This document shows positions 1 to 64,000 of a stretch of DNA of 64,000 nucleotides, piece after piece (within the stretch, counting starts at the first letter, position 1; each line of letters opens with the position of its first letter). The DNA is from Gelidibacter gilvus (GTDB lineage Bacteria; Bacteroidota; Bacteroidia; Flavobacteriales; Flavobacteriaceae). A program made the position numbers and the translations under genes. A model generated the notes under the pieces. The model did not search any database. It saw nothing but the letters and a program-made list of their open reading frames with translations, and had not been told where the DNA came from. Location of the stretch: contig NZ_SDDZ01000007.1 of the NCBI RefSeq assembly GCF_004115975.1, positions 1 to 64,000 of the forward strand, in the 5' to 3' direction.

Positions 1-63
1 TCCGTTGTCGAACTCCTTTAGGATCTTTGCGATCTGCTGTGGTGAAAATTTACTCTTTCTCAT
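1..63 (-). CDS. IS3-family transposase OrfA, N-terminal fragment
   Basis: Read on the minus strand from the ATG at 61-63, the sequence encodes MRKSKFSPQQIAKILKEFDN and continues past the window edge. This is the typical start of the helix-turn-helix OrfA of IS3-family elements, which binds the element ends and is normally translated with OrfB by frameshifting. Only 21 codons are visible, so neither the frameshift site nor the DDE domain of OrfB can be checked. The assignment rests on recognising this well-conserved N-terminus and on the element end just upstream of it. Confidence 0.8.
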   Translation of the reverse strand, partial: MRKSKFSPQQIAKILKEFDNG

Positions 64-127
64 AATACTGTCTAAATTAAGATAATTATTCTACTTTTAA
101 ACAGTTCTGTTTTAGGGGGAGCTTACA
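1..127 (-). mobile_element. IS3-family insertion sequence, left end
   Basis: The orfA start at 61-63 is preceded, 64 bases outward, by a candidate terminal inverted repeat. Read inward from base 127 on the minus strand it begins TGTAAGCTCCCCC and continues through position 107. A TG...CA terminus followed by a C-run is what IS3-family ends in Bacteroidota look like. The other end and any target duplication are outside the window, so the exact boundary at 127 is inferred. Confidence 0.7.
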
Positions 128-480
128 CTTTCATAGGCGATAACGATTTATTTTGGAATAGAATTAAATGGTGTTTTTAATAAAAAGGGGGAAATTTCTA
201 CTTCTAATAGAATGTATCAAAAATAACATAAATCACAATACAATATAAAAATCCTGATAATGCGCATTTATGCGCAAAATTTTAAACTAAAAAAAAGAGA
301 TCCAAATATATCGATATGATTGATTGACTTGACAACCAAACGATAACAATCATAATAGATTTAATAGATCATATCTGGGTTAAGTGGTATGCATGGAATA
401 TAAATATCTAAACACAATAGTCGTTTGAAGAAAAAGCTTTGTTATTAAATAATATCAAAATCCAATTACCAAGACTCTCC

Positions 481-516
<36 letters not shown>

Positions 517-591
517 TTTTTCCAATTGAATTTAAAATTAGGGGATTGCGTTAAGCTTTTCTTAATTAAAGTTGATTAAGACGTCATTATC

Positions 592-621
592 TTGGCTTTG
601 GGCATATAAATCATAATTTTG
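592..621 (+). promoter_or_regulatory. Bacteroidota-type promoter of the FKBP gene
   Basis: TTG at 592-594, a 19-base spacer, and TAATTTTG at 614-621 match the Bacteroidota sigma-70 consensus TTG-N17-23-TAnnTTTG. The start codon follows 28 bases after the -7 box. Confidence 0.6.
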
Positions 622-649
622 TAAAATATATTAATATTAAAAAGAATTT

Positions 650-1078
650 ATGAGTCAAGTAAAAGAGAATGATACAGTGAAAGTACATTACACAGGAAAG
701 TTAACCAACGGTCAAGTTTTTGACAGTTCTTTGGAGCGTGAGCCTTTAGAAATCACTGTCGGTGAAGGTAAACTGATCCCGGGTTTTGAAAAAGCTCTCA
801 TCAATATGAAAGTGAACGAGAAAAAAACAGTTGAAATTGTAAAAGAAGAGGCTTACGGCGATATCCAGAAGGAACTTTTTCATCAAGTTACAAAAGATCA
901 ATTGCCACAGGACATCCAACCAGAAGTTGGAATGGGATTAGCATCTAAAGCACCAGATGGTACTGAACACCAGTTTAGAGTTGTGGAAGTTAAAGAAGAT
1001 CATATTGTTGTAGACGGCAACCATCCATTAGCCGGTCAAGATTTAGTTTTTGACTTAGAATTGGTTGAGATTAAATAG
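650..1078 (+). CDS. FKBP-type peptidyl-prolyl isomerase, SlyD-like
   Basis: This 142-residue protein should catalyse cis-trans isomerisation of prolyl bonds and act as a folding chaperone in the cytoplasm; there is no signal peptide. The FKBP core begins with VKVHYTGKLTNGQVFDSS (about residues 10-27), followed by LIPGFEKAL. The insert-in-flap region of the SlyD branch lies at about 70-120 and ends in NHPLAGQDLVFDLELVEI, the C-terminal FKBP strand. The His/Cys-rich metal-binding tail of E. coli SlyD is absent. The gene stands alone, with a promoter upstream and a hairpin terminator just downstream. Confidence 0.93.
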   Translation: MSQVKENDTVKVHYTGKLTNGQVFDSSLEREPLEITVGEGKLIPGFEKALINMKVNEKKTVEIVKEEAYGDIQKELFHQVTKDQLPQDIQPEVGMGLASKAPDGTEHQFRVVEVKEDHIVVDGNHPLAGQDLVFDLELVEIK

Positions 1079-1100
1079 AAATACCATAGTTTCATTATAG

Positions 1101-1130
1101 AGCCATTTACTAATCGTGAATGGCTTTTTT
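1101..1130 (+). terminator. Intrinsic terminator after the FKBP gene
   Basis: AGCCATT (1101-1107) pairs perfectly with AATGGCT (1119-1125) around an 11-base loop, and a run of T follows. It starts 22 bases past the FKBP stop codon. Confidence 0.8.
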
Positions 1131-1331
1131 AATTGAAGTAATCCAAATTCAGATCAGCGTATTTTTTTTGTTTCCAGAGGATGACGTGGATGCTGGCAGA
1201 TGGAATCTGTTACACATGTTCAACCTAGCAACTATCTTGCAGATGGGTGGAAGACCATTTCAAAAGTAGTTTTTAGTCCATTTTATCTAACATCCAAATC
1301 CTTCCGTGAAAATCTGCTGGAGAAAAAAGCA

Positions 1332-2687
1332 TTAGACCATCAAGTCTTTCACCTCCTCAAAATCCAATCCGCCATAAGTACCAGAACTCATCAGCAATAA
1401 AACTTTGTTGTCAAATTTTTGCGAAAACAGAAAGTTCCTAAAATCGTCAGGATTGGTGTAAATAATGAGATTATCACGTTCAAAAGCATTGGCGATTTGA
1501 GCATGTGTCACTTCTTTCAGTTTTTTAACCTCCACCGCATGCGGCGAATAAAACACGACGGCTACATCGGCAGCATCCAAAGTACCTTTATATTCTTTCA
1601 GAAAATTTGCATTCAGGCTACTGAAGGTGTGCAACTCTAAACAAGCCACTAGAGTTCTATCAGGAAATTGCTCCTTTACGGCATTGGTTGTCGCTTTAAC
1701 TTTACTTGGGGAATGTGCAAAATCTTTAAATGCAATGCTGTTCTTTCCCTCTCCTATTTTCTCCAGACGTTTACTGGCGCCTTTAAAACTGGCAATGGCC
1801 TCATAAAAATCGTCTTCGTCAACACCCATATGTTGACAAATCCATTTGGCCCCAGCGAGGTTATTTAAGTTATGCTTTCCAAAAATCGCAATCGGCAACA
1901 GACCTTCTGACGTTTCCAGAAGTGTTTCACCATTTTCAATTTTATAGGCTGGCGTATGGTACGGTAATTTTCTGATCGTGTTTTCTGAAGCTTCCACTAT
2001 TCTTTTCACTTCGTCATCTTCTTCATTATAAGTGATACTTCCTCCTTTAACTATACTATCCACAAATATTTTAAACTGCTCTACATAACCTTCATACGTT
2101 GGAAAAACATTAATATGATCCCAAGCAATCCCGCTCAATAACGCAATATTGGGTTGGTACAAATGGAATTTTGGCCGTCGGTCAATCGGCGAGCTCAAAT
2201 ACTCATCACCTTCCAATACAATAAAATCATTGTCATCCGTTAATTTCACCATCACATCAAATCCTTCCAACTGTGCGCCCACCATATAATCCACATCTCT
2301 ATCGTGATAATCCATGACATGAAGGATCATGGACGTAATAATTGTTTTTCCATGACTGCCGCCTATCACCACTCGGGTTTTGTGTTTGGACTGCTCGTAC
2401 AAAAACTCTGGATAGCTATAAATTTTCAATCCTAATTCTTGAGCTCGTAACAGTTCGGGATTATCTGCTTTGGCATGCATCCCCAAAACCACGCAATCCA
2501 TAGAAGTGGTTATTTTTTCAGGAAACCAACCAAAGTTTTTTGGAAGCAAGCCTCTCTGCTCCAACCTTGTTTTCGAAGGTTCATAAATCTCATCATCACT
2601 TCCTGTTACCTGATATCCTTTATGGTGCAAAGCTATGGCGAGATTGTGCATGGCACTGCCACCAATAGCTATAAAATGTACGTTCAT
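1332..2687 (-). CDS. mpl: UDP-MurNAc:L-Ala-gamma-D-Glu-meso-DAP ligase (Mpl)
   Basis: A Mur-ligase family enzyme of 451 residues, the usual length for Mpl. It rejoins recycled murein tripeptide to UDP-MurNAc in an ATP-dependent reaction and so bypasses MurC/D/E. The N-terminal Rossmann-like UDP-binding part carries IAIGGSAMHNLA (7-18). The ATP-binding loop GGSHGKT is at 109-115, with the central and C-terminal ligase domains after it (FKDFAHSPSKVKATT). It differs from MurC in the N-terminal motif and GSHGKT in place of GTHGKT. It is cytoplasmic. A NamZ-like enzyme 11 kb away also acts on murein fragments. A TATCTTTG box lies upstream. Confidence 0.9.
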   Translation of the reverse strand: MNVHFIAIGGSAMHNLAIALHHKGYQVTGSDDEIYEPSKTRLEQRGLLPKNFGWFPEKITTSMDCVVLGMHAKADNPELLRAQELGLKIYSYPEFLYEQSKHKTRVVIGGSHGKTIITSMILHVMDYHDRDVDYMVGAQLEGFDVMVKLTDDNDFIVLEGDEYLSSPIDRRPKFHLYQPNIALLSGIAWDHINVFPTYEGYVEQFKIFVDSIVKGGSITYNEEDDEVKRIVEASENTIRKLPYHTPAYKIENGETLLETSEGLLPIAIFGKHNLNNLAGAKWICQHMGVDEDDFYEAIASFKGASKRLEKIGEGKNSIAFKDFAHSPSKVKATTNAVKEQFPDRTLVACLELHTFSSLNANFLKEYKGTLDAADVAVVFYSPHAVEVKKLKEVTHAQIANAFERDNLIIYTNPDDFRNFLFSQKFDNKVLLLMSSGTYGGLDFEEVKDLMV

Positions 2688-2706
2688 AGTTTAATTTTGA
2701 AGACTC

Positions 2707-2714
2707 CAAAGATA
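2707..2714 (-). promoter_or_regulatory. -7 box (TATCTTTG) before mpl
   Basis: TATCTTTG on the minus strand fits TAnnTTTG and ends 19 bases before the mpl start codon. No clear TTG -33 element is seen at the expected distance. Confidence 0.45.
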
Positions 2715-2838
2715 GTTTTTTTGATACGAAATGCGAATGAAAATGAATCTGAAAAGAAGATAATTGTTACACAAAGTTTCGCAGAGATAAACAGAGAAAC
2801 GCAGAAAATTAGTAGAAATATTCGTGTATTTGTGGCTA

Positions 2839-3792
2839 TTATAATCTAAGAATAGCCGTTTTCTCTGACTGAAAAAGTTCATTCTTGGGTAATTCAGCTA
2901 GAGCGAGTTCGATGTGTTTTAGTGCCTCTGCTTGTTTGCTTTGCAGTTTGTAGATCTGCGCCAATCGGTAGTTTGCCCACGCTTTTGGCAGATCATCTTT
3001 CACTGAAAAATTAATAATGTATAGGCGAAGGTGCTTTTCACCTTTGCTCAATTGGGTGTTGTTTTCAGCTGCCACTTTTCCTATTTGGTAATTCAAGTCG
3101 TTATTATCATGCTTAACCTGAGCGGCTTCCATATTGGCAATGGCTTTATCTGGCTGCTTTTGGGCTTCATATAAATTAGTGAGTTTCTGGAAACATAATA
3201 GAGATCCACCTTCCACAACTGCGAGCTTATAATACTTTTCAGCAGTTTTAGGTTCTTTATCGTAGTCATAGATATAGCCCTTTGCCAAATAGCCATCTAC
3301 TTTTGAAAGGTTTTGCAACTCATCGGCATATTTAAGTGATTTACTCATGCTACCACCAATAATTCCCGGTAACTGCATATACAATTCCACCAAGGCCCAG
3401 CGGGTTTCAATATGCTTTGGATCAAGCTCTGCCGCTGTGATAAATGCCTGCTTGACATCACCTATAATGGCTAGGGCTTTCATTTTATTGACCGACAAGG
3501 CTTTCATGCCCAAAGCGCCACCATATTTATAATGATAGTTCGCGGTTTTGGGGCTTAAATCCACCAATTTCTTATAGTTTTCGATGGCGCCATCCCATTT
3601 TTTTTGATGGCCATACGCATCTCCCAAAAGCTCAATACCTGTAACGTTAGTAGGGTTATTCTTCACATAAGTAGTCATGAGCGCTTCCGCTTTTGAAAAT
3701 TGTTTGTCAGCCAAAAACTGTTCAGTTTTTTGAATATCGGTCTGACCTAATGCCGCTAATGAAAAAAAGAAAACATAAATAAAAAATTTCAT
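2839..3792 (-). CDS. Secreted tetratricopeptide repeat protein
   Basis: A 317-residue exported protein made of TPR helices, probably a periplasmic scaffold. The start was set at the ATG at 3790-3792, because it begins a clear signal peptide (MKFFIYVFFFSLAALGQ). A longer frame adds 12 polar residues in front of it. TPR-type repeats run along the whole protein, for example around KNNPTNVTGIELLGDAYGHQ and WANYRLAQIYKLQSKQAEA near the end. No catalytic motif is visible and the partner is unknown. It is the only gene between mpl and the macroglobulin gene, which is transcribed in the opposite direction. Confidence 0.82.
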   Translation of the reverse strand: MKFFIYVFFFSLAALGQTDIQKTEQFLADKQFSKAEALMTTYVKNNPTNVTGIELLGDAYGHQKKWDGAIENYKKLVDLSPKTANYHYKYGGALGMKALSVNKMKALAIIGDVKQAFITAAELDPKHIETRWALVELYMQLPGIIGGSMSKSLKYADELQNLSKVDGYLAKGYIYDYDKEPKTAEKYYKLAVVEGGSLLCFQKLTNLYEAQKQPDKAIANMEAAQVKHDNNDLNYQIGKVAAENNTQLSKGEKHLRLYIINFSVKDDLPKAWANYRLAQIYKLQSKQAEALKHIELALAELPKNELFQSEKTAILRL

Positions 3793-3919
3793 AGTGAAGT
3801 TTATGAAATCAAAAATAGACATTCTCACGCACTATTCTTTATTCGATATTGGATATTCGATATTTACCCAACGTCAATTGTTGTGGTATTGTTTTTGCTT
3901 ATTGATAAAAAGCAATAAA

Positions 3920-3945
3920 GTTAACTTCAAAATATGTTAACTTCA
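3920..3945. repeat. Direct repeat GTTAACTTCA, two copies
   Basis: GTTAACTTCA occurs at 3920-3929 and again at 3936-3945, a period of 16 bases, in the gap between the divergent TPR and macroglobulin genes. A regulator-binding role is possible but not shown. Confidence 0.4.
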
Positions 3946-4043
3946 CTCAATCAAACGCAGGTCTTACACATTTCGTTTTTTTTAAAAGGTCTAAGTGTAC
4001 TAGCTTTCGAATAAATCCAGGTCAAGGATTAAAATCTATTCAT

Positions 4044-7000
4044 ATGATGAAACAGTTTATAACACTATTTATGATTTTATTTTTCGCAAATTTCGCAAAG
4101 GCGCAATCCAATAATTACGAAAAACTATGGAAAGATGTTGAAAAACATGAAAATGAAGGTTTGACCAAATCAGCTTTGGAGGTCACAGAGCAAATTTCCA
4201 AATTGGCCGTTGCCGATAAGAATACCTCCCAGCACATCAAAAGTTTACTGTATAAAAGTAAATATGCACTCATTTTAGAAGAAGACGCGCAACTTAAAAT
4301 TATAAACGATTTTAAATCTCAGATTGCCACTAGCGAAATTCCCACCAAGAACATTCTTGAAAATATGCTCGCCAATTTGTACTGGCAATATTTTCAACAA
4401 AACCGTTATCAGTTTTATAACCGAACCCATACGGAAAGCAAAGTTGATGCGGACGATTTCAGAACTTGGGATTTACGCACCTTGTTTGAAGAAATTGATG
4501 TTTATTTTCAAAATTCGCTTAAAAACAGTTTAGTTCTTCAAGATACCCCATTGGTTAATTATGATGAATTGTTACAATTATCAAAAAACTCGAAACAATA
4601 CCGACCAACTCTTTTTGATTTTTTGAACCACAATGCTTTGGAATTTTATCAAACCGATGAAAACAGCATCACTCAACCTGCCTATAAATTCCAGATTGAT
4701 AATCCAGAGTTCCTTTTGGATGCCAAAACCTTTGCTGGACTGAACATCAGACACCAAGATTCTACGTCTTTACAGTTAAAAGCTCTAAAGATTTACCAAG
4801 ATTTAATCACTTTCCACTTTAAAGACAAAGTGCCTTACGCATTAGCGAATGTGGATATCCAGCGTCTGCATTTCGTTAAAGACAATGCAACGTTTGTCGA
4901 TAAGGACGCTATTTATTTAAAAAGTCTCCAACAAGCGTTAGCAACTTATAAAAACCATGAAGTTTCTGCACTCTACAATTTTGAAATCGCCTCACTATAC
5001 TATCAACAAGGTCAAAATTTTGACACTAAAACCAACGCTGACGTCCGTTGGAAACTTAAAGAAGCTATGACGATCTGCGATGCGGTAACACAGGATTTCC
5101 CAAAAAGTAACGGTGCCGAAAAATGCGCGGTTTTAAAAAATAACATCTCAAAACCCACCTTAGAGCTGACTGCAGAAAACAGTATTCCAATTCAAGAGCA
5201 CAGCTTGATTTTGGTACGTTACTCGAATTTATCCCACTTAAAATTTAGGGTTTATCCGCTGACGCCCGCACAGATGGAGACTTTAAATAAAACACACCGT
5301 CAAGAAGAACAACTTGCTTTTATCAAAAAGTTAAAAGTCGCGGAGGAATGGGATAGCCAACTCAGGGATGAAAAGGACTTTCAAGTGCATACTACTGAAG
5401 TCGTCCTTCCTAAATTGAGTAATGGACAGTATCTTATTGTGGCGACTCCAAATGTCTCCAACGGGGCGTTTTTTGCTTTTAAATCCATTCAAGTGACCAA
5501 TATGGCTTTGGTGACTAAATCTGACACCGACAAAGAACTTTTTCAATTGATCAATAGAATCAATGGCCAACCAATTGAAGGCGCAAAAGTGACGGTGAGG
5601 TACCAAGTAAATTATAATAACGCGTACAAAACCCAAAATTTCCAAACGGATAAGAACGGTGAATTCAGCATGATAAATTCCCAAAACCGTTATTACAACA
5701 TGGATATCACTGTGATTTCTAATTCAGACACGGCATACTTTAAGGATTATTATAGCAGAAGTTATTATAACGAAGCTGATGATCAAGAATTGACAACGTA
5801 TACCCCATTTTTATTCACAGACCGAAGTATTTATAGACCAGGTCAAGTGGTCTATTTTAAAGGGATTGCCACCAAAACCGAAAACAAAAAGACCACAGTA
5901 TATACCAACCAATCGGTACAAGTGGCACTTAGAAATGTCAATGGAGAAGTGGTCAAGGAACTCAAGCTCAAAACCAACGATTATGGTTCGGTTTCTGGAG
6001 AATTCATATTGCCTAGTGACGGATTAACAGGTGAATTTAGCCTTAGCATCAATGCAGGAAGTTATGGATATGCCAACATTTCTGTTGAAGAATACAAACG
6101 TCCAAAATTTGAGACCAAACTACTTCCAATCACTGTAACCTTCAAAGTCAATGATTCGGTAACTATCAAAGGAAATGCTTTAGCCTATGCTGGCAGTACC
6201 ATTTCAGATGCAAAAGTAGTCTATCGCGTGCACAGAAAAGTACAATATCCACGTTGGTATTATTGGTACCGACCTTGGTTTAGCAGTGAACCACAGGAAA
6301 TTGCGCATGGCGAAAGCATGACCGATAAGGACGGGAATTTTGAGATAAAATTTAAAGCTATTCCGGATGCAAGCGTGGACAAAAGCAATCTGCCCGTATT
6401 CAATTATGAAATCACTGCAGATGTCACCGATTTAAATGGTGAAACTCGCAGCGCAACTACTATTTTGAATGTCGGATACCATGCGCTTCTGGCCAATATA
6501 AGTATAGAAGGACAATTGGATAAATCAAAAAAGGAGCATCAACTTTCATTAAGTACCAAAAACTTAAATGGCGAATTTGTTGCCGCACAAGGCACTATTC
6601 AAGTTTACAAACTTCAATCGCCAAAAGAAGTTTTAAGACCACGCCCTTGGTCGGCGCCGGATTATCAAGTCCTCTCCCGCGAAGAATTTAAAAAATTGTT
6701 CCCGCATGAAGCCTATCAAGAGGAGCACAATCTAGAAACTTGGGAAAAAGGCAAGATGGTTTTTGAAACCAATTTTGATACTTCAAAATCGAAGGAGATT
6801 AAATTGGAAAGCCTTAAACAATGGGAATCTGGCAATTATATCATCATTTTAGAAAGTAAAGATCGATTTGGACAATTAGTGACAGATCAAGCGCGGACTT
6901 TTGTGTTCAGTCCAGATGATATAAAGCTTCCGGATAATCAGTTATTTAGCGTTAGCACGGATCAATCGACTTATAAATCCGGTCAAAATGTGATCATTAC

Positions 7001-10000
7001 TTTTGGCTCTGCAGCAGAAAATGTGGTCGTTACTGTAGATGTTGAAAAAGGACATAAAATCATCAACACCTATATCATACCGTTAAACAACAAAAAAACA
7101 ATTGCGATTCCCGTAACCGATGCAGACTTGGGTGGATTTGCCATTCACTACAGCTTCGCCGCTTTTAATAGTTTTAAAACTGGAACCCAGACTATTGCAG
7201 TCCCACATCCAAAATCGGAGCTGACCATCGAAACCAAAACTTTCAGGGATAAATTAGAACCAGGGACAGACGAAACCTGGAGCTTCAACATCAAAGGTCC
7301 ACAAGGCGATAAAGTTAGCGCTGAGCTCTTGGCAAGCATGTATGATATGTCATTGGATCAATTTCAACCGCACGAATGGCAATTTAGTCCTCTTTTTCAA
7401 CCTAATTATTATAGTTCCAACCAAAGACGTGCCATCAAGAGTTTTGGAAGCAATAGTTTTTATGTGTACTTACCGACCAGTAATATGAGCTATCCTTATC
7501 AAAGCTATGATCAATGGAATTGGTTCGGATTTTATTTTGGTCGTGGAAATCACAATCTGATGCGTACGGTGAGAGGAAGTGCGCCTGGTGTTCGAATGGA
7601 AAAATCAAATATGATAGCTGTTGAAGATTCAGCCGCAGAATTAGAGGAAGTAGTAACTGAAGGCTATGACACAAAGGAAGAATTAGCCAATCCACCGATT
7701 CCTCCAATGCCGCCTGAACCTCAAGAAGATTTTACATCGGTTGCCATTCGTAAAAACCTTCAGGAAACCGCTTTCTTTTTTCCACAGCTGCAAACGGATA
7801 CCGAAGGCAATGTCATCTTCAGCTTCACAACACCTGAAGCCTTGACCAGATGGAAAGTGCAACTCTTGGCGCATACCAAAAATTTGGAAAGTGCAACAAC
7901 AACTTTGGAAACCGTCACCCAAAAAGAATTGATGGTCATCCCGAATGCACCTCGTTTTTTACGTCATGGCGATGTCATTTCTATCAGTACGAAAATTGCC
8001 AACCTCACTGAAAACACATTATCAGGAGAAGCGGTTCTACAACTTTTTGATGCCATGACCGGGAACCCTATTGACGCTAAACTTAACAATTCAGATAATA
8101 GAAAATCATTCGCTGTAGATGCCAACGGCAATACCCAAGTTACTTGGAGCCTGACAATTCCTGATGACGTGGATGCCGTTCAATATAAAGTGATTGCAAA
8201 ATCGGGCGCTTTCAGTGATGGTGAACAAAATCTGCTGCCTGTACTTTCAAACCGGATGTTGGTTACAGAAACTTTACCGATGTGGATTCGCTCAAATGAA
8301 ACACGAACGTTCACATTGGATAAATTGGCTTCAACAGGCGCTGCCAACAGTTCCAAAACACTTAAAAACCATAAATTAACCTTGGAAATGACTTCCAATC
8401 CAGCGTGGTATGCCGTCCAGGCGTTACCCTATTTAATGGAATATCCTTATGATTGCAATGAACAGATCTTTAGTAGATTTTACGCGAATGCTTTGGCAAG
8501 CCATATTGCTAACAGCAATCCAAGAATTAAAGAAGTGTTTGATCAATGGGCTTCTCAAGATGCCTTAATCAGCAATCTTGAAAAGAATGAGGAATTAAAA
8601 AGCATTCTCATTGAGGAAACACCGTGGTTACGCGATGCTCAATCTGAAACTGAGCAAAAAAAACGCATTGCTTTACTCTTCGACATGAACAAAATGTCCA
8701 ATGAATTGCAATCGGCACAACGCAAACTTCAGAACAATCAAATAAGCAACGGCGCGTGGGCATGGTTTGAAGGCGGACGACCAAACCGATTTATTACACA
8801 ACAGATCATTGTTGGTTTTGGGCATTTAGACCACCTTAATGTCAAGTCCTCTAAAGACAAAGAAACTTCTAATGAAATGATCAAAAAAGCCATCATTTAT
8901 TTAGATGCTGAATTTGTTCAAGAATACACAGACCTTCGCAAATACGATAAAAATGTCGATTTGAGCAAAGACCATTTAAGCTATACCCAATTGCATTATT
9001 TATATATGCGCAGCTTCTTTCCAGAAGTCGCAAAAAGTAAAGAAATCCAAACTATAACTGCTTACTACCAAACACAAATTCAGAAGTATTGGTTAAGCAG
9101 ATCTTTATATGCCAAAGGACTTATGGCGATGGTTTCACATCGTAACAAAGATTCTAAAACAGCTGATAAAATATTGAAATCCTTAAAAGAAAACAGTATT
9201 ACTTCTGACGAATTGGGCATGTATTGGAAAGATAATACTGCATCATGGTTTTGGTACCAAGCGCCAATTGAAACCCAAGCGCTAATGATTGAAGCTTTTT
9301 CAGAAATTCAAGATGACGTCAAGACCATCGATAACTTAAAAATCTGGTTACTAAAAAACAAACAGACCAACGGTTGGAAAACCACCAAAGCTACTACTGA
9401 AGCCGTTTATGCATTATTATTGCAAGGTAGCGATTGGTTGAGCGTAACCGACATGGTAGAAGTTGCGGTAGGTGGTGAAAAAATTGAAGCATCAAAATTA
9501 GAGAATGTAAAAGTTGAGGTCGGAACGGGTTATTATAAAACAGCTTGGAATGGTTCTGAAATAAAACCAGAGATGGCAAATGTCACCTTGACCAAAAAAG
9601 GCGATGGTATTGCTTGGGGAAGTTTGTACTGGCAATATTTTGAAGATTTGGATAAAATAACTTTTGCCGAAACACCTTTGCAATTAAAGAAAAAACTGTT
9701 CTTAAAATCAAACACCGATAAAGGCGAACAACTTACAGAAATCACTTCTAAAACCGATTTAAAAGTTGGCGATTTGGTAAGAGTTCGAATCGAATTGCGC
9801 AGCGACAGAGCTATGGAATTCTTGCACATGAAAGATATGCGTGCGGCAGGTTTTGAACCCGTTAACGTGTTGTCTTCTTATAAATATCAAGACGGATTGG
9901 GCTATTATGAAAGCACAAAAGATGCCGCCACTAATTTCTTCTTTGACTATTTACCAAAAGGCATTTACGTTTTTGAATACGATTTACGTGTGAACAACAG

Positions 10001-10094
10001 CGGCGACATGAGCAATGGCATCACGACCATTCAAAGCATGTACGCTCCAGAATTCATGAGTCATAGTGAAGGAGTTCGAGTGAAGGTGAAGTAA
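4044..10094 (+). CDS. Alpha-2-macroglobulin family protein
   Basis: A 2016-residue exported protein starting with a signal peptide (MMKQFITLFMILFFANFAKAQ; the second Met is an equally good start). Macroglobulin-like beta domains fill the centre: MG segments around SIYRPGQVVYFKGIA and the VEEYKRPKFE hinge are typical. The C-terminal third is the thioester-containing helical domain, with CNEQ at 1471-1474 in YPYDCNEQIFSR. Family members trap attacking proteases through the Cys-Gln thioester, so the protein is probably a periplasmic or surface defence against proteases. Residues about 1173-1235 form a linker where a bait region would be expected. This linker contains LEEVVTEGYDTKEE and a proline-rich stretch. 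The first 450 residues are helical and unlike E. coli YfhM. Confidence 0.9.
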   Translation: MMKQFITLFMILFFANFAKAQSNNYEKLWKDVEKHENEGLTKSALEVTEQISKLAVADKNTSQHIKSLLYKSKYALILEEDAQLKIINDFKSQIATSEIPTKNILENMLANLYWQYFQQNRYQFYNRTHTESKVDADDFRTWDLRTLFEEIDVYFQNSLKNSLVLQDTPLVNYDELLQLSKNSKQYRPTLFDFLNHNALEFYQTDENSITQPAYKFQIDNPEFLLDAKTFAGLNIRHQDSTSLQLKALKIYQDLITFHFKDKVPYALANVDIQRLHFVKDNATFVDKDAIYLKSLQQALATYKNHEVSALYNFEIASLYYQQGQNFDTKTNADVRWKLKEAMTICDAVTQDFPKSNGAEKCAVLKNNISKPTLELTAENSIPIQEHSLILVRYSNLSHLKFRVYPLTPAQMETLNKTHRQEEQLAFIKKLKVAEEWDSQLRDEKDFQVHTTEVVLPKLSNGQYLIVATPNVSNGAFFAFKSIQVTNMALVTKSDTDKELFQLINRINGQPIEGAKVTVRYQVNYNNAYKTQNFQTDKNGEFSMINSQNRYYNMDITVISNSDTAYFKDYYSRSYYNEADDQELTTYTPFLFTDRSIYRPGQVVYFKGIATKTENKKTTVYTNQSVQVALRNVNGEVVKELKLKTNDYGSVSGEFILPSDGLTGEFSLSINAGSYGYANISVEEYKRPKFETKLLPITVTFKVNDSVTIKGNALAYAGSTISDAKVVYRVHRKVQYPRWYYWYRPWFSSEPQEIAHGESMTDKDGNFEIKFKAIPDASVDKSNLPVFNYEITADVTDLNGETRSATTILNVGYHALLANISIEGQLDKSKKEHQLSLSTKNLNGEFVAAQGTIQVYKLQSPKEVLRPRPWSAPDYQVLSREEFKKLFPHEAYQEEHNLETWEKGKMVFETNFDTSKSKEIKLESLKQWESGNYIIILESKDRFGQLVTDQARTFVFSPDDIKLPDNQLFSVSTDQSTYKSGQNVIITFGSAAENVVVTVDVEKGHKIINTYIIPLNNKKTIAIPVTDADLGGFAIHYSFAAFNSFKTGTQTIAVPHPKSELTIETKTFRDKLEPGTDETWSFNIKGPQGDKVSAELLASMYDMSLDQFQPHEWQFSPLFQPNYYSSNQRRAIKSFGSNSFYVYLPTSNMSYPYQSYDQWNWFGFYFGRGNHNLMRTVRGSAPGVRMEKSNMIAVEDSAAELEEVVTEGYDTKEELANPPIPPMPPEPQEDFTSVAIRKNLQETAFFFPQLQTDTEGNVIFSFTTPEALTRWKVQLLAHTKNLESATTTLETVTQKELMVIPNAPRFLRHGDVISISTKIANLTENTLSGEAVLQLFDAMTGNPIDAKLNNSDNRKSFAVDANGNTQVTWSLTIPDDVDAVQYKVIAKSGAFSDGEQNLLPVLSNRMLVTETLPMWIRSNETRTFTLDKLASTGAANSSKTLKNHKLTLEMTSNPAWYAVQALPYLMEYPYDCNEQIFSRFYANALASHIANSNPRIKEVFDQWASQDALISNLEKNEELKSILIEETPWLRDAQSETEQKKRIALLFDMNKMSNELQSAQRKLQNNQISNGAWAWFEGGRPNRFITQQIIVGFGHLDHLNVKSSKDKETSNEMIKKAIIYLDAEFVQEYTDLRKYDKNVDLSKDHLSYTQLHYLYMRSFFPEVAKSKEIQTITAYYQTQIQKYWLSRSLYAKGLMAMVSHRNKDSKTADKILKSLKENSITSDELGMYWKDNTASWFWYQAPIETQALMIEAFSEIQDDVKTIDNLKIWLLKNKQTNGWKTTKATTEAVYALLLQGSDWLSVTDMVEVAVGGEKIEASKLENVKVEVGTGYYKTAWNGSEIKPEMANVTLTKKGDGIAWGSLYWQYFEDLDKITFAETPLQLKKKLFLKSNTDKGEQLTEITSKTDLKVGDLVRVRIELRSDRAMEFLHMKDMRAAGFEPVNVLSSYKYQDGLGYYESTKDAATNFFFDYLPKGIYVFEYDLRVNNSGDMSNGITTIQSMYAPEFMSHSEGVRVKVK

Positions 10095-10166
10095 AAAGCG
10101 AGAAGCTGGAAGGATGGAGTTAGAAGTAGACTTTGCCGGCATAACATCAAACCTAGCTGAAACAAA

Positions 10167-10422
10167 AAATTCCTTCCCTCGCCCATTGAGCTTGTCGAAA
10201 TGAAGGGAAGGTGGATTCAATTTCAGAAAAGGAATTGAAGACGGAAGGGTTTATTCAAAAGCGATGATTTAGGAATAAAAGAGAAAAGCAAGGAATATTG
10301 AATTGCTCCAAGTAAAAACCACCTCGTCTTCTGCTTCTCTGCGGAAGCAGAAGCCACTCCTCCTTAAAAAGGAGGAGAAGTTTGTGGCATGCTTAATTTT
10401 TAAATGTAGATAAATAATAAAA
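10167..10422. repeat. Hairpin element, copy A
   Basis: This copy starts AAATTCCTTCCCT and ends GTAGATAAATAATAAAA, and matches copy B along its length with small indels. It contains three foldable parts: CCTTCCCT against AGGGAAGG, CTTCTGCTTC against GAAGCAGAAG, and CTCCTCCTT/AAGGAGGAG with a 3-base loop at 10357-10377. It encodes no recognisable protein. A non-autonomous (MITE- or REP-like) repeat is the most likely explanation. Confidence 0.75.
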
Positions 10423-10515
10423 TTAACCCAGAAGCTGGAAGTGACGAAAAGTTGGAAGGTGGAAATAGGATTAAATTAAGCTTATAGCGCTAATTTCAAT
10501 CGCACGCAGACCAAT

Positions 10516-10757
10516 AAATTCCTTCCCTTCAAAAGGGAAGGTGGATTCATCCCGCGGATACGGGATGAAGACGGAAGGGTTTATTAATTCAAAAAGCACC
10601 AATTTAGGAATAAAGAAGAATACCTTTACGCATTGAATTGATCCAAGTCGAAAACCACCTCGTCTTCTGCTTCTCGAAGGAAGCAGAAGCCACTCCTCCT
10701 TAAAAAGGAGGAGAAGTTTGGGCGTGCTTGGTTTTTAACTGTAGATAAATAATAAAA
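10516..10757. repeat. Hairpin element, copy B
   Basis: Second copy of the element at 10167-10422, in the same orientation and about 14 bases shorter. It keeps all the hairpins, including CTCCTCCTT/AAGGAGGAG at 10693-10713. It also has an extra small palindrome ATCCCGCGGATACGGGAT in place of copy A's GAGCTTGTCGA segment. The two copies are separated by 93 bases. Confidence 0.75.
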
Positions 10758-10825
10758 AGCATTTGAGCGTCTAACCTATAACAACGGTCTTGTCTCTTGA
10801 TTCTAGCAGCGAAGCGGTCTTAATT

Positions 10826-10859
10826 CCCGCCTCCGCAAAAGCTACGGACGGGCAGGCTT
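10826..10859. repeat. REP-like palindromic element (CCCGCC...GGGCAGG)
   Basis: The segment CCCGCCTCCGCAAAAGCTAC followed by GGACGGGCAGGCTT is nearly the same as one at 46178-46230. It is far more GC-rich than its surroundings and partly self-complementary, as REP-type elements are. Confidence 0.6.
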
Positions 10860-10895
10860 AATTCTATTCCTAATTTTATTTATAACAGACGGAAC

Positions 10896-11876
10896 TTAGT
10901 CTATATACCCCATCTCCCTCATCCATTCATTATTGAACATTTTACCCACATAACGGCTACCATGATCGTGGAATAAAACCACCACCACATCATCCTTAGT
11001 AAAATGCTCTTTCAATTGCAACAAACCTTTAATGGCGGCTCCTGCTGAATTGCCCAAAAACATGCCTTCCTCTTTTGCCAATAATTGGGTATAAACGGCG
11101 GCATCCTTATCAGTCACTTTTTCGAATCCATCGATGATATCAAAATCGACATTTTTAGGAAGAATATCTTCACCAATTCCTTCAGTCACGTAAGGATAGA
11201 TTTCGTTTTCATCAAATATTCCAGTCTCATGATATTTTTTGAAAACACTGCCATAAGTATCAATTCCCCAGACTTTGATATCCGGATTTTGTTCTTTCAG
11301 ATATTTGCCAACACCAGAAACAGTACCTCCAGTCCCTACTCCTACCACAAAATGGGTAATCTTGCCACCCGTTTGTTTCCAAATTTCAGGACCAGTACTT
11401 TCATAATGGGCTTTTGCATTGCTTAAATTATCGTATTGATTCACGTACCAAGAATTTGGCGTTTCTTCACTCAAACGTCTGGCAACCGAATAATAACTTC
11501 TTGGATCGTCTGGTGCCACATCGGTAGGACAAACTATAACCTCAGCACCAACGGCACGTAGGATATCCATTTTTTCTTTGGATTGTTTATCGCTCATCAC
11601 AAAAATACATTTGTAACCTTTCACGATCGCGACCAATGCTAATCCCATTCCGGTATTTCCAGATGTGCCTTCTATGATGGTTCCTCCTGGCTTCAATCGC
11701 CCGTCAGCTTCAGCATCTTCAACCATTTTAACAGCCATTCTGTCCTTAACAGAATTGCCTGGATTGAAGGTTTCATATTTAGCCAAGACCAAGCATGGTA
11801 AATCTTTAGTTAATTTATTGAGTTTGACCAAAGGAGTATTTCCAATGGTTTCAAGAATATTTTCTGCGTAGTGCAT
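10896..11876 (-). CDS. PLP-dependent cysteine synthase / cystathionine beta-synthase-like enzyme
   Basis: A 326-residue fold-type II PLP enzyme. The PLP lysine should be K44 in NPGNSVKDR, and the phosphate/substrate loop is TSGNTG (71-76). The VVGVGTGGTVSG glycine loop follows later. This family makes cysteine from O-acetylserine and sulfide, or cystathionine from serine and homocysteine. The NQYDN motif and length suit the CBS-core/CysM-like branch. No C-terminal CBS regulatory domains are present. It stands alone, with a good -7 box (TACCTTTG) 19 bases before the ATG. The exact substrate cannot be decided by reading. Confidence 0.88.
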   Translation of the reverse strand: MHYAENILETIGNTPLVKLNKLTKDLPCLVLAKYETFNPGNSVKDRMAVKMVEDAEADGRLKPGGTIIEGTSGNTGMGLALVAIVKGYKCIFVMSDKQSKEKMDILRAVGAEVIVCPTDVAPDDPRSYYSVARRLSEETPNSWYVNQYDNLSNAKAHYESTGPEIWKQTGGKITHFVVGVGTGGTVSGVGKYLKEQNPDIKVWGIDTYGSVFKKYHETGIFDENEIYPYVTEGIGEDILPKNVDFDIIDGFEKVTDKDAAVYTQLLAKEEGMFLGNSAGAAIKGLLQLKEHFTKDDVVVVLFHDHGSRYVGKMFNNEWMREMGYID

Positions 11877-11895
11877 GCGTTTTATTTTAAGAATG

Positions 11896-11903
11896 CAAAG
11901 GTA
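11896..11903 (-). promoter_or_regulatory. -7 box (TACCTTTG) before the cysteine-synthase-like gene
   Basis: TACCTTTG on the minus strand fits TAnnTTTG and ends 19 bases before the start codon. The -33 region has only TTT about 21 bases upstream. Confidence 0.5.
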
Positions 11904-11935
11904 AGTGGAATTTTTGATTTATTAAATTGTTGGTG

Positions 11936-12128
11936 CTATTACGCAGAGATGCACGGAGAAATCACGGAGGATTCACAGAGTTCTTTTGAGATCTGCGTCA
12001 ATTTGTGAAATCTGCGGGAAAGTTCACCGAAAACTATTACGCAGAGATGCACGGAGAAATCACAGAGTTCCACAGAGTTTTTTTGATATCTGCGTCAATC
12101 TGTGAAATCTGCGGGAAAGATCATCAAA
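11936..12128. repeat. Tandem direct repeat, two ~95-base units
   Basis: Two units, 11936-12029 and 12034-12128 (period 98), start CTATTACGCAGAGATGCACG and end AATCTGCGGGAAAG. They differ by small indels and substitutions. Each unit is itself partly palindromic (CGCAGAGAT...ATCTGCG). Related sequence occurs at 2766-2815 and, in a cacaaag version, at 16696-16785 beside the GxxExxY gene. Confidence 0.8.
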
Positions 12129-12153
12129 AGCCATTTTACACACTATACTCTAA

Positions 12154-13389
12154 CTAATCAAATCGCATCGCCTTAACCGGAGAAATCTTAGTTATGATCA
12201 CCGAAGGAATTAAAAGCATCAACAAACACACAATAAATGTCCCTAAATTCAGAAGTAAAATATAATCTAAACTGAGATAAACCGGAACTTCTGTTACGTG
12301 ATATTCTTTAGGGTTCAAAGTTATTAATCCAAAGTACTTTTGAGCCAACAACAATCCCAACCCGATTAAATTTCCCCAGAACAATCCCAATCCGATCAAA
12401 TAAGTCGCATTATATAAAAACACTTTTCTAATGCTCCAATTATTGCTTCCTAAAGCTTTCAAAATGCCAATCATTTGGGTACGTTCCAAAATAAGGACCA
12501 ATAATGCGGTGATCATATTAATGCCAGCCACAAGAATCATGATCCCGATAATGCCATAGGTATTGTTATCAAAAATGTTGATCCACTCAAATATGGAAAT
12601 GTATTTTTGCTTCACCGTAATTGCATCCATATCGGAAGGGATATTCTCGTAGATCTCTATCCCTTTAGTTTCTATTTGATTGAAATCGTCTAAAAACACT
12701 TCAAAATTCCCAACTTGATCTTCAGTCCATTTATTGAGTCGTTGCACATGGCGAATATCGGTAATCACAAATTTCTCATCTAATTCACTCATTCCAGAAT
12801 TGTAGATGCCCACAATATTAAAAGCACGTAAAAAGGGCATCTCATCAATACTTTCTTTTTTGAAAACGGTTTGAAAGTTTTCGCCCAACTTGAACTGTAA
12901 TCGGTTGGCCAAATATTGAGAAATCAGAACTTCATTGCTCATCTCACCCAAATAATCCGGCAATCTTCCTTCAACCAGAAATTCTTTAAAATACCGCCAA
13001 TCATAATCTGAACCAACACCTTTGAGAACAACCCCCTCAAAATCAGTTGCCGTGCGAATGACCCCAAATTTTGTAGCCGTAGCCTGTACATGCCTGATGC
13101 CATCAATGTTTTTAAACTGAGGATAAAAATCTTGGTTTTTGCTGATTGGAATTTCAGATTCATCAGACACATTACTATCAAAATTGGTAATGGAGACATG
13201 GCCATTAAAAGCCACCACTTTATCTCTTATTTTTTGCTGAAGACCGATTCCTGTAGCAATCGCGATAAGCATTACCACAATGCCAATAGCAATTGCTGCA
13301 ATACCAATTTTTATTATTGGTGCCGATACACTACTTTTATACGCTTTACTGCCTATAATACGTTTAGCTATAAAAAACTCGTAATTCAA
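12154..13389 (-). CDS. FtsX/LolE-like ABC transporter permease
   Basis: A 411-residue inner-membrane protein. It has an N-terminal membrane helix (IIKIGIAAIAIGIVVMLIAIATGIG), a large periplasmic MacB-PCD-type domain, and three C-terminal helices. That is the topology of LolC/LolE and FtsX-like permeases. The FYNSGMSELDEKF-type region of the periplasmic domain and the ILKALGSNNWSIRKVFLYNA coupling segment are family hallmarks. It may belong to a lipoprotein-releasing complex. No ATPase gene is adjacent, so the partner must be encoded elsewhere. The start lies only 9 bases from the divergent DUF1343 gene. Confidence 0.85.
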   Translation of the reverse strand: MNYEFFIAKRIIGSKAYKSSVSAPIIKIGIAAIAIGIVVMLIAIATGIGLQQKIRDKVVAFNGHVSITNFDSNVSDESEIPISKNQDFYPQFKNIDGIRHVQATATKFGVIRTATDFEGVVLKGVGSDYDWRYFKEFLVEGRLPDYLGEMSNEVLISQYLANRLQFKLGENFQTVFKKESIDEMPFLRAFNIVGIYNSGMSELDEKFVITDIRHVQRLNKWTEDQVGNFEVFLDDFNQIETKGIEIYENIPSDMDAITVKQKYISIFEWINIFDNNTYGIIGIMILVAGINMITALLVLILERTQMIGILKALGSNNWSIRKVFLYNATYLIGLGLFWGNLIGLGLLLAQKYFGLITLNPKEYHVTEVPVYLSLDYILLLNLGTFIVCLLMLLIPSVIITKISPVKAMRFD

Positions 13390-13398
13390 AATTTTAAA

Positions 13399-14658
13399 AT
13401 GCGATTAAAGATGTTCAAAAATACATTATTCCCGATAATAACGGCGATTGTTTTAGTATTGATTTCCTGTGGAAACGGATCTAAAAATCAAAAGACGGAG
13501 GACGGACGACCGATGACAGAAGATGTTTCTCTAAAAACAATAAAGGTCGGCGCCAATCAAATGGAAAACTATCTAAAATTATTGGAGGGCAAACAGGTTG
13601 GCGTTGTTGGAAATCAGTCGAGCGTCATCTTTAAGAACACAAATCAGCAAACTGATCATACAAACTACACGCACCTTGTGGATTCTTTAATTAGTCTGAA
13701 CATAAACGTGAAAAAAGTCTTTTCGCCAGAACACGGATTTAGAGGCACCGCTGATGCTGGTGAGAAAATTCAAGATGGATTGGATCCAAAAACAGGATTG
13801 CCTATCATTTCCCTTTATGGCGATAACAAAAAACCAAAACCAGAACAACTCAAGGGTTTGGATATTTTAATCTTTGACATCCAAGATGTGGGCGTCCGTT
13901 TTTACACATATATCTCTACTTTACATTATGTCATGGAGGCTTGTGCTGAGGCGAACATTCCTCTCTTAATTTTAGACCGACCAAACCCAAATGGACATTA
14001 TGTAGACGGTCCAATTTTAGAAAAAGCGTATACCAGTTTTGTGGGAATGCATCCTATTCCAATTGCTCATGGGATGACGATTGGTGAATATGCCAAAATG
14101 ATCAACGGCGAAAAATGGCTTAAAGATGGTATTCAATGTGAATTGACCGTTATTCCGATGGCTAATTACACTCACGACATGCCATATAGTTTACCTATTA
14201 AACCATCGCCAAATTTACCAAACGACCAATCGATTGCCTTGTATCCAAGCCTGTGCTTTTTTGAAGGCACCAATGTGAGTGTTGGGCGCGGTACCAATAA
14301 GCAGTTCCAGGTTTTCGGAAGTCCAGATTTGGACAAGAATCACTTTAATTTCAGTTTTACACCACAACCTAATGAAGGCGCAAAAACGCCTCCGCAACAA
14401 GGAAAAATGTGTTATGGAGAGGATTTGACACAAGTTCAGGTGACCTCAGGATTGAATTTAAATTACGTCATTGACGCCTATACTTATACAGCAGATAAGT
14501 CGAAGTTTTTTAATGCATTTTTCGTGAAATTGGCAGGTACCAAAAAACTTCAGGAGCAAATAGAAAAAGGACTTTCTGAAAAGGAAATTAAAGCCACTTG
14601 GACAAAAGGACTTGAAGATTTCAAAACAACTCGTAATAAATATACTTTATACCGATAA
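13399..14658 (+). CDS. NamZ-like exo-beta-N-acetylmuramidase (DUF1343, GH171), lipoprotein
   Basis: This is a DUF1343 protein of 420 residues. NamZ of this family removes terminal MurNAc from murein fragments. The motif FSPEHGFRG carries the likely catalytic Glu (E111). Later motifs are FDIQDVGVRFYTYIS and DRPNPNGHYVDGPIL, conserved in the family. A lipobox (LISC, Cys24) follows a hydrophobic helix, so it is anchored in a membrane. The start was placed at 13399; ATG at 13411 is nearly as good. The longer frame upstream is antisense to the permease gene and is rejected. With Mpl in the same window it suggests active murein recycling. Confidence 0.88.
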   Translation: MRLKMFKNTLFPIITAIVLVLISCGNGSKNQKTEDGRPMTEDVSLKTIKVGANQMENYLKLLEGKQVGVVGNQSSVIFKNTNQQTDHTNYTHLVDSLISLNINVKKVFSPEHGFRGTADAGEKIQDGLDPKTGLPIISLYGDNKKPKPEQLKGLDILIFDIQDVGVRFYTYISTLHYVMEACAEANIPLLILDRPNPNGHYVDGPILEKAYTSFVGMHPIPIAHGMTIGEYAKMINGEKWLKDGIQCELTVIPMANYTHDMPYSLPIKPSPNLPNDQSIALYPSLCFFEGTNVSVGRGTNKQFQVFGSPDLDKNHFNFSFTPQPNEGAKTPPQQGKMCYGEDLTQVQVTSGLNLNYVIDAYTYTADKSKFFNAFFVKLAGTKKLQEQIEKGLSEKEIKATWTKGLEDFKTTRNKYTLYR

Positions 14659-14728
14659 AATGAAATAATGCTTCGGTGTCTTGACGGAAGGATTTAAAAC
14701 CACTTATACATGCTTTATTAACAATGAG

Positions 14729-15628
14729 CTATAAATAAAGTTGAGTGATCAATTCGGCTTTCCTTAAATTCACTAAAGAAACTTTACTTTTCCATAGCTC
14801 TGAATTTTTTTCATCTTTTCTAAGTTGGTACGCGGTATAATAAACAAAAGCGAGAAGAGATTCAGTGGTTTCATCAATTTCTGAAGCATCAAATTTCTTT
14901 AATAAACGCAGCACTTTTCTTGGTTTATTGTCAAGAAGGTATTGTGAGTAATTTAATAAGTTGATTTTATCTTCAAAGTCCTTCTTACCTTCCAACTCTT
15001 TGGTTAACAAATGTTTTTTCGCTTCATCTAAATAGACCACAGCTAAATTAACAATGTCTTTTCTCACGTTTTTATTAACCAGAATCGCATAATCCATATA
15101 TTTTGAAGCCAATCGATAGGAGGTCCCGAAATCTTTATGCTCCGCGTAATTGCGCAATTCCGAATTCAAAAAAGAAGTATTCAACCCATAATTGGTGATG
15201 AATTCTGATAAATTAAAATAAGCTTCAGGGGAAAATGAGGTGTTGACAATATTTAAATTAGCATCCATAATCTTTATGTTGTCATCTTCAAATTGAAACA
15301 TATAACTCTTGCTCCTGCTATCTTTTACGGCATCATATAATTCGCCATAAAGATTTTCATTCACCTTTACAGGCACAAAGTATTTCCAAATGATTTCATT
15401 GATCTCTTCATTTTTAAATAAATCGTCAAATAACACTTGAGTGCCATTTGTATCCGTCATGATTACGGGATACGGTATTGAAGTGGCATCCTCCCACATC
15501 ATAAATAGAAATTTATCCTGAACTAAAGCAATGCGTTTGGCAGCATCCAGAGAGGTCAACCATTCTTGAGACAAACAATAATTGGACATTGACAAGGTCA
15601 ACATTAAAAACAGAACACCTCTTTTCAT
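14729..15628 (-). CDS. Secreted thioredoxin-fold-like protein of unknown function
   Basis: A 299-residue exported protein with signal peptide MKRGVLFLMLTLSMSNYCLSQ. The start was set at the second ATG (15626-15628); another ATG lies two codons upstream. After the signal, WLTSLDAAKRIALVQDKFLFMMWEDATS resembles the first strand and helix of DUF255/thioredoxin-like proteins, but the CxxC redox motif is replaced by DATS. The C-terminal half is helical and repeat-like. I do not recognise a specific family. It probably has a structural or binding role in the periplasm rather than redox activity. Confidence 0.7.
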   Translation of the reverse strand: MKRGVLFLMLTLSMSNYCLSQEWLTSLDAAKRIALVQDKFLFMMWEDATSIPYPVIMTDTNGTQVLFDDLFKNEEINEIIWKYFVPVKVNENLYGELYDAVKDSRSKSYMFQFEDDNIKIMDANLNIVNTSFSPEAYFNLSEFITNYGLNTSFLNSELRNYAEHKDFGTSYRLASKYMDYAILVNKNVRKDIVNLAVVYLDEAKKHLLTKELEGKKDFEDKINLLNYSQYLLDNKPRKVLRLLKKFDASEIDETTESLLAFVYYTAYQLRKDEKNSELWKSKVSLVNLRKAELITQLYL

Positions 15629-15982
15629 GATCATAACTTTATTTTTATTTATGTTTTTTTCTTCAACAAAATTAATACTTCTAAACAGATAACGACATCC
15701 TTAGTGCAAGCTTAATTATTCGTTCATTTCTTAGATTGGTATTTGACAAACCTCTTATCTGACGTAATAAAATCAGCAATTACTATGAATTCACAAAAAC
15801 ACACAAGGCAGAATCCGACTTTATTGGCAGTTACTTTTTTATCATGCCACAGAAGGTTCTATTTACCTTATGCTTATCTTTGCCCCACTCTGTGAGATTC
15901 TGGACGACCTCTTACATAGTGTAAAAATAACACATTTAGAACTTAAGATTTCCAACTTTACGGAAATGAAATAAAACTTTCA
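15629..15982. other. 354-base intergenic region
   Basis: This space separates the divergent secreted-protein and methyltransferase genes. Both promoters should lie here, but no convincing TTG...TAnnTTTG pair is seen. There is no open frame and no strong hairpin. Confidence 0.5.
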
Positions 15983-16678
15983 ATGAGAGATATATTCGGA
16001 AAAGCATTATTGGATTATTATAACGGGAATTATACGGAAGATGTTTTCACCTCTACAAACATATCTGATGAGGATGAACTGCCTTTGCCCTTCCTTTTCA
16101 GAGATTATGATGAAATGCCACCATTAGAAAAGAAAGCCATGGAACATGTTAAGGGCAGGGTCCTGGATGTTGGTTGCGGTGCGGGAAGTCATGCCTTGTA
16201 TCTTCAAGAACAAGGTTTTGACGTGAAGGCTATTGATGTCTCAAAAGGTGCCATAGAGGTTTCAAAAAGACGTGGAATCAAAAATGCCGAAGTCATTGCG
16301 CTTTTAGATGAAACCGAGAAATTTGATACCATTCTATTATTGATGAATGGAAGTGGCATTTTTCAGGAACTGTCAAAAGTACCCCACTATTTGAATCATC
16401 TCAAGTCACTATTAAATCCTGGGGGTCAGATATTACTCGATTCTACAGATATCATATATATGTATGAGGATGAGGACGGTGGATATTGGAAGGATTTGAA
16501 TGCGAATTACTACGGCGAACTCGATTATTTGGTGAGTTATAAAGGCGAATCAGAACCACTTACCACTTGGCTTTATATCGATTTTGAAACTTTAGTAACG
16601 GCTTGCAAATCGGTGGGATTACAATGCGAACTGATAATGGAGGGTGAGCATTATGATTATTTGGCGCGAGTTTATTAA
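15983..16678 (+). CDS. Class I SAM-dependent methyltransferase
   Basis: A 231-residue cytoplasmic methyltransferase. Motif I is LDVGCGAGSHALYL at about residues 60-73, with the acidic motif II in VKAIDVSKGAI and the motif-III-like ILLLMNGSGIFQEL. The N-terminal ~50 residues are an extension seen in relatives, beginning RDIFGKALLDYYNG. The substrate cannot be told. It is a single gene upstream of the GxxExxY gene, separated from it by an inverted-repeat element. Confidence 0.85.
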   Translation: MRDIFGKALLDYYNGNYTEDVFTSTNISDEDELPLPFLFRDYDEMPPLEKKAMEHVKGRVLDVGCGAGSHALYLQEQGFDVKAIDVSKGAIEVSKRRGIKNAEVIALLDETEKFDTILLLMNGSGIFQELSKVPHYLNHLKSLLNPGGQILLDSTDIIYMYEDEDGGYWKDLNANYYGELDYLVSYKGESEPLTTWLYIDFETLVTACKSVGLQCELIMEGEHYDYLARVY

Positions 16679-16695
16679 AGATTAAAGTTGCGTAT

Positions 16696-16785
16696 TGTTA
16701 CACAAAAGACACAAAGAAGGCACAAAAAACACGAAGAAAATCTTTGTGAAACTTTGTGCTTTCTTTGTGTAACTTAGTGTTACAA
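16696..16785. repeat. Large imperfect inverted repeat before the GxxExxY gene
   Basis: The left arm (GTTACACAAAAGACACAAAG, then GGCACAAA) pairs with the right arm (TTTGTGC, TTTCTTTGTGTAAC), so the transcript could fold into a long hairpin. It belongs with the purine-rich cacagag/cacaaag repeats at 2766-2815 and 11936-12128. Its right edge is about 20 bases from the GxxExxY start codon. Confidence 0.65.
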
Positions 16786-16803
16786 CTTTCAATCCATTAA
16801 ATT

Positions 16804-17178
16804 ATGATTATCGAAAATAATCTGTCGAACAAGATAATTGGTTGTGCAATTGAAGTTCACAAACAACTCGGTCCTGGACTATTAGAATCTGCATATAAAG
16901 AATGTTTATTTCATGAACTTTCAGTATTAGGACTTAGCACCAAAAAAGAACTGGCATTACCAATTGTGTACAAAGACATAAAATTAGATCATGGTTATAG
17001 AATTGATTTACTGGTAGAAAACAAAGTCGTTATAGAAATTAAAACCGTCGAAAACTTTACAGATGTACATCTCGCTCAAGTTCTTACTTACCTTAAGCTT
17101 GGAAATTACAAATTAGGTTTATTACTAAACTTCCATGTAACAACCTTAAAAAACGGTATAAAAAGAATCGTGCTGTAA
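16804..17178 (+). CDS. GxxExxY family protein
   Basis: A 124-residue protein of the GxxExxY family (TIGR04256). The naming motif is at 25-31 (GLLESAY in LGPGLLESAYKECL). D68, E78-I-K80 in RIDLLVENKVVIEIK and Q92 in AQVLTYLKL give the pattern of a PD-(D/E)xK nuclease-like core. No activity has been firmly assigned to the family. Genes of this kind are frequent in Bacteroidota, often in several copies. It is preceded by a long inverted repeat and ends 4 bases before the convergent amidohydrolase gene. Confidence 0.9.
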   Translation: MIIENNLSNKIIGCAIEVHKQLGPGLLESAYKECLFHELSVLGLSTKKELALPIVYKDIKLDHGYRIDLLVENKVVIEIKTVENFTDVHLAQVLTYLKLGNYKLGLLLNFHVTTLKNGIKRIVL

Positions 17179-17182
17179 GAAG

Positions 17183-18799
17183 TTACTGTTTCTCCCCACC
17201 CACAAAAGTTCCTTCCACTTTAATATTCGGGATTTCATGAACCTCAACGGTCATAATATCTTTATCAAGGATGATGAAATCGGCGAGTTTACCTTTTTCG
17301 ATGCTTCCTTTTTCATTCTCCTCAAAATTGGAATAAGCCGCCCAAATGGTCATACCTTTTAAAGTTTCCTCTCGGCTCAATGCGTTTTCCATTTGAAAGC
17401 CATCCTTTGGATATGCTTCCAAGTCCTGACGGGCTGTAGCGGCATAAAACGTCAAAAACGGACTCACTTGTTCCACTGGGAAGTCAGTTCCCAAAGCGAC
17501 TTTTCCGTAAGCGTCCAATAACTGTTTGTTAGCGTAAGCTCCTTTAATACGTTCTGATCCTAAACGGTCTTCTGCCCAATACATATCGGAAGTGGCATGT
17601 GTTGGCTGAATCGATGGCATCACGTTTTTATAAAGCTCAAAATCTCCAGGTGACACAATCTGCGCATGCTCCACACGCCAGCGTCTATCCGATTGATCTT
17701 TTAGTACTTTATTGTAGGTTTGCAATACCGCATGATTGGCAGAGTCGCCGATAGCATGAGTATTCATCTGAAATTCAGAGTTTGCAATTCGTTTTGCGGC
17801 ATTATTAAAGGTTTCTAAATCCGTTACCATCAATCCAAAATGGTTTGGCTTATCACTATATGGTGCTCTTAACATAGCTCCTCTTGAACCCAAGGCACCA
17901 TCGGCATAAAACTTAAAACTACTAACGTTAAGCCTATCGTTTTTACTCACCCCTTTGTTCAAATAATAATCGACGTTTTCTTTTGATCCCGACACCATGG
18001 CATAGACTCGGATTTTTAAATCGCCTGATTGTTGTAAACTATCAATAAGTTCAATGGCTTGTCGAGATAAACCCGCATCATCAACTGTGGTCAATCCGTA
18101 ATCAAAACAGATTTTCTGAGCGTCCAAAAATGCATTGATCAGTTCTTTCTTAGAAGATTTTGGCCAATGCGCCATCACTAAATTCTCTGCATTATCTACT
18201 AAAACTCCTGTCAATTCTCCGTTTTCAATAACGACTTCTCCACCACTCACTTTACTATCAACTGTTACTTTGCCCAAATCCAAAGCCGCTTGATTGGCTA
18301 AAATGGCATGCCCGTCAATACGCGTCAAAACGATTGGCGTATCAGGATACAGTGCATCCAATAATGCTTTATTAGGAAACTCCTTGACTTCCCAGTTATT
18401 TTGATCCCAACCACGACCTGTTATGAAGTCGAGGTTTTTTTCATTCTGAAATTCGCTGATGCGCTGAATGATTTCCTCAAAACTTTTAGTCCCCACCAAG
18501 TCAACCGATTGTTGGTTTAATCCCAATCCCAAGAAATGGCAATGCGCATCAATAAATCCAGGGACAATGGTTTTTCCATTAACATCGATGATATTGTTGG
18601 AAGCATATTTGTCCTGAATAGCTTTAGAACTTCCAACTTCGAGAAATTTTCCATCTTTAATAGCGAAGGCCTCGGCTTTATCAGAATTGTCATTTACCGT
18701 ATGAATATTGGCATTGATAAAAATCGAATCAACCTCAGTTTTTTCGCTTTCACAAGAAAAAATAAGGGCTACAAACAGGAGAACTAATAGTTTTTTCAT
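17183..18799 (-). CDS. Amidohydrolase family lipoprotein (YtcJ-like)
   Basis: A 538-residue metal-dependent hydrolase of the amidohydrolase_3 (YtcJ-like) group. The start is the ATG at 18797-18799, giving the lipoprotein signal MKKLLVLLFVALIFSC with Cys16 as lipidation site. The metal-binding HxH is H86/H88 in FIDAHCHFLG. Later HAIGD and GTDFPVE motifs supply further ligands and the catalytic Asp. The substrate is unknown; relatives act on N-substituted formamides or similar amides. It lies downstream of the fic gene on the same strand, but a terminator between them argues for separate transcription. Confidence 0.88.
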   Translation of the reverse strand: MKKLLVLLFVALIFSCESEKTEVDSIFINANIHTVNDNSDKAEAFAIKDGKFLEVGSSKAIQDKYASNNIIDVNGKTIVPGFIDAHCHFLGLGLNQQSVDLVGTKSFEEIIQRISEFQNEKNLDFITGRGWDQNNWEVKEFPNKALLDALYPDTPIVLTRIDGHAILANQAALDLGKVTVDSKVSGGEVVIENGELTGVLVDNAENLVMAHWPKSSKKELINAFLDAQKICFDYGLTTVDDAGLSRQAIELIDSLQQSGDLKIRVYAMVSGSKENVDYYLNKGVSKNDRLNVSSFKFYADGALGSRGAMLRAPYSDKPNHFGLMVTDLETFNNAAKRIANSEFQMNTHAIGDSANHAVLQTYNKVLKDQSDRRWRVEHAQIVSPGDFELYKNVMPSIQPTHATSDMYWAEDRLGSERIKGAYANKQLLDAYGKVALGTDFPVEQVSPFLTFYAATARQDLEAYPKDGFQMENALSREETLKGMTIWAAYSNFEENEKGSIEKGKLADFIILDKDIMTVEVHEIPNIKVEGTFVGGEKQ

Positions 18800-18846
18800 C
18801 TTAATGATTGGTTTCAGTTGGATATTGATTGTCTTGTAAAAATAAG

Positions 18847-18872
18847 AAAAGCATTCCAATTGAAATGCTTTT
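18847..18872 (-). terminator. Intrinsic terminator after fic
   Basis: AAAAGCATT (18847-18855) pairs with AATGCTTTT (18864-18872) around an 8-base loop, and T-rich sequence follows on the minus strand. It begins 6 bases after the fic stop codon. Confidence 0.75.
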
Positions 18873-18878
18873 CAAAAC

Positions 18879-19832
18879 TTATCTCTTACGTTTTCTGTTT
18901 TTCACGTAATCTTCTATAGCCTCCTTTGTAGTTAGCCAATTTCTGCCTTCCTTATAAGCATCTATCTTTCCTGTACGTGCCAAAAGACTGATATATTCCT
19001 GCCCATAGGGAAGATTTTCTTCTTCTACCAAATTGGAGATCTCTGAGTATTCTAAGGTGTTTCCTGGCAACGCATTAAGGTAAATATTTAAGGTACGCTC
19101 TATGGCTTGCGACATAAGAAGCATCAACTTTCCATAATGCCCTTTGTTGGCATCATTAAGCGCTGTATAATATTTAATCCGATCATTTGTCAGAATAATA
19201 GCTGGCGGAAAACCATGGGTTATCAACAACAAATTCATCGCCAACCTTACGGTCCTGCCGTTTCCATCAAAAAATGGATGTATCCAAACAAACCGATGAT
19301 GAAACACGGCAGCAAGCTCAACAACATTCAAATTTAAAGGATTCTCCTTGATAAATGTTACTAGATCATCCATCAAACCAGATACTTTTACGGCATTTGG
19401 CGGCACAAAATTTGCTCCCGAAATGCGCACACCACCATTACGAAGTCTTCCAGCGAATTCCTCTTCTATGGAATTTAAAAGAAGCCCATGTAAAGAAAGA
19501 ATTTCATGAATAGAAAGTGTTTCACGACGTTCTACCATTTTATAAAGAAGATTTATGGCCCGTTCATGGTTTTTTGCTTCGAAATGTTCTCTTAATGATT
19601 TCCCTTTTATAGTAATGCCATCTTGCAAAACCATTTGGGTTTCTCTTAAACTTAAAGTATTACCTTCTATACTATTTGAATTATAGGTCCACTCAACCGT
19701 CAAAGCTTCCCTGATTTTATTTAAGGCCATTGAAGGCAAAGGCCGGTGCTTTTTTAATTGCTCCAACTTCGTTTCAAGACGCTCAAAAATAGGCGTCATT
19801 TCTTCGCGATATGTTAAATCTAAATGTTTCAC
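18879..19832 (-). CDS. Fic domain protein, class II
   Basis: A 317-residue Fic protein; Fic enzymes transfer AMP or other nucleotides to hydroxyl groups of target proteins. The core HPFFDGNGRTVR at 185-196 is the complete catalytic motif, with H185 as base. SNSIEGN at 52-58 is the inhibitory motif placed N-terminal to the Fic core (class II), with E56 expected to block ATP. The C-terminal 80 residues look like a winged-helix segment, as in many chromosomal Fic proteins. A self-regulated single-gene AMPylator is likely. No antitoxin gene is adjacent. Confidence 0.92.
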   Translation of the reverse strand: MKHLDLTYREEMTPIFERLETKLEQLKKHRPLPSMALNKIREALTVEWTYNSNSIEGNTLSLRETQMVLQDGITIKGKSLREHFEAKNHERAINLLYKMVERRETLSIHEILSLHGLLLNSIEEEFAGRLRNGGVRISGANFVPPNAVKVSGLMDDLVTFIKENPLNLNVVELAAVFHHRFVWIHPFFDGNGRTVRLAMNLLLITHGFPPAIILTNDRIKYYTALNDANKGHYGKLMLLMSQAIERTLNIYLNALPGNTLEYSEISNLVEEENLPYGQEYISLLARTGKIDAYKEGRNWLTTKEAIEDYVKNRKRKR

Positions 19833-20101
19833 TTCACAAAGATACTATTTTTATCGGATATACTCTAATTATAGGCTATCCGATATTAAGATGATTGGAA
19901 GTAGCAAGAACCTCTTTGAACGGAGAAATTTTATTTTCAAAATGTCAATAACAATTTTTTTATAGAACACAGACTTATCCATTACTTCAGGTAGATAAAA
20001 TCGATGATTTATATTAACAAAGCAAACAAGGCAAGACGGATCAGTGAAAATCTGTTCCATCTGTTTTATCCGCGTTCTACAAGAAAATGTTATAAATGTG
20101 A

Positions 20102-20126
20102 AAAGCACCCAAAATTAGGGTGCTTT
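20102..20126 (-). terminator. Hairpin terminator of the barrel-protein gene
   Basis: AAAGCACCC (20102-20110) pairs perfectly with GGGTGCTTT (20118-20126) around a 7-base loop. It has A/T runs on both sides, so it could work in either direction. It lies about 90 bases past the barrel-protein stop. Confidence 0.75.
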
Positions 20127-20175
20127 AAATGTCTTACGGTAGTCGAATCAACTAACTTTCACTTCTCATCAAAAG

Positions 20176-20209
20176 ATTCCTGCCTTCGCAGGAATTTGCT
20201 TTCGCAGGG
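20176..20209. repeat. REP-like palindrome ATTCCTGC...GCAGGAAT
   Basis: ATTCCTGC CTTC GCAGGAAT is a perfect 8-bp stem with a 4-base loop, followed by a partial repeat CTTTCGCAGGGA. The same stem with a CTAC loop occurs at 50194-50213, directly before tmRNA. Confidence 0.7.
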
Positions 20210-20214
20210 AGTTT

Positions 20215-21951
20215 TTAGAAATCAAATTGATAAGTGGCTCCAGCCAAAAACTGAATACCTTGAACTGGCGTATTTATCCAGCGTTGATATTTCTTATCTG
20301 CAATATTATTTGCTTTAACATAAAATGATAATTGGTCATCAAAACGATAACCAACATGGGCGTTAGCATCAAAATAACTATCCAAGGTCATGGTCTGTTG
20401 TATGGGTAACACAAATTCATTAATATTTTCCTCCAAAAACTGATCCTTACGTTCGCCTACATAGAACAGCCCTGCTCCTGCAAACCAGTTTTCGTCAATT
20501 TGGTACTCCAAAAATAACGAAGCTTTCAGGTCTGGAAGGTTCCAAGCCTCTGCTTGTCTACTGGAGCTATAAGAGAAATATTCGGCTTTGGCACCTAGTT
20601 TAAAATTTCGGTTGACATCGACATTTAATTCGCCACCAAAGGAAAACGTTTTGACATCGTCATAGACCATTCCGAAGGAATTTCCATATTGATAATCCTC
20701 AGTAGCTCCAATATATACAGGGTTTGATGTGTACAATGCTTTATCATTTTCATTGATATAACGACTACTGACACTATAGCTGATGCTATTGGACAATTTC
20801 CCTTTTAAGCCTACTGACAAATTATATTTTTGATCGGTGGGACTGATATAAAGGGTCGGTGATACAAATGGATTTTCTTGGGCAAAATCATAATAAGAGT
20901 TTTGCTTGAGTCCGCCTTCAAGACCGCCAAAAGCAATCATCAACTCGTCCACCACTCTAAACGATGCCGTAATATTTGGATAAATATGCAATTTGCTAGC
21001 TCCAAAATCGCCCGTATTGTTCTTATATACCAGATTCACACCTAAATTAAGTGTTAAATCATCTCGGGTCATTTGATAACTTGGTGCAATGCCAAAACTG
21101 ACATTGCCATAGTTTAATTCATTGTCTGTATAAAAATTTCTATCAAAAGAACCGTTGATATAATCGATGGTCACTTCGGTAGAAATCAATTCATCTTGAA
21201 TAGGAACATCCGCAGAACCTCGTAACACAAAACGATTTTCGCCAGAGCCTTGGTTATCTCCAAATCTTCTATAGCGAACACTGGCATCTTTAATTAGATA
21301 ATCATGAAGTTTCACTTTAGCACCAACATTTCCACCATAAAATGTGTGACTTACATCTAAAGCATCAGCAGTTGTAGCATCAAAATAAGGCTGTGGCAAG
21401 CCGTACCAATTGTATTTTTGATATAAAGCACCACCCTCCACTGTCCACGATAAATCTCTAAGTCTTTGGCTGTAATTCACATTCAGCTTGGTGTCAATAA
21501 AATCATCGTCCAATAGTAAGCCATCAATACCACCGCTTGAGGAATGGTGCGTGAAATAGCCGCCTACATTCTCTCCTCTACCTAATTCCTGATTTAAATA
21601 AACTTCTCCTAAAATCGTGGTGTAGGTTCCAACGCCCAAGGACGCGTAATTATCATATAATTTAACAGCCTTAGGTTTGTTGACCGTTGCCGCCTTTCCT
21701 TTTGCAGGTGTGAAGGTTGACGCCACAGGAATTGAAAAAATATTGTATTTAATCTCTTTTTTTGTGGTGTTGACGTCATCATCCAAAATTGGAGTTTCCT
21801 TGATTTTGAAGGCATCCGCGACCGTTGGTGTATAAGGTTTGACGACATTGACCACTTCAGAATCTAAAGTGTCTTTTGTGCGTTCTTGTGCAAAAGATGC
21901 AGTACTTAATAAAACTGCGATGAGGGAAATATATTTGATTTGTTTTAGCAT
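20215..21951 (-). CDS. TonB-dependent-receptor-like outer-membrane barrel without plug
   Basis: A 578-residue outer-membrane protein with signal peptide MLKQIKYISLIAVLLSTASFAQ. After it comes SEVVNVVKPYTPTVADAFKIKETP, which resembles a TonB-box region. The plug domain of a full receptor is missing, and the rest is alternating aromatic beta strands ending in FLAGATYQFDF with a C-terminal Phe. NNIADKKYQRW near the end is the usual TonB-receptor C-terminal signature. It is encoded with the upstream 1006-residue TPR protein (102-base gap), a pairing I recall from other Flavobacteriia. Ligand unknown. Confidence 0.82.
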   Translation of the reverse strand: MLKQIKYISLIAVLLSTASFAQERTKDTLDSEVVNVVKPYTPTVADAFKIKETPILDDDVNTTKKEIKYNIFSIPVASTFTPAKGKAATVNKPKAVKLYDNYASLGVGTYTTILGEVYLNQELGRGENVGGYFTHHSSSGGIDGLLLDDDFIDTKLNVNYSQRLRDLSWTVEGGALYQKYNWYGLPQPYFDATTADALDVSHTFYGGNVGAKVKLHDYLIKDASVRYRRFGDNQGSGENRFVLRGSADVPIQDELISTEVTIDYINGSFDRNFYTDNELNYGNVSFGIAPSYQMTRDDLTLNLGVNLVYKNNTGDFGASKLHIYPNITASFRVVDELMIAFGGLEGGLKQNSYYDFAQENPFVSPTLYISPTDQKYNLSVGLKGKLSNSISYSVSSRYINENDKALYTSNPVYIGATEDYQYGNSFGMVYDDVKTFSFGGELNVDVNRNFKLGAKAEYFSYSSSRQAEAWNLPDLKASLFLEYQIDENWFAGAGLFYVGERKDQFLEENINEFVLPIQQTMTLDSYFDANAHVGYRFDDQLSFYVKANNIADKKYQRWINTPVQGIQFLAGATYQFDF

Positions 21952-21972
21952 TGTTTATTACGTGTTAATTTC

Positions 21973-21980
21973 CAAAAATA
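21973..21980 (-). promoter_or_regulatory. -7 box (TATTTTTG) before the barrel-protein gene
   Basis: TATTTTTG on the minus strand fits TAnnTTTG and ends 21 bases before the barrel-protein start. No good -33 element is seen, and read-through from the TPR gene is also possible. Confidence 0.35.
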
Positions 21981-22053
21981 AAATTCCAAATTCCAACCGT
22001 TAGTGACATTCATAATCGTGAAATATTTCAGAAAACGGTGTCTTGACAGGAAT

Positions 22054-25000
22054 TTAGTTATCTGTTGTGATTGATGAATTTGTTTTTGCTTCTTGTGCTT
22101 TAATGGTACTGAGTTGCGCCTGTGCTTCTTGTACGACGTCTTTAAATTCAGGAAAGTTTGAAATCACACTTTCCAAAATATAAGTGGCTTGGAACGCATC
22201 TTTAAGGGCATAAAAATTCTTAGCCATGACCACCAAGCCTTTTGCACTAAAATATTTATAACTCCCGAAATCCTTAGCCAATTTTTGAGCCGTTGCATTA
22301 GACGCTTCGTAATCTCCCTCCTTGTTTTTAAAGTAGGCGTTGTAATACAAAGCTTCCGCAGCCAAAGCGCCTGTGGCTATTTTTTCAACCGTGGCGTAAG
22401 CTGATTTTGCTTTAGATTCATTCCCGGTTTTTATGGCAGAACGCGCAATTATGATCTGTGCGTCACTTTTAACCTTATTGTCCAATTTAGAACCCGACAG
22501 CACCTTTTCAGCATAGCTTTCTGCGTCTTTGTACTTTTCTTGTTGGTAATAGGCATTCATCAAGTTAGATTGTGCGTAAATGATGTTCTGCGGATAATTG
22601 GCTTCTACTTCTAATTGTTTTAAAAGCGGGATGGCTTTGTTCCACTGTGAACCGTTCAAATAAATCTCTGATAGTTTCACGATGGCTTGCTCTGAATATT
22701 CACTTTTAGGTTTATTCACTACAAACTCATAATGGGGTTGTGCAGTTTCTGGCAAGGATTTTTTAGTATATAATTCTGCCAAATAAAAGTGCGATTTTAA
22801 AGCATGCATCCCATTTGGAAACTGATTTAAATACCCATTAAATTGTTTGATGGCATTATCAGTCTTGTTTTCTAAATACTGCTTTTCTGCTGCCAAATAG
22901 GTCGTATTGTCAAGATCAGCATCAGTCACCTGTACATAATCCAAAGTTTTCACCCAAGCTGCATATTCGTCAACTCTTCCTGTATCAATATAGATTAATC
23001 GGGATGTGGATACTGCTTGAACGGCTTCCTCACTACTTGGATAATTTCTGGCAACGTTTTTAAACTTGTTCAAAGCTTGTTCGTTTTGACCCGCATTATA
23101 ATAAATAAGCCCTTGTCTCAAAATTGATCTCGAAATGAATACAGAATTCTTATACTCCGAATTCAATCGGTCATACATAGCAATCGCTTTATCATTCTGA
23201 TTGGCTTTTACATAAGAATTTGCCAATTCGTACATCGCATCATCTCTTAAAGATGATTTGCTATATCTATTTATAAAATTGTTCAGTTCCTGAATCTTGG
23301 TATTGTCCTGTCCGATATAACCATAGCTCATTGCTTTTTGAAAATCGGCATAATCAGGTTCAATTTGTTTTAAGGCGATAGCTTTATCATAAGCATCAAT
23401 GGCATCTTTGTAATCAGACGACACAAAATAGCCATCTGCCAATCTCAAATAGGCATCGTTCAATCGTAATTTATCATCCTTACGCTGGGTCACAAATGTT
23501 TTGAAATGTTCGGTCGATTTTGAATAATTTTTCTGTTTGAAATAAGTATAGCCCAAATTATAATCGATGTTGGTCATTTCAGGTGTTGTAGCAGCTTCAT
23601 TTTGTTGTTTAAACTGTCTGAAACCGATCAATGCCTCATCATAATTTCCGATGTTATAATCCGATTCTGCTTTCCAAAATGTGGCTCTCGCCGTAAATTT
23701 TGCGTCACGTGGTTCCTTTATAGATTTTTCGAACAAGTTTTTAGCTTCTCTATAATCGCCTTCGTTATACACTTCAATGCCTCTGTAAAAAGCGACCTTT
23801 TGATAAGCCACTTTATTTTCAAAGCTGTTTTTACCTTCCAACAATCTCAAAGCTTCCTTATAGTTTTTTGAGGTGATATAAGAGTCGATCAATAAGGTTT
23901 CAATTTCAGCTTTACTTGCCGTTTGTGAATATTTCTCCAAATAACTGGTTAAAACCTGTGGCACCGATTGGTATGGATTTCCTATTTCATAACTCAGCTT
24001 TGCGTAATTCAACCAAGCATCTTCCTGAATTTTAAGATCATAATCCATTTGAGACGCATTTCTAAAAGCATTCAATGCTTCTTGTTTTTTATTGAGATTC
24101 ACATAACTTTCACCTAAATGGTAGTATGCATTTTGTGCCACACTATCATTCCCACCAATGATTTTATTGAATTCAGAAATGGCTTTTTCAAAATCATTTT
24201 GCTTGTAATAGGCATAACCCAATTGGTAATAATCGGTATTGCTCCATTTTCCTCTTTTACCGTTATATGCGGTCAAATACGGAATGGCTTCCTTATATTT
24301 TTGAAGGTTGAAATAACTTTCGCCAATGATTTTGGACAATTCCGATTTTTCACTCGGATTGCTCTTTTTCATTTGCGCTTCAGCAAGTTTTATGGCTTCT
24401 TCAAACTTTCCAAGCTTGAAATTTAAATCCGCTTGATAATAAGAGAGTTTTTCTTGATACTTTTCATTATCACTTACTTGTTCAAAATATTCATTCGCCC
24501 GATCATAATCGTCACCTTCATAAGCCATAAATCCAATGTAATACTTGGCTTGAGAACCATACTCCTTCGAATTCACAACACGATTAAAGTATTTTTGCGC
24601 TTCAACTTGATCTTTTGTTGAGTAAAGGCTATATCCGTAATTGAACGAAAACCGATCGCGTTCTGAAACACCAATACTACCTTCATCCACTTTCTCATAC
24701 CATTTTCTGGCATAAGCATATTTACCGTTATCAAAGTAATAATCGGCTACATCCATAAACGCAGAATTCCGCTTGGTGCTTGTAGGATGTTTTTCAACAA
24801 AATCCTCAATGAGCGCATCGGCGTTAATCTGATTGAGCCGCACTGCACAATTAGCGTAATAATAAGTGCAATCTGCTATCAACTGTTCATTGTCGGTCGC
24901 ATCTTTCACCTTATCAAACATACTTTGTGCTGCTTGATATTGTTTGTTGTTATATAAAGTAAGTGCTTTTTGATAATCGACCAAGTCATTGGTATAAGTT

Positions 25001-25074
25001 GCCGATTGTTGAGCGTAAGTATGTCCTATAAGTAATAGGAAACCTACCAAAAGTGAGAGTTTTTTATTAAGCAT
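22054..25074 (-). CDS. Large exported tetratricopeptide repeat protein
   Basis: A 1006-residue protein with signal peptide MLNKKLSLLVGFLLLIGHTYAQQ followed almost entirely by TPR helices. Typical units are NTDYYQLGYAYYKQNDFEKAISEF and YYHLGESYVNLNKKQEALNAF. Some repeats resemble the outer-membrane lipoprotein (YfiO/BamD-like) subtype, for example DDAMYELANSYVKANQNDKA. It is probably a periplasmic scaffold that works with the barrel encoded just downstream. It has no catalytic motif and ends in a short disordered tail. A TATCTTTG box lies upstream. Confidence 0.88.
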   Translation of the reverse strand: MLNKKLSLLVGFLLLIGHTYAQQSATYTNDLVDYQKALTLYNNKQYQAAQSMFDKVKDATDNEQLIADCTYYYANCAVRLNQINADALIEDFVEKHPTSTKRNSAFMDVADYYFDNGKYAYARKWYEKVDEGSIGVSERDRFSFNYGYSLYSTKDQVEAQKYFNRVVNSKEYGSQAKYYIGFMAYEGDDYDRANEYFEQVSDNEKYQEKLSYYQADLNFKLGKFEEAIKLAEAQMKKSNPSEKSELSKIIGESYFNLQKYKEAIPYLTAYNGKRGKWSNTDYYQLGYAYYKQNDFEKAISEFNKIIGGNDSVAQNAYYHLGESYVNLNKKQEALNAFRNASQMDYDLKIQEDAWLNYAKLSYEIGNPYQSVPQVLTSYLEKYSQTASKAEIETLLIDSYITSKNYKEALRLLEGKNSFENKVAYQKVAFYRGIEVYNEGDYREAKNLFEKSIKEPRDAKFTARATFWKAESDYNIGNYDEALIGFRQFKQQNEAATTPEMTNIDYNLGYTYFKQKNYSKSTEHFKTFVTQRKDDKLRLNDAYLRLADGYFVSSDYKDAIDAYDKAIALKQIEPDYADFQKAMSYGYIGQDNTKIQELNNFINRYSKSSLRDDAMYELANSYVKANQNDKAIAMYDRLNSEYKNSVFISRSILRQGLIYYNAGQNEQALNKFKNVARNYPSSEEAVQAVSTSRLIYIDTGRVDEYAAWVKTLDYVQVTDADLDNTTYLAAEKQYLENKTDNAIKQFNGYLNQFPNGMHALKSHFYLAELYTKKSLPETAQPHYEFVVNKPKSEYSEQAIVKLSEIYLNGSQWNKAIPLLKQLEVEANYPQNIIYAQSNLMNAYYQQEKYKDAESYAEKVLSGSKLDNKVKSDAQIIIARSAIKTGNESKAKSAYATVEKIATGALAAEALYYNAYFKNKEGDYEASNATAQKLAKDFGSYKYFSAKGLVVMAKNFYALKDAFQATYILESVISNFPEFKDVVQEAQAQLSTIKAQEAKTNSSITTDN

Positions 25075-25097
25075 TAAATTTGTTTTTTTTTGACGAT

Positions 25098-25105
25098 CAA
25101 AGATA
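25098..25105 (-). promoter_or_regulatory. -7 box (TATCTTTG) before the TPR gene
   Basis: TATCTTTG on the minus strand fits TAnnTTTG and ends 23 bases before the TPR start codon. Confidence 0.45.
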
Positions 25106-25419
25106 CTTGAAACTTAAAGCTATAACGAAGGAATTTTTTTTTAATTATACACGGAGTTATGAAAAGTCTTCAGTCCGCAGTCTTCAGTCCGCAAGCTGCC
25201 AATCAATACACAAATTTTAAGATAAAAACAATCGTTTATTTACAATTTACCTTAGATACGCCTTTACCACATCCTCAATACAACCCCAATTCTCAGCGAA
25301 AACCTGCTACAAAAACTTAAAACATTTAAATACTAGCAAATTAACTACTGCCAACTGAAGACTGCTAACTGCCGACTACCCTCTACCCTCTACAGACTAC
25401 CATCTCATTTCCAAAATAT

Positions 25420-25450
25420 TTGATATTTGATTATTTTAACGATACATTTA
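25420..25450 (+). promoter_or_regulatory. Promoter of ftsE
   Basis: TTG at 25420-25422, a 20-base spacer, and TACATTTA at 25443-25450 fit the Bacteroidota consensus with one mismatch (A for the final G). The ftsE start is 25 bases further on. Confidence 0.45.
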
Positions 25451-25475
25451 CAACTCTTAAAAACTCACGTAAAAA

Positions 25476-26162
25476 ATGTCTGAAACTGTTTTAGAATTAA
25501 AGGATGTCTCCATATATCAAGGTGACAGTATGGTGTTGTCTGAAGTTAATGTTGAAATGAAAAAAGGCGATTTCGTCTATCTCATTGGAAAGACTGGAAG
25601 CGGAAAAAGTAGTTTTATGAAAACGCTTTATGGCGATCTGGAACTGACTAATGGAGAAGGTCATGTCGTGGATTTTGATTTACGAACGCTAAAAGAAAAG
25701 GACATTCCATTTTTAAGACGGAAATTAGGTATTGTTTTCCAGGATTTTAAATTGTTGCCGGACAGAACTGTTAACGGCAATTTGGAATTTGTATTGAAAG
25801 CAACGGGTTGGAAGGACAAAAATGAAATCAAGGAACGTGTTGAAAAAGTTCTCGATAAAGTGGGCATGAAAACTAAGGGTTTTAAGTTCCCACATGAACT
25901 TTCCGGTGGTGAGCAACAGCGTATTGCCATTGCAAGAGCATTATTGAATGATCCTGAACTTATTTTGGCCGATGAGCCTACGGGAAATTTAGATCCGCAG
26001 ACCAGTATTGAAGTTATGGAAGTGTTGCGTGAAATCAACAAAAATGGCAATACCATTTTAATGGCAACCCACGATTATGCGCTCTTGCTGCGTTACCCAA
26101 ACAAAACCTTAAAATGTGACGAAAATAAGGTTTTTGAAGTGGTGCAACGCAAAGGCAACTAA
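25476..26162 (+). CDS. ftsE: Cell-division ABC ATPase FtsE
   Basis: A 228-residue ABC ATPase with Walker A at 38-46 (GKTGSGKSS), signature LSGGEQQR, Walker B LILADEPTGNLDP and the switch histidine in MATHDYALL. Length and sequence fit FtsE, which with the membrane protein FtsX transmits ATP hydrolysis to periplasmic murein hydrolases during division. A LolD-like function is the main alternative, since these ATPases are close relatives. No ftsX is adjacent. Only one base separates its stop from the following methyltransferase start, so the two are probably translated together. Confidence 0.85.
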   Translation: MSETVLELKDVSIYQGDSMVLSEVNVEMKKGDFVYLIGKTGSGKSSFMKTLYGDLELTNGEGHVVDFDLRTLKEKDIPFLRRKLGIVFQDFKLLPDRTVNGNLEFVLKATGWKDKNEIKERVEKVLDKVGMKTKGFKFPHELSGGEQQRIAIARALLNDPELILADEPTGNLDPQTSIEVMEVLREINKNGNTILMATHDYALLLRYPNKTLKCDENKVFEVVQRKGN

Positions 26163-26163
26163 A

Positions 26164-26904
26164 ATGTACAACGGTTTAAAAATAATCCTGAAGGCCTTTA
26201 TTCCTCAAAAATTTCTTTTTAAGCACGAATTTCGTTTTAGGCGATTGATCACCCTAAACTACTTAGGAAATAATCACCACTGCGACATTTGCAAAACAAA
26301 ACTCAACCGATTCATAAAACTGGAATCCCACGACTTACTTTGCCCAGCCTGTGGGAGCAGAAGTAGAACGCGACGCTTATATAATTTACTTTTACAAGAC
26401 AATGCGCTAGAAGGCCATGTACTGCATTTTTCGCCGTCGCGAAGTTTGTACAGAACTTTTAAGAAACTAGACTCCATCAACTATTTCAGTACAGATTTTG
26501 AAAATGAATTTGTAGCCGATTATTCCATTGATATAAGAAAAATCGACTTTGAGGATTCCTATTTCGATACCATCATCTGTTATCATATTCTTGAGCATAT
26601 CGAAGAAGACTTTACGGCAATGGCGGAATTATTTCGAGTTTTAAAACCAAATGGCACATGCTATCTCCAAACGCCGTTTAAGAATGGAGATATTTACGAA
26701 GACGCCACTAAAACCAACAAATCACAGCGCTTGGAAGCTTTTGGTCAAGACGATCATGTCCGGATTTATTCCGTTCAAGGATTGAAAAAACGTTTGGAGC
26801 AGGTTGGATTTAAAGTGTCGGTAAAATCATTTAAACCTGAACAAGAGGACGAATATTTAGGCTATCGATCTCCAGAAACAATTTTAATGGCTTCAAAATC
26901 CTAA
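26164..26904 (+). CDS. Methyltransferase with N-terminal zinc ribbon
   Basis: A 246-residue protein starting at the ATG one base after the ftsE stop; the longer frame overlaps ftsE and is not needed. C40-x2-C43 and C60-x2-C63 in CDICKTK and CPACGSRSRTR form a zinc-ribbon-like pair. A class I methyltransferase domain follows, with FDTIICYHILEHIEED and LKPNGTCYLQTPF in the Methyltransf_11 style. It may modify a glycan or lipid product, as such genes often sit at the edge of surface-polysaccharide loci. Its last 12 bases overlap the convergent beta-helix gene. Confidence 0.83.
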   Translation: MYNGLKIILKAFIPQKFLFKHEFRFRRLITLNYLGNNHHCDICKTKLNRFIKLESHDLLCPACGSRSRTRRLYNLLLQDNALEGHVLHFSPSRSLYRTFKKLDSINYFSTDFENEFVADYSIDIRKIDFEDSYFDTIICYHILEHIEEDFTAMAELFRVLKPNGTCYLQTPFKNGDIYEDATKTNKSQRLEAFGQDDHVRIYSVQGLKKRLEQVGFKVSVKSFKPEQEDEYLGYRSPETILMASKS

Positions 26905-28488
26905 CCAACCAAATATGCGATTGAATAAAGATTGTGTTTTATCAGAAGTTTCTTCACTTTGAAATTCAATAATAAACACCCCAAAATTAGCAGGAGTTTT
27001 TTGTGCGATGGTATTGTGTAAAGGTTTTTGAAATACTTTTAAATCCATAGGGAACTCAACAACCTGTTCTGAACCTAAAACACCTGACACGACAATTTCA
27101 TTGCTGTTTTCTGCATCATAAATTTTATAACCATCCCATTTGGTGAGATCATATTTCGAAAAATCGACTGCAACATCCTTTCCTTTTTTATCAAAAAGCA
27201 CAACCGTAAAACGATTTGTTTGCTGACTACTTTGCGTAACAGACAGCACTGGATCCAAGTCAAATTCCTTGATAGGACTCCATTTACTGTCGGTATCTAT
27301 TTTATAAAGATTTTGCCACTCTTTAAGTGTGTAAAGTGTATTATTGTCAATGCGATAGGCCTTTTCCCTTTTAGTGAAAAAATGATTGTTATCAAAATTC
27401 CAGTTTGAGATATAGGTCATTTCCTCCGGATTCAAAGCAACATACCCAGAATACACCTTATTGTCCTTAAATGTTGCAGACTTCACATGCAGTAAGCGCA
27501 GTGCGTTATTTCTTCCAATAATGACATTATTCTGCACTAAAACATCTTCCACTGGAGCACTTTTTCTAAATCCTAAAGTTAGAGAAGCCGCGTCACCATT
27601 GATTTCATTCTTTAAAAAATCAGTGTTATGGTAGAAGATGTTGTCAATTACCTTTATGTTTTTCGCAATATTAATACCGTTCCGGTCATCTGTTGCAATA
27701 ATTAAATTATCTCGTGAATTCCCTGAAAGTGCACCACTGTTGAAAATCACATTGTTTTTTAGGGTAATATTTTTTACAAACTCTAACTCTTTTCGTTTTC
27801 CTGCCGACCAAACTTCGATCCCCTTATAATAATTATTATAGATGATATTGTTTCGAATAATTCTGGTGCTCTCACTTTGGTTTTGAACATACATGCCTTC
27901 ACCTGCACCTTTACCTGTTTTGGCCATATAGCCATTAAAATAAATCATGCAATCTTCAATAATACTGCCTCCGGTATGCTTCCATGAGCCAAAACCTAAT
28001 CCTGGATTATTATAAATTTGCAAATTGATAAATTTGCAATTTTCTCCTGAAGTATGAGAAATACCTGGACAAGCCTGAAAATCCTTGTCGCTTTCATCTC
28101 TAGAGAACGTTCCCAACCAAGTGACCTCAAAATCCCTAAAAATAACTTGCCCTCCTTTAACTTCAAGGACGCCATTGCTGCTAGATTTAATGTTCCCATT
28201 CAGAACAACCTTCCCATTATTATAAGGGGCGACTGTGATGAATTGATTTGGTCTTGTGCTTTTTATCGTACTAACAAAACGCCCCGTATAAACACCCTCA
28301 TGCAGCCAAATGGTGTCTCCTCCATTTACAACATCAGGTTTTTGGCTAAAAGCAGTTTGAAGGTCCCACGGACTTGAAAGACTCCCGTTTCCTGAAGATT
28401 TTCCATTTGGAAATACGTGAAATTCTTGTTGTGCATTGACAAATGAAACACTTAGAAGCCCAAAAAGTAAGATGTAAATATTTTTCAT
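26893..28488 (-). CDS. Secreted right-handed beta-helix protein
   Basis: A 531-residue exported protein with start at the ATG at 28486-28488 (signal peptide MKNIYILLFGLLSVSFVNAQQ); the longer frame only adds 19 polar residues. It opens with FHVFPNGKSSGNGSLSSPWDLQTAF and GDTIWLHEGVYTGRF, the usual start of pectate-lyase-like parallel beta-helix proteins. Asn-rich rungs such as IIRNNIIYNNYYKGIEV follow. It could bind or cleave an acidic polysaccharide; no catalytic residues can be assigned by eye. It is followed on the minus strand by nothing, and preceded by a 2OG oxygenase gene. Confidence 0.8.
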   Translation of the reverse strand: MKNIYILLFGLLSVSFVNAQQEFHVFPNGKSSGNGSLSSPWDLQTAFSQKPDVVNGGDTIWLHEGVYTGRFVSTIKSTRPNQFITVAPYNNGKVVLNGNIKSSSNGVLEVKGGQVIFRDFEVTWLGTFSRDESDKDFQACPGISHTSGENCKFINLQIYNNPGLGFGSWKHTGGSIIEDCMIYFNGYMAKTGKGAGEGMYVQNQSESTRIIRNNIIYNNYYKGIEVWSAGKRKELEFVKNITLKNNVIFNSGALSGNSRDNLIIATDDRNGINIAKNIKVIDNIFYHNTDFLKNEINGDAASLTLGFRKSAPVEDVLVQNNVIIGRNNALRLLHVKSATFKDNKVYSGYVALNPEEMTYISNWNFDNNHFFTKREKAYRIDNNTLYTLKEWQNLYKIDTDSKWSPIKEFDLDPVLSVTQSSQQTNRFTVVLFDKKGKDVAVDFSKYDLTKWDGYKIYDAENSNEIVVSGVLGSEQVVEFPMDLKVFQKPLHNTIAQKTPANFGVFIIEFQSEETSDKTQSLFNRIFGWLGF

Positions 28489-28548
28489 AAAACGGAAAAT
28501 ACAATTATTGTACCATTTTATAGGATTGGGTTTTTGATAAACCAATCA

Positions 28549-29376
28549 CTAAATCTTATTCTTATAAACATGTGGATTCTTACGCACCCCTTTCTTAAAA
28601 ATTTTCCGAAGCAGCATTCTTAGATTGGCATCAAGGTCTAAAATAATATTTGTAAACGTGTCGTCGGGACGGCCTCTAAATTTAGTGACATGGAATTTAT
28701 CCGTAGGTTTTAATGGGGAATCACTAAAATAATAATTGGAAATACAACATCTGCTGCCATCAACAGCAACTTGATTAACAGAATGCCAAGAGGTATCGTG
28801 CGTTGCCATAACCACAAGCCTATTGAACTTACTCTCAATAAGTACTGGCTTTTGTTTAGGTCCATCGGGCCATAATTCCAAATGGCCACCATTCTCCAGT
28901 TTCCAATCGGGAGTGACATAATAAAGTAAGTTCAAAACCCTCCAACGCTCCCGTTCAGCGTCATGCGAATTATCCAAATGTGGGTGTAAAAAATTATCTT
29001 TCGCCATTAATGATAGGCCACCAGCATAAAGTGATTCGTCGGCATAAAGTGATTCAATCCCACAAATATCACCAATAAGTTCTACGATTTTTTTGTCTTG
29101 AAAGGCATAAATCACAGCTTCCAATAAACCGTCATGATTATCCATTTGAGCGGAGACGTGTTTATATTCGCGCAAACTTTTAAGACAGCGCATGGCAGAT
29201 GGCTCTGGAAACACTTCAAAACATTTTTTAGCAATTTCAATAGGCAGCACATCATCTATAAAAAAATAGCCAATCTTTGCTTTTGAGGCTTCATAATTAG
29301 CCTTCAACTCCTCTTTCTTACTTTCTATATTCTGGTAAATAAGTTTTGAAATTTCATGAGTGCTTAAAATCTCCAT
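28549..29376 (-). CDS. 2OG-Fe(II) oxygenase family protein
   Basis: A 275-residue cytoplasmic dioxygenase-like protein. The iron-binding HxD is in FLHPHLDNSHD (about residues 129-136), and the distal His is in DTSWHSVNQVAVDGSRC, with the Arg expected to hold 2-oxoglutarate in GSR. Such proteins hydroxylate small molecules, peptides or sugars. The gene lies in a glycan locus, so a sugar or lipid-linked substrate is possible. It is on the same strand as the beta-helix gene (60-base gap) and divergent from the first glycosyltransferase. Confidence 0.82.
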   Translation of the reverse strand: MEILSTHEISKLIYQNIESKKEELKANYEASKAKIGYFFIDDVLPIEIAKKCFEVFPEPSAMRCLKSLREYKHVSAQMDNHDGLLEAVIYAFQDKKIVELIGDICGIESLYADESLYAGGLSLMAKDNFLHPHLDNSHDAERERWRVLNLLYYVTPDWKLENGGHLELWPDGPKQKPVLIESKFNRLVVMATHDTSWHSVNQVAVDGSRCCISNYYFSDSPLKPTDKFHVTKFRGRPDDTFTNIILDLDANLRMLLRKIFKKGVRKNPHVYKNKI

Positions 29377-29470
29377 AAGTATTGCGATTTATGCTCACAA
29401 ATCTAAACCAATTAACTCAATGCCATTATTTTCACTTTAAAAAATGTATTTTTAAATTTTAATTTGAGAA

Positions 29471-30370
29471 ATGATTTCGGTTTTAATTCCTGTATATAAT
29501 TACATTATTGTAGCGCTTGTGAAAGACCTTCACCAGCAGCTTATATCCTCAAAATTAGCGTTCGAAATTATCGCTTTGGATGACTTTTCCAAAAGTCAAT
29601 TCAATATTGAAAATTCAGAAATCAACGATTTATCCTATACTCATCTTGAAAAATCAGATAAAAATCACGGCCGGACCCAAACACGCCAGCTTTTAAGCAA
29701 TAAGGCCAAATATGATTGGTTGCTCTTTTTAGATGCTGATGTGATGCCCGAAACTTCCAACTATATTCAGAATTACGTGAATTTAATGCCGAAAAATTTT
29801 GATGCCATTTACGGTGGTTTTTCTTATGCACCAACACCACCTGAAGCCGATCGTATGTTGCGTTGGAAATATGGAAGAAGCCATGAAGGAATTGATGCAA
29901 GAGCAAGAAATAAAAAACCCTACAAGATTGTTATTTCAGCCAATTTTATGATTAAAAAAAGTGTTTTCAATCTAATTAATTCGAATATATCAGATAGTGG
30001 CTACGGGTATGACAATTATTTTGGAGCGCTCTTAAAACAGCATAAAATAACCGTTTTTCATATCAACAATCCTGTTCTTCATTTAGGAATTGAGTCAAGT
30101 GTAATTTTTTTAAATAAAAAGAAGGACGCTGCAGATACATTATTAAAACTTTATCAAAATGATCAAATAAAAGAACACGACAATGACTTGCTCTCATTTT
30201 TTATTAGACTCAAAAAGTTTCGATTACATTATTTATTTTCTTATTTGTACGACGCATTTGGATCAGCAATGCGAAAGAATCTCCTGAGTGAAAATCCGTC
30301 AATATCCTTAATGCAACTCTATCGCATCTCTTATATGTGCAATAAGTTCAACCTCAATAGAAAAAGATGA
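29471..30370 (+). CDS. Glycosyltransferase family 2
   Basis: A 299-residue GT-A glycosyltransferase. The N-terminal MISVLIPVYNYIIVALVKDLHQQL and the DxD-type LLFLDADVMPE (about residues 90-100) are typical for GT2. The C-terminal part has a FSYAPTPPEADRMLRWKYG segment seen in relatives that build surface glycans. Its stop overlaps the next GT2 start by 4 bases (ATGA), so the two are coupled. Donor and acceptor cannot be told. Confidence 0.86.
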   Translation: MISVLIPVYNYIIVALVKDLHQQLISSKLAFEIIALDDFSKSQFNIENSEINDLSYTHLEKSDKNHGRTQTRQLLSNKAKYDWLLFLDADVMPETSNYIQNYVNLMPKNFDAIYGGFSYAPTPPEADRMLRWKYGRSHEGIDARARNKKPYKIVISANFMIKKSVFNLINSNISDSGYGYDNYFGALLKQHKITVFHINNPVLHLGIESSVIFLNKKKDAADTLLKLYQNDQIKEHDNDLLSFFIRLKKFRLHYLFSYLYDAFGSAMRKNLLSENPSISLMQLYRISYMCNKFNLNRKR

Positions 30371-31302
30371 AGCCTTTTTTTTCCGTCTTGATTTCGTTAT
30401 ATAACAAGGAGCGTTTCATAAAATCTACCATTGAAAGCGTGCTGGCGCAATCTTTTCAGGATTTTGAAATTATAGTGGTCAATGATGGTTCTACAGATGG
30501 TAGTGAGACTGTGGTAAACTCTTTTTCAGATCAACGGATCAAATATTTTAAACAAGAAAACAAAGGTGCTTCTGCAGGAAGAAATGCTGCCATATCAGAT
30601 GCCAGTGGACAGTATTTTGCCCTGTTAGATGCTGACGATCTTTGGCAAGAAAACTATCTCGAAACAATACATCAACTAATTTCATCTTATCCCGACCATA
30701 AGGTATTTTCAACTGCAGTAACTATTGAAACTGCGAATGGCGAAATGCGCTCCGTTTACTCTATCAAAAATATCACGGACGGAGAAGTTTATACGGTTGA
30801 TTATTTTGAGTCCAGTTATATCAACACCCTGTTGACAAGTTCCAGTACTGTTGTCCATCCTAGTGTTTTTGAAAAAGCTGGCACTTATGACACTTCTATA
30901 AAAAGTGGTCAGGACACAGACCTGTGGATCCGAATTGGAATTCATTACAAAATCGTTTTTATCAATCTTCCGCTTGTGACTTATCGCTATGGAGAAGAGA
31001 GTCTTTCCAATAAAATAAGGCGAGCGGTTGACAAACCCAAATTTGATAGCTATACAGAATTGGAAGCGGTCAATCCCAGTATGAAAAAATTTATCGATTT
31101 GAACAGATTTTCGATGGCCATTTTATCGAAATTGGAAAATGACCAAAAGAGTTTTAAAAGGTTTGAAAAAGCAATAGATTATAAGAACCTGAACAAAAAA
31201 CAGCAGTTTCTATTAAAACAACCGGTCAGCGTGGTGCGGTGTTTCCATTTTTTCAAAAAACGAATGCAACATTTAGGAATTCATTTAAGTGCTTTTAAAT
31301 AG
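30367..31302 (+). CDS. Glycosyltransferase family 2
   Basis: A 311-residue GT2 enzyme with SVLISLYNKERFIKSTIESVLAQ at the N-terminus, VVNDGSTDGS, and the DxD motif in YFALLDADDLWQENYL. Two GT2 genes in tandem with a 4-base overlap suggest consecutive sugar additions to one repeat unit. Its 3' end overlaps the convergent ketoisomerase gene by 18 bases, leaving no room for a separate terminator. Confidence 0.87.
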   Translation: MKPFFSVLISLYNKERFIKSTIESVLAQSFQDFEIIVVNDGSTDGSETVVNSFSDQRIKYFKQENKGASAGRNAAISDASGQYFALLDADDLWQENYLETIHQLISSYPDHKVFSTAVTIETANGEMRSVYSIKNITDGEVYTVDYFESSYINTLLTSSSTVVHPSVFEKAGTYDTSIKSGQDTDLWIRIGIHYKIVFINLPLVTYRYGEESLSNKIRRAVDKPKFDSYTELEAVNPSMKKFIDLNRFSMAILSKLENDQKSFKRFEKAIDYKNLNKKQQFLLKQPVSVVRCFHFFKKRMQHLGIHLSAFK

Positions 31303-31683
31303 CTTAAACTTGTCATATTCCCTAATATAATCCGATTCGTCAAACGTATCAGAAGCCAAGACCAAACAGACGGATCCGGAAGAAAAATTATCAAGTTCAC
31401 GCCACATCATCGTGGGAATAAACAGACCTATATTTGGTTTGTTCAACATGATTCTTCGGGTTTCAATACCATCATCTAAAACCACTTCAAAACTGCCACT
31501 AAGTGCAATCAAAAATTCGCTCTGCTCTTTGTGGGCATGTGCTCCCCTATAAGCACCGGTTGGCACATCGTATAAATAATACACCCTTTTTATTTCAAAA
31601 GGAATACTTTCTTTTTCTATGACTGCAAGATTTCCTCTAGTGTCTTCAATTTTTGGGATGGTTATAAGTTTTACTCTGTCCAT
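31285..31683 (-). CDS. fdtA: dTDP-4-keto-6-deoxy-glucose 3,4-ketoisomerase (FdtA/QdtA-like)
   Basis: A 132-residue cupin of the WxcM/FdtA family; start at the ATG at 31681-31683, with an alternative seven codons upstream. The motifs PKIEDTRGNLAVIE near the N-terminus, YRGAHAHKEQSEFLI with the conserved His pair, and PTMMWRELDNFS are typical. FdtA moves the keto group of dTDP-4-keto-6-deoxyglucose to C3 with inversion at C4; QdtA makes the gluco isomer, and the two cannot be told apart here. It overlaps the preceding glycosyltransferase gene by 13 bases. Confidence 0.85.
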   Translation of the reverse strand: MDRVKLITIPKIEDTRGNLAVIEKESIPFEIKRVYYLYDVPTGAYRGAHAHKEQSEFLIALSGSFEVVLDDGIETRRIMLNKPNIGLFIPTMMWRELDNFSSGSVCLVLASDTFDESDYIREYDKFKLFKST

Positions 31684-32774
31684 GGCTTTAAAATTTCTGA
31701 CCATTGTTTCCCAATGATGCTTTGATTAAGGTGAGCTACGCTTTGCTTACTGTTTGACTTACAGGTGTTATAAACATCTGTATCCAACAAAAAACGGTCA
31801 AATGCTTGAGCGAGGGCTTTCGGGTTATGATTTTCTACTAAAAGCCCGTTTATCTCGTGATCAATGATTTCCGATGGCCCACTTTTACAGTTTACTGAAA
31901 TGACTGGCGTTTCTACAGAAAGTGCTTCTATTAACACACGGGGAAAGCCTTCGTGTCTACTGGTTAAAACCAAAAATAACGCGTTTTTCAATAGCCCATC
32001 TACGTTGGTGGTAAAAGAATAAAGTTTGACGTGTGCCTGGAGCTGGTAAGAATTAATTTTTTGCTGGACCATTTCCTTGTCCTCACCATCCCCAACAATA
32101 TAAAGTCGGACAGAATGGTTGGATAATTTCGACAACTTATAGGCTTCAATCAACAATCCAAAATTCTTTACTTTGTCATCTAATCGGCCCAAAAACAAAA
32201 TATAAGGTTCCTGAAAAGCCCTTTCACTTTGTTGCTTATTGAAATTCTCAACTGAATTATAGATCGTCAGTGCCTTTTTCGTTTTAAATTCTGAATTGAT
32301 AGTTGCAGAAATATCTTTTGAAACGCCAACAATTTTATCCGCCCTTTTCACAATCAATTGGGCAACCCATTTGTGTTTTGTGAGGTATTTATCAAGATGG
32401 CGACTTCTTACGACATATATAAATTTAAATCCTTGATACACATAATTTAAATACAACAATTCAACGGATGCCGAAGTTCTGGCTCTGTTATCAATGATAT
32501 AGTGAAAATTATGGGTTTTGAGATAGTGTCTTAATTTCTGGATGCGTTTGAAGCGTTTCCACGGACGGTCGGGATATTCTTTATCCAGTCCTAAATTTAA
32601 AAGCTTGCCCTGAAACTCATAGTCGATGGCATCGCTCAAAAGTACGAGGTGCACTTCAAAACATTCGTCTTGAAGCATTTTGCATAAAATAGAAGTGGAA
32701 CGCTCTGCGCCTCCCTTAGCCAAAGAAATAGAGACCACGCAGATTTTCAATTTAGGTTCTGCCAAGAGATTCAT
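31671..32774 (-). CDS. Glycosyltransferase family 4
   Basis: A 367-residue GT-B enzyme. KICVVSISLAKGGAERSTSILCKML at the N-terminus contains the GGAE(R) acceptor-side motif. PYILFLGRLDDKVKNFGLLIEAY and TSRHEGFPRVLIEALSVETPVIS carry the EGFPxxxxE-type GT4 donor-binding signature. The start was set at the ATG at 32772-32774; a TTG three codons earlier also opens the frame. It is divergent from the next glycosyltransferase. Confidence 0.87.
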   Translation of the reverse strand: MNLLAEPKLKICVVSISLAKGGAERSTSILCKMLQDECFEVHLVLLSDAIDYEFQGKLLNLGLDKEYPDRPWKRFKRIQKLRHYLKTHNFHYIIDNRARTSASVELLYLNYVYQGFKFIYVVRSRHLDKYLTKHKWVAQLIVKRADKIVGVSKDISATINSEFKTKKALTIYNSVENFNKQQSERAFQEPYILFLGRLDDKVKNFGLLIEAYKLSKLSNHSVRLYIVGDGEDKEMVQQKINSYQLQAHVKLYSFTTNVDGLLKNALFLVLTSRHEGFPRVLIEALSVETPVISVNCKSGPSEIIDHEINGLLVENHNPKALAQAFDRFLLDTDVYNTCKSNSKQSVAHLNQSIIGKQWSEILKPWTE

Positions 32775-32824
32775 GATGAGCAACCACTATTTTTATTAAG
32801 TTTACAAAATCAAATATACAATTA

Positions 32825-33964
32825 ATGAACATTCTTTTGGTCGGTGAATATAGTCGGCTTCATAATTCACTCAAGGAAGGGCTTGAAGCTTTAGGGCATC
32901 AGGTAACTTTAGTGGCTTCTGGTGATCATTTCAAAAATTTCCCTGTTGATCTTAAAATCGACCATTCTTTCCATCATCCATTATTAAAAAAACTTAAGGT
33001 TGGTTTTTTCAAATTCACGTCGATTGACTTAGGTGCTTTTGAGATTTATCTTAAAGTCCGATGGTTTTCAAAAAAGCTGAGAGGATTTGACGTTGTTCAG
33101 TTAATTAATGAGTTTTCGTTAAAAAGCACTCCCAATTTAGAGATGGAGATACTTAAACAACTTCTAAAAAATAATGGGAAGCTCTACCTCCTTTCATGTG
33201 GTATTGACCACCAATGTATGTCTTATATGATGGATGGAAAATTCAAATATAGTGTGATGAGTCCGTATTTAAAAGATCCTTCGCTTAAGCCTTTGTATAA
33301 ATTCCAGTTACAATATCTCAACGACGATTTTAAGAAACTTCACGATTTTATTTACAAAAATGCCCAAGGTGTCATTGCCACCGATATGGATTATCACATT
33401 CCGTTATTGGGCCATAAATCTTATTTAGGATTAATTCCAAATCCTATCAATACCGATGTGATAGATTATATTCCGATGGAAATAAGCGGAAAAATTAAAA
33501 TATTCCACGGCATCAATACAGCGGCCAGTATGAAAAAAGGAAATGATTATTTCAACCAAGCCTTAAAAATAATCGCCATCAAATACGGTGATACCGTAGA
33601 AATCACCACCACCCATAGTCTGCCTTACGCTCAATACATAAAAGTTTATAACGATTGCCATATTTTATTGGATCAGGTTTATTCTTATGATCAAGGGTAT
33701 AACGCATTGGAAGCAATGGCAAAAGGGAAAGTAGTTTTTTCTGGTGCTGAGCAGGAATGGTTAGATTATTATGAAGTGGAAGAGGATACTATCCTGATCA
33801 ACGCCCTACCTGAGGTTGATTATTTAGTAAAGAAATTAAGTTGGTTGATAGAGCATCCTGAAAAGATTTTAGAAATATCCAAAAATGCTCTGGAATTTGT
33901 GGAAAGAGAACATTATTACAAAACTATCGCCAAAAAGTATCTCGATACCTGGATCAATAACTAA
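32825..33964 (+). CDS. GT-B fold glycosyltransferase
   Basis: A 379-residue protein with the N-terminal strand MNILLVGEYSRLHNSLKEGLEALGHQV of GT-B enzymes. A C-terminal Rossmann half includes KIKIFHGINTAASMKKGNDYF and DQVYSYDQGYNALEAMAKGKVVFSG, which resembles the donor-binding E-rich motif of GT4. The middle section has no close family motif that I recognise. It converges on the acyltransferase gene with a 4-base overlap. Confidence 0.75.
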   Translation: MNILLVGEYSRLHNSLKEGLEALGHQVTLVASGDHFKNFPVDLKIDHSFHHPLLKKLKVGFFKFTSIDLGAFEIYLKVRWFSKKLRGFDVVQLINEFSLKSTPNLEMEILKQLLKNNGKLYLLSCGIDHQCMSYMMDGKFKYSVMSPYLKDPSLKPLYKFQLQYLNDDFKKLHDFIYKNAQGVIATDMDYHIPLLGHKSYLGLIPNPINTDVIDYIPMEISGKIKIFHGINTAASMKKGNDYFNQALKIIAIKYGDTVEITTTHSLPYAQYIKVYNDCHILLDQVYSYDQGYNALEAMAKGKVVFSGAEQEWLDYYEVEEDTILINALPEVDYLVKKLSWLIEHPEKILEISKNALEFVEREHYYKTIAKKYLDTWINN

Positions 33965-34536
33965 TTCAACTCTCTAATTAATTTTGCTGGAGAACCACCG
34001 ATCAACACATTGGCTGGAAAACTTTTTGAAACGATTGACCCTGCAGCTACGACGCTATTTTCGCCAATAGTCACACCTTTTAAAATAGTCACATTATTAC
34101 CGATAAAAACATTTTTTTCGATAATCACTTTTTTTGGCGATGGATCTGTTTGTTTTCGATTTGTTTTGTCCAAGTCATGAAAATTACTGTCGTAAATTGA
34201 ACAGTTCAAACCAATAAGCACATCATCTTTTATGACAATTGCCAATTCCGAAACCGCTGTAAATTGATTGTTGATACTCACATTATGGCCAAAACTGATG
34301 GTTGCTTCTTCTGTTCGTGCTTCAATATAAGCATAAGTATTATAAAACATAGGAGAATTTACCACACCAATCTGAACATGCTCACCAAAAACCACTTGGC
34401 CTTTTCCTTTTATAACGACTGGTTGGAATGCAACATATTTACCTTTTACACGCGCGTTAGTAGAAGCAAACTTGTAAAACATTTTCCTTAAATACATCAC
34501 AAAATCAACAGTTTTCAATTTTAGCCTTTTGCTCAT
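33961..34536 (-). CDS. Hexapeptide-repeat acyltransferase
   Basis: A 191-residue left-handed beta-helix acyltransferase. Repeats of the [LIV]-G-x4 type run through VIIEKNVFIGNNVTILKGVTIGENSVVAAGSIVSKSFPANVLIGGSPAKLI, the usual C-terminal signature. The active-site His is probably in SNFHDLD. In this context it may acylate the 3-amino sugar made by the ketoisomerase and the aminotransferase (an FdtC-like role), or O-acetylate the glycan. Its start overlaps the end of the second flippase gene (ATGA). Confidence 0.83.
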   Translation of the reverse strand: MSKRLKLKTVDFVMYLRKMFYKFASTNARVKGKYVAFQPVVIKGKGQVVFGEHVQIGVVNSPMFYNTYAYIEARTEEATISFGHNVSINNQFTAVSELAIVIKDDVLIGLNCSIYDSNFHDLDKTNRKQTDPSPKKVIIEKNVFIGNNVTILKGVTIGENSVVAAGSIVSKSFPANVLIGGSPAKLIRELN

Positions 34537-35831
34537 ATTTCGAAATTTTGTTTGCTAAATAATAGCTTCTTAAAAACAGTGGCAATCACCATCATATGAA
34601 GAGCGAAGTTAACAAAATGAGCAATAACAGCGCCTTCAACCCCGTAAATATCAATAAAATAAATACTGGCCAGATATAACGTAACGAGCGAAAATATTTC
34701 GATGCCAATATAATATACAACCATTTTTTTAGCGATTAATTGAAACGCAACAACAGAAGAGATCACTTTTATAAAATCGCCCAATAACTGCCACATAAAA
34801 AGATCTTCCACAGGTTGAAATTCTTCAGTAAATAAAATCGCAACAATATAAGATCTCAAAAAATATATAAATAGCAACGCAGTTCCGAAAATGGGAAGCA
34901 CGGTTTTATAAAAATGAACGATCTCTTTTCTAAAGTCTATCGCATTTGTTATTTCCGAAAAGCGAGGTAATATATACAATGCCAATAATGAGTTCACAAA
35001 CATGAAATAATAATTGGAAATCCGTCGTATGGCTTCCCAAAAGCCCGCATCTTTCATGCTGACATGGTCAATTAAATAATTTCTTATAAATACAAAAATC
35101 AAGGGTATGACCGCTGCAGAAAATAAAGCCATTGCAGAATAATGGCTAAAATTCTTTAGAACGTTCAAATTGATTTTCGATAATTCGACCGGCTTAAAAA
35201 AATGTCTGATATCAAAAAAACTAAATAAAGTGACAAAAAACAACAGTCCAGGAATTGTTACTGCCGCTATCAATGCACCACTCAACTGCTTTTGCCATAT
35301 CAACATCACGGTCAAGAGAAGTCCAAAAATCTGACTGTAAATATTGATCTTAACGAAAGTTTTGTGTTTAGAAAGTCCGTTGATGATGGCCATCAAGACT
35401 AAATTCATGGCAGAAAACGGAAGCATGAATGCCAGGAGTTTTATGATAAAAACATACGCTCCTTGAGAATCAAAAATCCAATTCGCGAGACTTTCTGCAT
35501 TAAAATAGAGACCCAATGAAATGAGGAGTGCCGTAATCAAGATGATGGTTAAGACCGTACCAACAGCCTCATTAAGTTTGGTCTTATCTTCTTTAAACTC
35601 TGCAACGTATTTGACAATGCCATTTGAAAATCCCAAAGTGGAAAAAGACTCCACTGTGGTTAGAAAATTTCTTAGATTTCCAATTAAAGCCAATCCCTCC
35701 GCACCAATAAAAACAGCAATTGCTTTAGAAGTCACAAACCCAGCCACTACTCTTGTTAAAACAGCAACAGAATTGAATGATGCTATTTTGAGCAGCAGGT
35801 TACTGTTTATATATTGGAATATTCTTTTCAA
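34533..35831 (-). CDS. wzx: Wzx-type polysaccharide flippase, copy 2
   Basis: A 432-residue membrane protein with about 12 helices of the MOP/polysaccharide exporter family. It flips lipid-linked oligosaccharide across the inner membrane. The N-terminus SFNSVAVLTRVVAGFVTSKAIAVFIGAEGLALIGNLRNF is strongly like WzxE-group translocases. Start is TTG at 35829-35831, supported by alignment with the adjacent paralogue. A 24-base gap separates the two. Confidence 0.85.
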   Translation of the reverse strand: MKRIFQYINSNLLLKIASFNSVAVLTRVVAGFVTSKAIAVFIGAEGLALIGNLRNFLTTVESFSTLGFSNGIVKYVAEFKEDKTKLNEAVGTVLTIILITALLISLGLYFNAESLANWIFDSQGAYVFIIKLLAFMLPFSAMNLVLMAIINGLSKHKTFVKINIYSQIFGLLLTVMLIWQKQLSGALIAAVTIPGLLFFVTLFSFFDIRHFFKPVELSKINLNVLKNFSHYSAMALFSAAVIPLIFVFIRNYLIDHVSMKDAGFWEAIRRISNYYFMFVNSLLALYILPRFSEITNAIDFRKEIVHFYKTVLPIFGTALLFIYFLRSYIVAILFTEEFQPVEDLFMWQLLGDFIKVISSVVAFQLIAKKMVVYYIGIEIFSLVTLYLASIYFIDIYGVEGAVIAHFVNFALHMMVIATVFKKLLFSKQNFEI

Positions 35832-35855
35832 TATCCATGTGTGTTTTGATATGCA

Positions 35856-37160
35856 TTAATCGTCATCCGTATTATCAATCACTCCAAAAAGCGAACTACC
35901 AAATATCAACAAAATAATACCATAATGCATCAAATAGCTCACAAAGTGACCTATTACTGCGCCTTTAACGCCAAAAATATCAATCAAATAAACACTGGAC
36001 AGATACATGACAATCACCAAAAACACTTCGATGATAATGAAATGTGTAAACATTCTTTTAGCGATAAATTGATAGGCAATTACTATGGAGAGCACTTTTA
36101 CAAAATCGCCCAAAAGTTGCCACATAAACAAATCCTCAGTGGGCTTAAAGGCGTCAGAAAACATAAGAGGCACCAAAAAAGAACGCAACAGATAAATAAT
36201 GACCAGTCCAATTCCAAAGATGGGCATTGCCGATTTATAAAAACTGAAGACTTCCAACCTGAATTCTTTTCTGCTCTCAATTTCACTGAATCGAGGTAAA
36301 ACATATAAGGTGAGCAACGAGTTGATAAACATCAGGTAGTAATCGGAAATACGTTGCATGGCTTCCCAATGTCCAGCTTCCTTTATTCCCACTTCATCGA
36401 TAATATAATTCCTGATCACAATGGAAACCATCGGAATGGCTATAGCAGTCACCAAAGCCATCGTAGCAAAAGGTGCAAATTTCTTCAAAACACCAAAATT
36501 GACATTTGATATTTTGATTGAAGCTACCAGACTGCGCTGGTTTACAAATCCGATAAAAGTAATCAGAAAAATAAGTGAAGGTGCGATAACTGCTGCTATC
36601 ATAGCGCCATCAATATTGTTTTGATAGATTAAAAGCAAGGTGATGGAGAGACCTAAAATCTGACCAATAATATTGATGATCAGCAAAATCTTGTACTTTG
36701 AAAACCCGTTCATAATCGCAAAACTGAACATATTCAAAGCATAAAATGGCAATGCTAGAGCCATTATTTTAATGACATAAGCATAATTATAATGGGCAGC
36801 AAATAAGAAATTATTAATGGATTCTGCATTATAATAACTCAAAAACGAGATCAGGAGCGTTGAGAAAAACCCTAAATAATACGCAGTGGATAAGGTTTGA
36901 CTTAATTTAAAAACATCATTTTTAACCTCTGCAATAGACTTGACCAAGCCATTATAAAAACCCAAAATTGAAAAGGTATGGATGGCACCCAAGAAATTCC
37001 TGAGATTACCAATAAGCGCCATGCCTTCAACACCAATAAAAACAGCTATTGCTTTAGAGGTCAGAATACCTGCAACAATCTTAGTGATGATGGTTACCGT
37101 ATTAAGATTGGCTACCTTAAACAACACATGTTCATTAATATAGTTATTGAATTTCCCCAC
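35856..37160 (-). CDS. wzx: Wzx-type polysaccharide flippase, copy 1
   Basis: A 434-residue paralogue of the next gene, sharing TSKAIAVFIG(A/V)EG(L/M)ALIGNLRNFL and WQLLGDFVKV, with about 12 membrane helices. Start is GTG at 37158-37160, directly after the aminotransferase stop codon TAA. The N-terminus aligns with copy 2. Two flippases of one subfamily in tandem are unusual, since one Wzx per glycan is the rule. Confidence 0.85.
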   Translation of the reverse strand: MGKFNNYINEHVLFKVANLNTVTIITKIVAGILTSKAIAVFIGVEGMALIGNLRNFLGAIHTFSILGFYNGLVKSIAEVKNDVFKLSQTLSTAYYLGFFSTLLISFLSYYNAESINNFLFAAHYNYAYVIKIMALALPFYALNMFSFAIMNGFSKYKILLIINIIGQILGLSITLLLIYQNNIDGAMIAAVIAPSLIFLITFIGFVNQRSLVASIKISNVNFGVLKKFAPFATMALVTAIAIPMVSIVIRNYIIDEVGIKEAGHWEAMQRISDYYLMFINSLLTLYVLPRFSEIESRKEFRLEVFSFYKSAMPIFGIGLVIIYLLRSFLVPLMFSDAFKPTEDLFMWQLLGDFVKVLSIVIAYQFIAKRMFTHFIIIEVFLVIVMYLSSVYLIDIFGVKGAVIGHFVSYLMHYGIILLIFGSSLFGVIDNTDDD

Positions 37161-38285
37161 TTAATACGCGTTCAAAACGTTAATAACTGTAGAAATCTCA
37201 TCCTCGCTCATAACTGGACTCATAGGAATGCTAATGATGGTTTTATGGATTTTTTCGGTAATGGGAAAAAGTTCTTCGTTAAACATTGACAAAGCATTTT
37301 GTTGGTGTGGCGGAATCGGATAATGGATCAAATATCCAATATCATGAGCGTGTAAATAAGCTTCAAAATCTGCGCGATCTATAACTCGAATCACAAACAC
37401 ATGAAACACATGATCATTTTCACAACTATAAAACGGCAGGATCAACTTTTTATTTTTAATCTCCTGAAGATAGCGTTTGCCAATGGATCGGCGCTTGCTA
37501 TTGTCTTCATCAAGATGTTTTAATTTGATATTCAAAAATGCCGCTTGAAGTTCATCCAACCGACTGTTAACTCCTGCAATCTCGTTCACATATTTTTTAG
37601 AACTCCCATAATTACGCATCAGTTTGACGGTTTGTGCTAAATCCTCATCATTGGTGGTGACCGCTCCGGCATCTCCCAAAGCACCTAAATTTTTAGTCGG
37701 ATAAAAACTAAATGCAGCTGCATCCCCTAAGTTGCCCGATTTACGGATTTTGGAATTTGGAGTTTTAACATTAAGATTTGCAACAGCACCATGCGCCTGT
37801 GCAGCATCCTCAATCACCAGTAAACCCTCTGACTTAGCAAGAGCATTAATCGCATTCATATCAGCCAGCTGACCATAGAGATGCACGACCAAGATTGCTT
37901 TTGTGTTTGGAGTAATGTGTTTTGTTATTTCTTCAGGTGAAATATTATAGGTTTCAAGATCAGGCTCGACCAATACTGGTTTCAAACCTGCATTGATAAC
38001 AGAAAGAATTGAAGCAATATACGTATTGGCAGGTACGATGACCTCATCATTGCGTTGCAACTTTCCTAAATGGATATAACTTTTAAAAATCAAGGTCAAA
38101 GCATCCAATCCGTTGGCGGTTCCAATACAATAATTAGTGCCGCAATATGAGGCGAAATCAGCTTCAAATCGCTCCACTTCACTTCCTAAAATATAATATC
38201 CTGAATTTAGAAAACTCCTAAACCGCTCTTGAAAATGGATTTCAAAACGTGCATTAATTTTATGAAGATCTAGAAACTTTATCAT
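37161..38285 (-). CDS. DegT/DnrJ/EryC1 aminotransferase (FdtB-like)
   Basis: A 374-residue fold-type I PLP sugar aminotransferase. The PLP lysine lies in [17 protein letters not shown], and the [12 protein letters not shown] and [11 protein letters not shown] motifs bind the cofactor. With the FdtA-like ketoisomerase in the locus it probably makes a dTDP-3-amino-3,6-dideoxyhexose. Its start overlaps the upstream transferase gene by 4 bases (ATGA). Confidence 0.9.
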
Positions 38286-39259
38286 TTGAGCACAGATTTC
38301 AATGCGTTATAGTTTTTGGTGTCGATTTTATAAAAATCCTGAGTCATCGTTCTCGCACCGAATCCTTCTTTCCAGAATTGCAGTCCGGCATTCATATTTT
38401 TTCCATTATTTTCGTTGGAGGTTCCAAAATCAAAATAGCGCTTTTTGTCATAGACCTTATTGATCAAATAATCGTGTAAGGCATCCAAACTTCCTAAGGT
38501 GTTTTTGTCGTCATTTCCTGAAATATATTGGCAATGTGCGACATTTTTAGTTTCAAAGATCGTCGCTCCAGCAACAATCTTGCCCTGGTGGTACACGTTA
38601 AATTGATGAATATTATTTGGAAATTTTTCTTTTAGGTATTCTATTTCCTCCAGTGAATGCACTGGATTCGCGTTGTGCTTTTTGTCCAAATTAGGTTGTA
38701 GAATCGCATTCCAAAAGTTTTCAAAGTCATTAGTGGCTTCAATTGTTAATGCATGTTTCTGTGCGCGTTTTATCCCCTCAAGCCTGCTGCCTGAAAACTT
38801 CAATTTATTCTGGTTATCAATCACTGAAAGTGTATCTCTTCGTATCAATTTGGCTTTTAGAATAAAGTTCAAATAATGGATTTCTTGTGAAGGAATCTGA
38901 TGATAAATCGATGGAATTTCCTTTATATAAAGTGTTGTGATATTTTTTTCGTATAAAAATTTCAACAGCATTTCAAAACTGTGCAAAACGTTTTCAAATC
39001 GACTATTTTTTGATAATACCAATCCGCCATAAGTCAGTCCTTGATGCGAATGAATTTCATCTCCCACTCTATTGGCAGGTAATAATGCAACCAACTTTTC
39101 CTTCTTATAAACCATCAAAGAAAAGTCTTCAAACCGATCTTGATGATACTCCATGAAATCACGGTAGAACAAGAACGTCGCATTTTTGGAAGACGCTACG
39201 AAGTTGTCCCAATCCGACTTGAATTTGGGCTGATATTGTTCAATGGAATACGCTTTCAA
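38282..39259 (-). CDS. FemAB/GNAT-like N-acyltransferase
   Basis: A 325-residue protein of the GNAT fold, like Acetyltransf_6/FemAB proteins of glycan loci. Hallmarks are the N-terminal [54 protein letters not shown], and the terminal [27 protein letters not shown]. The start is TTG at 39257-39259: a stop codon lies two codons upstream and no in-frame ATG is near. It is the first gene of a five-gene minus-strand operon down to 33961. It may acylate the amino sugar. Confidence 0.8.
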
Positions 39260-39398
39260 TGGTCATTGAGGATTAAAAGTTTTAAGAATAAAATTGGCTT
39301 CCAAAATACAATATTTTTAATGAAGCCATTCTTTTACTTCTGATTATTCCTTTGAATCGAAACGATTTGATGTTGAAGCATTTATTGGCAGAAATAAA

Positions 39399-39428
39399 AA
39401 AAAGGAACTCCGTTTGGAATTCCTTTTT
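39399..39428 (-). terminator. Intrinsic terminator after typA
   Basis: AAAAAGGAACTCC (39399-39411) pairs with GGAATTCCTTTTT (39416-39428) with one mismatch and a 4-base loop. It begins 23 bases after the typA stop. Confidence 0.75.
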
Positions 39429-39451
39429 GATACTATTTCAATTCGAAACTA

Positions 39452-41251
39452 TTAGTTCGACTTATTTCTTTTACGTTCTGTTTCCGTCAATAAAATTTTA
39501 CGCAAACGGATATGGTGTGGCGTGACCTCAACATATTCGTCTTTTTGGATATATTCCAAAGCTTCTTCCAATGAGAATTTTATCGCTGGAATAATACGCG
39601 CTTTATCATCAGTACCTGAAGAACGAACGTTACTCATTTTCTTGGTTTTTGTGACGTTAACCGCCATATCATCACCACGAGAATTTTCCCCGATCACTTG
39701 ACCTTCATAAATATCTTCTCCCGGATCGATGAAAAACTTACCTCTATCCTGTAATTTATCAATAGAATACGGAATTGCTTGACCTTTCTCCATAGAAACC
39801 AACGATCCGTTTTGACGTTCTGGAATACCACCTTTAAGCGGTTGGTATTCTACAAAACGATGTGTCATGATCGCTTCACCCGCCGTAGCTGTTAATAATT
39901 GGTTACGCAATCCGATAATACCACGAGATGGAATTAAGAATTTACATACCATACGATCGCCTTTAGCTTCCATACTTAACATTTCACCTTTACGGATGGT
40001 CACCATTTCTATAGCTTTACCAGATACATTTTCCGGCAAATCAATAGTCATTTCTTCAATAGGCTCACATTTAACACCATCAACTTCTTTAATGATTACC
40101 TGAGGTTGACCAATTTGAAGCTCATACCCTTCACGACGCATGGTTTCAATCAATACAGACAAATGCAATACACCACGACCAAACACTAAAAACTTATCAG
40201 CACTATCCGTAGCGTTGACACGTAGTGCCAAATTTTTCTCAAGTTCTCTTGTCAAACGGTCTTTAATATGTCGAGACGTAACAAACTTACCATCCTTACC
40301 AAAAAATGGCGAATCGTTAATGGTAAACAACATACTCATGGTTGGTTCATCAATCGCAATAGATTCCAATCCTTCCGGATTTTCATAATCGGCAATGGTA
40401 TCACCAATATCAAATCCTTCAAGTCCTACCAAAGCACAGATATCTCCAGCTTGTACTTCTTCTACTTTTCTACGACCTACACCTTCAAAAACATGAAGTT
40501 CCTTAATTTTGGATTTCACGATTTTTCCATCGCGTTTCACCAAAGAAATGTTCATTCCAGTTTTTAAAATCCCACGTTGTAAACGTCCGATAGCAATTCT
40601 ACCAGTAAATGATGAATAGTCTAAAGACGTGATCAACATCTGGGTAGTTCCCTCTTCAACTTCCATTGACGGGATATGTTCGATAACCATGTCCAATAAA
40701 GGCTCTATGGAATCGGTTGGTTTTCTCCAATCTGTGCTCATCCAATTGTTTTTGGCAGACCCATAAACGACAGGGAAGTCCAATTGCCACTCTTCAGCGC
40801 CCAATTCGAACATTAAATCAAAAACAGCCTCGTGCACCTCATCGGGAGTACAGTTCTCCTTGTCAACTTTATTGACCACAACGCAAGGTTTCAAACCTAG
40901 ATCAAGTGCTTTTTGAAGCACAAAACGCGTTTGTGGCATTGGGCCTTCAAAGGCATCGACCAAAAGCAAAACGCCATCAGCCATGTTCAATACACGCTCC
41001 ACTTCACCGCCAAAATCCGCGTGACCTGGAGTATCAATAACATTAATTTTTGTGTCCTTGTAAGTTACAGCAATGTTTTTAGAGGTAATAGTAATGCCTC
41101 TTTCACGCTCCAAATCGTTATTGTCAAGGAATAAATCACCCGTATTTTCGCTTTCACGAAACGTGTGACAATGGTACATAATCTTATCAACCAAGGTGGT
41201 TTTACCGTGGTCAACGTGTGCAATAATTGCAATATTTTTTATCTTAGCCAT
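39452..41251 (-). CDS. typA: Translational GTPase TypA/BipA
   Basis: A 599-residue translational GTPase. G1 is AHVDHGKTT (11-19). G2 is RGITITS, G3 [16 protein letters not shown] and G4 [11 protein letters not shown]-like domains II, III and V follow, and the C-terminal TypA-specific domain ends in [13 protein letters not shown]. TypA binds ribosomes and assists assembly under stress. A -7 box (TACATTTG) is upstream and a terminator downstream, so it is a single-gene unit. Confidence 0.97.
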
Positions 41252-41648
41252 ATATATGGTGCTTTTTTTCAGCGTGCAAATGTACGTTATTTTTTTTTCA
41301 CACAGCTTTTTAGTGCTTTGAGATTTTCAGATTTCTCCATTAGGAGTTTAGAATGAAGCTGGTTATATCCTTATACCAACTATTTAAGGTCCTAATTTTA
41401 GTAGGTTAAACCCAAAATTTATGCCGATTTTAGATCGTTAATAAAATGTTATAATTGAAAAAATCCAGACTTTCAAGTGGTATCTTTCCTTTTAGAATTG
41501 ATTAATAGTAAATAGCCATTCCACATCCGATCTAAATCATTGGCAATTTACATCTGATAGTTTACTATTTCAAACACCTGTTCATCTTAGCAAAATAACC
41601 ATTGTTTTTTTTGATAGGTACAGGGATTAGAAGTTTTACAATTTACAG
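41252..41648. other. 397-base intergenic region
   Basis: The region separates typA from a divergent small membrane-protein gene. The typA -7 box is at 41277-41284. Nothing else recognisable was seen; the sequence is AT-rich with no repeats or long hairpins. Confidence 0.5.
41277..41284 (-). promoter_or_regulatory. -7 box (TACATTTG) before typA
   Basis: TACATTTG on the minus strand fits TAnnTTTG, 25 bases before the typA start. A GTG takes the place of TTG in the -33 region. Confidence 0.45.
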
Positions 41649-42008
41649 ATGAAAACACTTAGAACATACTCAAAATTCATCCCCTACCTCTATTTTATTG
41701 CAGTAATTATCTATTGGTTTACTGACGTTAACAGAAGTGAAGGCCTTACAGCCTATCCAATATTATTGTTTGGAATCCCATTTTTATGGCAGCTGATAAA
41801 ACCTAATGAGAAGCTTAATTTTTCTTTGGGAATCACATTCGTCTGTCTTTCCTCCTATATAATATTGGCTTATTTATCAGATCTCCTAAACATCGTGAAT
41901 ATTTCTTATGAAACCAAACGCTTCCTAATTATGGGATGGTTTTTTGTTGTTGGTAATTTTGTGATGGCGCTCTGGATGATTCGCAACAGCATCAGGAAGG
42001 TATTTTAG
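41649..42008 (+). CDS. Small integral membrane protein
   Basis: A 119-residue protein with four hydrophobic segments: FIPYLYFIAVIIYWF, AYPILLFGIPFLWQLI, FSLGITFVCLSSYIILAYL and FLIMGWFFVVGNFVMALWMI. It ends with a short basic tail. I do not recognise the family, and no conserved charged motif suggests transport. It is transcribed towards kdsA, but a 261-base gap with a promoter box separates them. Confidence 0.7.
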   Translation: MKTLRTYSKFIPYLYFIAVIIYWFTDVNRSEGLTAYPILLFGIPFLWQLIKPNEKLNFSLGITFVCLSSYIILAYLSDLLNIVNISYETKRFLIMGWFFVVGNFVMALWMIRNSIRKVF

Positions 42009-42240
42009 ACAGATAGCGGATGGCACCGCTGTTAGCGCAATAAGATTGAATTTTTAGAAGATTTAAAATTCTCAGTTTGCTCAATTCCTATCTTAACTCT
42101 CTAATGGACACTAACGAAAAACACTGTAGAAACCTTTGATCGAAAACATCAAAAAGCGATACGCGCCATAAGAAAAACAGCAACATATCTAACATTAAAA
42201 TTCCATATCCCACAAGAACAACTTCGTGCATTATTTTCCG

Positions 42241-42248
42241 TAACTTTG
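42241..42248 (+). promoter_or_regulatory. -7 box (TAACTTTG) before kdsA
   Basis: TAACTTTG fits TAnnTTTG and ends 21 bases before the kdsA start. The -33 element is not clear. Confidence 0.5.
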
Positions 42249-42269
42249 CATTTTTAAATTAATAAGCAA

Positions 42270-43088
42270 ATGACTCTCAAAGACGTTCCAAAATTAAAAC
42301 ATACAACAGCTAATAATTTCTTTTTATTATGTGGCCCATGTGCCATTGAAGGTGAAGAAATGGCGCTTCGCATTGCTGAAAAAGTCTTAGCAATCACTGA
42401 TAAATTACAAATTCCTTATGTCTTTAAAGGGAGTTTTAAAAAAGCAAATCGCAGTAGAATAGATAGTTTTACGGGAATCGGCGATGAGAAAGCACTTAAA
42501 ATACTCCTCAAGGTTTCTGAAACTTTTGACATCCCAACAGTAACTGATATTCACGAAATTTCCGATGCCGCCATGGCAGCAGAATATGTGGATGTTTTAC
42601 AAATTCCGGCTTTTTTGGTAAGACAAACAGATTTGGTTGTAGCAGCCGCAGAAACCGGAAAAGTGGTCAACCTTAAGAAAGGGCAGTTTATGAGTCCGGA
42701 AGCCATGAAGCACGCGGTCCAGAAAGTGAAGGATGCCGGCAATGAGAAAGTTTGGATCACGGACAGAGGTACGATGTTTGGCTATCAGGACATGATTGTG
42801 GATTTTAGAGGTATTCCTACCATGCGCGAATATGCACCAACGATTTTGGATGTCACCCACTCTTTGCAACAACCCAACCAAAGCATCGGTATTACCGGAG
42901 GGCGGCCTGATATGATTGAAACAATTGCTAGAGCTGGCGTTGTAAATAATGTGGATGGTTTGTTTATTGAAACACATTTCGATCCTGCAAATGCCAAAAG
43001 TGATGGCGCCAACATGCTCCACTTAGACAATTTGGAAAAACTACTCACTAATTTAGTGGCCATTAGACAAACAATTAATAGTTTATAA
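42270..43088 (+). CDS. kdsA: 3-deoxy-8-phosphooctulonate synthase (KdsA)
   Basis: A 272-residue DAHP/KDO8P-synthase family enzyme. It condenses phosphoenolpyruvate with arabinose-5-phosphate to KDO-8-phosphate for the lipopolysaccharide inner core. GPCAIEG (22-28), KANRSRIDSFTGIG, VVNLKKGQFMSPEAM and FGYQDMIVDFRGIP are KdsA motifs. C24 in CGPCAIE, with later His, Glu and Asp in DVTHSLQ, FIETHFDP and KSDGANML, marks the metal-dependent type, unlike E. coli KdsA, which has Asn there. It lies 9 bases before the barrel-protein gene, probably in one transcript. Confidence 0.95.
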   Translation: MTLKDVPKLKHTTANNFFLLCGPCAIEGEEMALRIAEKVLAITDKLQIPYVFKGSFKKANRSRIDSFTGIGDEKALKILLKVSETFDIPTVTDIHEISDAAMAAEYVDVLQIPAFLVRQTDLVVAAAETGKVVNLKKGQFMSPEAMKHAVQKVKDAGNEKVWITDRGTMFGYQDMIVDFRGIPTMREYAPTILDVTHSLQQPNQSIGITGGRPDMIETIARAGVVNNVDGLFIETHFDPANAKSDGANMLHLDNLEKLLTNLVAIRQTINSL

Positions 43089-43097
43089 TACTTTTAA

Positions 43098-43961
43098 ATG
43101 TTTAAAAAAATTCACACACCACTAGTTGGTGTACTACTTTTTTTGCTCACATTCAATACTTATTCACAAGACATTACAGAACCTATAAGGTACACAGCAA
43201 CCAACAAAGGCAAGTTTTTTGTGAGCTGGGGTGGAAACAGGGCAGCGTTTACAAATTCTGATATCACCTTCAAAGGAGAGGATTACAATTTTACCATAAA
43301 AGATGTTACGGCAGAGGACAAACCAAAAGGTTGGCACTTAGATTATATCAATCCAACACGTATTACCATCCCGCAGACCAACTTTAAATTGGGCTATTTT
43401 ATTTCAGATAATTACTCCATAGCCATTGGAATGGACCATATGAAGTATGTCATGCCCAAAGATAAAATAAGAGTGGTTGATGGCTATATCAATTTGCCTT
43501 CTGATGATGTAGGATCGGTATTTAACGGCGTTTATTACAATCAGAATTTTTTGATTTCTGAAGATTTTTTACAGTTTGAACATACTGACGGCCTAAATTA
43601 TGTGTACCTAGAATTTGCCCGACATGATGATATCTCCTCACTTTTCAACATTCAAAATACCGATAAATTCCAGATAAACATCACAGAGGGCGTTGGCGCA
43701 GGCATTCTTTATCCAAAAACCAACACGACCCTTTTTGACAGAGATCGTTATGATGAATTTCATGTTTCCGGATATGGCTTTTCAATTGCTGCCGGCTTGA
43801 ACTTGACCTTCTTTAAGCACTTTTTTATTCAAGGCGATCTGAGAGGCGGGTATATCAATATGGGCAATATTAGAACCACCCAAAATGCAAACGAAGGCGC
43901 TTCACAATACTTTTTCTTTGGGGAGAGCGTTTTTAGCCTAGGTGGAAAATTTAGAATTTAG
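43098..43961 (+). CDS. Outer-membrane beta-barrel protein
   Basis: A 287-residue exported protein with signal peptide MFKKIHTPLVGVLLFLLTFNTYSQ and alternating aromatic beta strands, ending in SVFSLGGKFRI, which suits an OMP-type small barrel. Sequences such as VGAGILYPKTNT and FHVSGYGFSIAAGLNLTFFKHFFIQGDLRGGYI are typical strands. The family is not one I can name. It is downstream of kdsA, so it may be co-expressed with envelope biogenesis. One base separates its stop from the GNAT start. Confidence 0.75.
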   Translation: MFKKIHTPLVGVLLFLLTFNTYSQDITEPIRYTATNKGKFFVSWGGNRAAFTNSDITFKGEDYNFTIKDVTAEDKPKGWHLDYINPTRITIPQTNFKLGYFISDNYSIAIGMDHMKYVMPKDKIRVVDGYINLPSDDVGSVFNGVYYNQNFLISEDFLQFEHTDGLNYVYLEFARHDDISSLFNIQNTDKFQINITEGVGAGILYPKTNTTLFDRDRYDEFHVSGYGFSIAAGLNLTFFKHFFIQGDLRGGYINMGNIRTTQNANEGASQYFFFGESVFSLGGKFRI

Positions 43962-43962
43962 A

Positions 43963-44427
43963 ATGATACAAATTAGAGAAGCAACCTTAGAAGACATTCC
44001 TTATATCACGACTATTTTTAGGGATTCCATCACGCATGTCAATGCAAAGGATTATTCTGAAAAGCAAATACGCGTCTGGACATCAGGTGCATTGGACATC
44101 GATATATGGAAGGACCGCATTATGAATTCCTATTTTATTGTTGCCGAATTAAAAGACACTGTCGTAGGATTTGCCTACCTCACCAAAGGCAATTATTTTG
44201 ACGGGCTCTATGTTCATAAAGATCATTTGCGACGAGGATTTGGGATCAAATTGATGCGAATCATTGAATCTCAAGCCTTGGCAAAGGGCTATGAAGTTCT
44301 CAAAGCCGATGTTAGCATTACGTCCCTTCCATTTTTTGAAGACCAATATTACCTCGTTGAAAAGAAGCAAAAGAAAAACTATAAAGGTCTGGCCTTTGAA
44401 ATTTATAAGGTATATAAAGAATTGTAA
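43963..44427 (+). CDS. GNAT family N-acetyltransferase
   Basis: A 154-residue acetyltransferase that starts at the ATG immediately after the barrel-protein stop. IREATLEDIPYITTIF at the N-terminus, then DGLYVHKDHLRRGFGIKLMRII with the (R/Q)xxGxG/A acetyl-CoA loop, identify the family. It resembles the small YafP/ElaA-like group. The substrate is unknown. It should be co-translated with the preceding gene. Confidence 0.88.
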   Translation: MIQIREATLEDIPYITTIFRDSITHVNAKDYSEKQIRVWTSGALDIDIWKDRIMNSYFIVAELKDTVVGFAYLTKGNYFDGLYVHKDHLRRGFGIKLMRIIESQALAKGYEVLKADVSITSLPFFEDQYYLVEKKQKKNYKGLAFEIYKVYKEL

Positions 44428-44444
44428 ATTTCACTACCTTCTGA

Positions 44445-44924
44445 ATGCCAAAAATCATTTTAACCACGACTATAAAGGCAGATAAATTAATCGTTTTTGA
44501 TTTGGCCCGCAGTATTGATCTCCATAAAATATCAACTGAAAACACAAAGGAAACCGCCATTTCTGGAAGAACGAGCGGACTCATAATTTTAAATGAATCG
44601 GTGGTCTGGCGTGCCAAGCATTTTGGATTTTATCATATTTTGACCTCTAAAATAACAGCGTATAATTTCCCAAATTATTTTACAGATGAAATGGTCACTG
44701 GTATTTTTAAAAGTTTTAAACATGAGCATCATTTTAAAGATATTCATGGTGTTACAGTCATGACGGACATATTCAGTTTTGTGTCGCCTTTTGGCATTTT
44801 AGGTAAATTGGCCAACTACCTATTCCTTAAAAAATACATGACCAATTTTCTTAGAGATCGAAATCAAGTTATTAAGGAATTTGCAGAATCTAATAAATGG
44901 AAAACTGTTCTTCAAAAAAACTAA
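44445..44924 (+). CDS. SRPBCC family protein
   Basis: A 159-residue protein with the START/SRPBCC ligand-binding pattern: a beta strand start KIILTTTIKADKLIVFDLARSIDLH, then RTSGLIILNESVVWRAKHFGFYHILTSKI, and a final long helix (FGILGKLANYLFLKKYMTNFLRDRNQ). Relatives are annotated as cell-division-inhibitor-like proteins on weak grounds. No ligand can be inferred. It follows the GNAT gene by 17 bases. Confidence 0.8.
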   Translation: MPKIILTTTIKADKLIVFDLARSIDLHKISTENTKETAISGRTSGLIILNESVVWRAKHFGFYHILTSKITAYNFPNYFTDEMVTGIFKSFKHEHHFKDIHGVTVMTDIFSFVSPFGILGKLANYLFLKKYMTNFLRDRNQVIKEFAESNKWKTVLQKN

Positions 44925-45250
44925 GTCAGAAATTTAAATTCCCTAAAGTGATAGGCTTGTTTAAGCATTTCAATCACGACCACATCATCAATATCATTTA
45001 AAGTTGTATAACGCAGCGACTTCATCCGTTTCCGCTTATCTGCCACCAGCAATTCTGTGCATTTCATAAAACGTGCTGCATTCCAAAACACCAAATCCAC
45101 ATAACCCTTGCTTTGGTTTATATAGCAAATGGGACGCTTGTCCACATAAAAAAACGGTAAATGCCACTTAAATAATAACTCACTATCAGGAATAGTTACC
45201 TCAACCAGCAGTTGTGTGTAATGTCTCCCATTTCGGGAAAAATTAATCTC
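44921..45250 (-). pseudogene. DUF1801-like gene lacking its 5' end
   Basis: The 74 codons after the GTG at 45143-45145 match the C-terminal half of DUF1801-type proteins (PICYINQSKGYVDLVFWNAARF, RKRMKSLRY). The frame stays open 35 codons further upstream and still reads as the same family (PDSELLFKWHLPFFYVD). It then runs into a stop (TAA at 45251-45253) with no ATG, GTG or TTG in between. About 20-25 N-terminal residues expected for the family are missing. A frame-disrupting deletion, or very unusual initiation at ATT, are the possible explanations. The parDE module lies directly behind this broken end. Confidence 0.6.
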
Positions 45251-45354
45251 TTAAAGCTTACCTTTCAAGAAAATCAAAATATAAACTGAAAATGAAAGAA
45301 CACTAAAAGTCAATTTTCAGAACACTCAAAAAACCTTATTCAAAATTTGAATAC

Positions 45355-45385
45355 TTGGATGCTTTACCAATTTTTGGTACATTTG
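45355..45385 (+). promoter_or_regulatory. Promoter of parDE
   Basis: TTG at 45355-45357, a 20-base spacer, and a perfect TACATTTG -7 box at 45378-45385 match the Bacteroidota consensus. The parD start is 17 bases beyond. Confidence 0.7.
45365..45379. promoter_or_regulatory. Palindromic operator candidate for ParD
   Basis: TACCAA and TTGGTA form a perfect 6-bp inverted repeat around TTT, overlapping the first two bases of the -7 box. ParD ribbon-helix-helix dimers bind such palindromes, so autorepression at this site is expected. Confidence 0.6.
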
Positions 45386-45402
45386 AGTAAAGTTGAAACA
45401 AA

Positions 45403-45654
45403 ATGAGCAAAAACACATCAATATCACTCGGAAATTATTTTGAAGAATTCGTTCAAAGTCGAATCAAAGAGGGTCGATTTAAAAATGTAAGCGAAGTTAT
45501 ACGGGCTGGATTGAGGCTTTTAGAAGAAGAAGAAATTAAGGTAATTGCACTGAGGAACGCAATTCAGGACGGCATTGATAGCGGAATCGCGCACGATTTT
45601 GATCCTAAAAAACATCTTGAATCTCTAAAATCGAAAAAACACTTAAATGGCTAA
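45403..45654 (+). CDS. parD: ParD-like ribbon-helix-helix antitoxin
   Basis: An 83-residue antitoxin. TSISLGNYFEEFVQSRIKEGRFKNVSEVIRAGLRLLEEEE is the ribbon-helix-helix dimer that binds operator DNA and is shared by the ParD family. The C-terminal acidic tail (DGIDSGIAHDFDPKKHLESL) wraps the ParE toxin. Its end overlaps the toxin start by 8 bases, so they are co-translated and the antitoxin is made first. A promoter and palindromic operator lie just upstream. Confidence 0.92.
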   Translation: MSKNTSISLGNYFEEFVQSRIKEGRFKNVSEVIRAGLRLLEEEEIKVIALRNAIQDGIDSGIAHDFDPKKHLESLKSKKHLNG

Positions 45655-45946
45655 TTTTAAGTTTACAAATAAAGCTGTTGAGGATTTATCGAAAATCTGG
45701 GATTATACGTTTGAAGTATGGTCAGAAAGGCAAGCGGATATATACTATGAATCGCTTATTTCTGACTGTCAAAAAATTGCTGATAACACAAGTTTAGGAA
45801 AAAACTATGACGGAATTACTCAAAATCTTCTTGGAATAAAATCGAATAGACATATCATTTTCTATCGATCATTGAATGATAACCATGTCGAAATCGCAAG
45901 AATTTTACACGAGAGAATGGATCTAAAAAAGAAAATAAACGAATAA
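45647..45946 (+). CDS. parE: ParE-family toxin
   Basis: A 99-residue RelE/ParE-superfamily toxin. FKFTNKAVEDLSKIWDYTFEVWSERQADIYYESLIS is the two-helix start, followed by the strands NLLGIKSNRHIIFYRSLNDNHVEIARILHERMD. ParE toxins poison DNA gyrase. RelE-like ribosomal activity cannot be ruled out by reading, but the ParD partner favours ParE. Overlap with parD suggests a single mRNA. Confidence 0.9.
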   Translation: MANFKFTNKAVEDLSKIWDYTFEVWSERQADIYYESLISDCQKIADNTSLGKNYDGITQNLLGIKSNRHIIFYRSLNDNHVEIARILHERMDLKKKINE

Positions 45947-46177
45947 AAACTACGCACAGCAGCGCTATAAGCGATTGCTAAATTCGTCCAACTTGGAAAA
46001 TCCTGCAGATCTTCCACAGTCGGTTCCAAATTGGAATAATTCGATCTTTAAACATGCAACGGCTCATAAACGTAACGTTTTATATGCAGTTTAATGGACA
46101 GATATGGCTCAGATTGTTTTAGAATATAGGCTTCGGCTGGTTTCATGGGATTGGAGTTTTTGGCTTGTTTTTGGTTT

Positions 46178-46230
46178 CCCGCCTTCGCAAAAGCTACCCG
46201 CCTACGGACGGGCAGGCGGACGGGCAGGCT
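46178..46230. repeat. REP-like palindromic element (CCCGCC...GGGCAGG)
   Basis: CCCGCCTTCGCAAAAGCTAC, then CGCCTACGGACGGGCAGG and a second GGACGGGCAGG copy. It matches the element at 10826-10859 with an internal duplication, and is GC-rich against an AT-rich background. Confidence 0.6.
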
Positions 46231-46293
46231 TGTTTCTTGTTTCTTGTTTCTTGTTTCTTGTTTCTTGTTTCTTGTTTCTTGTTTCTTGTTTCT
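46231..46293. repeat. Heptanucleotide minisatellite, 9 x TGTTTCT
   Basis: Nine exact copies of TGTTTCT follow the REP-like element without a gap. The array is outside any credible coding frame, and copy number is expected to vary by slippage. Confidence 0.9.
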
Positions 46294-46601
46294 AAGTTAA
46301 AAAAAATAATTTTCATAGCGTCCATTGGGCTGAACTTTACCGTAATTGAACATTCAAAAGTGAACTCAGCCTGTGCCTCAACCAACAATCACAATTATAA
46401 ATCCATAATCATTAATTGGACAGTTAATCCTAGATATTCTTCCCAGAAGAGACTATCCCTTAAAAAATAGTGTTAAAAACCAGAATTGATGATTTTCGAT
46501 GTGCTATCTTTTCATCCAAACAATTAAACCGCTTTAATAAGGTTGATATATGAACGTGATTATTGTTCAATAATTCAAATTAACCTTGTATATTCTAACT
46601 T

Positions 46602-47231
46602 ATGAAATTCCTAAAAACTCTCTTGTTCATGGTTATCCTTGTAGTTGCTGTTTTGGTTATAAGCAACTATTGGATTATTTACCAAGCAAAGGACGATGTG
46701 TATTCTAAAGTCAATGATCTTCCAAAAAACAAGGTGGGTTTACTTTTGGGCACCAGTAAATACAGGGTTCAAGGAGGCATCAATCTTTATTATGCCTATC
46801 GGATCGATGCGGCGGTAGCTCTATTCAACGCTGGAAAAATCGACTATATCCTTGTTAGTGGTGACAATGAAACCGAGTACTACGATGAACCTACAACGTT
46901 TAAAAATGACCTCATCAAAAGAGGGATTCCCGAAGACAGAATTGTACTGGATTTTGCAGGATTTAGAACTTTGGATTCTGTGTTGAGAGCAAAAGAAGTT
47001 TTTGGTCAAGAGTCTTTTACGATAATTTCCCAGAAGTTCCATAATGAGCGCGCCGTCTATTTAGCAAAACACTTTAATATCAATGCCATCGCGTTTAATG
47101 CCAGGGATGTCACTAATCGCTACGGACTGAAAACACGGGCAAGAGAATATTTCGCAAGGGTTAAAGCGTCTATTGACGTGTTATTCAATGTACAGCCAAA
47201 GTTTCTAGGTGAAAAGATACAGATAGAATAG
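46602..47231 (+). CDS. SanA/YdcF-like membrane protein (DUF218)
   Basis: A 209-residue protein with one N-terminal membrane helix (FLKTLLFMVILVVAVLVISNYWIIY) and a periplasmic DUF218 domain. KNKVGLLLGTSKYRVQGGINLYYAYRIDAAVALF and ILVSGDNETEYYDEPTTF are characteristic, as is SQKFHNERAVYLAKHF. It is closest to SanA, which affects envelope permeability and vancomycin exclusion. The biochemical role of the family is not settled. It is a single gene followed by a terminator. Confidence 0.87.
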   Translation: MKFLKTLLFMVILVVAVLVISNYWIIYQAKDDVYSKVNDLPKNKVGLLLGTSKYRVQGGINLYYAYRIDAAVALFNAGKIDYILVSGDNETEYYDEPTTFKNDLIKRGIPEDRIVLDFAGFRTLDSVLRAKEVFGQESFTIISQKFHNERAVYLAKHFNINAIAFNARDVTNRYGLKTRAREYFARVKASIDVLFNVQPKFLGEKIQIE

Positions 47232-47404
47232 ATTGTGAAACTGTAATTTGAGAGGTTTTAAACCCATTTATCCTATTCATTATCTGAAATCGTAATTAGA
47301 GGATCGATTATAACTAATAGGATATAGACTTTTGATATAGAAGTTATCAATATAAGATAACTCGAGTATGACTTTTTTAAACGGATAACAATATATAGAA
47401 ATTT

Positions 47405-47437
47405 AAAAAGTCTGAAAAATTTAATTTCAGACTTTTT
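47405..47437 (+). terminator. Bidirectional terminator between the SanA-like and dehydrogenase genes
   Basis: AAAAAGTCTGAAA pairs with TTTCAGACTTTTT around a 7-base loop, with A and T runs on the two sides. It lies between two convergent genes and could end transcripts from both. Confidence 0.8.
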
Positions 47438-47492
47438 TATTTATACCAAACTGAGGACTAAAGACTGCCTACTGAAGATAGCAGACTGCAGA

Positions 47493-48695
47493 CTACTCCC
47501 CGTCCACATACTCCTGTAGATATTCAAATCGTTTTGTGAGTTGACCATTTTGGGTCATTTTAGCACGCTTAAGAATGCCACGTTCATCGTCATTGAAAAA
47601 TGCCGGAATGACGTGCTCCAAAAACATCTCACCAAAACCTTCACTGGCATCCTTTGGGAGTTCACAAGGTAAATTATCAACCGCCATAACAGTAATGGCA
47701 TCTTTAGCATCAAAAGCAACTTCTTTTTCCGATTGGGCATCATAACCATAAAACGGATCCACAATTGTTGAAGCCCTCAAGGTAGAAGCTACCGGACCAT
47801 CAATATCACAACTGATATCTGCCACAAGATTGATCTTGAAATCTGGCGACTTCGCATCATTTCGAGTGTATAGATACGGTGCATTGTTCCCATAAAAATG
47901 TCCAGCAATAAATAGGTCGGTCTGCTTGGCATAGGGCATGAAATTACTTTCATAATCCTCTGGGTATTTATAAAATTTTTGTTTGGAGCCTACTTTTCCG
48001 TCTTTACGTTTGTTATAGTCCATCACATCAATCATACAATAAACTGGTTCTGTAAACTTTGAGGTCAGGTAAAGCGCATCACTGATCTCTTTTATATTTA
48101 AGTGATCTATAATTTCTTTGGCGCCATGCGCAACTTTGCCCGTTCCGGTAAGCAATATCTTGATTGGTGGGATACTTATTTTATCCAACTCTCTTTTAAC
48201 AGCATTCAAATCAGCAAGCGTTTCCACTTTTGGCAAATTGAACAAACCATCTCTTAGGCCTAATGCCCTAAAACCATTGTAAGCACCTACCAATCCAGCA
48301 TACCTCCCAAAACCGATCAAGCGGGTGCCACTTTGTTTGACGATGGTTTCATGGTCGAACAACTCGATATTCTTTTCCAAAATTGCTTGAAGTAAACCCC
48401 GATTATAAGACTGCTTTTTGATGGTATGTGAAAAGAAAAAATATTTTTTATTCGGAATCAAAGCCTCTATTGGAACTTCCTTAACCCCTATTAAGACATC
48501 AGCATCGGAGATATCATCCGTAACTTCAAATCCCAAGGCCCTATAAGCTGAATCGGGAAATACCCTAATATCACTTGACTCCACAATAAACTCAGCCTGC
48601 GGAAATTGTGTTCTAACATTCGCTAATTTTTCTGGGGAGAATACGACACGTCTGTCAGGCGGGTTTTTACGTTCTTTGATAAGGGCAAATTTCAT
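47493..48695 (-). CDS. NAD(P)-dependent saccharopine/alanine dehydrogenase-like oxidoreductase
   Basis: A 400-residue enzyme with the N-terminal alanine-dehydrogenase/transhydrogenase-type domain (KFALIKERKNPPDRRVVFSPEKLANV) followed by a nucleotide-binding half. ILLTGTGKVAHGAKEIIDHL is the NAD-binding GxGxxxxG-like loop. DISCDIDGPVASTLRASTIVDPFYGYD is conserved in the lysine-forming saccharopine dehydrogenase group. The exact amino-acid substrate cannot be set by reading. It is cytoplasmic and transcribed alone. Confidence 0.83.
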   Translation of the reverse strand: MKFALIKERKNPPDRRVVFSPEKLANVRTQFPQAEFIVESSDIRVFPDSAYRALGFEVTDDISDADVLIGVKEVPIEALIPNKKYFFFSHTIKKQSYNRGLLQAILEKNIELFDHETIVKQSGTRLIGFGRYAGLVGAYNGFRALGLRDGLFNLPKVETLADLNAVKRELDKISIPPIKILLTGTGKVAHGAKEIIDHLNIKEISDALYLTSKFTEPVYCMIDVMDYNKRKDGKVGSKQKFYKYPEDYESNFMPYAKQTDLFIAGHFYGNNAPYLYTRNDAKSPDFKINLVADISCDIDGPVASTLRASTIVDPFYGYDAQSEKEVAFDAKDAITVMAVDNLPCELPKDASEGFGEMFLEHVIPAFFNDDERGILKRAKMTQNGQLTKRFEYLQEYVDGE

Positions 48696-48935
48696 ATAAA
48701 AAGGTGATTAGTCATTCCCATAATCCCGATAGATATCGGTAGGAAAAATTATTATTTTAGCACGGTCACGAAAATAAGTCGATTTGCGAGTTTTCGCAAG
48801 CATTCCCTAATTAAAATATTTATGAAATGTGCTTATTTCTTTGTAATCTTCGCCCTTACGAAAATCCCATTATAAGTCTAGCGGATTTTAGACGAGTTAT
48901 TCTTGAGATGTAAGCGAATGCTTATGAAAAGTGTT

Positions 48936-49805
48936 TTATTTTTTCATTTTAAAGAATGGCCTTTCATAAAAGGTCAATCGAATGCCCAAAAGCAATACAA
49001 ATCCTCCAATAACCATTTGCAGCGAAATCATTTCATCAAGCAACCACCACGCCAGAATTGACGCCAATACCGCTTGTCCCAACAAACTCACCGACACTCT
49101 AGTGGCGCGCATGTGTTTGGTAGCAAAACTGATGAGTAACCAGGCCAAGAGCTGGCACACCACCCCTTGTATGACCAAAACAAGCCACCCCATATTTGAA
49201 AAGCCACCAAAAGGCTCGCCCAATGCATAGCTCAATATTCCTAATGCTACAACAGAAGACAGTAAACTTACGGTCATAAAGGTCATGACTTCCAGTTCTC
49301 CTAAAATGCGTTTGCTGGTCAACATATAAATGGCATAGAGCATTCCTGAGAGGATCCCAAAAATGAAGGCCAGATTAAAATCGAAATTGAGAAATAATTC
49401 AAAGCCCACCAAGAGCACCATCCCTATAATAGCAACCACAGTACCGATCCAGAAATTTTGTTTTGGTTTATCCTTTAAAAACAGGAACGCACCTATCCCC
49501 ACCCAAACTGGCGATAAATTTGTCAAGAGTGTTGCCTGTGTGGCGGTGGATTGTTGAATGGCAATATTCCAGACGCCAACATCCAAACCAAAAACAACCC
49601 CACAAATCACTGAGAGCCAAAATGCTTTTCGAGAGGTCACCTTAAACTGCTTGGTGATAATCACATAGGGCAAAAGAATGACAGAAGCGATGGCCATCCT
49701 ATAAAACGCAGAAATAAGTCCGGGAGTTAAATTTAACTTCACCAAAATTGGAAATATTGATATACAAATAATACCAATCGCTAGTGCAACTCTTGGTTTT
49801 GTCAT
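48936..49805 (-). CDS. DMT superfamily transporter (EamA)
   Basis: A 289-residue inner-membrane protein with ten hydrophobic segments arranged as two EamA repeats, for example VALAIGIICISIFPILVKL and LLTNLSPVWVGIGAFLFL, then the second repeat FNLAFIFGILSGMLYAIYML. Drug/metabolite transporters of this type export amino acids or other small molecules; the substrate is unknown. The start was set at the ATG at 49803-49805, with AAAGAAGTG upstream; a GTG two codons earlier is the alternative. Confidence 0.87.
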   Translation of the reverse strand: MTKPRVALAIGIICISIFPILVKLNLTPGLISAFYRMAIASVILLPYVIITKQFKVTSRKAFWLSVICGVVFGLDVGVWNIAIQQSTATQATLLTNLSPVWVGIGAFLFLKDKPKQNFWIGTVVAIIGMVLLVGFELFLNFDFNLAFIFGILSGMLYAIYMLTSKRILGELEVMTFMTVSLLSSVVALGILSYALGEPFGGFSNMGWLVLVIQGVVCQLLAWLLISFATKHMRATRVSVSLLGQAVLASILAWWLLDEMISLQMVIGGFVLLLGIRLTFYERPFFKMKK

Positions 49806-50045
49806 GGTCACTTCTTTAAGTTCAAAGGTTGTAAAATTAAGCTTTAATGCCCATTACATCATCATATTAAATTAGCAATTATCAATACTATATTATCCTA
49901 CAAATTTCTCACAATTACTTTATTTAGGTGAAATAATACAATTTTCCTGAATTTTCTATGTTTAATTTGAGCAGTTAAGGTCATTTTGGCATGATTTGGG
50001 ATGAATGGCCGTGTTGGCATAATTTTTGAAATAAGTTGGACAGAG

Positions 50046-50079
50046 TTGCAAGGTTAGAAGAATCTTTTTGGTAACTTTG
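50046..50079 (+). promoter_or_regulatory. Promoter of ssrA
   Basis: TTG (50046-50048), 23 bases, then TAACTTTG (50072-50079), a match to TAnnTTTG at the long end of the allowed spacing. Transcription would start near 50085, some 130 bases before mature tmRNA. Confidence 0.55.
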
Positions 50080-50084
50080 CAAGC

Positions 50085-50165
50085 TGCGTTAGCGATGGAG
50101 GCATTGTTGGAGCTCCTTGAAAAGAGCGACTGCCGAGAGCGCGACCTGAAAGGGAACGCCATTAG
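50085..50165 (+). other. Structured leader segment of the tmRNA precursor
   Basis: GTTAGCGATGGAGGCATTG...GACTGCCGAGAGCGCGACC...GGGAACGCC is richer in G and C than its surroundings and has short complementary parts (GGAGCTCC, ATGGAGGC with AACGCCAT). I recall similar sequences in other Flavobacteriia genomes but cannot name the family. It may be a 5' leader removed by RNase P or a separate small RNA. Confidence 0.4.
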
Positions 50166-50193
50166 AATAAAAATTATCTTTTTAATAAATAAG

Positions 50194-50213
50194 ATTCCTG
50201 CCTACGCAGGAAT
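50194..50213. repeat. REP-like palindrome before tmRNA
   Basis: ATTCCTGC CTAC GCAGGAAT, an 8-bp perfect stem and 4-base loop, identical in its stem to the element at 20176-20195. It stops three bases before the first base of tmRNA. Confidence 0.7.
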
Positions 50214-50216
50214 AAT

Positions 50217-50609
50217 GGGGTCGACTGGTTTTGACAGCGAGATTTATTTAACGGTAAGCACGTCGTGTAATGAAATTGAAACACGTAAAAGACTATTTCA
50301 AACTTTTAAACGGCGAGAATAACTACGCTTTAGCTGCGTAATCCGAATTACAGTAGGATTTGCTAATCCCTACTAGGTAGGGAAGCTAAATGTCTCTTGA
50401 AAGCCCTGGTCAGCGGCGGTCAGCTCAGAGACATCGTAAATGTTGACATAGGGAGCAAAGCGCTTTGATTTGCTCTTGAAACTAAAGAAGATAAGTTGTA
50501 AGTGGGTTGTCTTTAACCAGCTTGCAATCGAAAAAACAAGAAAAGAATAAACGTGTAGAAAGCCCTTTAGTAACTTGTTTGGACGAGAGTTCGATTCTCT
50601 CCGACTCCA
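50217..50609 (+). ncRNA. ssrA: Transfer-messenger RNA (tmRNA)
   Basis: The 5' end GGGGTCGACTGGTTTTGACA and the 3' end GTTCGATTCTCTCCGACTCCA are the conserved tmRNA termini. GGGGTCG pairs with CGACTCC to close the acceptor stem (7 bp with one G-U), and AGAG-TTCGATT-CTCT forms the T arm. The tag-coding frame is at 50312-50341, giving GENNYALAA and then TAA, so the degradation tag is (A)GENNYALAA. The CCA end is not encoded. It rescues stalled ribosomes together with SmpB. A perfect Bacteroidota promoter box is upstream. Confidence 0.96.
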
Positions 50610-50644
50610 CAATAAATCACTAATGGTTTGTGAATTGAAACCAT

Positions 50645-50676
50645 AAAAATCCGTCAGGCTTGCTTGAACGGATTTT
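50645..50676 (+). terminator. Terminator of tmRNA
   Basis: AAAAATCCGT (50645-50654) pairs with ACGGATTTT (50668-50676) around a 13-base loop and is followed by G and T runs. It begins 36 bases past tmRNA. Confidence 0.65.
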
Positions 50677-50863
50677 GTTGTTTTAAAGCCGCTGCGCTGA
50701 AAGGATAAACAGTTGTAATTGCACGATGAGAGTGATTGCAAACTAGCTGTTAATCTATCCAGATTCAAAATTATTCCCTTTAAATCAATCGTTTACGGGT
50801 TTAAAAGTATGAAAGCATTACCATTCTTTCCATTGGAATTGGTAGCAATCAATAAAACCCTGT

Positions 50864-51640
50864 TTACCTAATTTGTAACTCAGGTAATTCAGTATATTTA
50901 AAAAATTTAGAAGCTTCTTCACTATTCCCTACACTATTCTTGCCTCTTAATGTGTTGACAGTGTATGCTGATAACTCCTCATCTGGGTATTCTCTTATCA
51001 AATCTTCAATGGATTGTTTGTCAAGATCATCCTGATAATCCATCAGCCATTTATCAGCCAATTGATCAGGTAATATGACTGGCATTCTTGGTCCATCTAA
51101 TTTTGGATTGTTATGGATTTTTGACATTATCGAATTTCCCTTGGTTGTCACTATTGAAAATGTAGTCATCGTTCCACCGGTTTCTGGATGATGCCATTCA
51201 CTGTAAAGCCCAGCAAAAATCATTGGCTCTTTATCTTTTCTGTAAATAAAAAAGGGATAGGTTTCCTTATTAAAATGATGATGTTCGTAAAATCCATCAA
51301 CATAAATTAGACATCGCGATTTTTTAGCCGCAGTCCGAAAGGAGTTCTTTTCAAAAATGGTTTCGCCACGGGCATTGAGGGTGGTATTCCAAGTCTTTTT
51401 CATTTGTGCTTCGTCACGCACCCAATGAGGTATCAAGCCCCAAGTTGCCACTTCTGGAAAGTCTGGAGATCGATCGGTATAGATCAATAAGCTAGGATGG
51501 TCAAAGCCCATGGCATGATAAAGCGGTAAATCAGTGAGTGGAACAAGTCGTTCCATTATTTCATTGACGGCATTCCTATCTCCTTTTCGCTCCGCACGCT
51601 TGAGTTGGGCCTCAACGGATGTTTTTATATCATAGCACAT
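50864..51640 (-). CDS. SRAP-domain abasic-site shield protein (YedK/HMCES)
   Basis: A 258-residue SOS-response-associated peptidase family protein. Its N-terminal Cys2 would form the thiazolidine DNA-protein crosslink at abasic sites in single-stranded DNA, as in YedK and HMCES. Other active-site residues are visible: N89 in TTLNARGETIFEK, E119 in VDGFYEHHHF and H176 in MSKIHNNPKL before the GPRMPVIL motif. Start is fixed by the need for MCY at the N-terminus. It lies downstream of tmRNA on the opposite strand, and the two are unlikely to be linked in function. Confidence 0.9.
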   Translation of the reverse strand: MCYDIKTSVEAQLKRAERKGDRNAVNEIMERLVPLTDLPLYHAMGFDHPSLLIYTDRSPDFPEVATWGLIPHWVRDEAQMKKTWNTTLNARGETIFEKNSFRTAAKKSRCLIYVDGFYEHHHFNKETYPFFIYRKDKEPMIFAGLYSEWHHPETGGTMTTFSIVTTKGNSIMSKIHNNPKLDGPRMPVILPDQLADKWLMDYQDDLDKQSIEDLIREYPDEELSAYTVNTLRGKNSVGNSEEASKFFKYTELPELQIR

Positions 51641-51921
51641 TTTTAAATATATTTAAGTTTAGAAATAAGAGCACATCCACGGAACCGACTCATTGGAATT
51701 ATAAAAATATTCTGAAATAAATAAGTCAACTAATTGAACTAACACTTTAAATATTCAATATCTAAAGGTATTTAAAAAGAAATAAAAAGATGAGTGTCTC
51801 TTGAGTTTTATCCTATCGTGGATCAATTACTTAGCCGTTAATCCTTTTCAATTGCCTGATTCTGATAAATACTATATCTTGCTCAAGAGTGTCAAGTATA
51901 GATTTAATAAAAACAACTATT

Positions 51922-52326
51922 ATGATAACAGAAACAGTTTTTGAAATTTTAGGTGAAGGTGGAGGAATTAATATTAAACGACAAAAAACCAAAGCGGGAG
52001 AAAAGTTTTTATATAACCATAGCGAATATGACTTTACCGAAGAAGGACTTGATGTTAATAAAAATAGTGAATATGAAAATTTCGAAAAGCCATTTCAACT
52101 GATTCACGATAAACACGATTGGTATATGCTACACGTTGAAACAGTGCATGACGATTATCGCGCATTTATTGTTAAAAAATTAATTGAAAAACTCAATAAA
52201 GAATCAAGAACCCCTGATTGTATTGATAATTCGAAAAACAAGTTGGAAGAAAGTTTTAAAATTAAACTAGAATTCAGGAAAAATAATGCTAAATCGACTT
52301 GGAGTTATACGGAAGCGATAGACTAA
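51922..52326 (+). CDS. Hypothetical protein
   Basis: A 134-residue protein, charged and without signal peptide or membrane helix. The start was set at the ATG at 51922; 11 codons of the longer frame are in AT-rich leader DNA. FEILGEGGGINIKRQKTKAGEKFLYNHSEYDFTEEGL and the WSYTEAID end are its visible features. I do not recognise the family. It stands alone between SRAP and the carbohydrate cluster. Confidence 0.65.
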   Translation: MITETVFEILGEGGGINIKRQKTKAGEKFLYNHSEYDFTEEGLDVNKNSEYENFEKPFQLIHDKHDWYMLHVETVHDDYRAFIVKKLIEKLNKESRTPDCIDNSKNKLEESFKIKLEFRKNNAKSTWSYTEAID

Positions 52327-52613
52327 AATTACTACATACAGTTGTATAGAAACGGTCAAGCACCGAGAGTGTTTTGAGTTCTTCCGTAAAAATTTCTGAT
52401 AAAGCTGTTGAAGTTTCTGGGAACCACATAATCACGAAAAACTTAACCAATTTATATTATAATACTTCTATTTTCTGCTCCATACCTCTAAATACAAAAT
52501 TCAAGAAGGTTTTTTTATTACCTGATCCATTTTTCCGTCCCCTTTTAGAGCATCTCAAAATATAAATAGTAAATATTAATCTTATATTGTGGTTCAAATG
52601 AAAAACCAGACCA

Positions 52614-53303
52614 ATGCGAACATTTATACCACTTTTTGTGATCTCCTTTCTGTTGTTATCCTGGCAAATTCCTGATTTAAAAAAAGAAAATAAACCCTAT
52701 AGCTTATTCAACGGAAAAGATCTTACGGGATGGCACGTTGATGCACCCGAAATGGACAAAAATGCCCAAGCTAAAAACCCTTTTATCGTTCGTGACAACA
52801 TGCTTGTAAGCTTGGGAGAGCCACGTGGACACCTCATTACAGATAGTATTTATCAATATTATAAATTAGAAATTGATTACCGATTTCCAGGAGAACCGGG
52901 CAATTGTGGTGTTCTTGTACATGCGTCCACGCCAAGAGCTCTGTACGGGATGTTCCCAAAATCAATCGAAGTGCAGATGGAACATGAAAATGCCGGCGAT
53001 TTTTGGTGCATCGTAGAGGATATTGAAGTTCCTAATATGGAAGAACGACGTGGTCCAAAAGAAAATTGGGGTACCACCGGCGATAAGGAACGTAGAATCC
53101 GAAACTTGACCAATGGTTCCGAATCTCCTTTGGGACAATGGAACACGATGATCATTGAATGCCGAGGCAATACCATCAAGGTGTGGGTCAACGGCAATCT
53201 GGTGAATGACGGCTTCAATGCGACCGCCACTAAAGGCCAAATTGCACTTCAGGCGGAGGGTGCCGAAGTGGAATTCAAGAAAATAGAAATCACTCGCCTA
53301 TAA
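52614..53303 (+). CDS. DUF1080 (3-keto-glycoside hydrolase-like) protein, copy 1
   Basis: A 229-residue exported protein (signal RTFIPLFVISFLLLSWQIP) with a DUF1080 concanavalin-like beta sandwich: YSLFNGKDLTGWHVD at the start, YQYYKLEIDYRFPGEPGNCGVLVHAS in the middle and IALQAEGAEVEFKKIEI at the end. Members of this family can cleave 3-keto-disaccharides. It heads the cluster that also holds SUMF1, Gfo/Idh/MocA and a second DUF1080 gene. Confidence 0.87.
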   Translation: MRTFIPLFVISFLLLSWQIPDLKKENKPYSLFNGKDLTGWHVDAPEMDKNAQAKNPFIVRDNMLVSLGEPRGHLITDSIYQYYKLEIDYRFPGEPGNCGVLVHASTPRALYGMFPKSIEVQMEHENAGDFWCIVEDIEVPNMEERRGPKENWGTTGDKERRIRNLTNGSESPLGQWNTMIIECRGNTIKVWVNGNLVNDGFNATATKGQIALQAEGAEVEFKKIEITRL

Positions 53304-53410
53304 GCATTCAAAAACTAGAACGTTACCCCTTACTATAAAAAACTTCTCAAAACGCAATGCATGTTCAAACCATCGGAGAATTTTTTAGATTAAAGCTTTA
53401 ATATTAACAC

Positions 53411-54394
53411 ATGAAGATTACATATCCCCTATTCTTTTTACTGCTTCTTTTACAAACTACACTAATAGTTGCGCAGGAAAAGAAAATTGAGAATTACACA
53501 CAAGCAATAGCAGGTTCAGATTTAAAAATTGAAATGGTTGCCATTCCCAAAGGCAGCTTCACTATGGGAAGTCCAGAAAACGAAAGACACCACCAAAAAG
53601 ACGAATCGCCCGCCCATAAAGTCGGCATTGAAGCGTTCTGGATGTCCAAATTTGAAATCACTTGGGACTTATATAATTTATTTGTGAACCGCGCAATAGA
53701 CAAAGTTGAAAATCCTACTAAAGCTTCGCAAGTTGCTATTGACATAGATGCTATTTCCGGAGCTACAGTGCCTTATGTGGATATGAGTTTAGGAATGGGC
53801 AGCGGTGACGATTTACCGGTGGCCAATGTCACCCATTACGCGGCTTCAAAATTCTGTGAATGGCTCTCCGCCAAAACTGGACATTTTTATCGTTTGCCAA
53901 CAGAAGCAGAATGGGAATATGCCGCACGTGCCGGAACCACAACGGCATTTCATTTTGGGGATAATGAAGAATTGCTCAATGAATACGCCTGGTATTATGA
54001 TAACAGTCAGGACACCTATCATAAGGTAGGCCAGAAAAAGCCAAATCCGTGGGGACTGTACGATATGTACGGCAATGTGGCAGAATGGACCTTAGATCAA
54101 TACCTGCCGGAAGCTTATGGAAGTAGAACAGGGTTAACCCAAAACCCCATAGAGTTTCCTGTAAAGGAATACCCTCGCTCCGTTAGAGGTGGATCTTATT
54201 ATGATGATGCCGAATACCTAAGAAGTGCTGCTCGGTTGGGGTCTACTGAAAACTGGAAAATGCGGGATCCACAATTCCCAAAAAGCAAATGGTGGAATAC
54301 AGATGCACCTTTTGTAGGTTTTAGGATCGTAAGAGTACAAAATCCACCTAAAGAAAGCGATTATAAGAAATACTGGGGTTCAGAAGCCCATTAA
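53411..54394 (+). CDS. SUMF1/EgtB-type formylglycine-generating-enzyme-like protein without the catalytic Cys pair
   Basis: A 327-residue exported protein with signal peptide KITYPLFFLLLLLQTTLIVAQ and a complete SUMF1 domain: MVAIPKGSFTMGSPENERHHQKDESPAHKVGIEAFWMSKFEITWDLY, then YRLPTEAEWEYAARAGTTT, GNVAEWTLDQY and VRGGSYYDDAEYLRSAAR. True formylglycine-generating enzymes have two cysteines near the end of this last segment; here that position reads YYDDAEY. So it is a domain relative without that chemistry, perhaps a binding protein. It sits between DUF1080 and Gfo/Idh/MocA genes. Confidence 0.87.
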   Translation: MKITYPLFFLLLLLQTTLIVAQEKKIENYTQAIAGSDLKIEMVAIPKGSFTMGSPENERHHQKDESPAHKVGIEAFWMSKFEITWDLYNLFVNRAIDKVENPTKASQVAIDIDAISGATVPYVDMSLGMGSGDDLPVANVTHYAASKFCEWLSAKTGHFYRLPTEAEWEYAARAGTTTAFHFGDNEELLNEYAWYYDNSQDTYHKVGQKKPNPWGLYDMYGNVAEWTLDQYLPEAYGSRTGLTQNPIEFPVKEYPRSVRGGSYYDDAEYLRSAARLGSTENWKMRDPQFPKSKWWNTDAPFVGFRIVRVQNPPKESDYKKYWGSEAH

Positions 54395-54411
54395 CTTATT
54401 ATACTAAAATT

Positions 54412-55755
54412 ATGAATCATTCTAAAAAAAATCAGAAACCTATTCTTCAATCGTCACGAAGAGATTTTGTTAAAAATACGGCAATTTTTACCGCGGGGAT
54501 GCTGCTCCCAACTATGGAAATGTCCGCAATGGTCAATGTGTTCAATGACAAAACCCTTAAACTTGCAATAATAGGCTGTGGCGGTCGTGGTACAGGCGCT
54601 GCCAATCAGGCCTTAAAGGCAGATGAAAATGTGGTATTGGTGGCTATGGCTGATGCCTTTGAAGATCAGCTAAATGGAAGTCTCTTGAGCCTTCAAAAAG
54701 AATTTGAGGGGAGCAAAAAGGTAAATGTTCAGGAAAAACACCGTTATGTCGGTTTTGATGCCTACAAAAAAGCAATCGATCAAGCCGACGTGGTCATTCT
54801 TGCCACACCACCAGGATTCCGCCCCTACCACTTTGAGTATGCCATAAATGCTGGCAAGCACGTGTTTATGGAAAAACCCGTTGCCACCGATGTACCGGGA
54901 ATAAGAAAAGTGTTGGAAATGGCAAAAATTGCCAAAGAGAAAAAATTGAACGTGGTGGTTGGATTGCAACGCCGCTATCAAAATAATTATCTGGCAATAA
55001 AACAGAAAATTGACGAAGGAAAAGCTGGTACTATAACTTCAGGCCAGGTTTACTGGAATAGTGCCGGGGTCTGGGTAAGGCCTCGTAAGCCCGAACAAAG
55101 TGAGATGGAATACCAAATGCGCAATTGGTACTATTTCAACTGGCTTTGCGGAGATCATATTCTAGAACAGCACATCCACAACATAGATGTCGCTAATTGG
55201 TATATTGGTGAATATCCAATATCCGCACAAGGTATGGGCGGTCGTTTGGTGAGAACAGGGCTCGATCACGGCGAAATTTTTGACCATCACTTTGTGGAGT
55301 TTAAATACCCAAGTGGTGCGGTAATCTCCAGCCAGTGTCGCCATCAACCTGGAACATGGTCTAAAGTGGGAGAAACTTTCCAGAGTAGCAATGGCACTAT
55401 AAATATGAATGATGCCGGAGCAGCAAGTATTGTCGATCATAAAGGCAATACTATTTTTGACTACAGAGGCCGAAATGACCCCAATCCTTATCAAGTTGAA
55501 CACGACAGACTCTTTGCTTCCATACGGAATAAAGAAGTGATCAGTGATGCCGAAAACGGAGCAAAAAGCACCATGTCTGCCATTATGGGAAGAATGGCCA
55601 CCTATTCCGGGCAGATGATCAATTGGGAGGACGCCTTGAAATCAGAAAAAATTCTTATGCCGCCAGTCGTCACTTGGGATGATAATCCCCCAACCGTTCC
55701 GGGAGTAGATGGAACCTATCCTATTCCAATACCAGGAATAACCGAAGTGATGTAA
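54412..55755 (+). CDS. Gfo/Idh/MocA family oxidoreductase, Tat-exported
   Basis: A 447-residue NAD(P)-dependent oxidoreductase. The N-terminus SRRDFVKNTAIFTAGMLL is a twin-arginine signal, so the folded protein with its cofactor is exported. LKLAIIGCGGRGTGAANQAL is the nucleotide-binding loop and VFMEKPVATDV the conserved lysine motif. With DUF1080 partners such enzymes oxidise C3 of a sugar so that the glycosidic bond can be cleaved. It follows the SUMF1 gene by 17 bases and leads to the second DUF1080 gene, all on one strand. Confidence 0.9.
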   Translation: MNHSKKNQKPILQSSRRDFVKNTAIFTAGMLLPTMEMSAMVNVFNDKTLKLAIIGCGGRGTGAANQALKADENVVLVAMADAFEDQLNGSLLSLQKEFEGSKKVNVQEKHRYVGFDAYKKAIDQADVVILATPPGFRPYHFEYAINAGKHVFMEKPVATDVPGIRKVLEMAKIAKEKKLNVVVGLQRRYQNNYLAIKQKIDEGKAGTITSGQVYWNSAGVWVRPRKPEQSEMEYQMRNWYYFNWLCGDHILEQHIHNIDVANWYIGEYPISAQGMGGRLVRTGLDHGEIFDHHFVEFKYPSGAVISSQCRHQPGTWSKVGETFQSSNGTINMNDAGAASIVDHKGNTIFDYRGRNDPNPYQVEHDRLFASIRNKEVISDAENGAKSTMSAIMGRMATYSGQMINWEDALKSEKILMPPVVTWDDNPPTVPGVDGTYPIPIPGITEVM

Positions 55756-55815
55756 AACCTCAATATCCAAACAAAAAGTTTTAAGTATTTTCAAATCCGA
55801 ATTTCTAATATAATT

Positions 55816-56667
55816 ATGATCTCAAAAACAAGTGCCTTTCGGTTATTTATCAGGAAGATTAGTAGAATAATTCCCGCTTTATTAATTATTTCCATTATGT
55901 CTTCCTGTCTAAGTTCAAAGAACAATTCGGAAAAGACGGATACTTCTTTAGAAAGCCAGAAAGGATGGCAACATCTTTTTAACGGTAAGGATTTAAAAGA
56001 CTGGATTGTAAAAATACACCATCATGATGTGGGTGATAATTACGCCGATACGTTTAGAGTCAAAGATGGCGTCATTCAGGTGAACTACGATGGGTATGAG
56101 AAATTTGACCAACGTTACGGACATTTATATTATAAAGAACCATTTTCTTCCTACCACTTGAAATTTAAGTATCGGTTTACAGATCAATGGATGGCAGATG
56201 CTCCAGGCTACACGTACAGAAACAGCGGGGTCATGTTCCATTCACAGGATCCCGCTACAATTTTAAAAGAACAAGATTGGCCAATATCTGTCGAATATCA
56301 AATGCTGGCTCGAGAAAAGGATGGCGTACCCAGACCAACGGGAAATATGTGCTCTCCCGGCACAGAAGTCTACTTTCATGGAGAAATGGATCCTAGACAT
56401 TGTATCGATTCTTCCTCGGAAACTCATGAATGGGATGAGTGGGTCTCTTCAGAATTAATCGTTTATGGCGATTCTTTGGTTATCCATAAGGTAAATGGGA
56501 AAAAAGTTCTAGAATATACAAAACCGCAAATTGGCGGTGGCGTGGTCAATGGGTATGACCCGAAAATTAAAGTCGACGGAAAAAGGCTAACTGAAGGTTT
56601 TATTGCCCTACAGGCAGAGGGCCAAGGCGTAGAGTTTAAAGATATCAAGATCAAGAAACTGAATTAG
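55816..56667 (+). CDS. DUF1080 lipoprotein, copy 2
   Basis: A 283-residue lipoprotein with LLIISIMSSC as lipobox, then a DUF1080 domain: WQHLFNGKDLKDWIVKIHHHD, YHLKFKYRFTDQWMADAPGYTYRNSGVMFHSQD and FIALQAEGQGVEFKDIKI. Its substrate-side sequence differs from copy 1, suggesting a second linkage or sugar. It is the last gene of the cluster, 60 bases after the oxidoreductase. Confidence 0.87.
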   Translation: MISKTSAFRLFIRKISRIIPALLIISIMSSCLSSKNNSEKTDTSLESQKGWQHLFNGKDLKDWIVKIHHHDVGDNYADTFRVKDGVIQVNYDGYEKFDQRYGHLYYKEPFSSYHLKFKYRFTDQWMADAPGYTYRNSGVMFHSQDPATILKEQDWPISVEYQMLAREKDGVPRPTGNMCSPGTEVYFHGEMDPRHCIDSSSETHEWDEWVSSELIVYGDSLVIHKVNGKKVLEYTKPQIGGGVVNGYDPKIKVDGKRLTEGFIALQAEGQGVEFKDIKIKKLN

Positions 56668-56826
56668 ATCTTAAAAATAGAGCTGAAATTTGGGTGTGAA
56701 TAAAATATCCGTTCGTCCTAATTTAAAAAATCACTGGTTTTAAACGACGAAGTAGACCTGACTTGACATTAGGATTCCATTAAAAGTAAAAGAAGATCTC
56801 AAACGCATTTTTAAAACATTTCAAAG

Positions 56827-57219
56827 TTGAAAAGAGTATCTATAAAACCATTTTCCGCTAAAATCACTTTAGGTCTTGAGAAAGGCTACTCAAAAGAGCC
56901 CATAGATAAATCCTTGGTCATTAAATTTATTCAAAATTATCAAGATCAATTAGTTAATGATAAGGGACTATTATTGAGCATTTCTTTAAGTGAATGTACC
57001 ATTATATTAAGTGGCCAAGAAGAGCCTCACTTAAATCTCAATTTTATTAATTATCCGAAATTTCCATTGGAAGAAACTGTTCTTAAGACTGAAATTGAAA
57101 CTATGACAAAATCCTTAATGTCAGAATTTCAGCAAAACAGAGTCGTTATTGAATACTTAGATGAAACCGTAATGTTTGAAAATTCATCCGAAACTGATCC
57201 ACGAATTAGAACTAAATAA
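56827..57219 (+). CDS. Conserved hypothetical protein with TTG start
   Basis: A 130-residue cytoplasmic protein starting at TTG at 56827 (the only start that keeps the full domain). It looks like a small alpha/beta protein: RVSIKPFSAKITLGLEKGYSKEPIDKSLVIKFIQNYQDQLVNDKGLLLSISLSECTIIL and RVVIEYLDETVMFENS. Overall composition is that of a real gene, and I have a weak memory of similar Bacteroidota proteins, but I cannot name the family or function. Confidence 0.5.
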   Translation: MKRVSIKPFSAKITLGLEKGYSKEPIDKSLVIKFIQNYQDQLVNDKGLLLSISLSECTIILSGQEEPHLNLNFINYPKFPLEETVLKTEIETMTKSLMSEFQQNRVVIEYLDETVMFENSSETDPRIRTK

Positions 57220-57330
57220 ACAGGCCTTCTTTTCCAATCACTTGTCCAAAAGTTTATGGATACATACGAGGAATTGAACTCTAAATTTCGCTCATTGAAG
57301 TTAGGACAGACAAGTAATCCAAAATACTAT

Positions 57331-58410
57331 TTATTGATACGTCACCTTGATCACCGATCCATCACCCAATGTAGTCACATACCAGGTATGGTCGTCCACC
57401 TGTTTGATAGCTACGGGTTGGCTCAACCCATCTGCCAGTACCGTTGTATTTGTTCCGTTTGTCCATATAAGTGATCCTGAATTAGGGGCAAATCCAGACG
57501 CCGGTTTAAACGAGCTGGCGTGTTGTGCCACAAGCCGATTGGAGTTATCACCTTCCACGATATCTACGAGCATAGTAAGCCCTTTTTGATAAACAGATAC
57601 CTCCCCAGATAACGAAATTTTATAAATGATTGCTTCCCCAGCGGGAAACGGAAATCCGGTTAAGCTGGTCACTAAAAAAGCATTACCATCATACAGGATC
57701 GACGTTGGAACAGATTGAACAGTCGGTCCTCCCATTCCAGGAAATAAAGGATTTGGGATAGCGGGAATCTCCGCTAGGATTGTATAATCGTTCGCGCCCT
57801 TACGGTGTACAATGGCGTTTGCACCCGCATCTGCAATGTAAAGATCCCCATCTGGTCCTTTGGTAAGATTGTAGGAGTGGGAATCATGGTCCGGATTGCT
57901 CGCTAATGGTAACTTAGAAACTATCGCAAAAACGTCTTCAGATGGCAAACTTCCCGCATCCAAAGGGGTATCGCCAGGTTTAAAGTTAGATATGTTGGCC
58001 TGGTAGAGATGATTGCCAGACAAAACGTACAGCATTTCACCATCCCGTAAAATATGAACGGTGCCTTGCAATTCGTCGGAATGCACATTGGCATAGGATT
58101 CCAAATTAACGATGGCATCATATTTTTGCCCATCGGGGGTAATCAAAATGACTTTGCCATTGTTATTGTGCGTATCATTATCGGCATCAGGAACAGCGGT
58201 ACCACTTTCTGTTACCCAAATATTTCCTTTCGCATCCGTTTCAATTCCCATAGGCCCCACCAGTCCGGAGGCTACTTCTTTGATCTCCAGCTCTGGGGTA
58301 GTTACTATATCATCGTCCTCATCACATCCGACATATAAAAAGAACAGAACCATAAAGGAAATTAACATGATCATTTTGGAAGGGACAGAATACGTCTTTG
58401 AATTTTTCAT
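57331..58410 (-). CDS. ScyD/ScyE-like beta-propeller surface lipoprotein
   Basis: A 359-residue lipoprotein with FMVLFFLYVGC as lipobox, followed by DEDDD, which looks like the acidic surface-export signal of Bacteroidota lipoproteins. Repeated YVTS/NHL-like blades (GPMGIETDAKGNIWVTESG, NLTKGPDGDLYIADAGANAIVH) form a propeller of the ScyD/ScyE family. Probably an extracellular binding protein; no catalytic residues are seen. Confidence 0.82.
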   Translation of the reverse strand: MKNSKTYSVPSKMIMLISFMVLFFLYVGCDEDDDIVTTPELEIKEVASGLVGPMGIETDAKGNIWVTESGTAVPDADNDTHNNNGKVILITPDGQKYDAIVNLESYANVHSDELQGTVHILRDGEMLYVLSGNHLYQANISNFKPGDTPLDAGSLPSEDVFAIVSKLPLASNPDHDSHSYNLTKGPDGDLYIADAGANAIVHRKGANDYTILAEIPAIPNPLFPGMGGPTVQSVPTSILYDGNAFLVTSLTGFPFPAGEAIIYKISLSGEVSVYQKGLTMLVDIVEGDNSNRLVAQHASSFKPASGFAPNSGSLIWTNGTNTTVLADGLSQPVAIKQVDDHTWYVTTLGDGSVIKVTYQ

Positions 58411-58757
58411 CTTTTTAGTGGCTTATTAATTGGAGAATAACATTAAAATCTCAAGCCAGTACAATAGGCTTAAAGATCTCCCAAAGTTAAAAGGCTATTT
58501 TTTAAAAAAATAGTAAAAAACCGACAGGTATTACCGATCAGTAAGACGAGAATTGGCATCATCTTCAATCCAATGCGCCAGCTGAGATAACAAACAAGGA
58601 ACCTCCAAGGGATGTTATCAATTCGTTGATAATCAATTTTCAAACGCATGATTCACAGATATTTAACACTGTTTTTTATTGACGTTGGAATCAAAACTTG
58701 TACCTTTATGAAAGAATTATTCAAGGATCTCTTTAAACTTAATCCGTTTGAAAAGTT
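58411..58757. other. 347-base intergenic region
   Basis: It lies between the divergent ScyD-like and AraC genes and contains A-rich stretches (58500-58520). No gene, repeat or consensus promoter was identified. Confidence 0.45.
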
Positions 58758-59630
58758 ATGGTAACAAGTTCTCACATAGCTCCAAACCCAATCCTATCGG
58801 CATACGTTGTGAACTATACCCTAAGACAGTTTGAAACGGACGGTTTAGATATCAAACGACCATGGTTTGCCTCCTATCAAACTTCAATAACCTTCTTCTT
58901 CAAGGACAAGCCCATCAATTTACGAGATCCTATACATGGAAAAGTCATAAAAAAAGGTGATTGCATAAATATTTTAGGCTTAAATTCAGAATATAATGGT
59001 GAAATGACTTTTAACGGTTCTTATCTGTTCTTTGAAATGGCATTTAGACCCACAGGATTACATGATATCTTTGGAATTCCTGCAGCAACAACCCTAAATC
59101 ACATTGTTGATGGTAGAGATCTCTTGGATATTAACATACAGGTCCTTTATGAGCGATTGTGCGAGGCAAAGAATATAAGAGAAATGGGACTGCTTGCCGA
59201 CACCTATTTATTAAATTATCTTTTGAAAAGAAATCAATTGTGCGACAATAAGAATTTCTTAAAAATAGTAAGCACTATTATTAATAGCTTCGGAAAACCA
59301 ACTTTAGATCAGCTGACTTTTCAGGCCAATATGAGTAACCGCAATTTAGAACGTCAGTTTATCGACAAAGTGGGTGTATCCCCTAAACATCTTATTTGCA
59401 TGGTAAGATTTAATCTTGCTTTATCTTATAAAAGACGAAATCCAACACTTAATTGGACGTCAATTGCGGCAGAATGCGGCTACTTTGATCAAATGCATAT
59501 GATCAGGGAGTTTAAACATTTATCGGGAAACACACCTTCTGATCTTATTAAAATACCGTTGGTTACTGGCTCTGATAAGTCATCCCATTTATCAACGTCA
59601 TCAGATCTTGTCGATTTTTGTATTTCATGA
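58758..59630 (+). CDS. AraC family transcriptional regulator
   Basis: A 290-residue regulator. The N-terminal half is the DUF6597-type sensory domain (SYQTSITFFFKDKP and SYLFFEMAFRPTGLHDIFG). The C-terminal ~100 residues carry two helix-turn-helix motifs (LDQLTFQANMSNRNLERQFIDKVGVSPKHLICMVRFN and TSIAAECGYFDQMHMIREFKHLSGNTPSDL). It may control the neighbouring fucosidase or D-serine genes, but this is only a guess from location. Confidence 0.9.
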   Translation: MVTSSHIAPNPILSAYVVNYTLRQFETDGLDIKRPWFASYQTSITFFFKDKPINLRDPIHGKVIKKGDCINILGLNSEYNGEMTFNGSYLFFEMAFRPTGLHDIFGIPAATTLNHIVDGRDLLDINIQVLYERLCEAKNIREMGLLADTYLLNYLLKRNQLCDNKNFLKIVSTIINSFGKPTLDQLTFQANMSNRNLERQFIDKVGVSPKHLICMVRFNLALSYKRRNPTLNWTSIAAECGYFDQMHMIREFKHLSGNTPSDLIKIPLVTGSDKSSHLSTSSDLVDFCIS

Positions 59631-59853
59631 GTTGGTTTGAATTTAATTTCAATGTAGACGTCCAATTGCCAGAGTTTAAAAGCTGCAGCTACTAAAACAT
59701 AATGTGCCAAGTTCAAACTTGACCATTCCACTTGTGCCCTCCTTCATCATTAAAAACTAAATATCCTTTCAATTCAAGAGCAAATCGAAAATATATCCTA
59801 ATTTTATTCCTTCTGAATAACGAGAATTTTTTTAAAAATATAATCCCGAAATT

Positions 59854-61185
59854 ATGTATTCAAAAAACAACTTAGATGCCTTTATAAAAGCTGCACCAAT
59901 CCTTAAAGACATCATGAAGACAAACCAAGTCTCGTGGTTGAATCCGGAATTAACTTCTGTAAAAAATGCTCCTAAATTTTCCATAGACTTAGAAGACATG
60001 AAAAAAGCGGCACACTTATGGACACGTTTTGCACCTTTTTTTGTAAAAGCGTTTCCTGAAACAAAGGACAACCACGGTATTTTAGAATCGCCTCTTCGTG
60101 AAATTCCGAAGATGAAATCTCTTTTAAACGCCGATAATGGAGACATAGAAGGCCGATTATTCTTAAAGTGTGATAATGAACTTCCTATTTGTGGGTCCAT
60201 TAAAGCTCGTGGTGGATTTTTTGAAATCATGACCTATGCCGAAAAATTGGTTCTTGAATCGGGACTATTAAAAAAAGAGGACAATTACAGGATATTCACC
60301 TCACCTAAATTTCAAGAGTTTTTTCGCAAATATAAGATAGGTGTGGCATCTACCGGAAACCTCGGACTTAGTATTGGTATGATCAGCGCGAAATTAGGTT
60401 TTGAAGTGACGGTTTATATGTCCGCTGATGCCAAACAATGGAAAAAAGATTTGTTGCGTGAAAAAGGCGCGATAGTTATGGAGTTTGATGGCGATTTCAG
60501 CGAGGCCATTTCTGTTGGACGTGAACTCACAAGAAAAGATCCCAATGCCTATTTTGTGGATGATGAAGATTCGCATGATTTATTTTTAGGGTATACCGTT
60601 GGCGCACTTCGAATTGCTGAACAATTAAAATCGGAAAACATTAAGGTGGATGCAGACCATCCTTTATTCGTTTATTCCCCTTGTGGCGTTGGTGGATCTC
60701 CAGGTGGAACGGCTTTTGGTTTAAAGCAGATTTACGGAGACCATGTGCACTGCTTCTTTGTGGAACCTACGCATTGTCCCGCGGTGTTGACCGGATTGGT
60801 TACTGGCGAAATGAGCCATATCAGCGTTCATGATATCGGGCTTGACAACATTACTGAAGCGGATGGTCTGGCTGTGGGCCGACCTTCACATTTCGCGACC
60901 AAAATCAGCAAACATTTAGTCAGTGGCATTTTTACTATTGAAGACGACCAACTGTTTAAACTATTGGCACAACTAAAAGATTCTGAAAACATTTTTCTCG
61001 AACCTTCTGCTACTGCCGGATTGATCGGTCCACAACGGATCCAAAAAACAGAATACGCCACAACACATCACCTCAACCTAAAAAATGCCACGCATATCGC
61101 ATGGGCGACGGGAGGTCTTCTCGTTCCAGAACATCAAAGAAAAAAGTTTTATGAAAGAGGATCGAAACATCTCTTGAAAGTCTAA
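59854..61185 (+). CDS. dsdA: D-serine dehydratase
   Basis: A 443-residue fold-type II PLP enzyme that deaminates D-serine to pyruvate and ammonia. K117 in CGSIKARGG is the PLP lysine, at the same place as K118 of E. coli DsdA. VASTGNLGLSIGMISAKLG and PCGVGGSPGGTAFGLKQIYG bind the cofactor phosphate. Length and motifs match the family. It is single, without a dsdX transporter beside it. Confidence 0.94.
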   Translation: MYSKNNLDAFIKAAPILKDIMKTNQVSWLNPELTSVKNAPKFSIDLEDMKKAAHLWTRFAPFFVKAFPETKDNHGILESPLREIPKMKSLLNADNGDIEGRLFLKCDNELPICGSIKARGGFFEIMTYAEKLVLESGLLKKEDNYRIFTSPKFQEFFRKYKIGVASTGNLGLSIGMISAKLGFEVTVYMSADAKQWKKDLLREKGAIVMEFDGDFSEAISVGRELTRKDPNAYFVDDEDSHDLFLGYTVGALRIAEQLKSENIKVDADHPLFVYSPCGVGGSPGGTAFGLKQIYGDHVHCFFVEPTHCPAVLTGLVTGEMSHISVHDIGLDNITEADGLAVGRPSHFATKISKHLVSGIFTIEDDQLFKLLAQLKDSENIFLEPSATAGLIGPQRIQKTEYATTHHLNLKNATHIAWATGGLLVPEHQRKKFYERGSKHLLKV

Positions 61186-61309
61186 AACACACAGAATAAA
61201 AGATAACAATTTAAAAAGCTGAACTTTACTGCTTATATTCATCAACATTGAAAGCAAGGTAAATAAAGTCAAGGCTACCCATTTTCAAATAAAGTGTTTT
61301 CACTAAAAA

Positions 61310-63541
61310 TTAGTTACTCAAAAAATCAATTTCTGCTATTGCTGCCTGTTTTTTCCCTCCTGCAATGGTTATAGATTCTATACGAACAAAACGTGCATTT
61401 ACCGTTTCTTGAAAATAGTGCGTTCTAGGCGTTGGATCATTAATGAGATTTCCAAATTCAAAACGCTCAACTTCTTTCCATGTTTTTCCATCGTCACTCA
61501 CTTTGAAAACGCCTTGTTCTATCATTCCGTCTGAAGTTTCCGTAGGTGGCGTATAAGCAAATGCTTTTAAGGTTTGCACAGCTCCCAAGTCTATTTCTAT
61601 AAAATGCGGCACGTTCTTTTTTGCAGACATCCAATGGGTATGTGGATCTTCATCTATTGCCAAATGAGCCGGGTGGTCTGATTCAGAACCGTTTTCTCCG
61701 ACGATTTTCCAATCTTTCTTGAGAATTCCTAAATTCAAAGAAACAGTACTTCCCTTTTCTTCATTGGAAAAAGCTGCCGCTTTAATCAGTCCAGTTGCAA
61801 GAAATGGCACCTCAAAGAGTGGCGATGTTTTGGTTGGTTCACTACCATCTTTTGTGTAGCGGATTTCTATTCCTGAATTGATATTGCCTGAACTATCCTC
61901 GCCATGAGGTTTCCAACCAAATTCGTGCTTTTGCGGTTGTATGCTGACCAAACCATCTAAAGACCGTGTCACACTTAGTTGTGGCGGAGGTGGTTGATAA
62001 TAATGTGCGCTGATATTTGAAATTGCAGGAGCTAATCGTGATTCTAAAATCCGGACTCTAAATTTATTTGAAGTCGTTTCAGGAAAACGCAAAATTCGCT
62101 TATATCCAATATTTGTGGCGGAAACAATTTCTTTCCAAGCTCCGTCTAGCCAAGCATCCAATGCATGCTTTTCAACCCTTTCGCTGTGTGTGGCAATGGC
62201 TTCTTGAAGGACCAATCGGTTGATGGTTACTGGTTTTTTTGTTTCAATAATGATTTCCTTCGGATCCTTATCCAATAATTCAAAAGTATCGATATTGGCA
62301 TCCAAAACATTTTTAATTCCAGAAGCATCAGCAAATAAATTAGTGCCATAAGTCTCACGAATACGACGCCCAACCTCTTCTAAAACTTGTACATCTTCTG
62401 ATGAAAACTTCCCGTCTCTATTTGGAGGAATATTTAATAAAAAAGTGGTGTTCCCTCCTACTGAACGCTCATAGATATCAAAAACATCGTCGGCACTGCG
62501 TACCTTTTGCTTGTCATCATCTCTATAGAACCAGCCTTCACGAATTGACGTATTGATTTCTGCCTGCTGATAATGCAAATACTTGGCCTCATAAAGCTTT
62601 TCCCTACTTCCGATATCCTCTCCTGTAATATCTGCAAAACTATTCATTTGCAGAGGGTTTCCTGAATAGGGAATAACATTCCATTCGGTATCCCTTGTGG
62701 CGCCAGCTTCATTACCTCCCCATCGGATGTCTTGCTTTCCAAATACGACCGCTTCTGGAGCCAATGTCGAAATCAACTCTTTCCATGCGATGTAATTATA
62801 CTCTTGACCGCCTTTACGTTTTGGGTGTGCGCCATCAAACCACACCTCGTGAATAGGTCCGTATTCGGTTAATAATTCGAAAAGTTGATTTAAAAAATAT
62901 TCATTATAATCATCAACATTAAACGTGAAGGTCGTTTTATTCTTAAACGGACGGCCCTCAACAGGTGTTGGAATAACCCGGTCTGAATACTCACTTAAAT
63001 TGCCGTATAATCCTTCTTCGTTTTCAATTTGATAGAGATCTGCCGGAGATAAATACACCCCTAATTTTAACCCATATTTTTCACAAGATGCTGCTAAATC
63101 CTTTAAAATATCGCCATTACCATCTTCGAAACCAGTGGACATGATACCGTGTTTTGTATAGCGGCTTTGCCAAAGCACAAAACCCTCATGATGTTTCACG
63201 GTCAGGATCACCATCTTCATTTCAGCATCCTTCATCGCCTTACACCATTGGTCGGTGTCCAGATTTTGGAGATCGAAAATCTCAGGATTTTCAAAACCAT
63301 TTCCCCATTCCATTCTTGTAAAAGTATTGGGACCGAAATGGATAAACGCAATGAACTCGTTTTTTAAAGCTTCGTATTGGTTTTTCGTTGGCACAATGTG
63401 AGCTGCCTTGAATATTATAGAATCTTTCGTGTCATCTGAGTCTATTTCAACGGTTGAACTAACACTTACTTTGGTTTTGTTAGGATTAGAACATGATGCT
63501 ATTGTGAGCACCAAAAAGGTATAAAGAACTATTTTTCTCAT
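61310..63541 (-). CDS. GH29 alpha-L-fucosidase lipoprotein with F5/8-type domain
   Basis: A 743-residue lipoprotein; start at the ATG at 63539-63541, which has AAGGA 8 bases upstream and gives the lipobox IASC (Cys17). GH29 core: FIAFIHFGPNTFTRMEWG, VKHHEGFVLWQSRYTKH and HEVWFDGAHP with D236 as nucleophile. A beta-sandwich follows (IRYTKDGSEPTKTSPLF, the chitobiase C-terminal type), and then an F5/8 discoidin-like domain (HTHWMSAKKNVPHFIEIDLGAVQTLKAF). It removes fucose from fucosylated glycans or fucoidan oligosaccharides at the membrane. It is 26 bases downstream of a GH95 gene in one operon. Confidence 0.93.
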   Translation of the reverse strand: MRKIVLYTFLVLTIASCSNPNKTKVSVSSTVEIDSDDTKDSIIFKAAHIVPTKNQYEALKNEFIAFIHFGPNTFTRMEWGNGFENPEIFDLQNLDTDQWCKAMKDAEMKMVILTVKHHEGFVLWQSRYTKHGIMSTGFEDGNGDILKDLAASCEKYGLKLGVYLSPADLYQIENEEGLYGNLSEYSDRVIPTPVEGRPFKNKTTFTFNVDDYNEYFLNQLFELLTEYGPIHEVWFDGAHPKRKGGQEYNYIAWKELISTLAPEAVVFGKQDIRWGGNEAGATRDTEWNVIPYSGNPLQMNSFADITGEDIGSREKLYEAKYLHYQQAEINTSIREGWFYRDDDKQKVRSADDVFDIYERSVGGNTTFLLNIPPNRDGKFSSEDVQVLEEVGRRIRETYGTNLFADASGIKNVLDANIDTFELLDKDPKEIIIETKKPVTINRLVLQEAIATHSERVEKHALDAWLDGAWKEIVSATNIGYKRILRFPETTSNKFRVRILESRLAPAISNISAHYYQPPPPQLSVTRSLDGLVSIQPQKHEFGWKPHGEDSSGNINSGIEIRYTKDGSEPTKTSPLFEVPFLATGLIKAAAFSNEEKGSTVSLNLGILKKDWKIVGENGSESDHPAHLAIDEDPHTHWMSAKKNVPHFIEIDLGAVQTLKAFAYTPPTETSDGMIEQGVFKVSDDGKTWKEVERFEFGNLINDPTPRTHYFQETVNARFVRIESITIAGGKKQAAIAEIDFLSN

Positions 63542-63567
63542 GATTATCATCCTTATTTTTTATTACT

Positions 63568-64000
63568 TCAATGCTTATCTGAATACCTATAAACGCCATC
63601 CCCATTCAATTGAAATGATATCAGAGTATTATTGACTTTGATTTCACCAGATTGGTTTGGTTTTCCTTTAATCGTAGCTTCCTTAACAAGTGCATTTTCC
63701 CACTGTATATCCAATTCAAAACCACCTCGCGCTTTTAAGCCTTTCACTTCTCCAGTTGGCCAGGCATCGGGCAATGAAGGCAACAACTCAATAATTCCCG
63801 ACTGCGATTGAAGAAGCATTTCCACCATTCCGGAAGCGCCTCCCATATTGCCATCCAATTGAAAAGGTGGATGGGCACATAGCAAATTAGCATAAGTGCC
63901 ACCGGCAGTTGACATCTCAATGCTTGTATCGGCAACGGGTTTTAATAAGTTTTTTAGCATTTTATGCGAACGATTACCATCATTTAAACGTGCCCAAAAG
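63568..64000 (-). CDS. GH95 alpha-L-fucosidase, C-terminal part
   Basis: The frame runs off the window and gives 144 visible residues. CAHPPFQLDGNMGGASGMVEMLLQS, LLPSLPDAWPTGEVKGLKARGGFELDIQW and the final beta domain are typical of the GH95 C-terminus, and ARLNDGNRSH reads in frame at the edge. GH95 enzymes use inverting chemistry on alpha-1,2-linked fucose or galactose. Catalytic acid residues lie outside the window. It is upstream of the GH29 gene in the same operon. Confidence 0.88.
   Translation of the reverse strand, partial: FWARLNDGNRSHKMLKNLLKPVADTSIEMSTAGGTYANLLCAHPPFQLDGNMGGASGMVEMLLQSQSGIIELLPSLPDAWPTGEVKGLKARGGFELDIQWENALVKEATIKGKPNQSGEIKVNNTLISFQLNGDGVYRYSDKH

Follow-up and report, generated by a model that had tools for sequence, protein, structure and literature searches.

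GxxExxY genes and the short periodic repeats that adjoin them probably form one co-evolving module, in which a predicted unit-recognising nuclease and its repeats make up an autonomous element, gene-less hairpins are the non-autonomous counterparts, and the way of working is RAYT/REP-like. The association of gene and repeat, the geometry of the repeats, their co-variation with the protein, the conservation of gene and arms together at one site and the differing states of one site among related genomes were all computed.

The focal locus lies in a window of 64,000 nucleotides of DNA from Gelidibacter gilvus, whose genome is assembled as 4.63 Mb in 42 contigs. The relevant features of the window are as follows.

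16804-17178, plus strand: GxxExxY (PDDEXK_3) gene, 124 aa, predicted small Cas4/lambda-exonuclease-like nuclease.
16701-16736, plus strand: left arm of the hairpin, units CACAAAA, CACAAAG, CACAAAA and CACGAAG starting at 16701, 16710, 16721 and 16730; spacing 9-11-9.
16742-16779, minus strand: right hairpin arm, made up of three CTTTGTG and one CTTAGTG (CACAAAG and CACTAAG on the minus strand); spacing 10-11-10.
11942-12018, no strand assigned: gene-less hairpin, first of a tandem pair, right end placed by eye; its dialect is a different one, CGCAGAG, CACGGAG and CACAGAG, with the opposite arm of CGCAGAT type.
12040-12114, no strand assigned: gene-less hairpin, second of the pair, right end placed by eye.
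2770-2835, no strand assigned: a further hairpin of this kind, imperfect and with no gene, in the gap between the minus-strand ORFs 1332-2687 and 2839-3828.

An inverted repeat directly ahead of the GxxExxY gene, with nothing else between, had been described in the sequence-only reading of this DNA, and this is confirmed. The hairpin at 16701-16779 consists of eight units of about 7 nt, four pointing each way, and the repeat alone fills the gap between the end (16678) of the upstream neighbour, a methyltransferase ORF (15983-16678), and the start of the gene; the other neighbour is an amidohydrolase. Folded as single-stranded DNA, 16694-16786 reaches −25.6 kcal/mol (shuffle mean −9.95, sd 2.35; 0 of 200 shuffles as good). 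Both arms lie upstream of the gene here, whereas in many relatives the gene stands between the two arms. The window holds 15 occurrences of a two-unit pattern with up to two mismatches, where 3.1 would be expected, and none of 100 shuffles reaches that count. Four PF13366 matches are present in the source genome, one with an internal stop, and all four copies adjoin periodic repeats by eye, in the dialects CACAAAG, CACAGAG and CGCAAAG. The tandem gene-less hairpins at 11942-12114 are very similar to each other and lie 98 nt apart, start to start. A known RNA family was considered as an explanation of the repeat and rejected, with no match at gathering thresholds in 16500-17300.

A set of 241 loci was assembled from whole-genome searches (61), named genomes (80 kept of 583 confirmed) and further stretches (100), and dropping two redundant loci left 239; for the dialect comparison proteins of fewer than 95 residues were also dropped, leaving 231. 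A held-out set of 76 stretches, including 16 new loci from one further search, was reduced to 72 by removing repeats. Because 100 of the main-set loci and 60 of the held-out loci were picked by hand from ranked match lists, strong matches are over-represented; most are from Bacteroidota. Two viral loci are included in the early counts of inverted flanks, unit orientation and lags and are omitted from all later ones.

The enrichment of the repeat beside GxxExxY genes, which the sequence-only reading had proposed as a check, is very strong: compared like for like, chains of at least two units are found in 286 of 472 single flanking windows and in 12 of 793 single control windows. Counted by locus, with a chain on either strand of either of the two flanking windows sufficing, chains are present at 181 of 239 loci. 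Where paired controls were available (126 loci), a chain is found at the gene in 106 and at 1 kb in three. Inverted matches between the two flanks score at least 16 at 155 of 232 measurable loci; in an earlier set of 143 loci, the two viral loci included, the counts were 101/138 at the gene and 6/130 in windows 1 kb away. Flank pairs taken from different loci reach the same score in 108 of 687 cases, a high figure that reflects dialects common to different loci. At a score of at least 20 the counts are 37/75 for GxxExxY genes and 8/275 for other ORFs of the same loci. The held-out set behaves similarly, with chains at 60 of 72 loci and inverted flanks at 54 of 72. At two loci (L114 and L130) the gene appears by eye to lie between two whole hairpins, one on each side, rather than in the loop of one.

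No chain of the searched unit type was found at 58 of the 239 loci. Several of the 22 of these that were displayed have other repeats by eye, and others have nothing obvious; one locus, L003, owes its place in the 58 solely to an internal stop, which caused its start to be misplaced. Twelve loci carry titles from outside Bacteroidota—Planctomycetota/Planctomycetales (two), Chloroflexota/Anaerolineales (two), Alpha-/Betaproteobacteria (three), Rhizobium, Treponema, Neomarinimicrobiota, Methanothrix and Prosthecobacter—and ten of these, nearly all 12 being bins, have an inverted-flank score of at least 16. The locus with the Rhizobium title (L104) has the same gene neighbour as in Flavobacterium and may be mis-binned. 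With the focal protein as query, matches were found in seven of 72,556 plasmid records and none of 50,697 phage records, and a pattern-limited scan of viral contigs gave two loci; on these counts carriage by phages or plasmids was rejected as the usual vehicle for relatives within reach of the queries.

Orthologous sites differ in content between related genomes. At the focal site, repeats are seen by eye in all nine Gelidibacter genomes: three (G000, G005 and G006) have a CACAAAG-type hairpin together with the gene, five have a CACAGAG/CGCAGAG-type hairpin with the gene absent, and G002 has mixed CGCAGAG/CGCAGAT repeats, also with the gene absent. A hairpin at this site in all nine could reflect long vertical retention with change in place. 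After the map gene, one element is present in seven of the nine genomes, frameshifted in G008, and G003 and G005 have there a GxxExxY gene of a different subfamily with a CACGAAT/CACTAAT dialect, the G003 copy being in pieces. No element was seen after map in 12 other displayed genomes, and in two more (G026 and G034) a GxxExxY gene follows what by eye is apparently the same map gene. At the G005 map site (L211), an apparent second copy of the map 3' end precedes the element, as if flank had been carried or duplicated. At the site before ssb, the gene is confined to G000 among the nine, and four genomes retain, by eye, remnants of the gene end.

A Flavobacterium site was examined in 30 of the 39 matching genomes and classified by reading. 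Two of the 30 have the gene, 11 a CRCARAG-type hairpin, six repeats of another dialect, three a GIY-YIG-like gene and six are empty, with two unclear, so that one and the same site may, depending on the species, be empty, hold a hairpin alone or hold the gene with its arms. A PF13366 match is present somewhere in all 17 of the genomes whose site has a repeat and no gene (in G222 only a broken or partial one), which is a small difference from the nine of 11 among genomes with neither gene nor repeat there. Inspection by eye showed no target duplications, and element-free sites exist. In three of the Flavobacterium loci (L385, L386 and L392), a small nuclease gene, which we take to be GIY-YIG-like, lies upstream of the orthologous gene beside a short GATGCTGAAATAAATTCAGCAT-type palindrome; this intergenic niche may thus also serve another small nuclease that has a hairpin of its own. 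Two GxxExxY loci, L390 and L149, have the 3' end of the gene and the downstream arm present twice in tandem.

These site states also fit a homing-type element, in which the gene-less hairpin is the target: the nuclease would cut it and the gene would be copied into the loop by way of the shared arms, leaving the target interrupted. Chains lie on both sides of the gene at 95 loci, out of 239 in all and 181 with at least one chain; they are compatible with this, as are the empty, hairpin and arms-plus-gene states of the Flavobacterium site and the differing dialects at the focal site in Gelidibacter. At the focal locus, however, the gene is not between arms, and there and elsewhere the hairpin stands intact beside the gene, so that the target is not interrupted. 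We regard homing as possible but unlikely, and prefer an element that spreads together with its gene-less derivatives.

Both the gene and its units look kept by selection at the map site. Among six orthologs there, dN/dS is 0.02-0.08 in 12 of 13 computable pairs and 0.19 in the other (two pairs could not be computed, and several dS values are saturated), and the unit columns are 90% and 96% identical, compared with 71% and 81% for the other columns there and 48.7% for fourfold sites. Conservation of arms and gene together is also what would be seen if the gene were an autoregulated nuclease or toxin-antitoxin-like gene whose arms serve as operator or RNA leader for its own control, with no mobility, and regularly phased, protein-matched sites adjoining the gene suit that account as well. 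It is nonetheless improbable: a chain pointing toward the gene is also present downstream in 136 of 239 loci, and hairpins of this type with no gene are found both in other parts of the genome and at orthologous sites.

The geometry of the units is regular. The commonest are CACAGAG, CGCAAAG, CGCAGAG and CACAAAG, and on both sides of the gene they are oriented toward it more often than away. Recurrence of 6-mers peaks at lags of 9-11, 20-21 and 30-31, and controls are without these peaks except for a rise at 21. Within chains, the mean distances between units one, two and three apart are 9.69, 20.02 and 30.47 bp, values that are constrained by the 8-13 bp limit of the chain rule; the lag peaks are free of such a limit. 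A spacing of about 10 bp corresponds to roughly one turn of the DNA helix per unit. Arms of four units follow a symmetric rule: the outer gaps are equal in 54 of 64 (shuffle maximum 31), in patterns such as 10-11-10 and 9-11-9, and the middle gap is the longest one in 54 of 64 (shuffle maximum 30), with corresponding held-out counts of 21/23 and 23/23. In 79 of 96 cases the two arms of a locus share the spacing of their outer pairs (permutation maximum 48), and the arms also agree in the letters of their units (r 0.55-0.93, n=117). Spacer letters match between arms no better than chance (0.40 vs 0.328, sd 0.05), and a self-hairpin score of at least 16 in the upstream 150 nt shows a modest excess (61/138 vs 42/130 in controls). 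These last two results led us to reject a fully base-paired hairpin as the conserved feature. Regular spacing, the symmetric rule and unmatched spacers together point to pairs of protein subunits reading DNA units, rather than a base-paired stem, as what is conserved.

The focal protein is a full member of the GxxExxY/PDDEXK_3 family, scoring 150.7 bits against TIGR04256 (cut-off 35) and 145 bits against PF13366 PDDEXK_3 (cut-off 22). The PD-(D/E)xK-like core of D68, E78, K80 and Q92 named in the sequence-only reading is invariant in an alignment of 18 sequences (A1); in a 66-sequence alignment (A2), E28, E78, K80 and Q92 are invariant and D68 is conserved in at least 90%. The predicted nuclease centre is likely intact. 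The structure predicted for the focal protein (mean pLDDT 96, pTM 0.89) has as its best PDB matches in Foldseek SSO0001 (4ic1), LHK-Exo and lambda exonuclease, with TM-scores of about 0.4-0.5 and no match at or below E 1e-3. We take SSO0001 to be a Cas4, and all three of these nearest folds to be DNA nucleases. PADLOC also gives a Cas4b match (E 6e-4), and the predicted fold weakly suggests Cas4/lambda-exonuclease as its nearest neighbour. A solved relative was sought by sequence and discounted, none being found up to E 1 for A2 and a single match at E 0.32 for A1. Cas4 proteins are characterised by a four-cysteine iron-sulphur cluster. GxxExxY differs from these Cas4/lambda exonuclease/RecB-type relatives in being only 124 aa long, in the weakness of the similarity, in having no cysteine in any column that is invariant or nearly so in A1 or A2, and in context, there being no CRISPR or phage recombination gene in the two focal neighbours that were scanned.

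The inverted arms and the stability of the focal hairpin, computed for DNA, might instead suggest processing at the RNA level, with transcripts of the two arms pairing and the nuclease cutting its own RNA. This is very improbable, since the spacers are unmatched between arms beyond chance, the spacing of about 10 bp is regular and the nearest folds are those of DNA nucleases; reading of the units on DNA is the account we prefer.

The focal units are of CACAAAG type, the 'cacaaag family' of the sequence-only reading, but this word is one dialect among several and was rejected as a defining feature. In the largest protein cluster (169 members) the leading recurrent 7-mers are CACAGAG (51) and CGCAAAG (37); elsewhere they are CACGGAT in cluster 4 (5/21), CACGAAT in cluster 6 (6/6) and GTCTGAA in cluster 5 (4/12), and two further clusters have no clear recurrent 7-mer. 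Within cluster 5, a clade of GxxExxY genes (L036, L039 and L359) has GTCTGAA...AGGATT repeats, a different word with, by eye, a similar period.

Loci share more recurrent 6-mers as their proteins become more alike. Among pairs below 70% identity the correlation of dialect with protein identity has a Mantel r of 0.314, reached in 0 of 500 permutations, and within the largest cluster r is 0.207 (permutation maximum 0.079). Sharing in same- versus different-genome pairs is 0.013 vs 0.017 at 30-40% identity (53 same-genome pairs), 0.032 vs 0.029 at 40-50% (37 pairs) and 0.094 vs 0.063 at 50-60% (25 pairs). The repeat dialect tracks protein lineage more than host; a small host effect is possible, as same-genome pairs are slightly more alike in several identity bins on direct comparison of the values.

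In the large cluster, base 2 of the unit (CAC or CGC) co-varies with residue 123 (Ile versus Val/Ala), and base 5 with residues 8-9. Dialect labels require at least three units, which 137 of the 169 members and 60 of the 72 held-out loci have. For residue 123 and base 2, z is 43 for the amino acid and about 0 for synonymous differences at codon 123. Among 26 pairs contrasting at base 2, chosen as independent by a greedy routine of our own, residue 123 is concordant in 17, discordant in one and uninformative in eight, and in a broader preference score over all columns residue 123 ranks top for base 2 (20:2) and residue 9 top for base 5 (17:2). Both residues were chosen on the first set, and the rule was recorded before the held-out loci were obtained and then tested on them. 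The residue-123 rule was right in 49 of 56 held-out loci, which are not phylogenetically independent and exclude four of the 60 labelled loci with another residue at this position. Residue 9 is weaker, with 17 of 24 held-out loci right (p 0.03) and a strict pair test of 3:0 with 21 uninformative. Among held-out columns, 123 ranks first for base 2 (0.45 bits) with column 3 close behind (0.41), and for base 5 column 8 ranks first and column 9 second. The focal protein itself breaks the residue-123 rule, having V123 with CAC units, and of the four copies in its genome two fit by reading and two (L002 and L004) do not.

Linkage of the gene ends to the arms was considered as a cause of the co-variation and rejected, as synonymous z averages about −0.1 to −0.6 by segment. 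It is about 0 at codons 9 and 123, and single codons reach 3 to 5, including codon 8 for base 2; synonymous sites are a weak control for kinship because they are largely saturated. The support for recognition of the units by GxxExxY is good but indirect.

Across 148 Bacteroidota genomes, hits to a three-unit pattern number 105 (control 8) in the 75 that have the gene and seven (control 5) in the 73 that lack it, with overlapping and gene-adjacent hits counted, 23 of the 105 coming from the window's own genome, and kinship uncorrected; at least two hits are found in 15 of the 75 and one of the 73. A match between the dialects of gene-less copies and those of resident genes was tried and rejected, r being about 0.25 and not significant in 14 genomes for one unit type. 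That the repeats are host features, such as terminators or simple slippage arrays, beside which GxxExxY genes merely settle fits the position of the first unit (median 12 nt past the upstream stop codon at the 85 loci where both were found), the other short-period repeat families scattered in the source genome and the slightly greater dialect similarity of same-genome pairs in some bins, but is the least credible reading of all given that dialect tracks protein identity, that the residue-to-base co-variation held in new loci and that three-unit hits concentrate in genomes with the gene.

For the preferred module, we propose that GxxExxY is a minimal PD-(D/E)XK (Cas4/RecB/lambda-exo-like) nuclease that would recognise the 7-nt units in DNA form. 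Residues 8-9 in its N-terminal helix would help to read base 5, and residue 123 in its C-terminal strand base 2. Subunits would bind in pairs to the four units of an arm, which lie about one helical turn apart as two pairs of equal spacing, and two inverted arms would either surround the gene or make a hairpin with no gene. Cutting by the nuclease most likely takes place at its own arms or close to them, after which repair or strand transfer would copy the hairpin, with or without the gene, to intergenic sites, often just past stop codons. Direct binding, cutting and copying by GxxExxY are what we infer. The outcome would be an autonomous element of arms plus gene and non-autonomous derivatives in the form of hairpins, as in RAYT/REP systems with an unrelated enzyme.

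In RAYT systems as described in PMC2817692, a small gene is flanked by inverted repeats, repeat and protein co-evolve, gene-less copies lie in intergenic regions, and the abundance of the repeat goes with the presence of the gene; further REP/REPIN features used for comparison come from PMC3116915. The GxxExxY family resembles this description in having a small gene between inverted repeats (155/232 loci and 54/72 held-out loci, the focal locus not among them), a co-evolving repeat and protein, and gene-less intergenic copies. As to abundance, the presence of GxxExxY-type repeats correlates with that of the gene before any correction for kinship, and the correlation for the cognate dialect does not reach significance (n=14 genomes). 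It differs in its enzyme, a predicted PD-(D/E)XK nuclease for which only GxxExxY/PDDEXK_3 models matched and no HUH/Y1 transposase domain, and in its repeat, an array of heptamers about 10 bp apart where REP is one palindrome of 20-40 bp. RAYT works on single-stranded REP according to PMC8266576, whereas GxxExxY would read double-stranded units. Since enzyme and repeat both differ, the GxxExxY system is not a member of RAYT/REP. The sequence-only reading had joined protein and repeat into one RAYT/REP-like unit; enrichment, co-variation, gene-less copies and site turnover bear this out in part, as an analogy, and the protein is not a RAYT.

Casposons are inverted-repeat elements that use a CRISPR-type nuclease. 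The GxxExxY element is partly similar in combining a nuclease of predicted CRISPR type with inverted repeats, and differs in its size of about 0.5 kb and in that the focal locus is without adjacent Cas1 or polymerase. No system known to us combines such an enzyme with such a geometry of repeats. A literature search, which took in no preprints and few subscription papers, gave no description of a GxxExxY gene with repeats; the papers that matched the repeat words appear to be on other subjects, and the passages found to contain the word GxxExxY only name the family. On these grounds the system appears to be undescribed, and its analogy to RAYT/REP calls for caution.

A broader claim, which could fall either way, is that GxxExxY genes are the autonomous members of an undescribed class of very small selfish elements in several phyla, with a minimal Cas4-like nuclease, helically phased heptamer arrays and a specificity set by residue 123 (base 2) and residues 8-9 (base 5), and that their gene-less hairpins make up a sizeable share of the intergenic repeats in Bacteroidota and other bacteria. 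The module gives a common family of no known function a specific, testable role, and suggests where one class of short repeats dispersed in bacterial genomes may come from. It also presents a small protein whose residues apparently encode which base is recognised, a code that a single amino acid swap could probe. Should mobility be confirmed, evolution would have solved the problem addressed by RAYT/REP systems a second time, independently.

Further repeats that are palindromic or of short period, CAGTCTCAGTCCCAG, TTCGGCGTTCGGTGTTCG, CAATCCACAATCG, GGACTGAGGACTGAG, TTGGAACTTGGAA, TTCCTGCGCAGGCAGGAA and GCGCAGTCGAAC, lie near GxxExxY-type repeats of the source genome (L264, L265, L266, L268, L272 and L275) and are partly interleaved with them.
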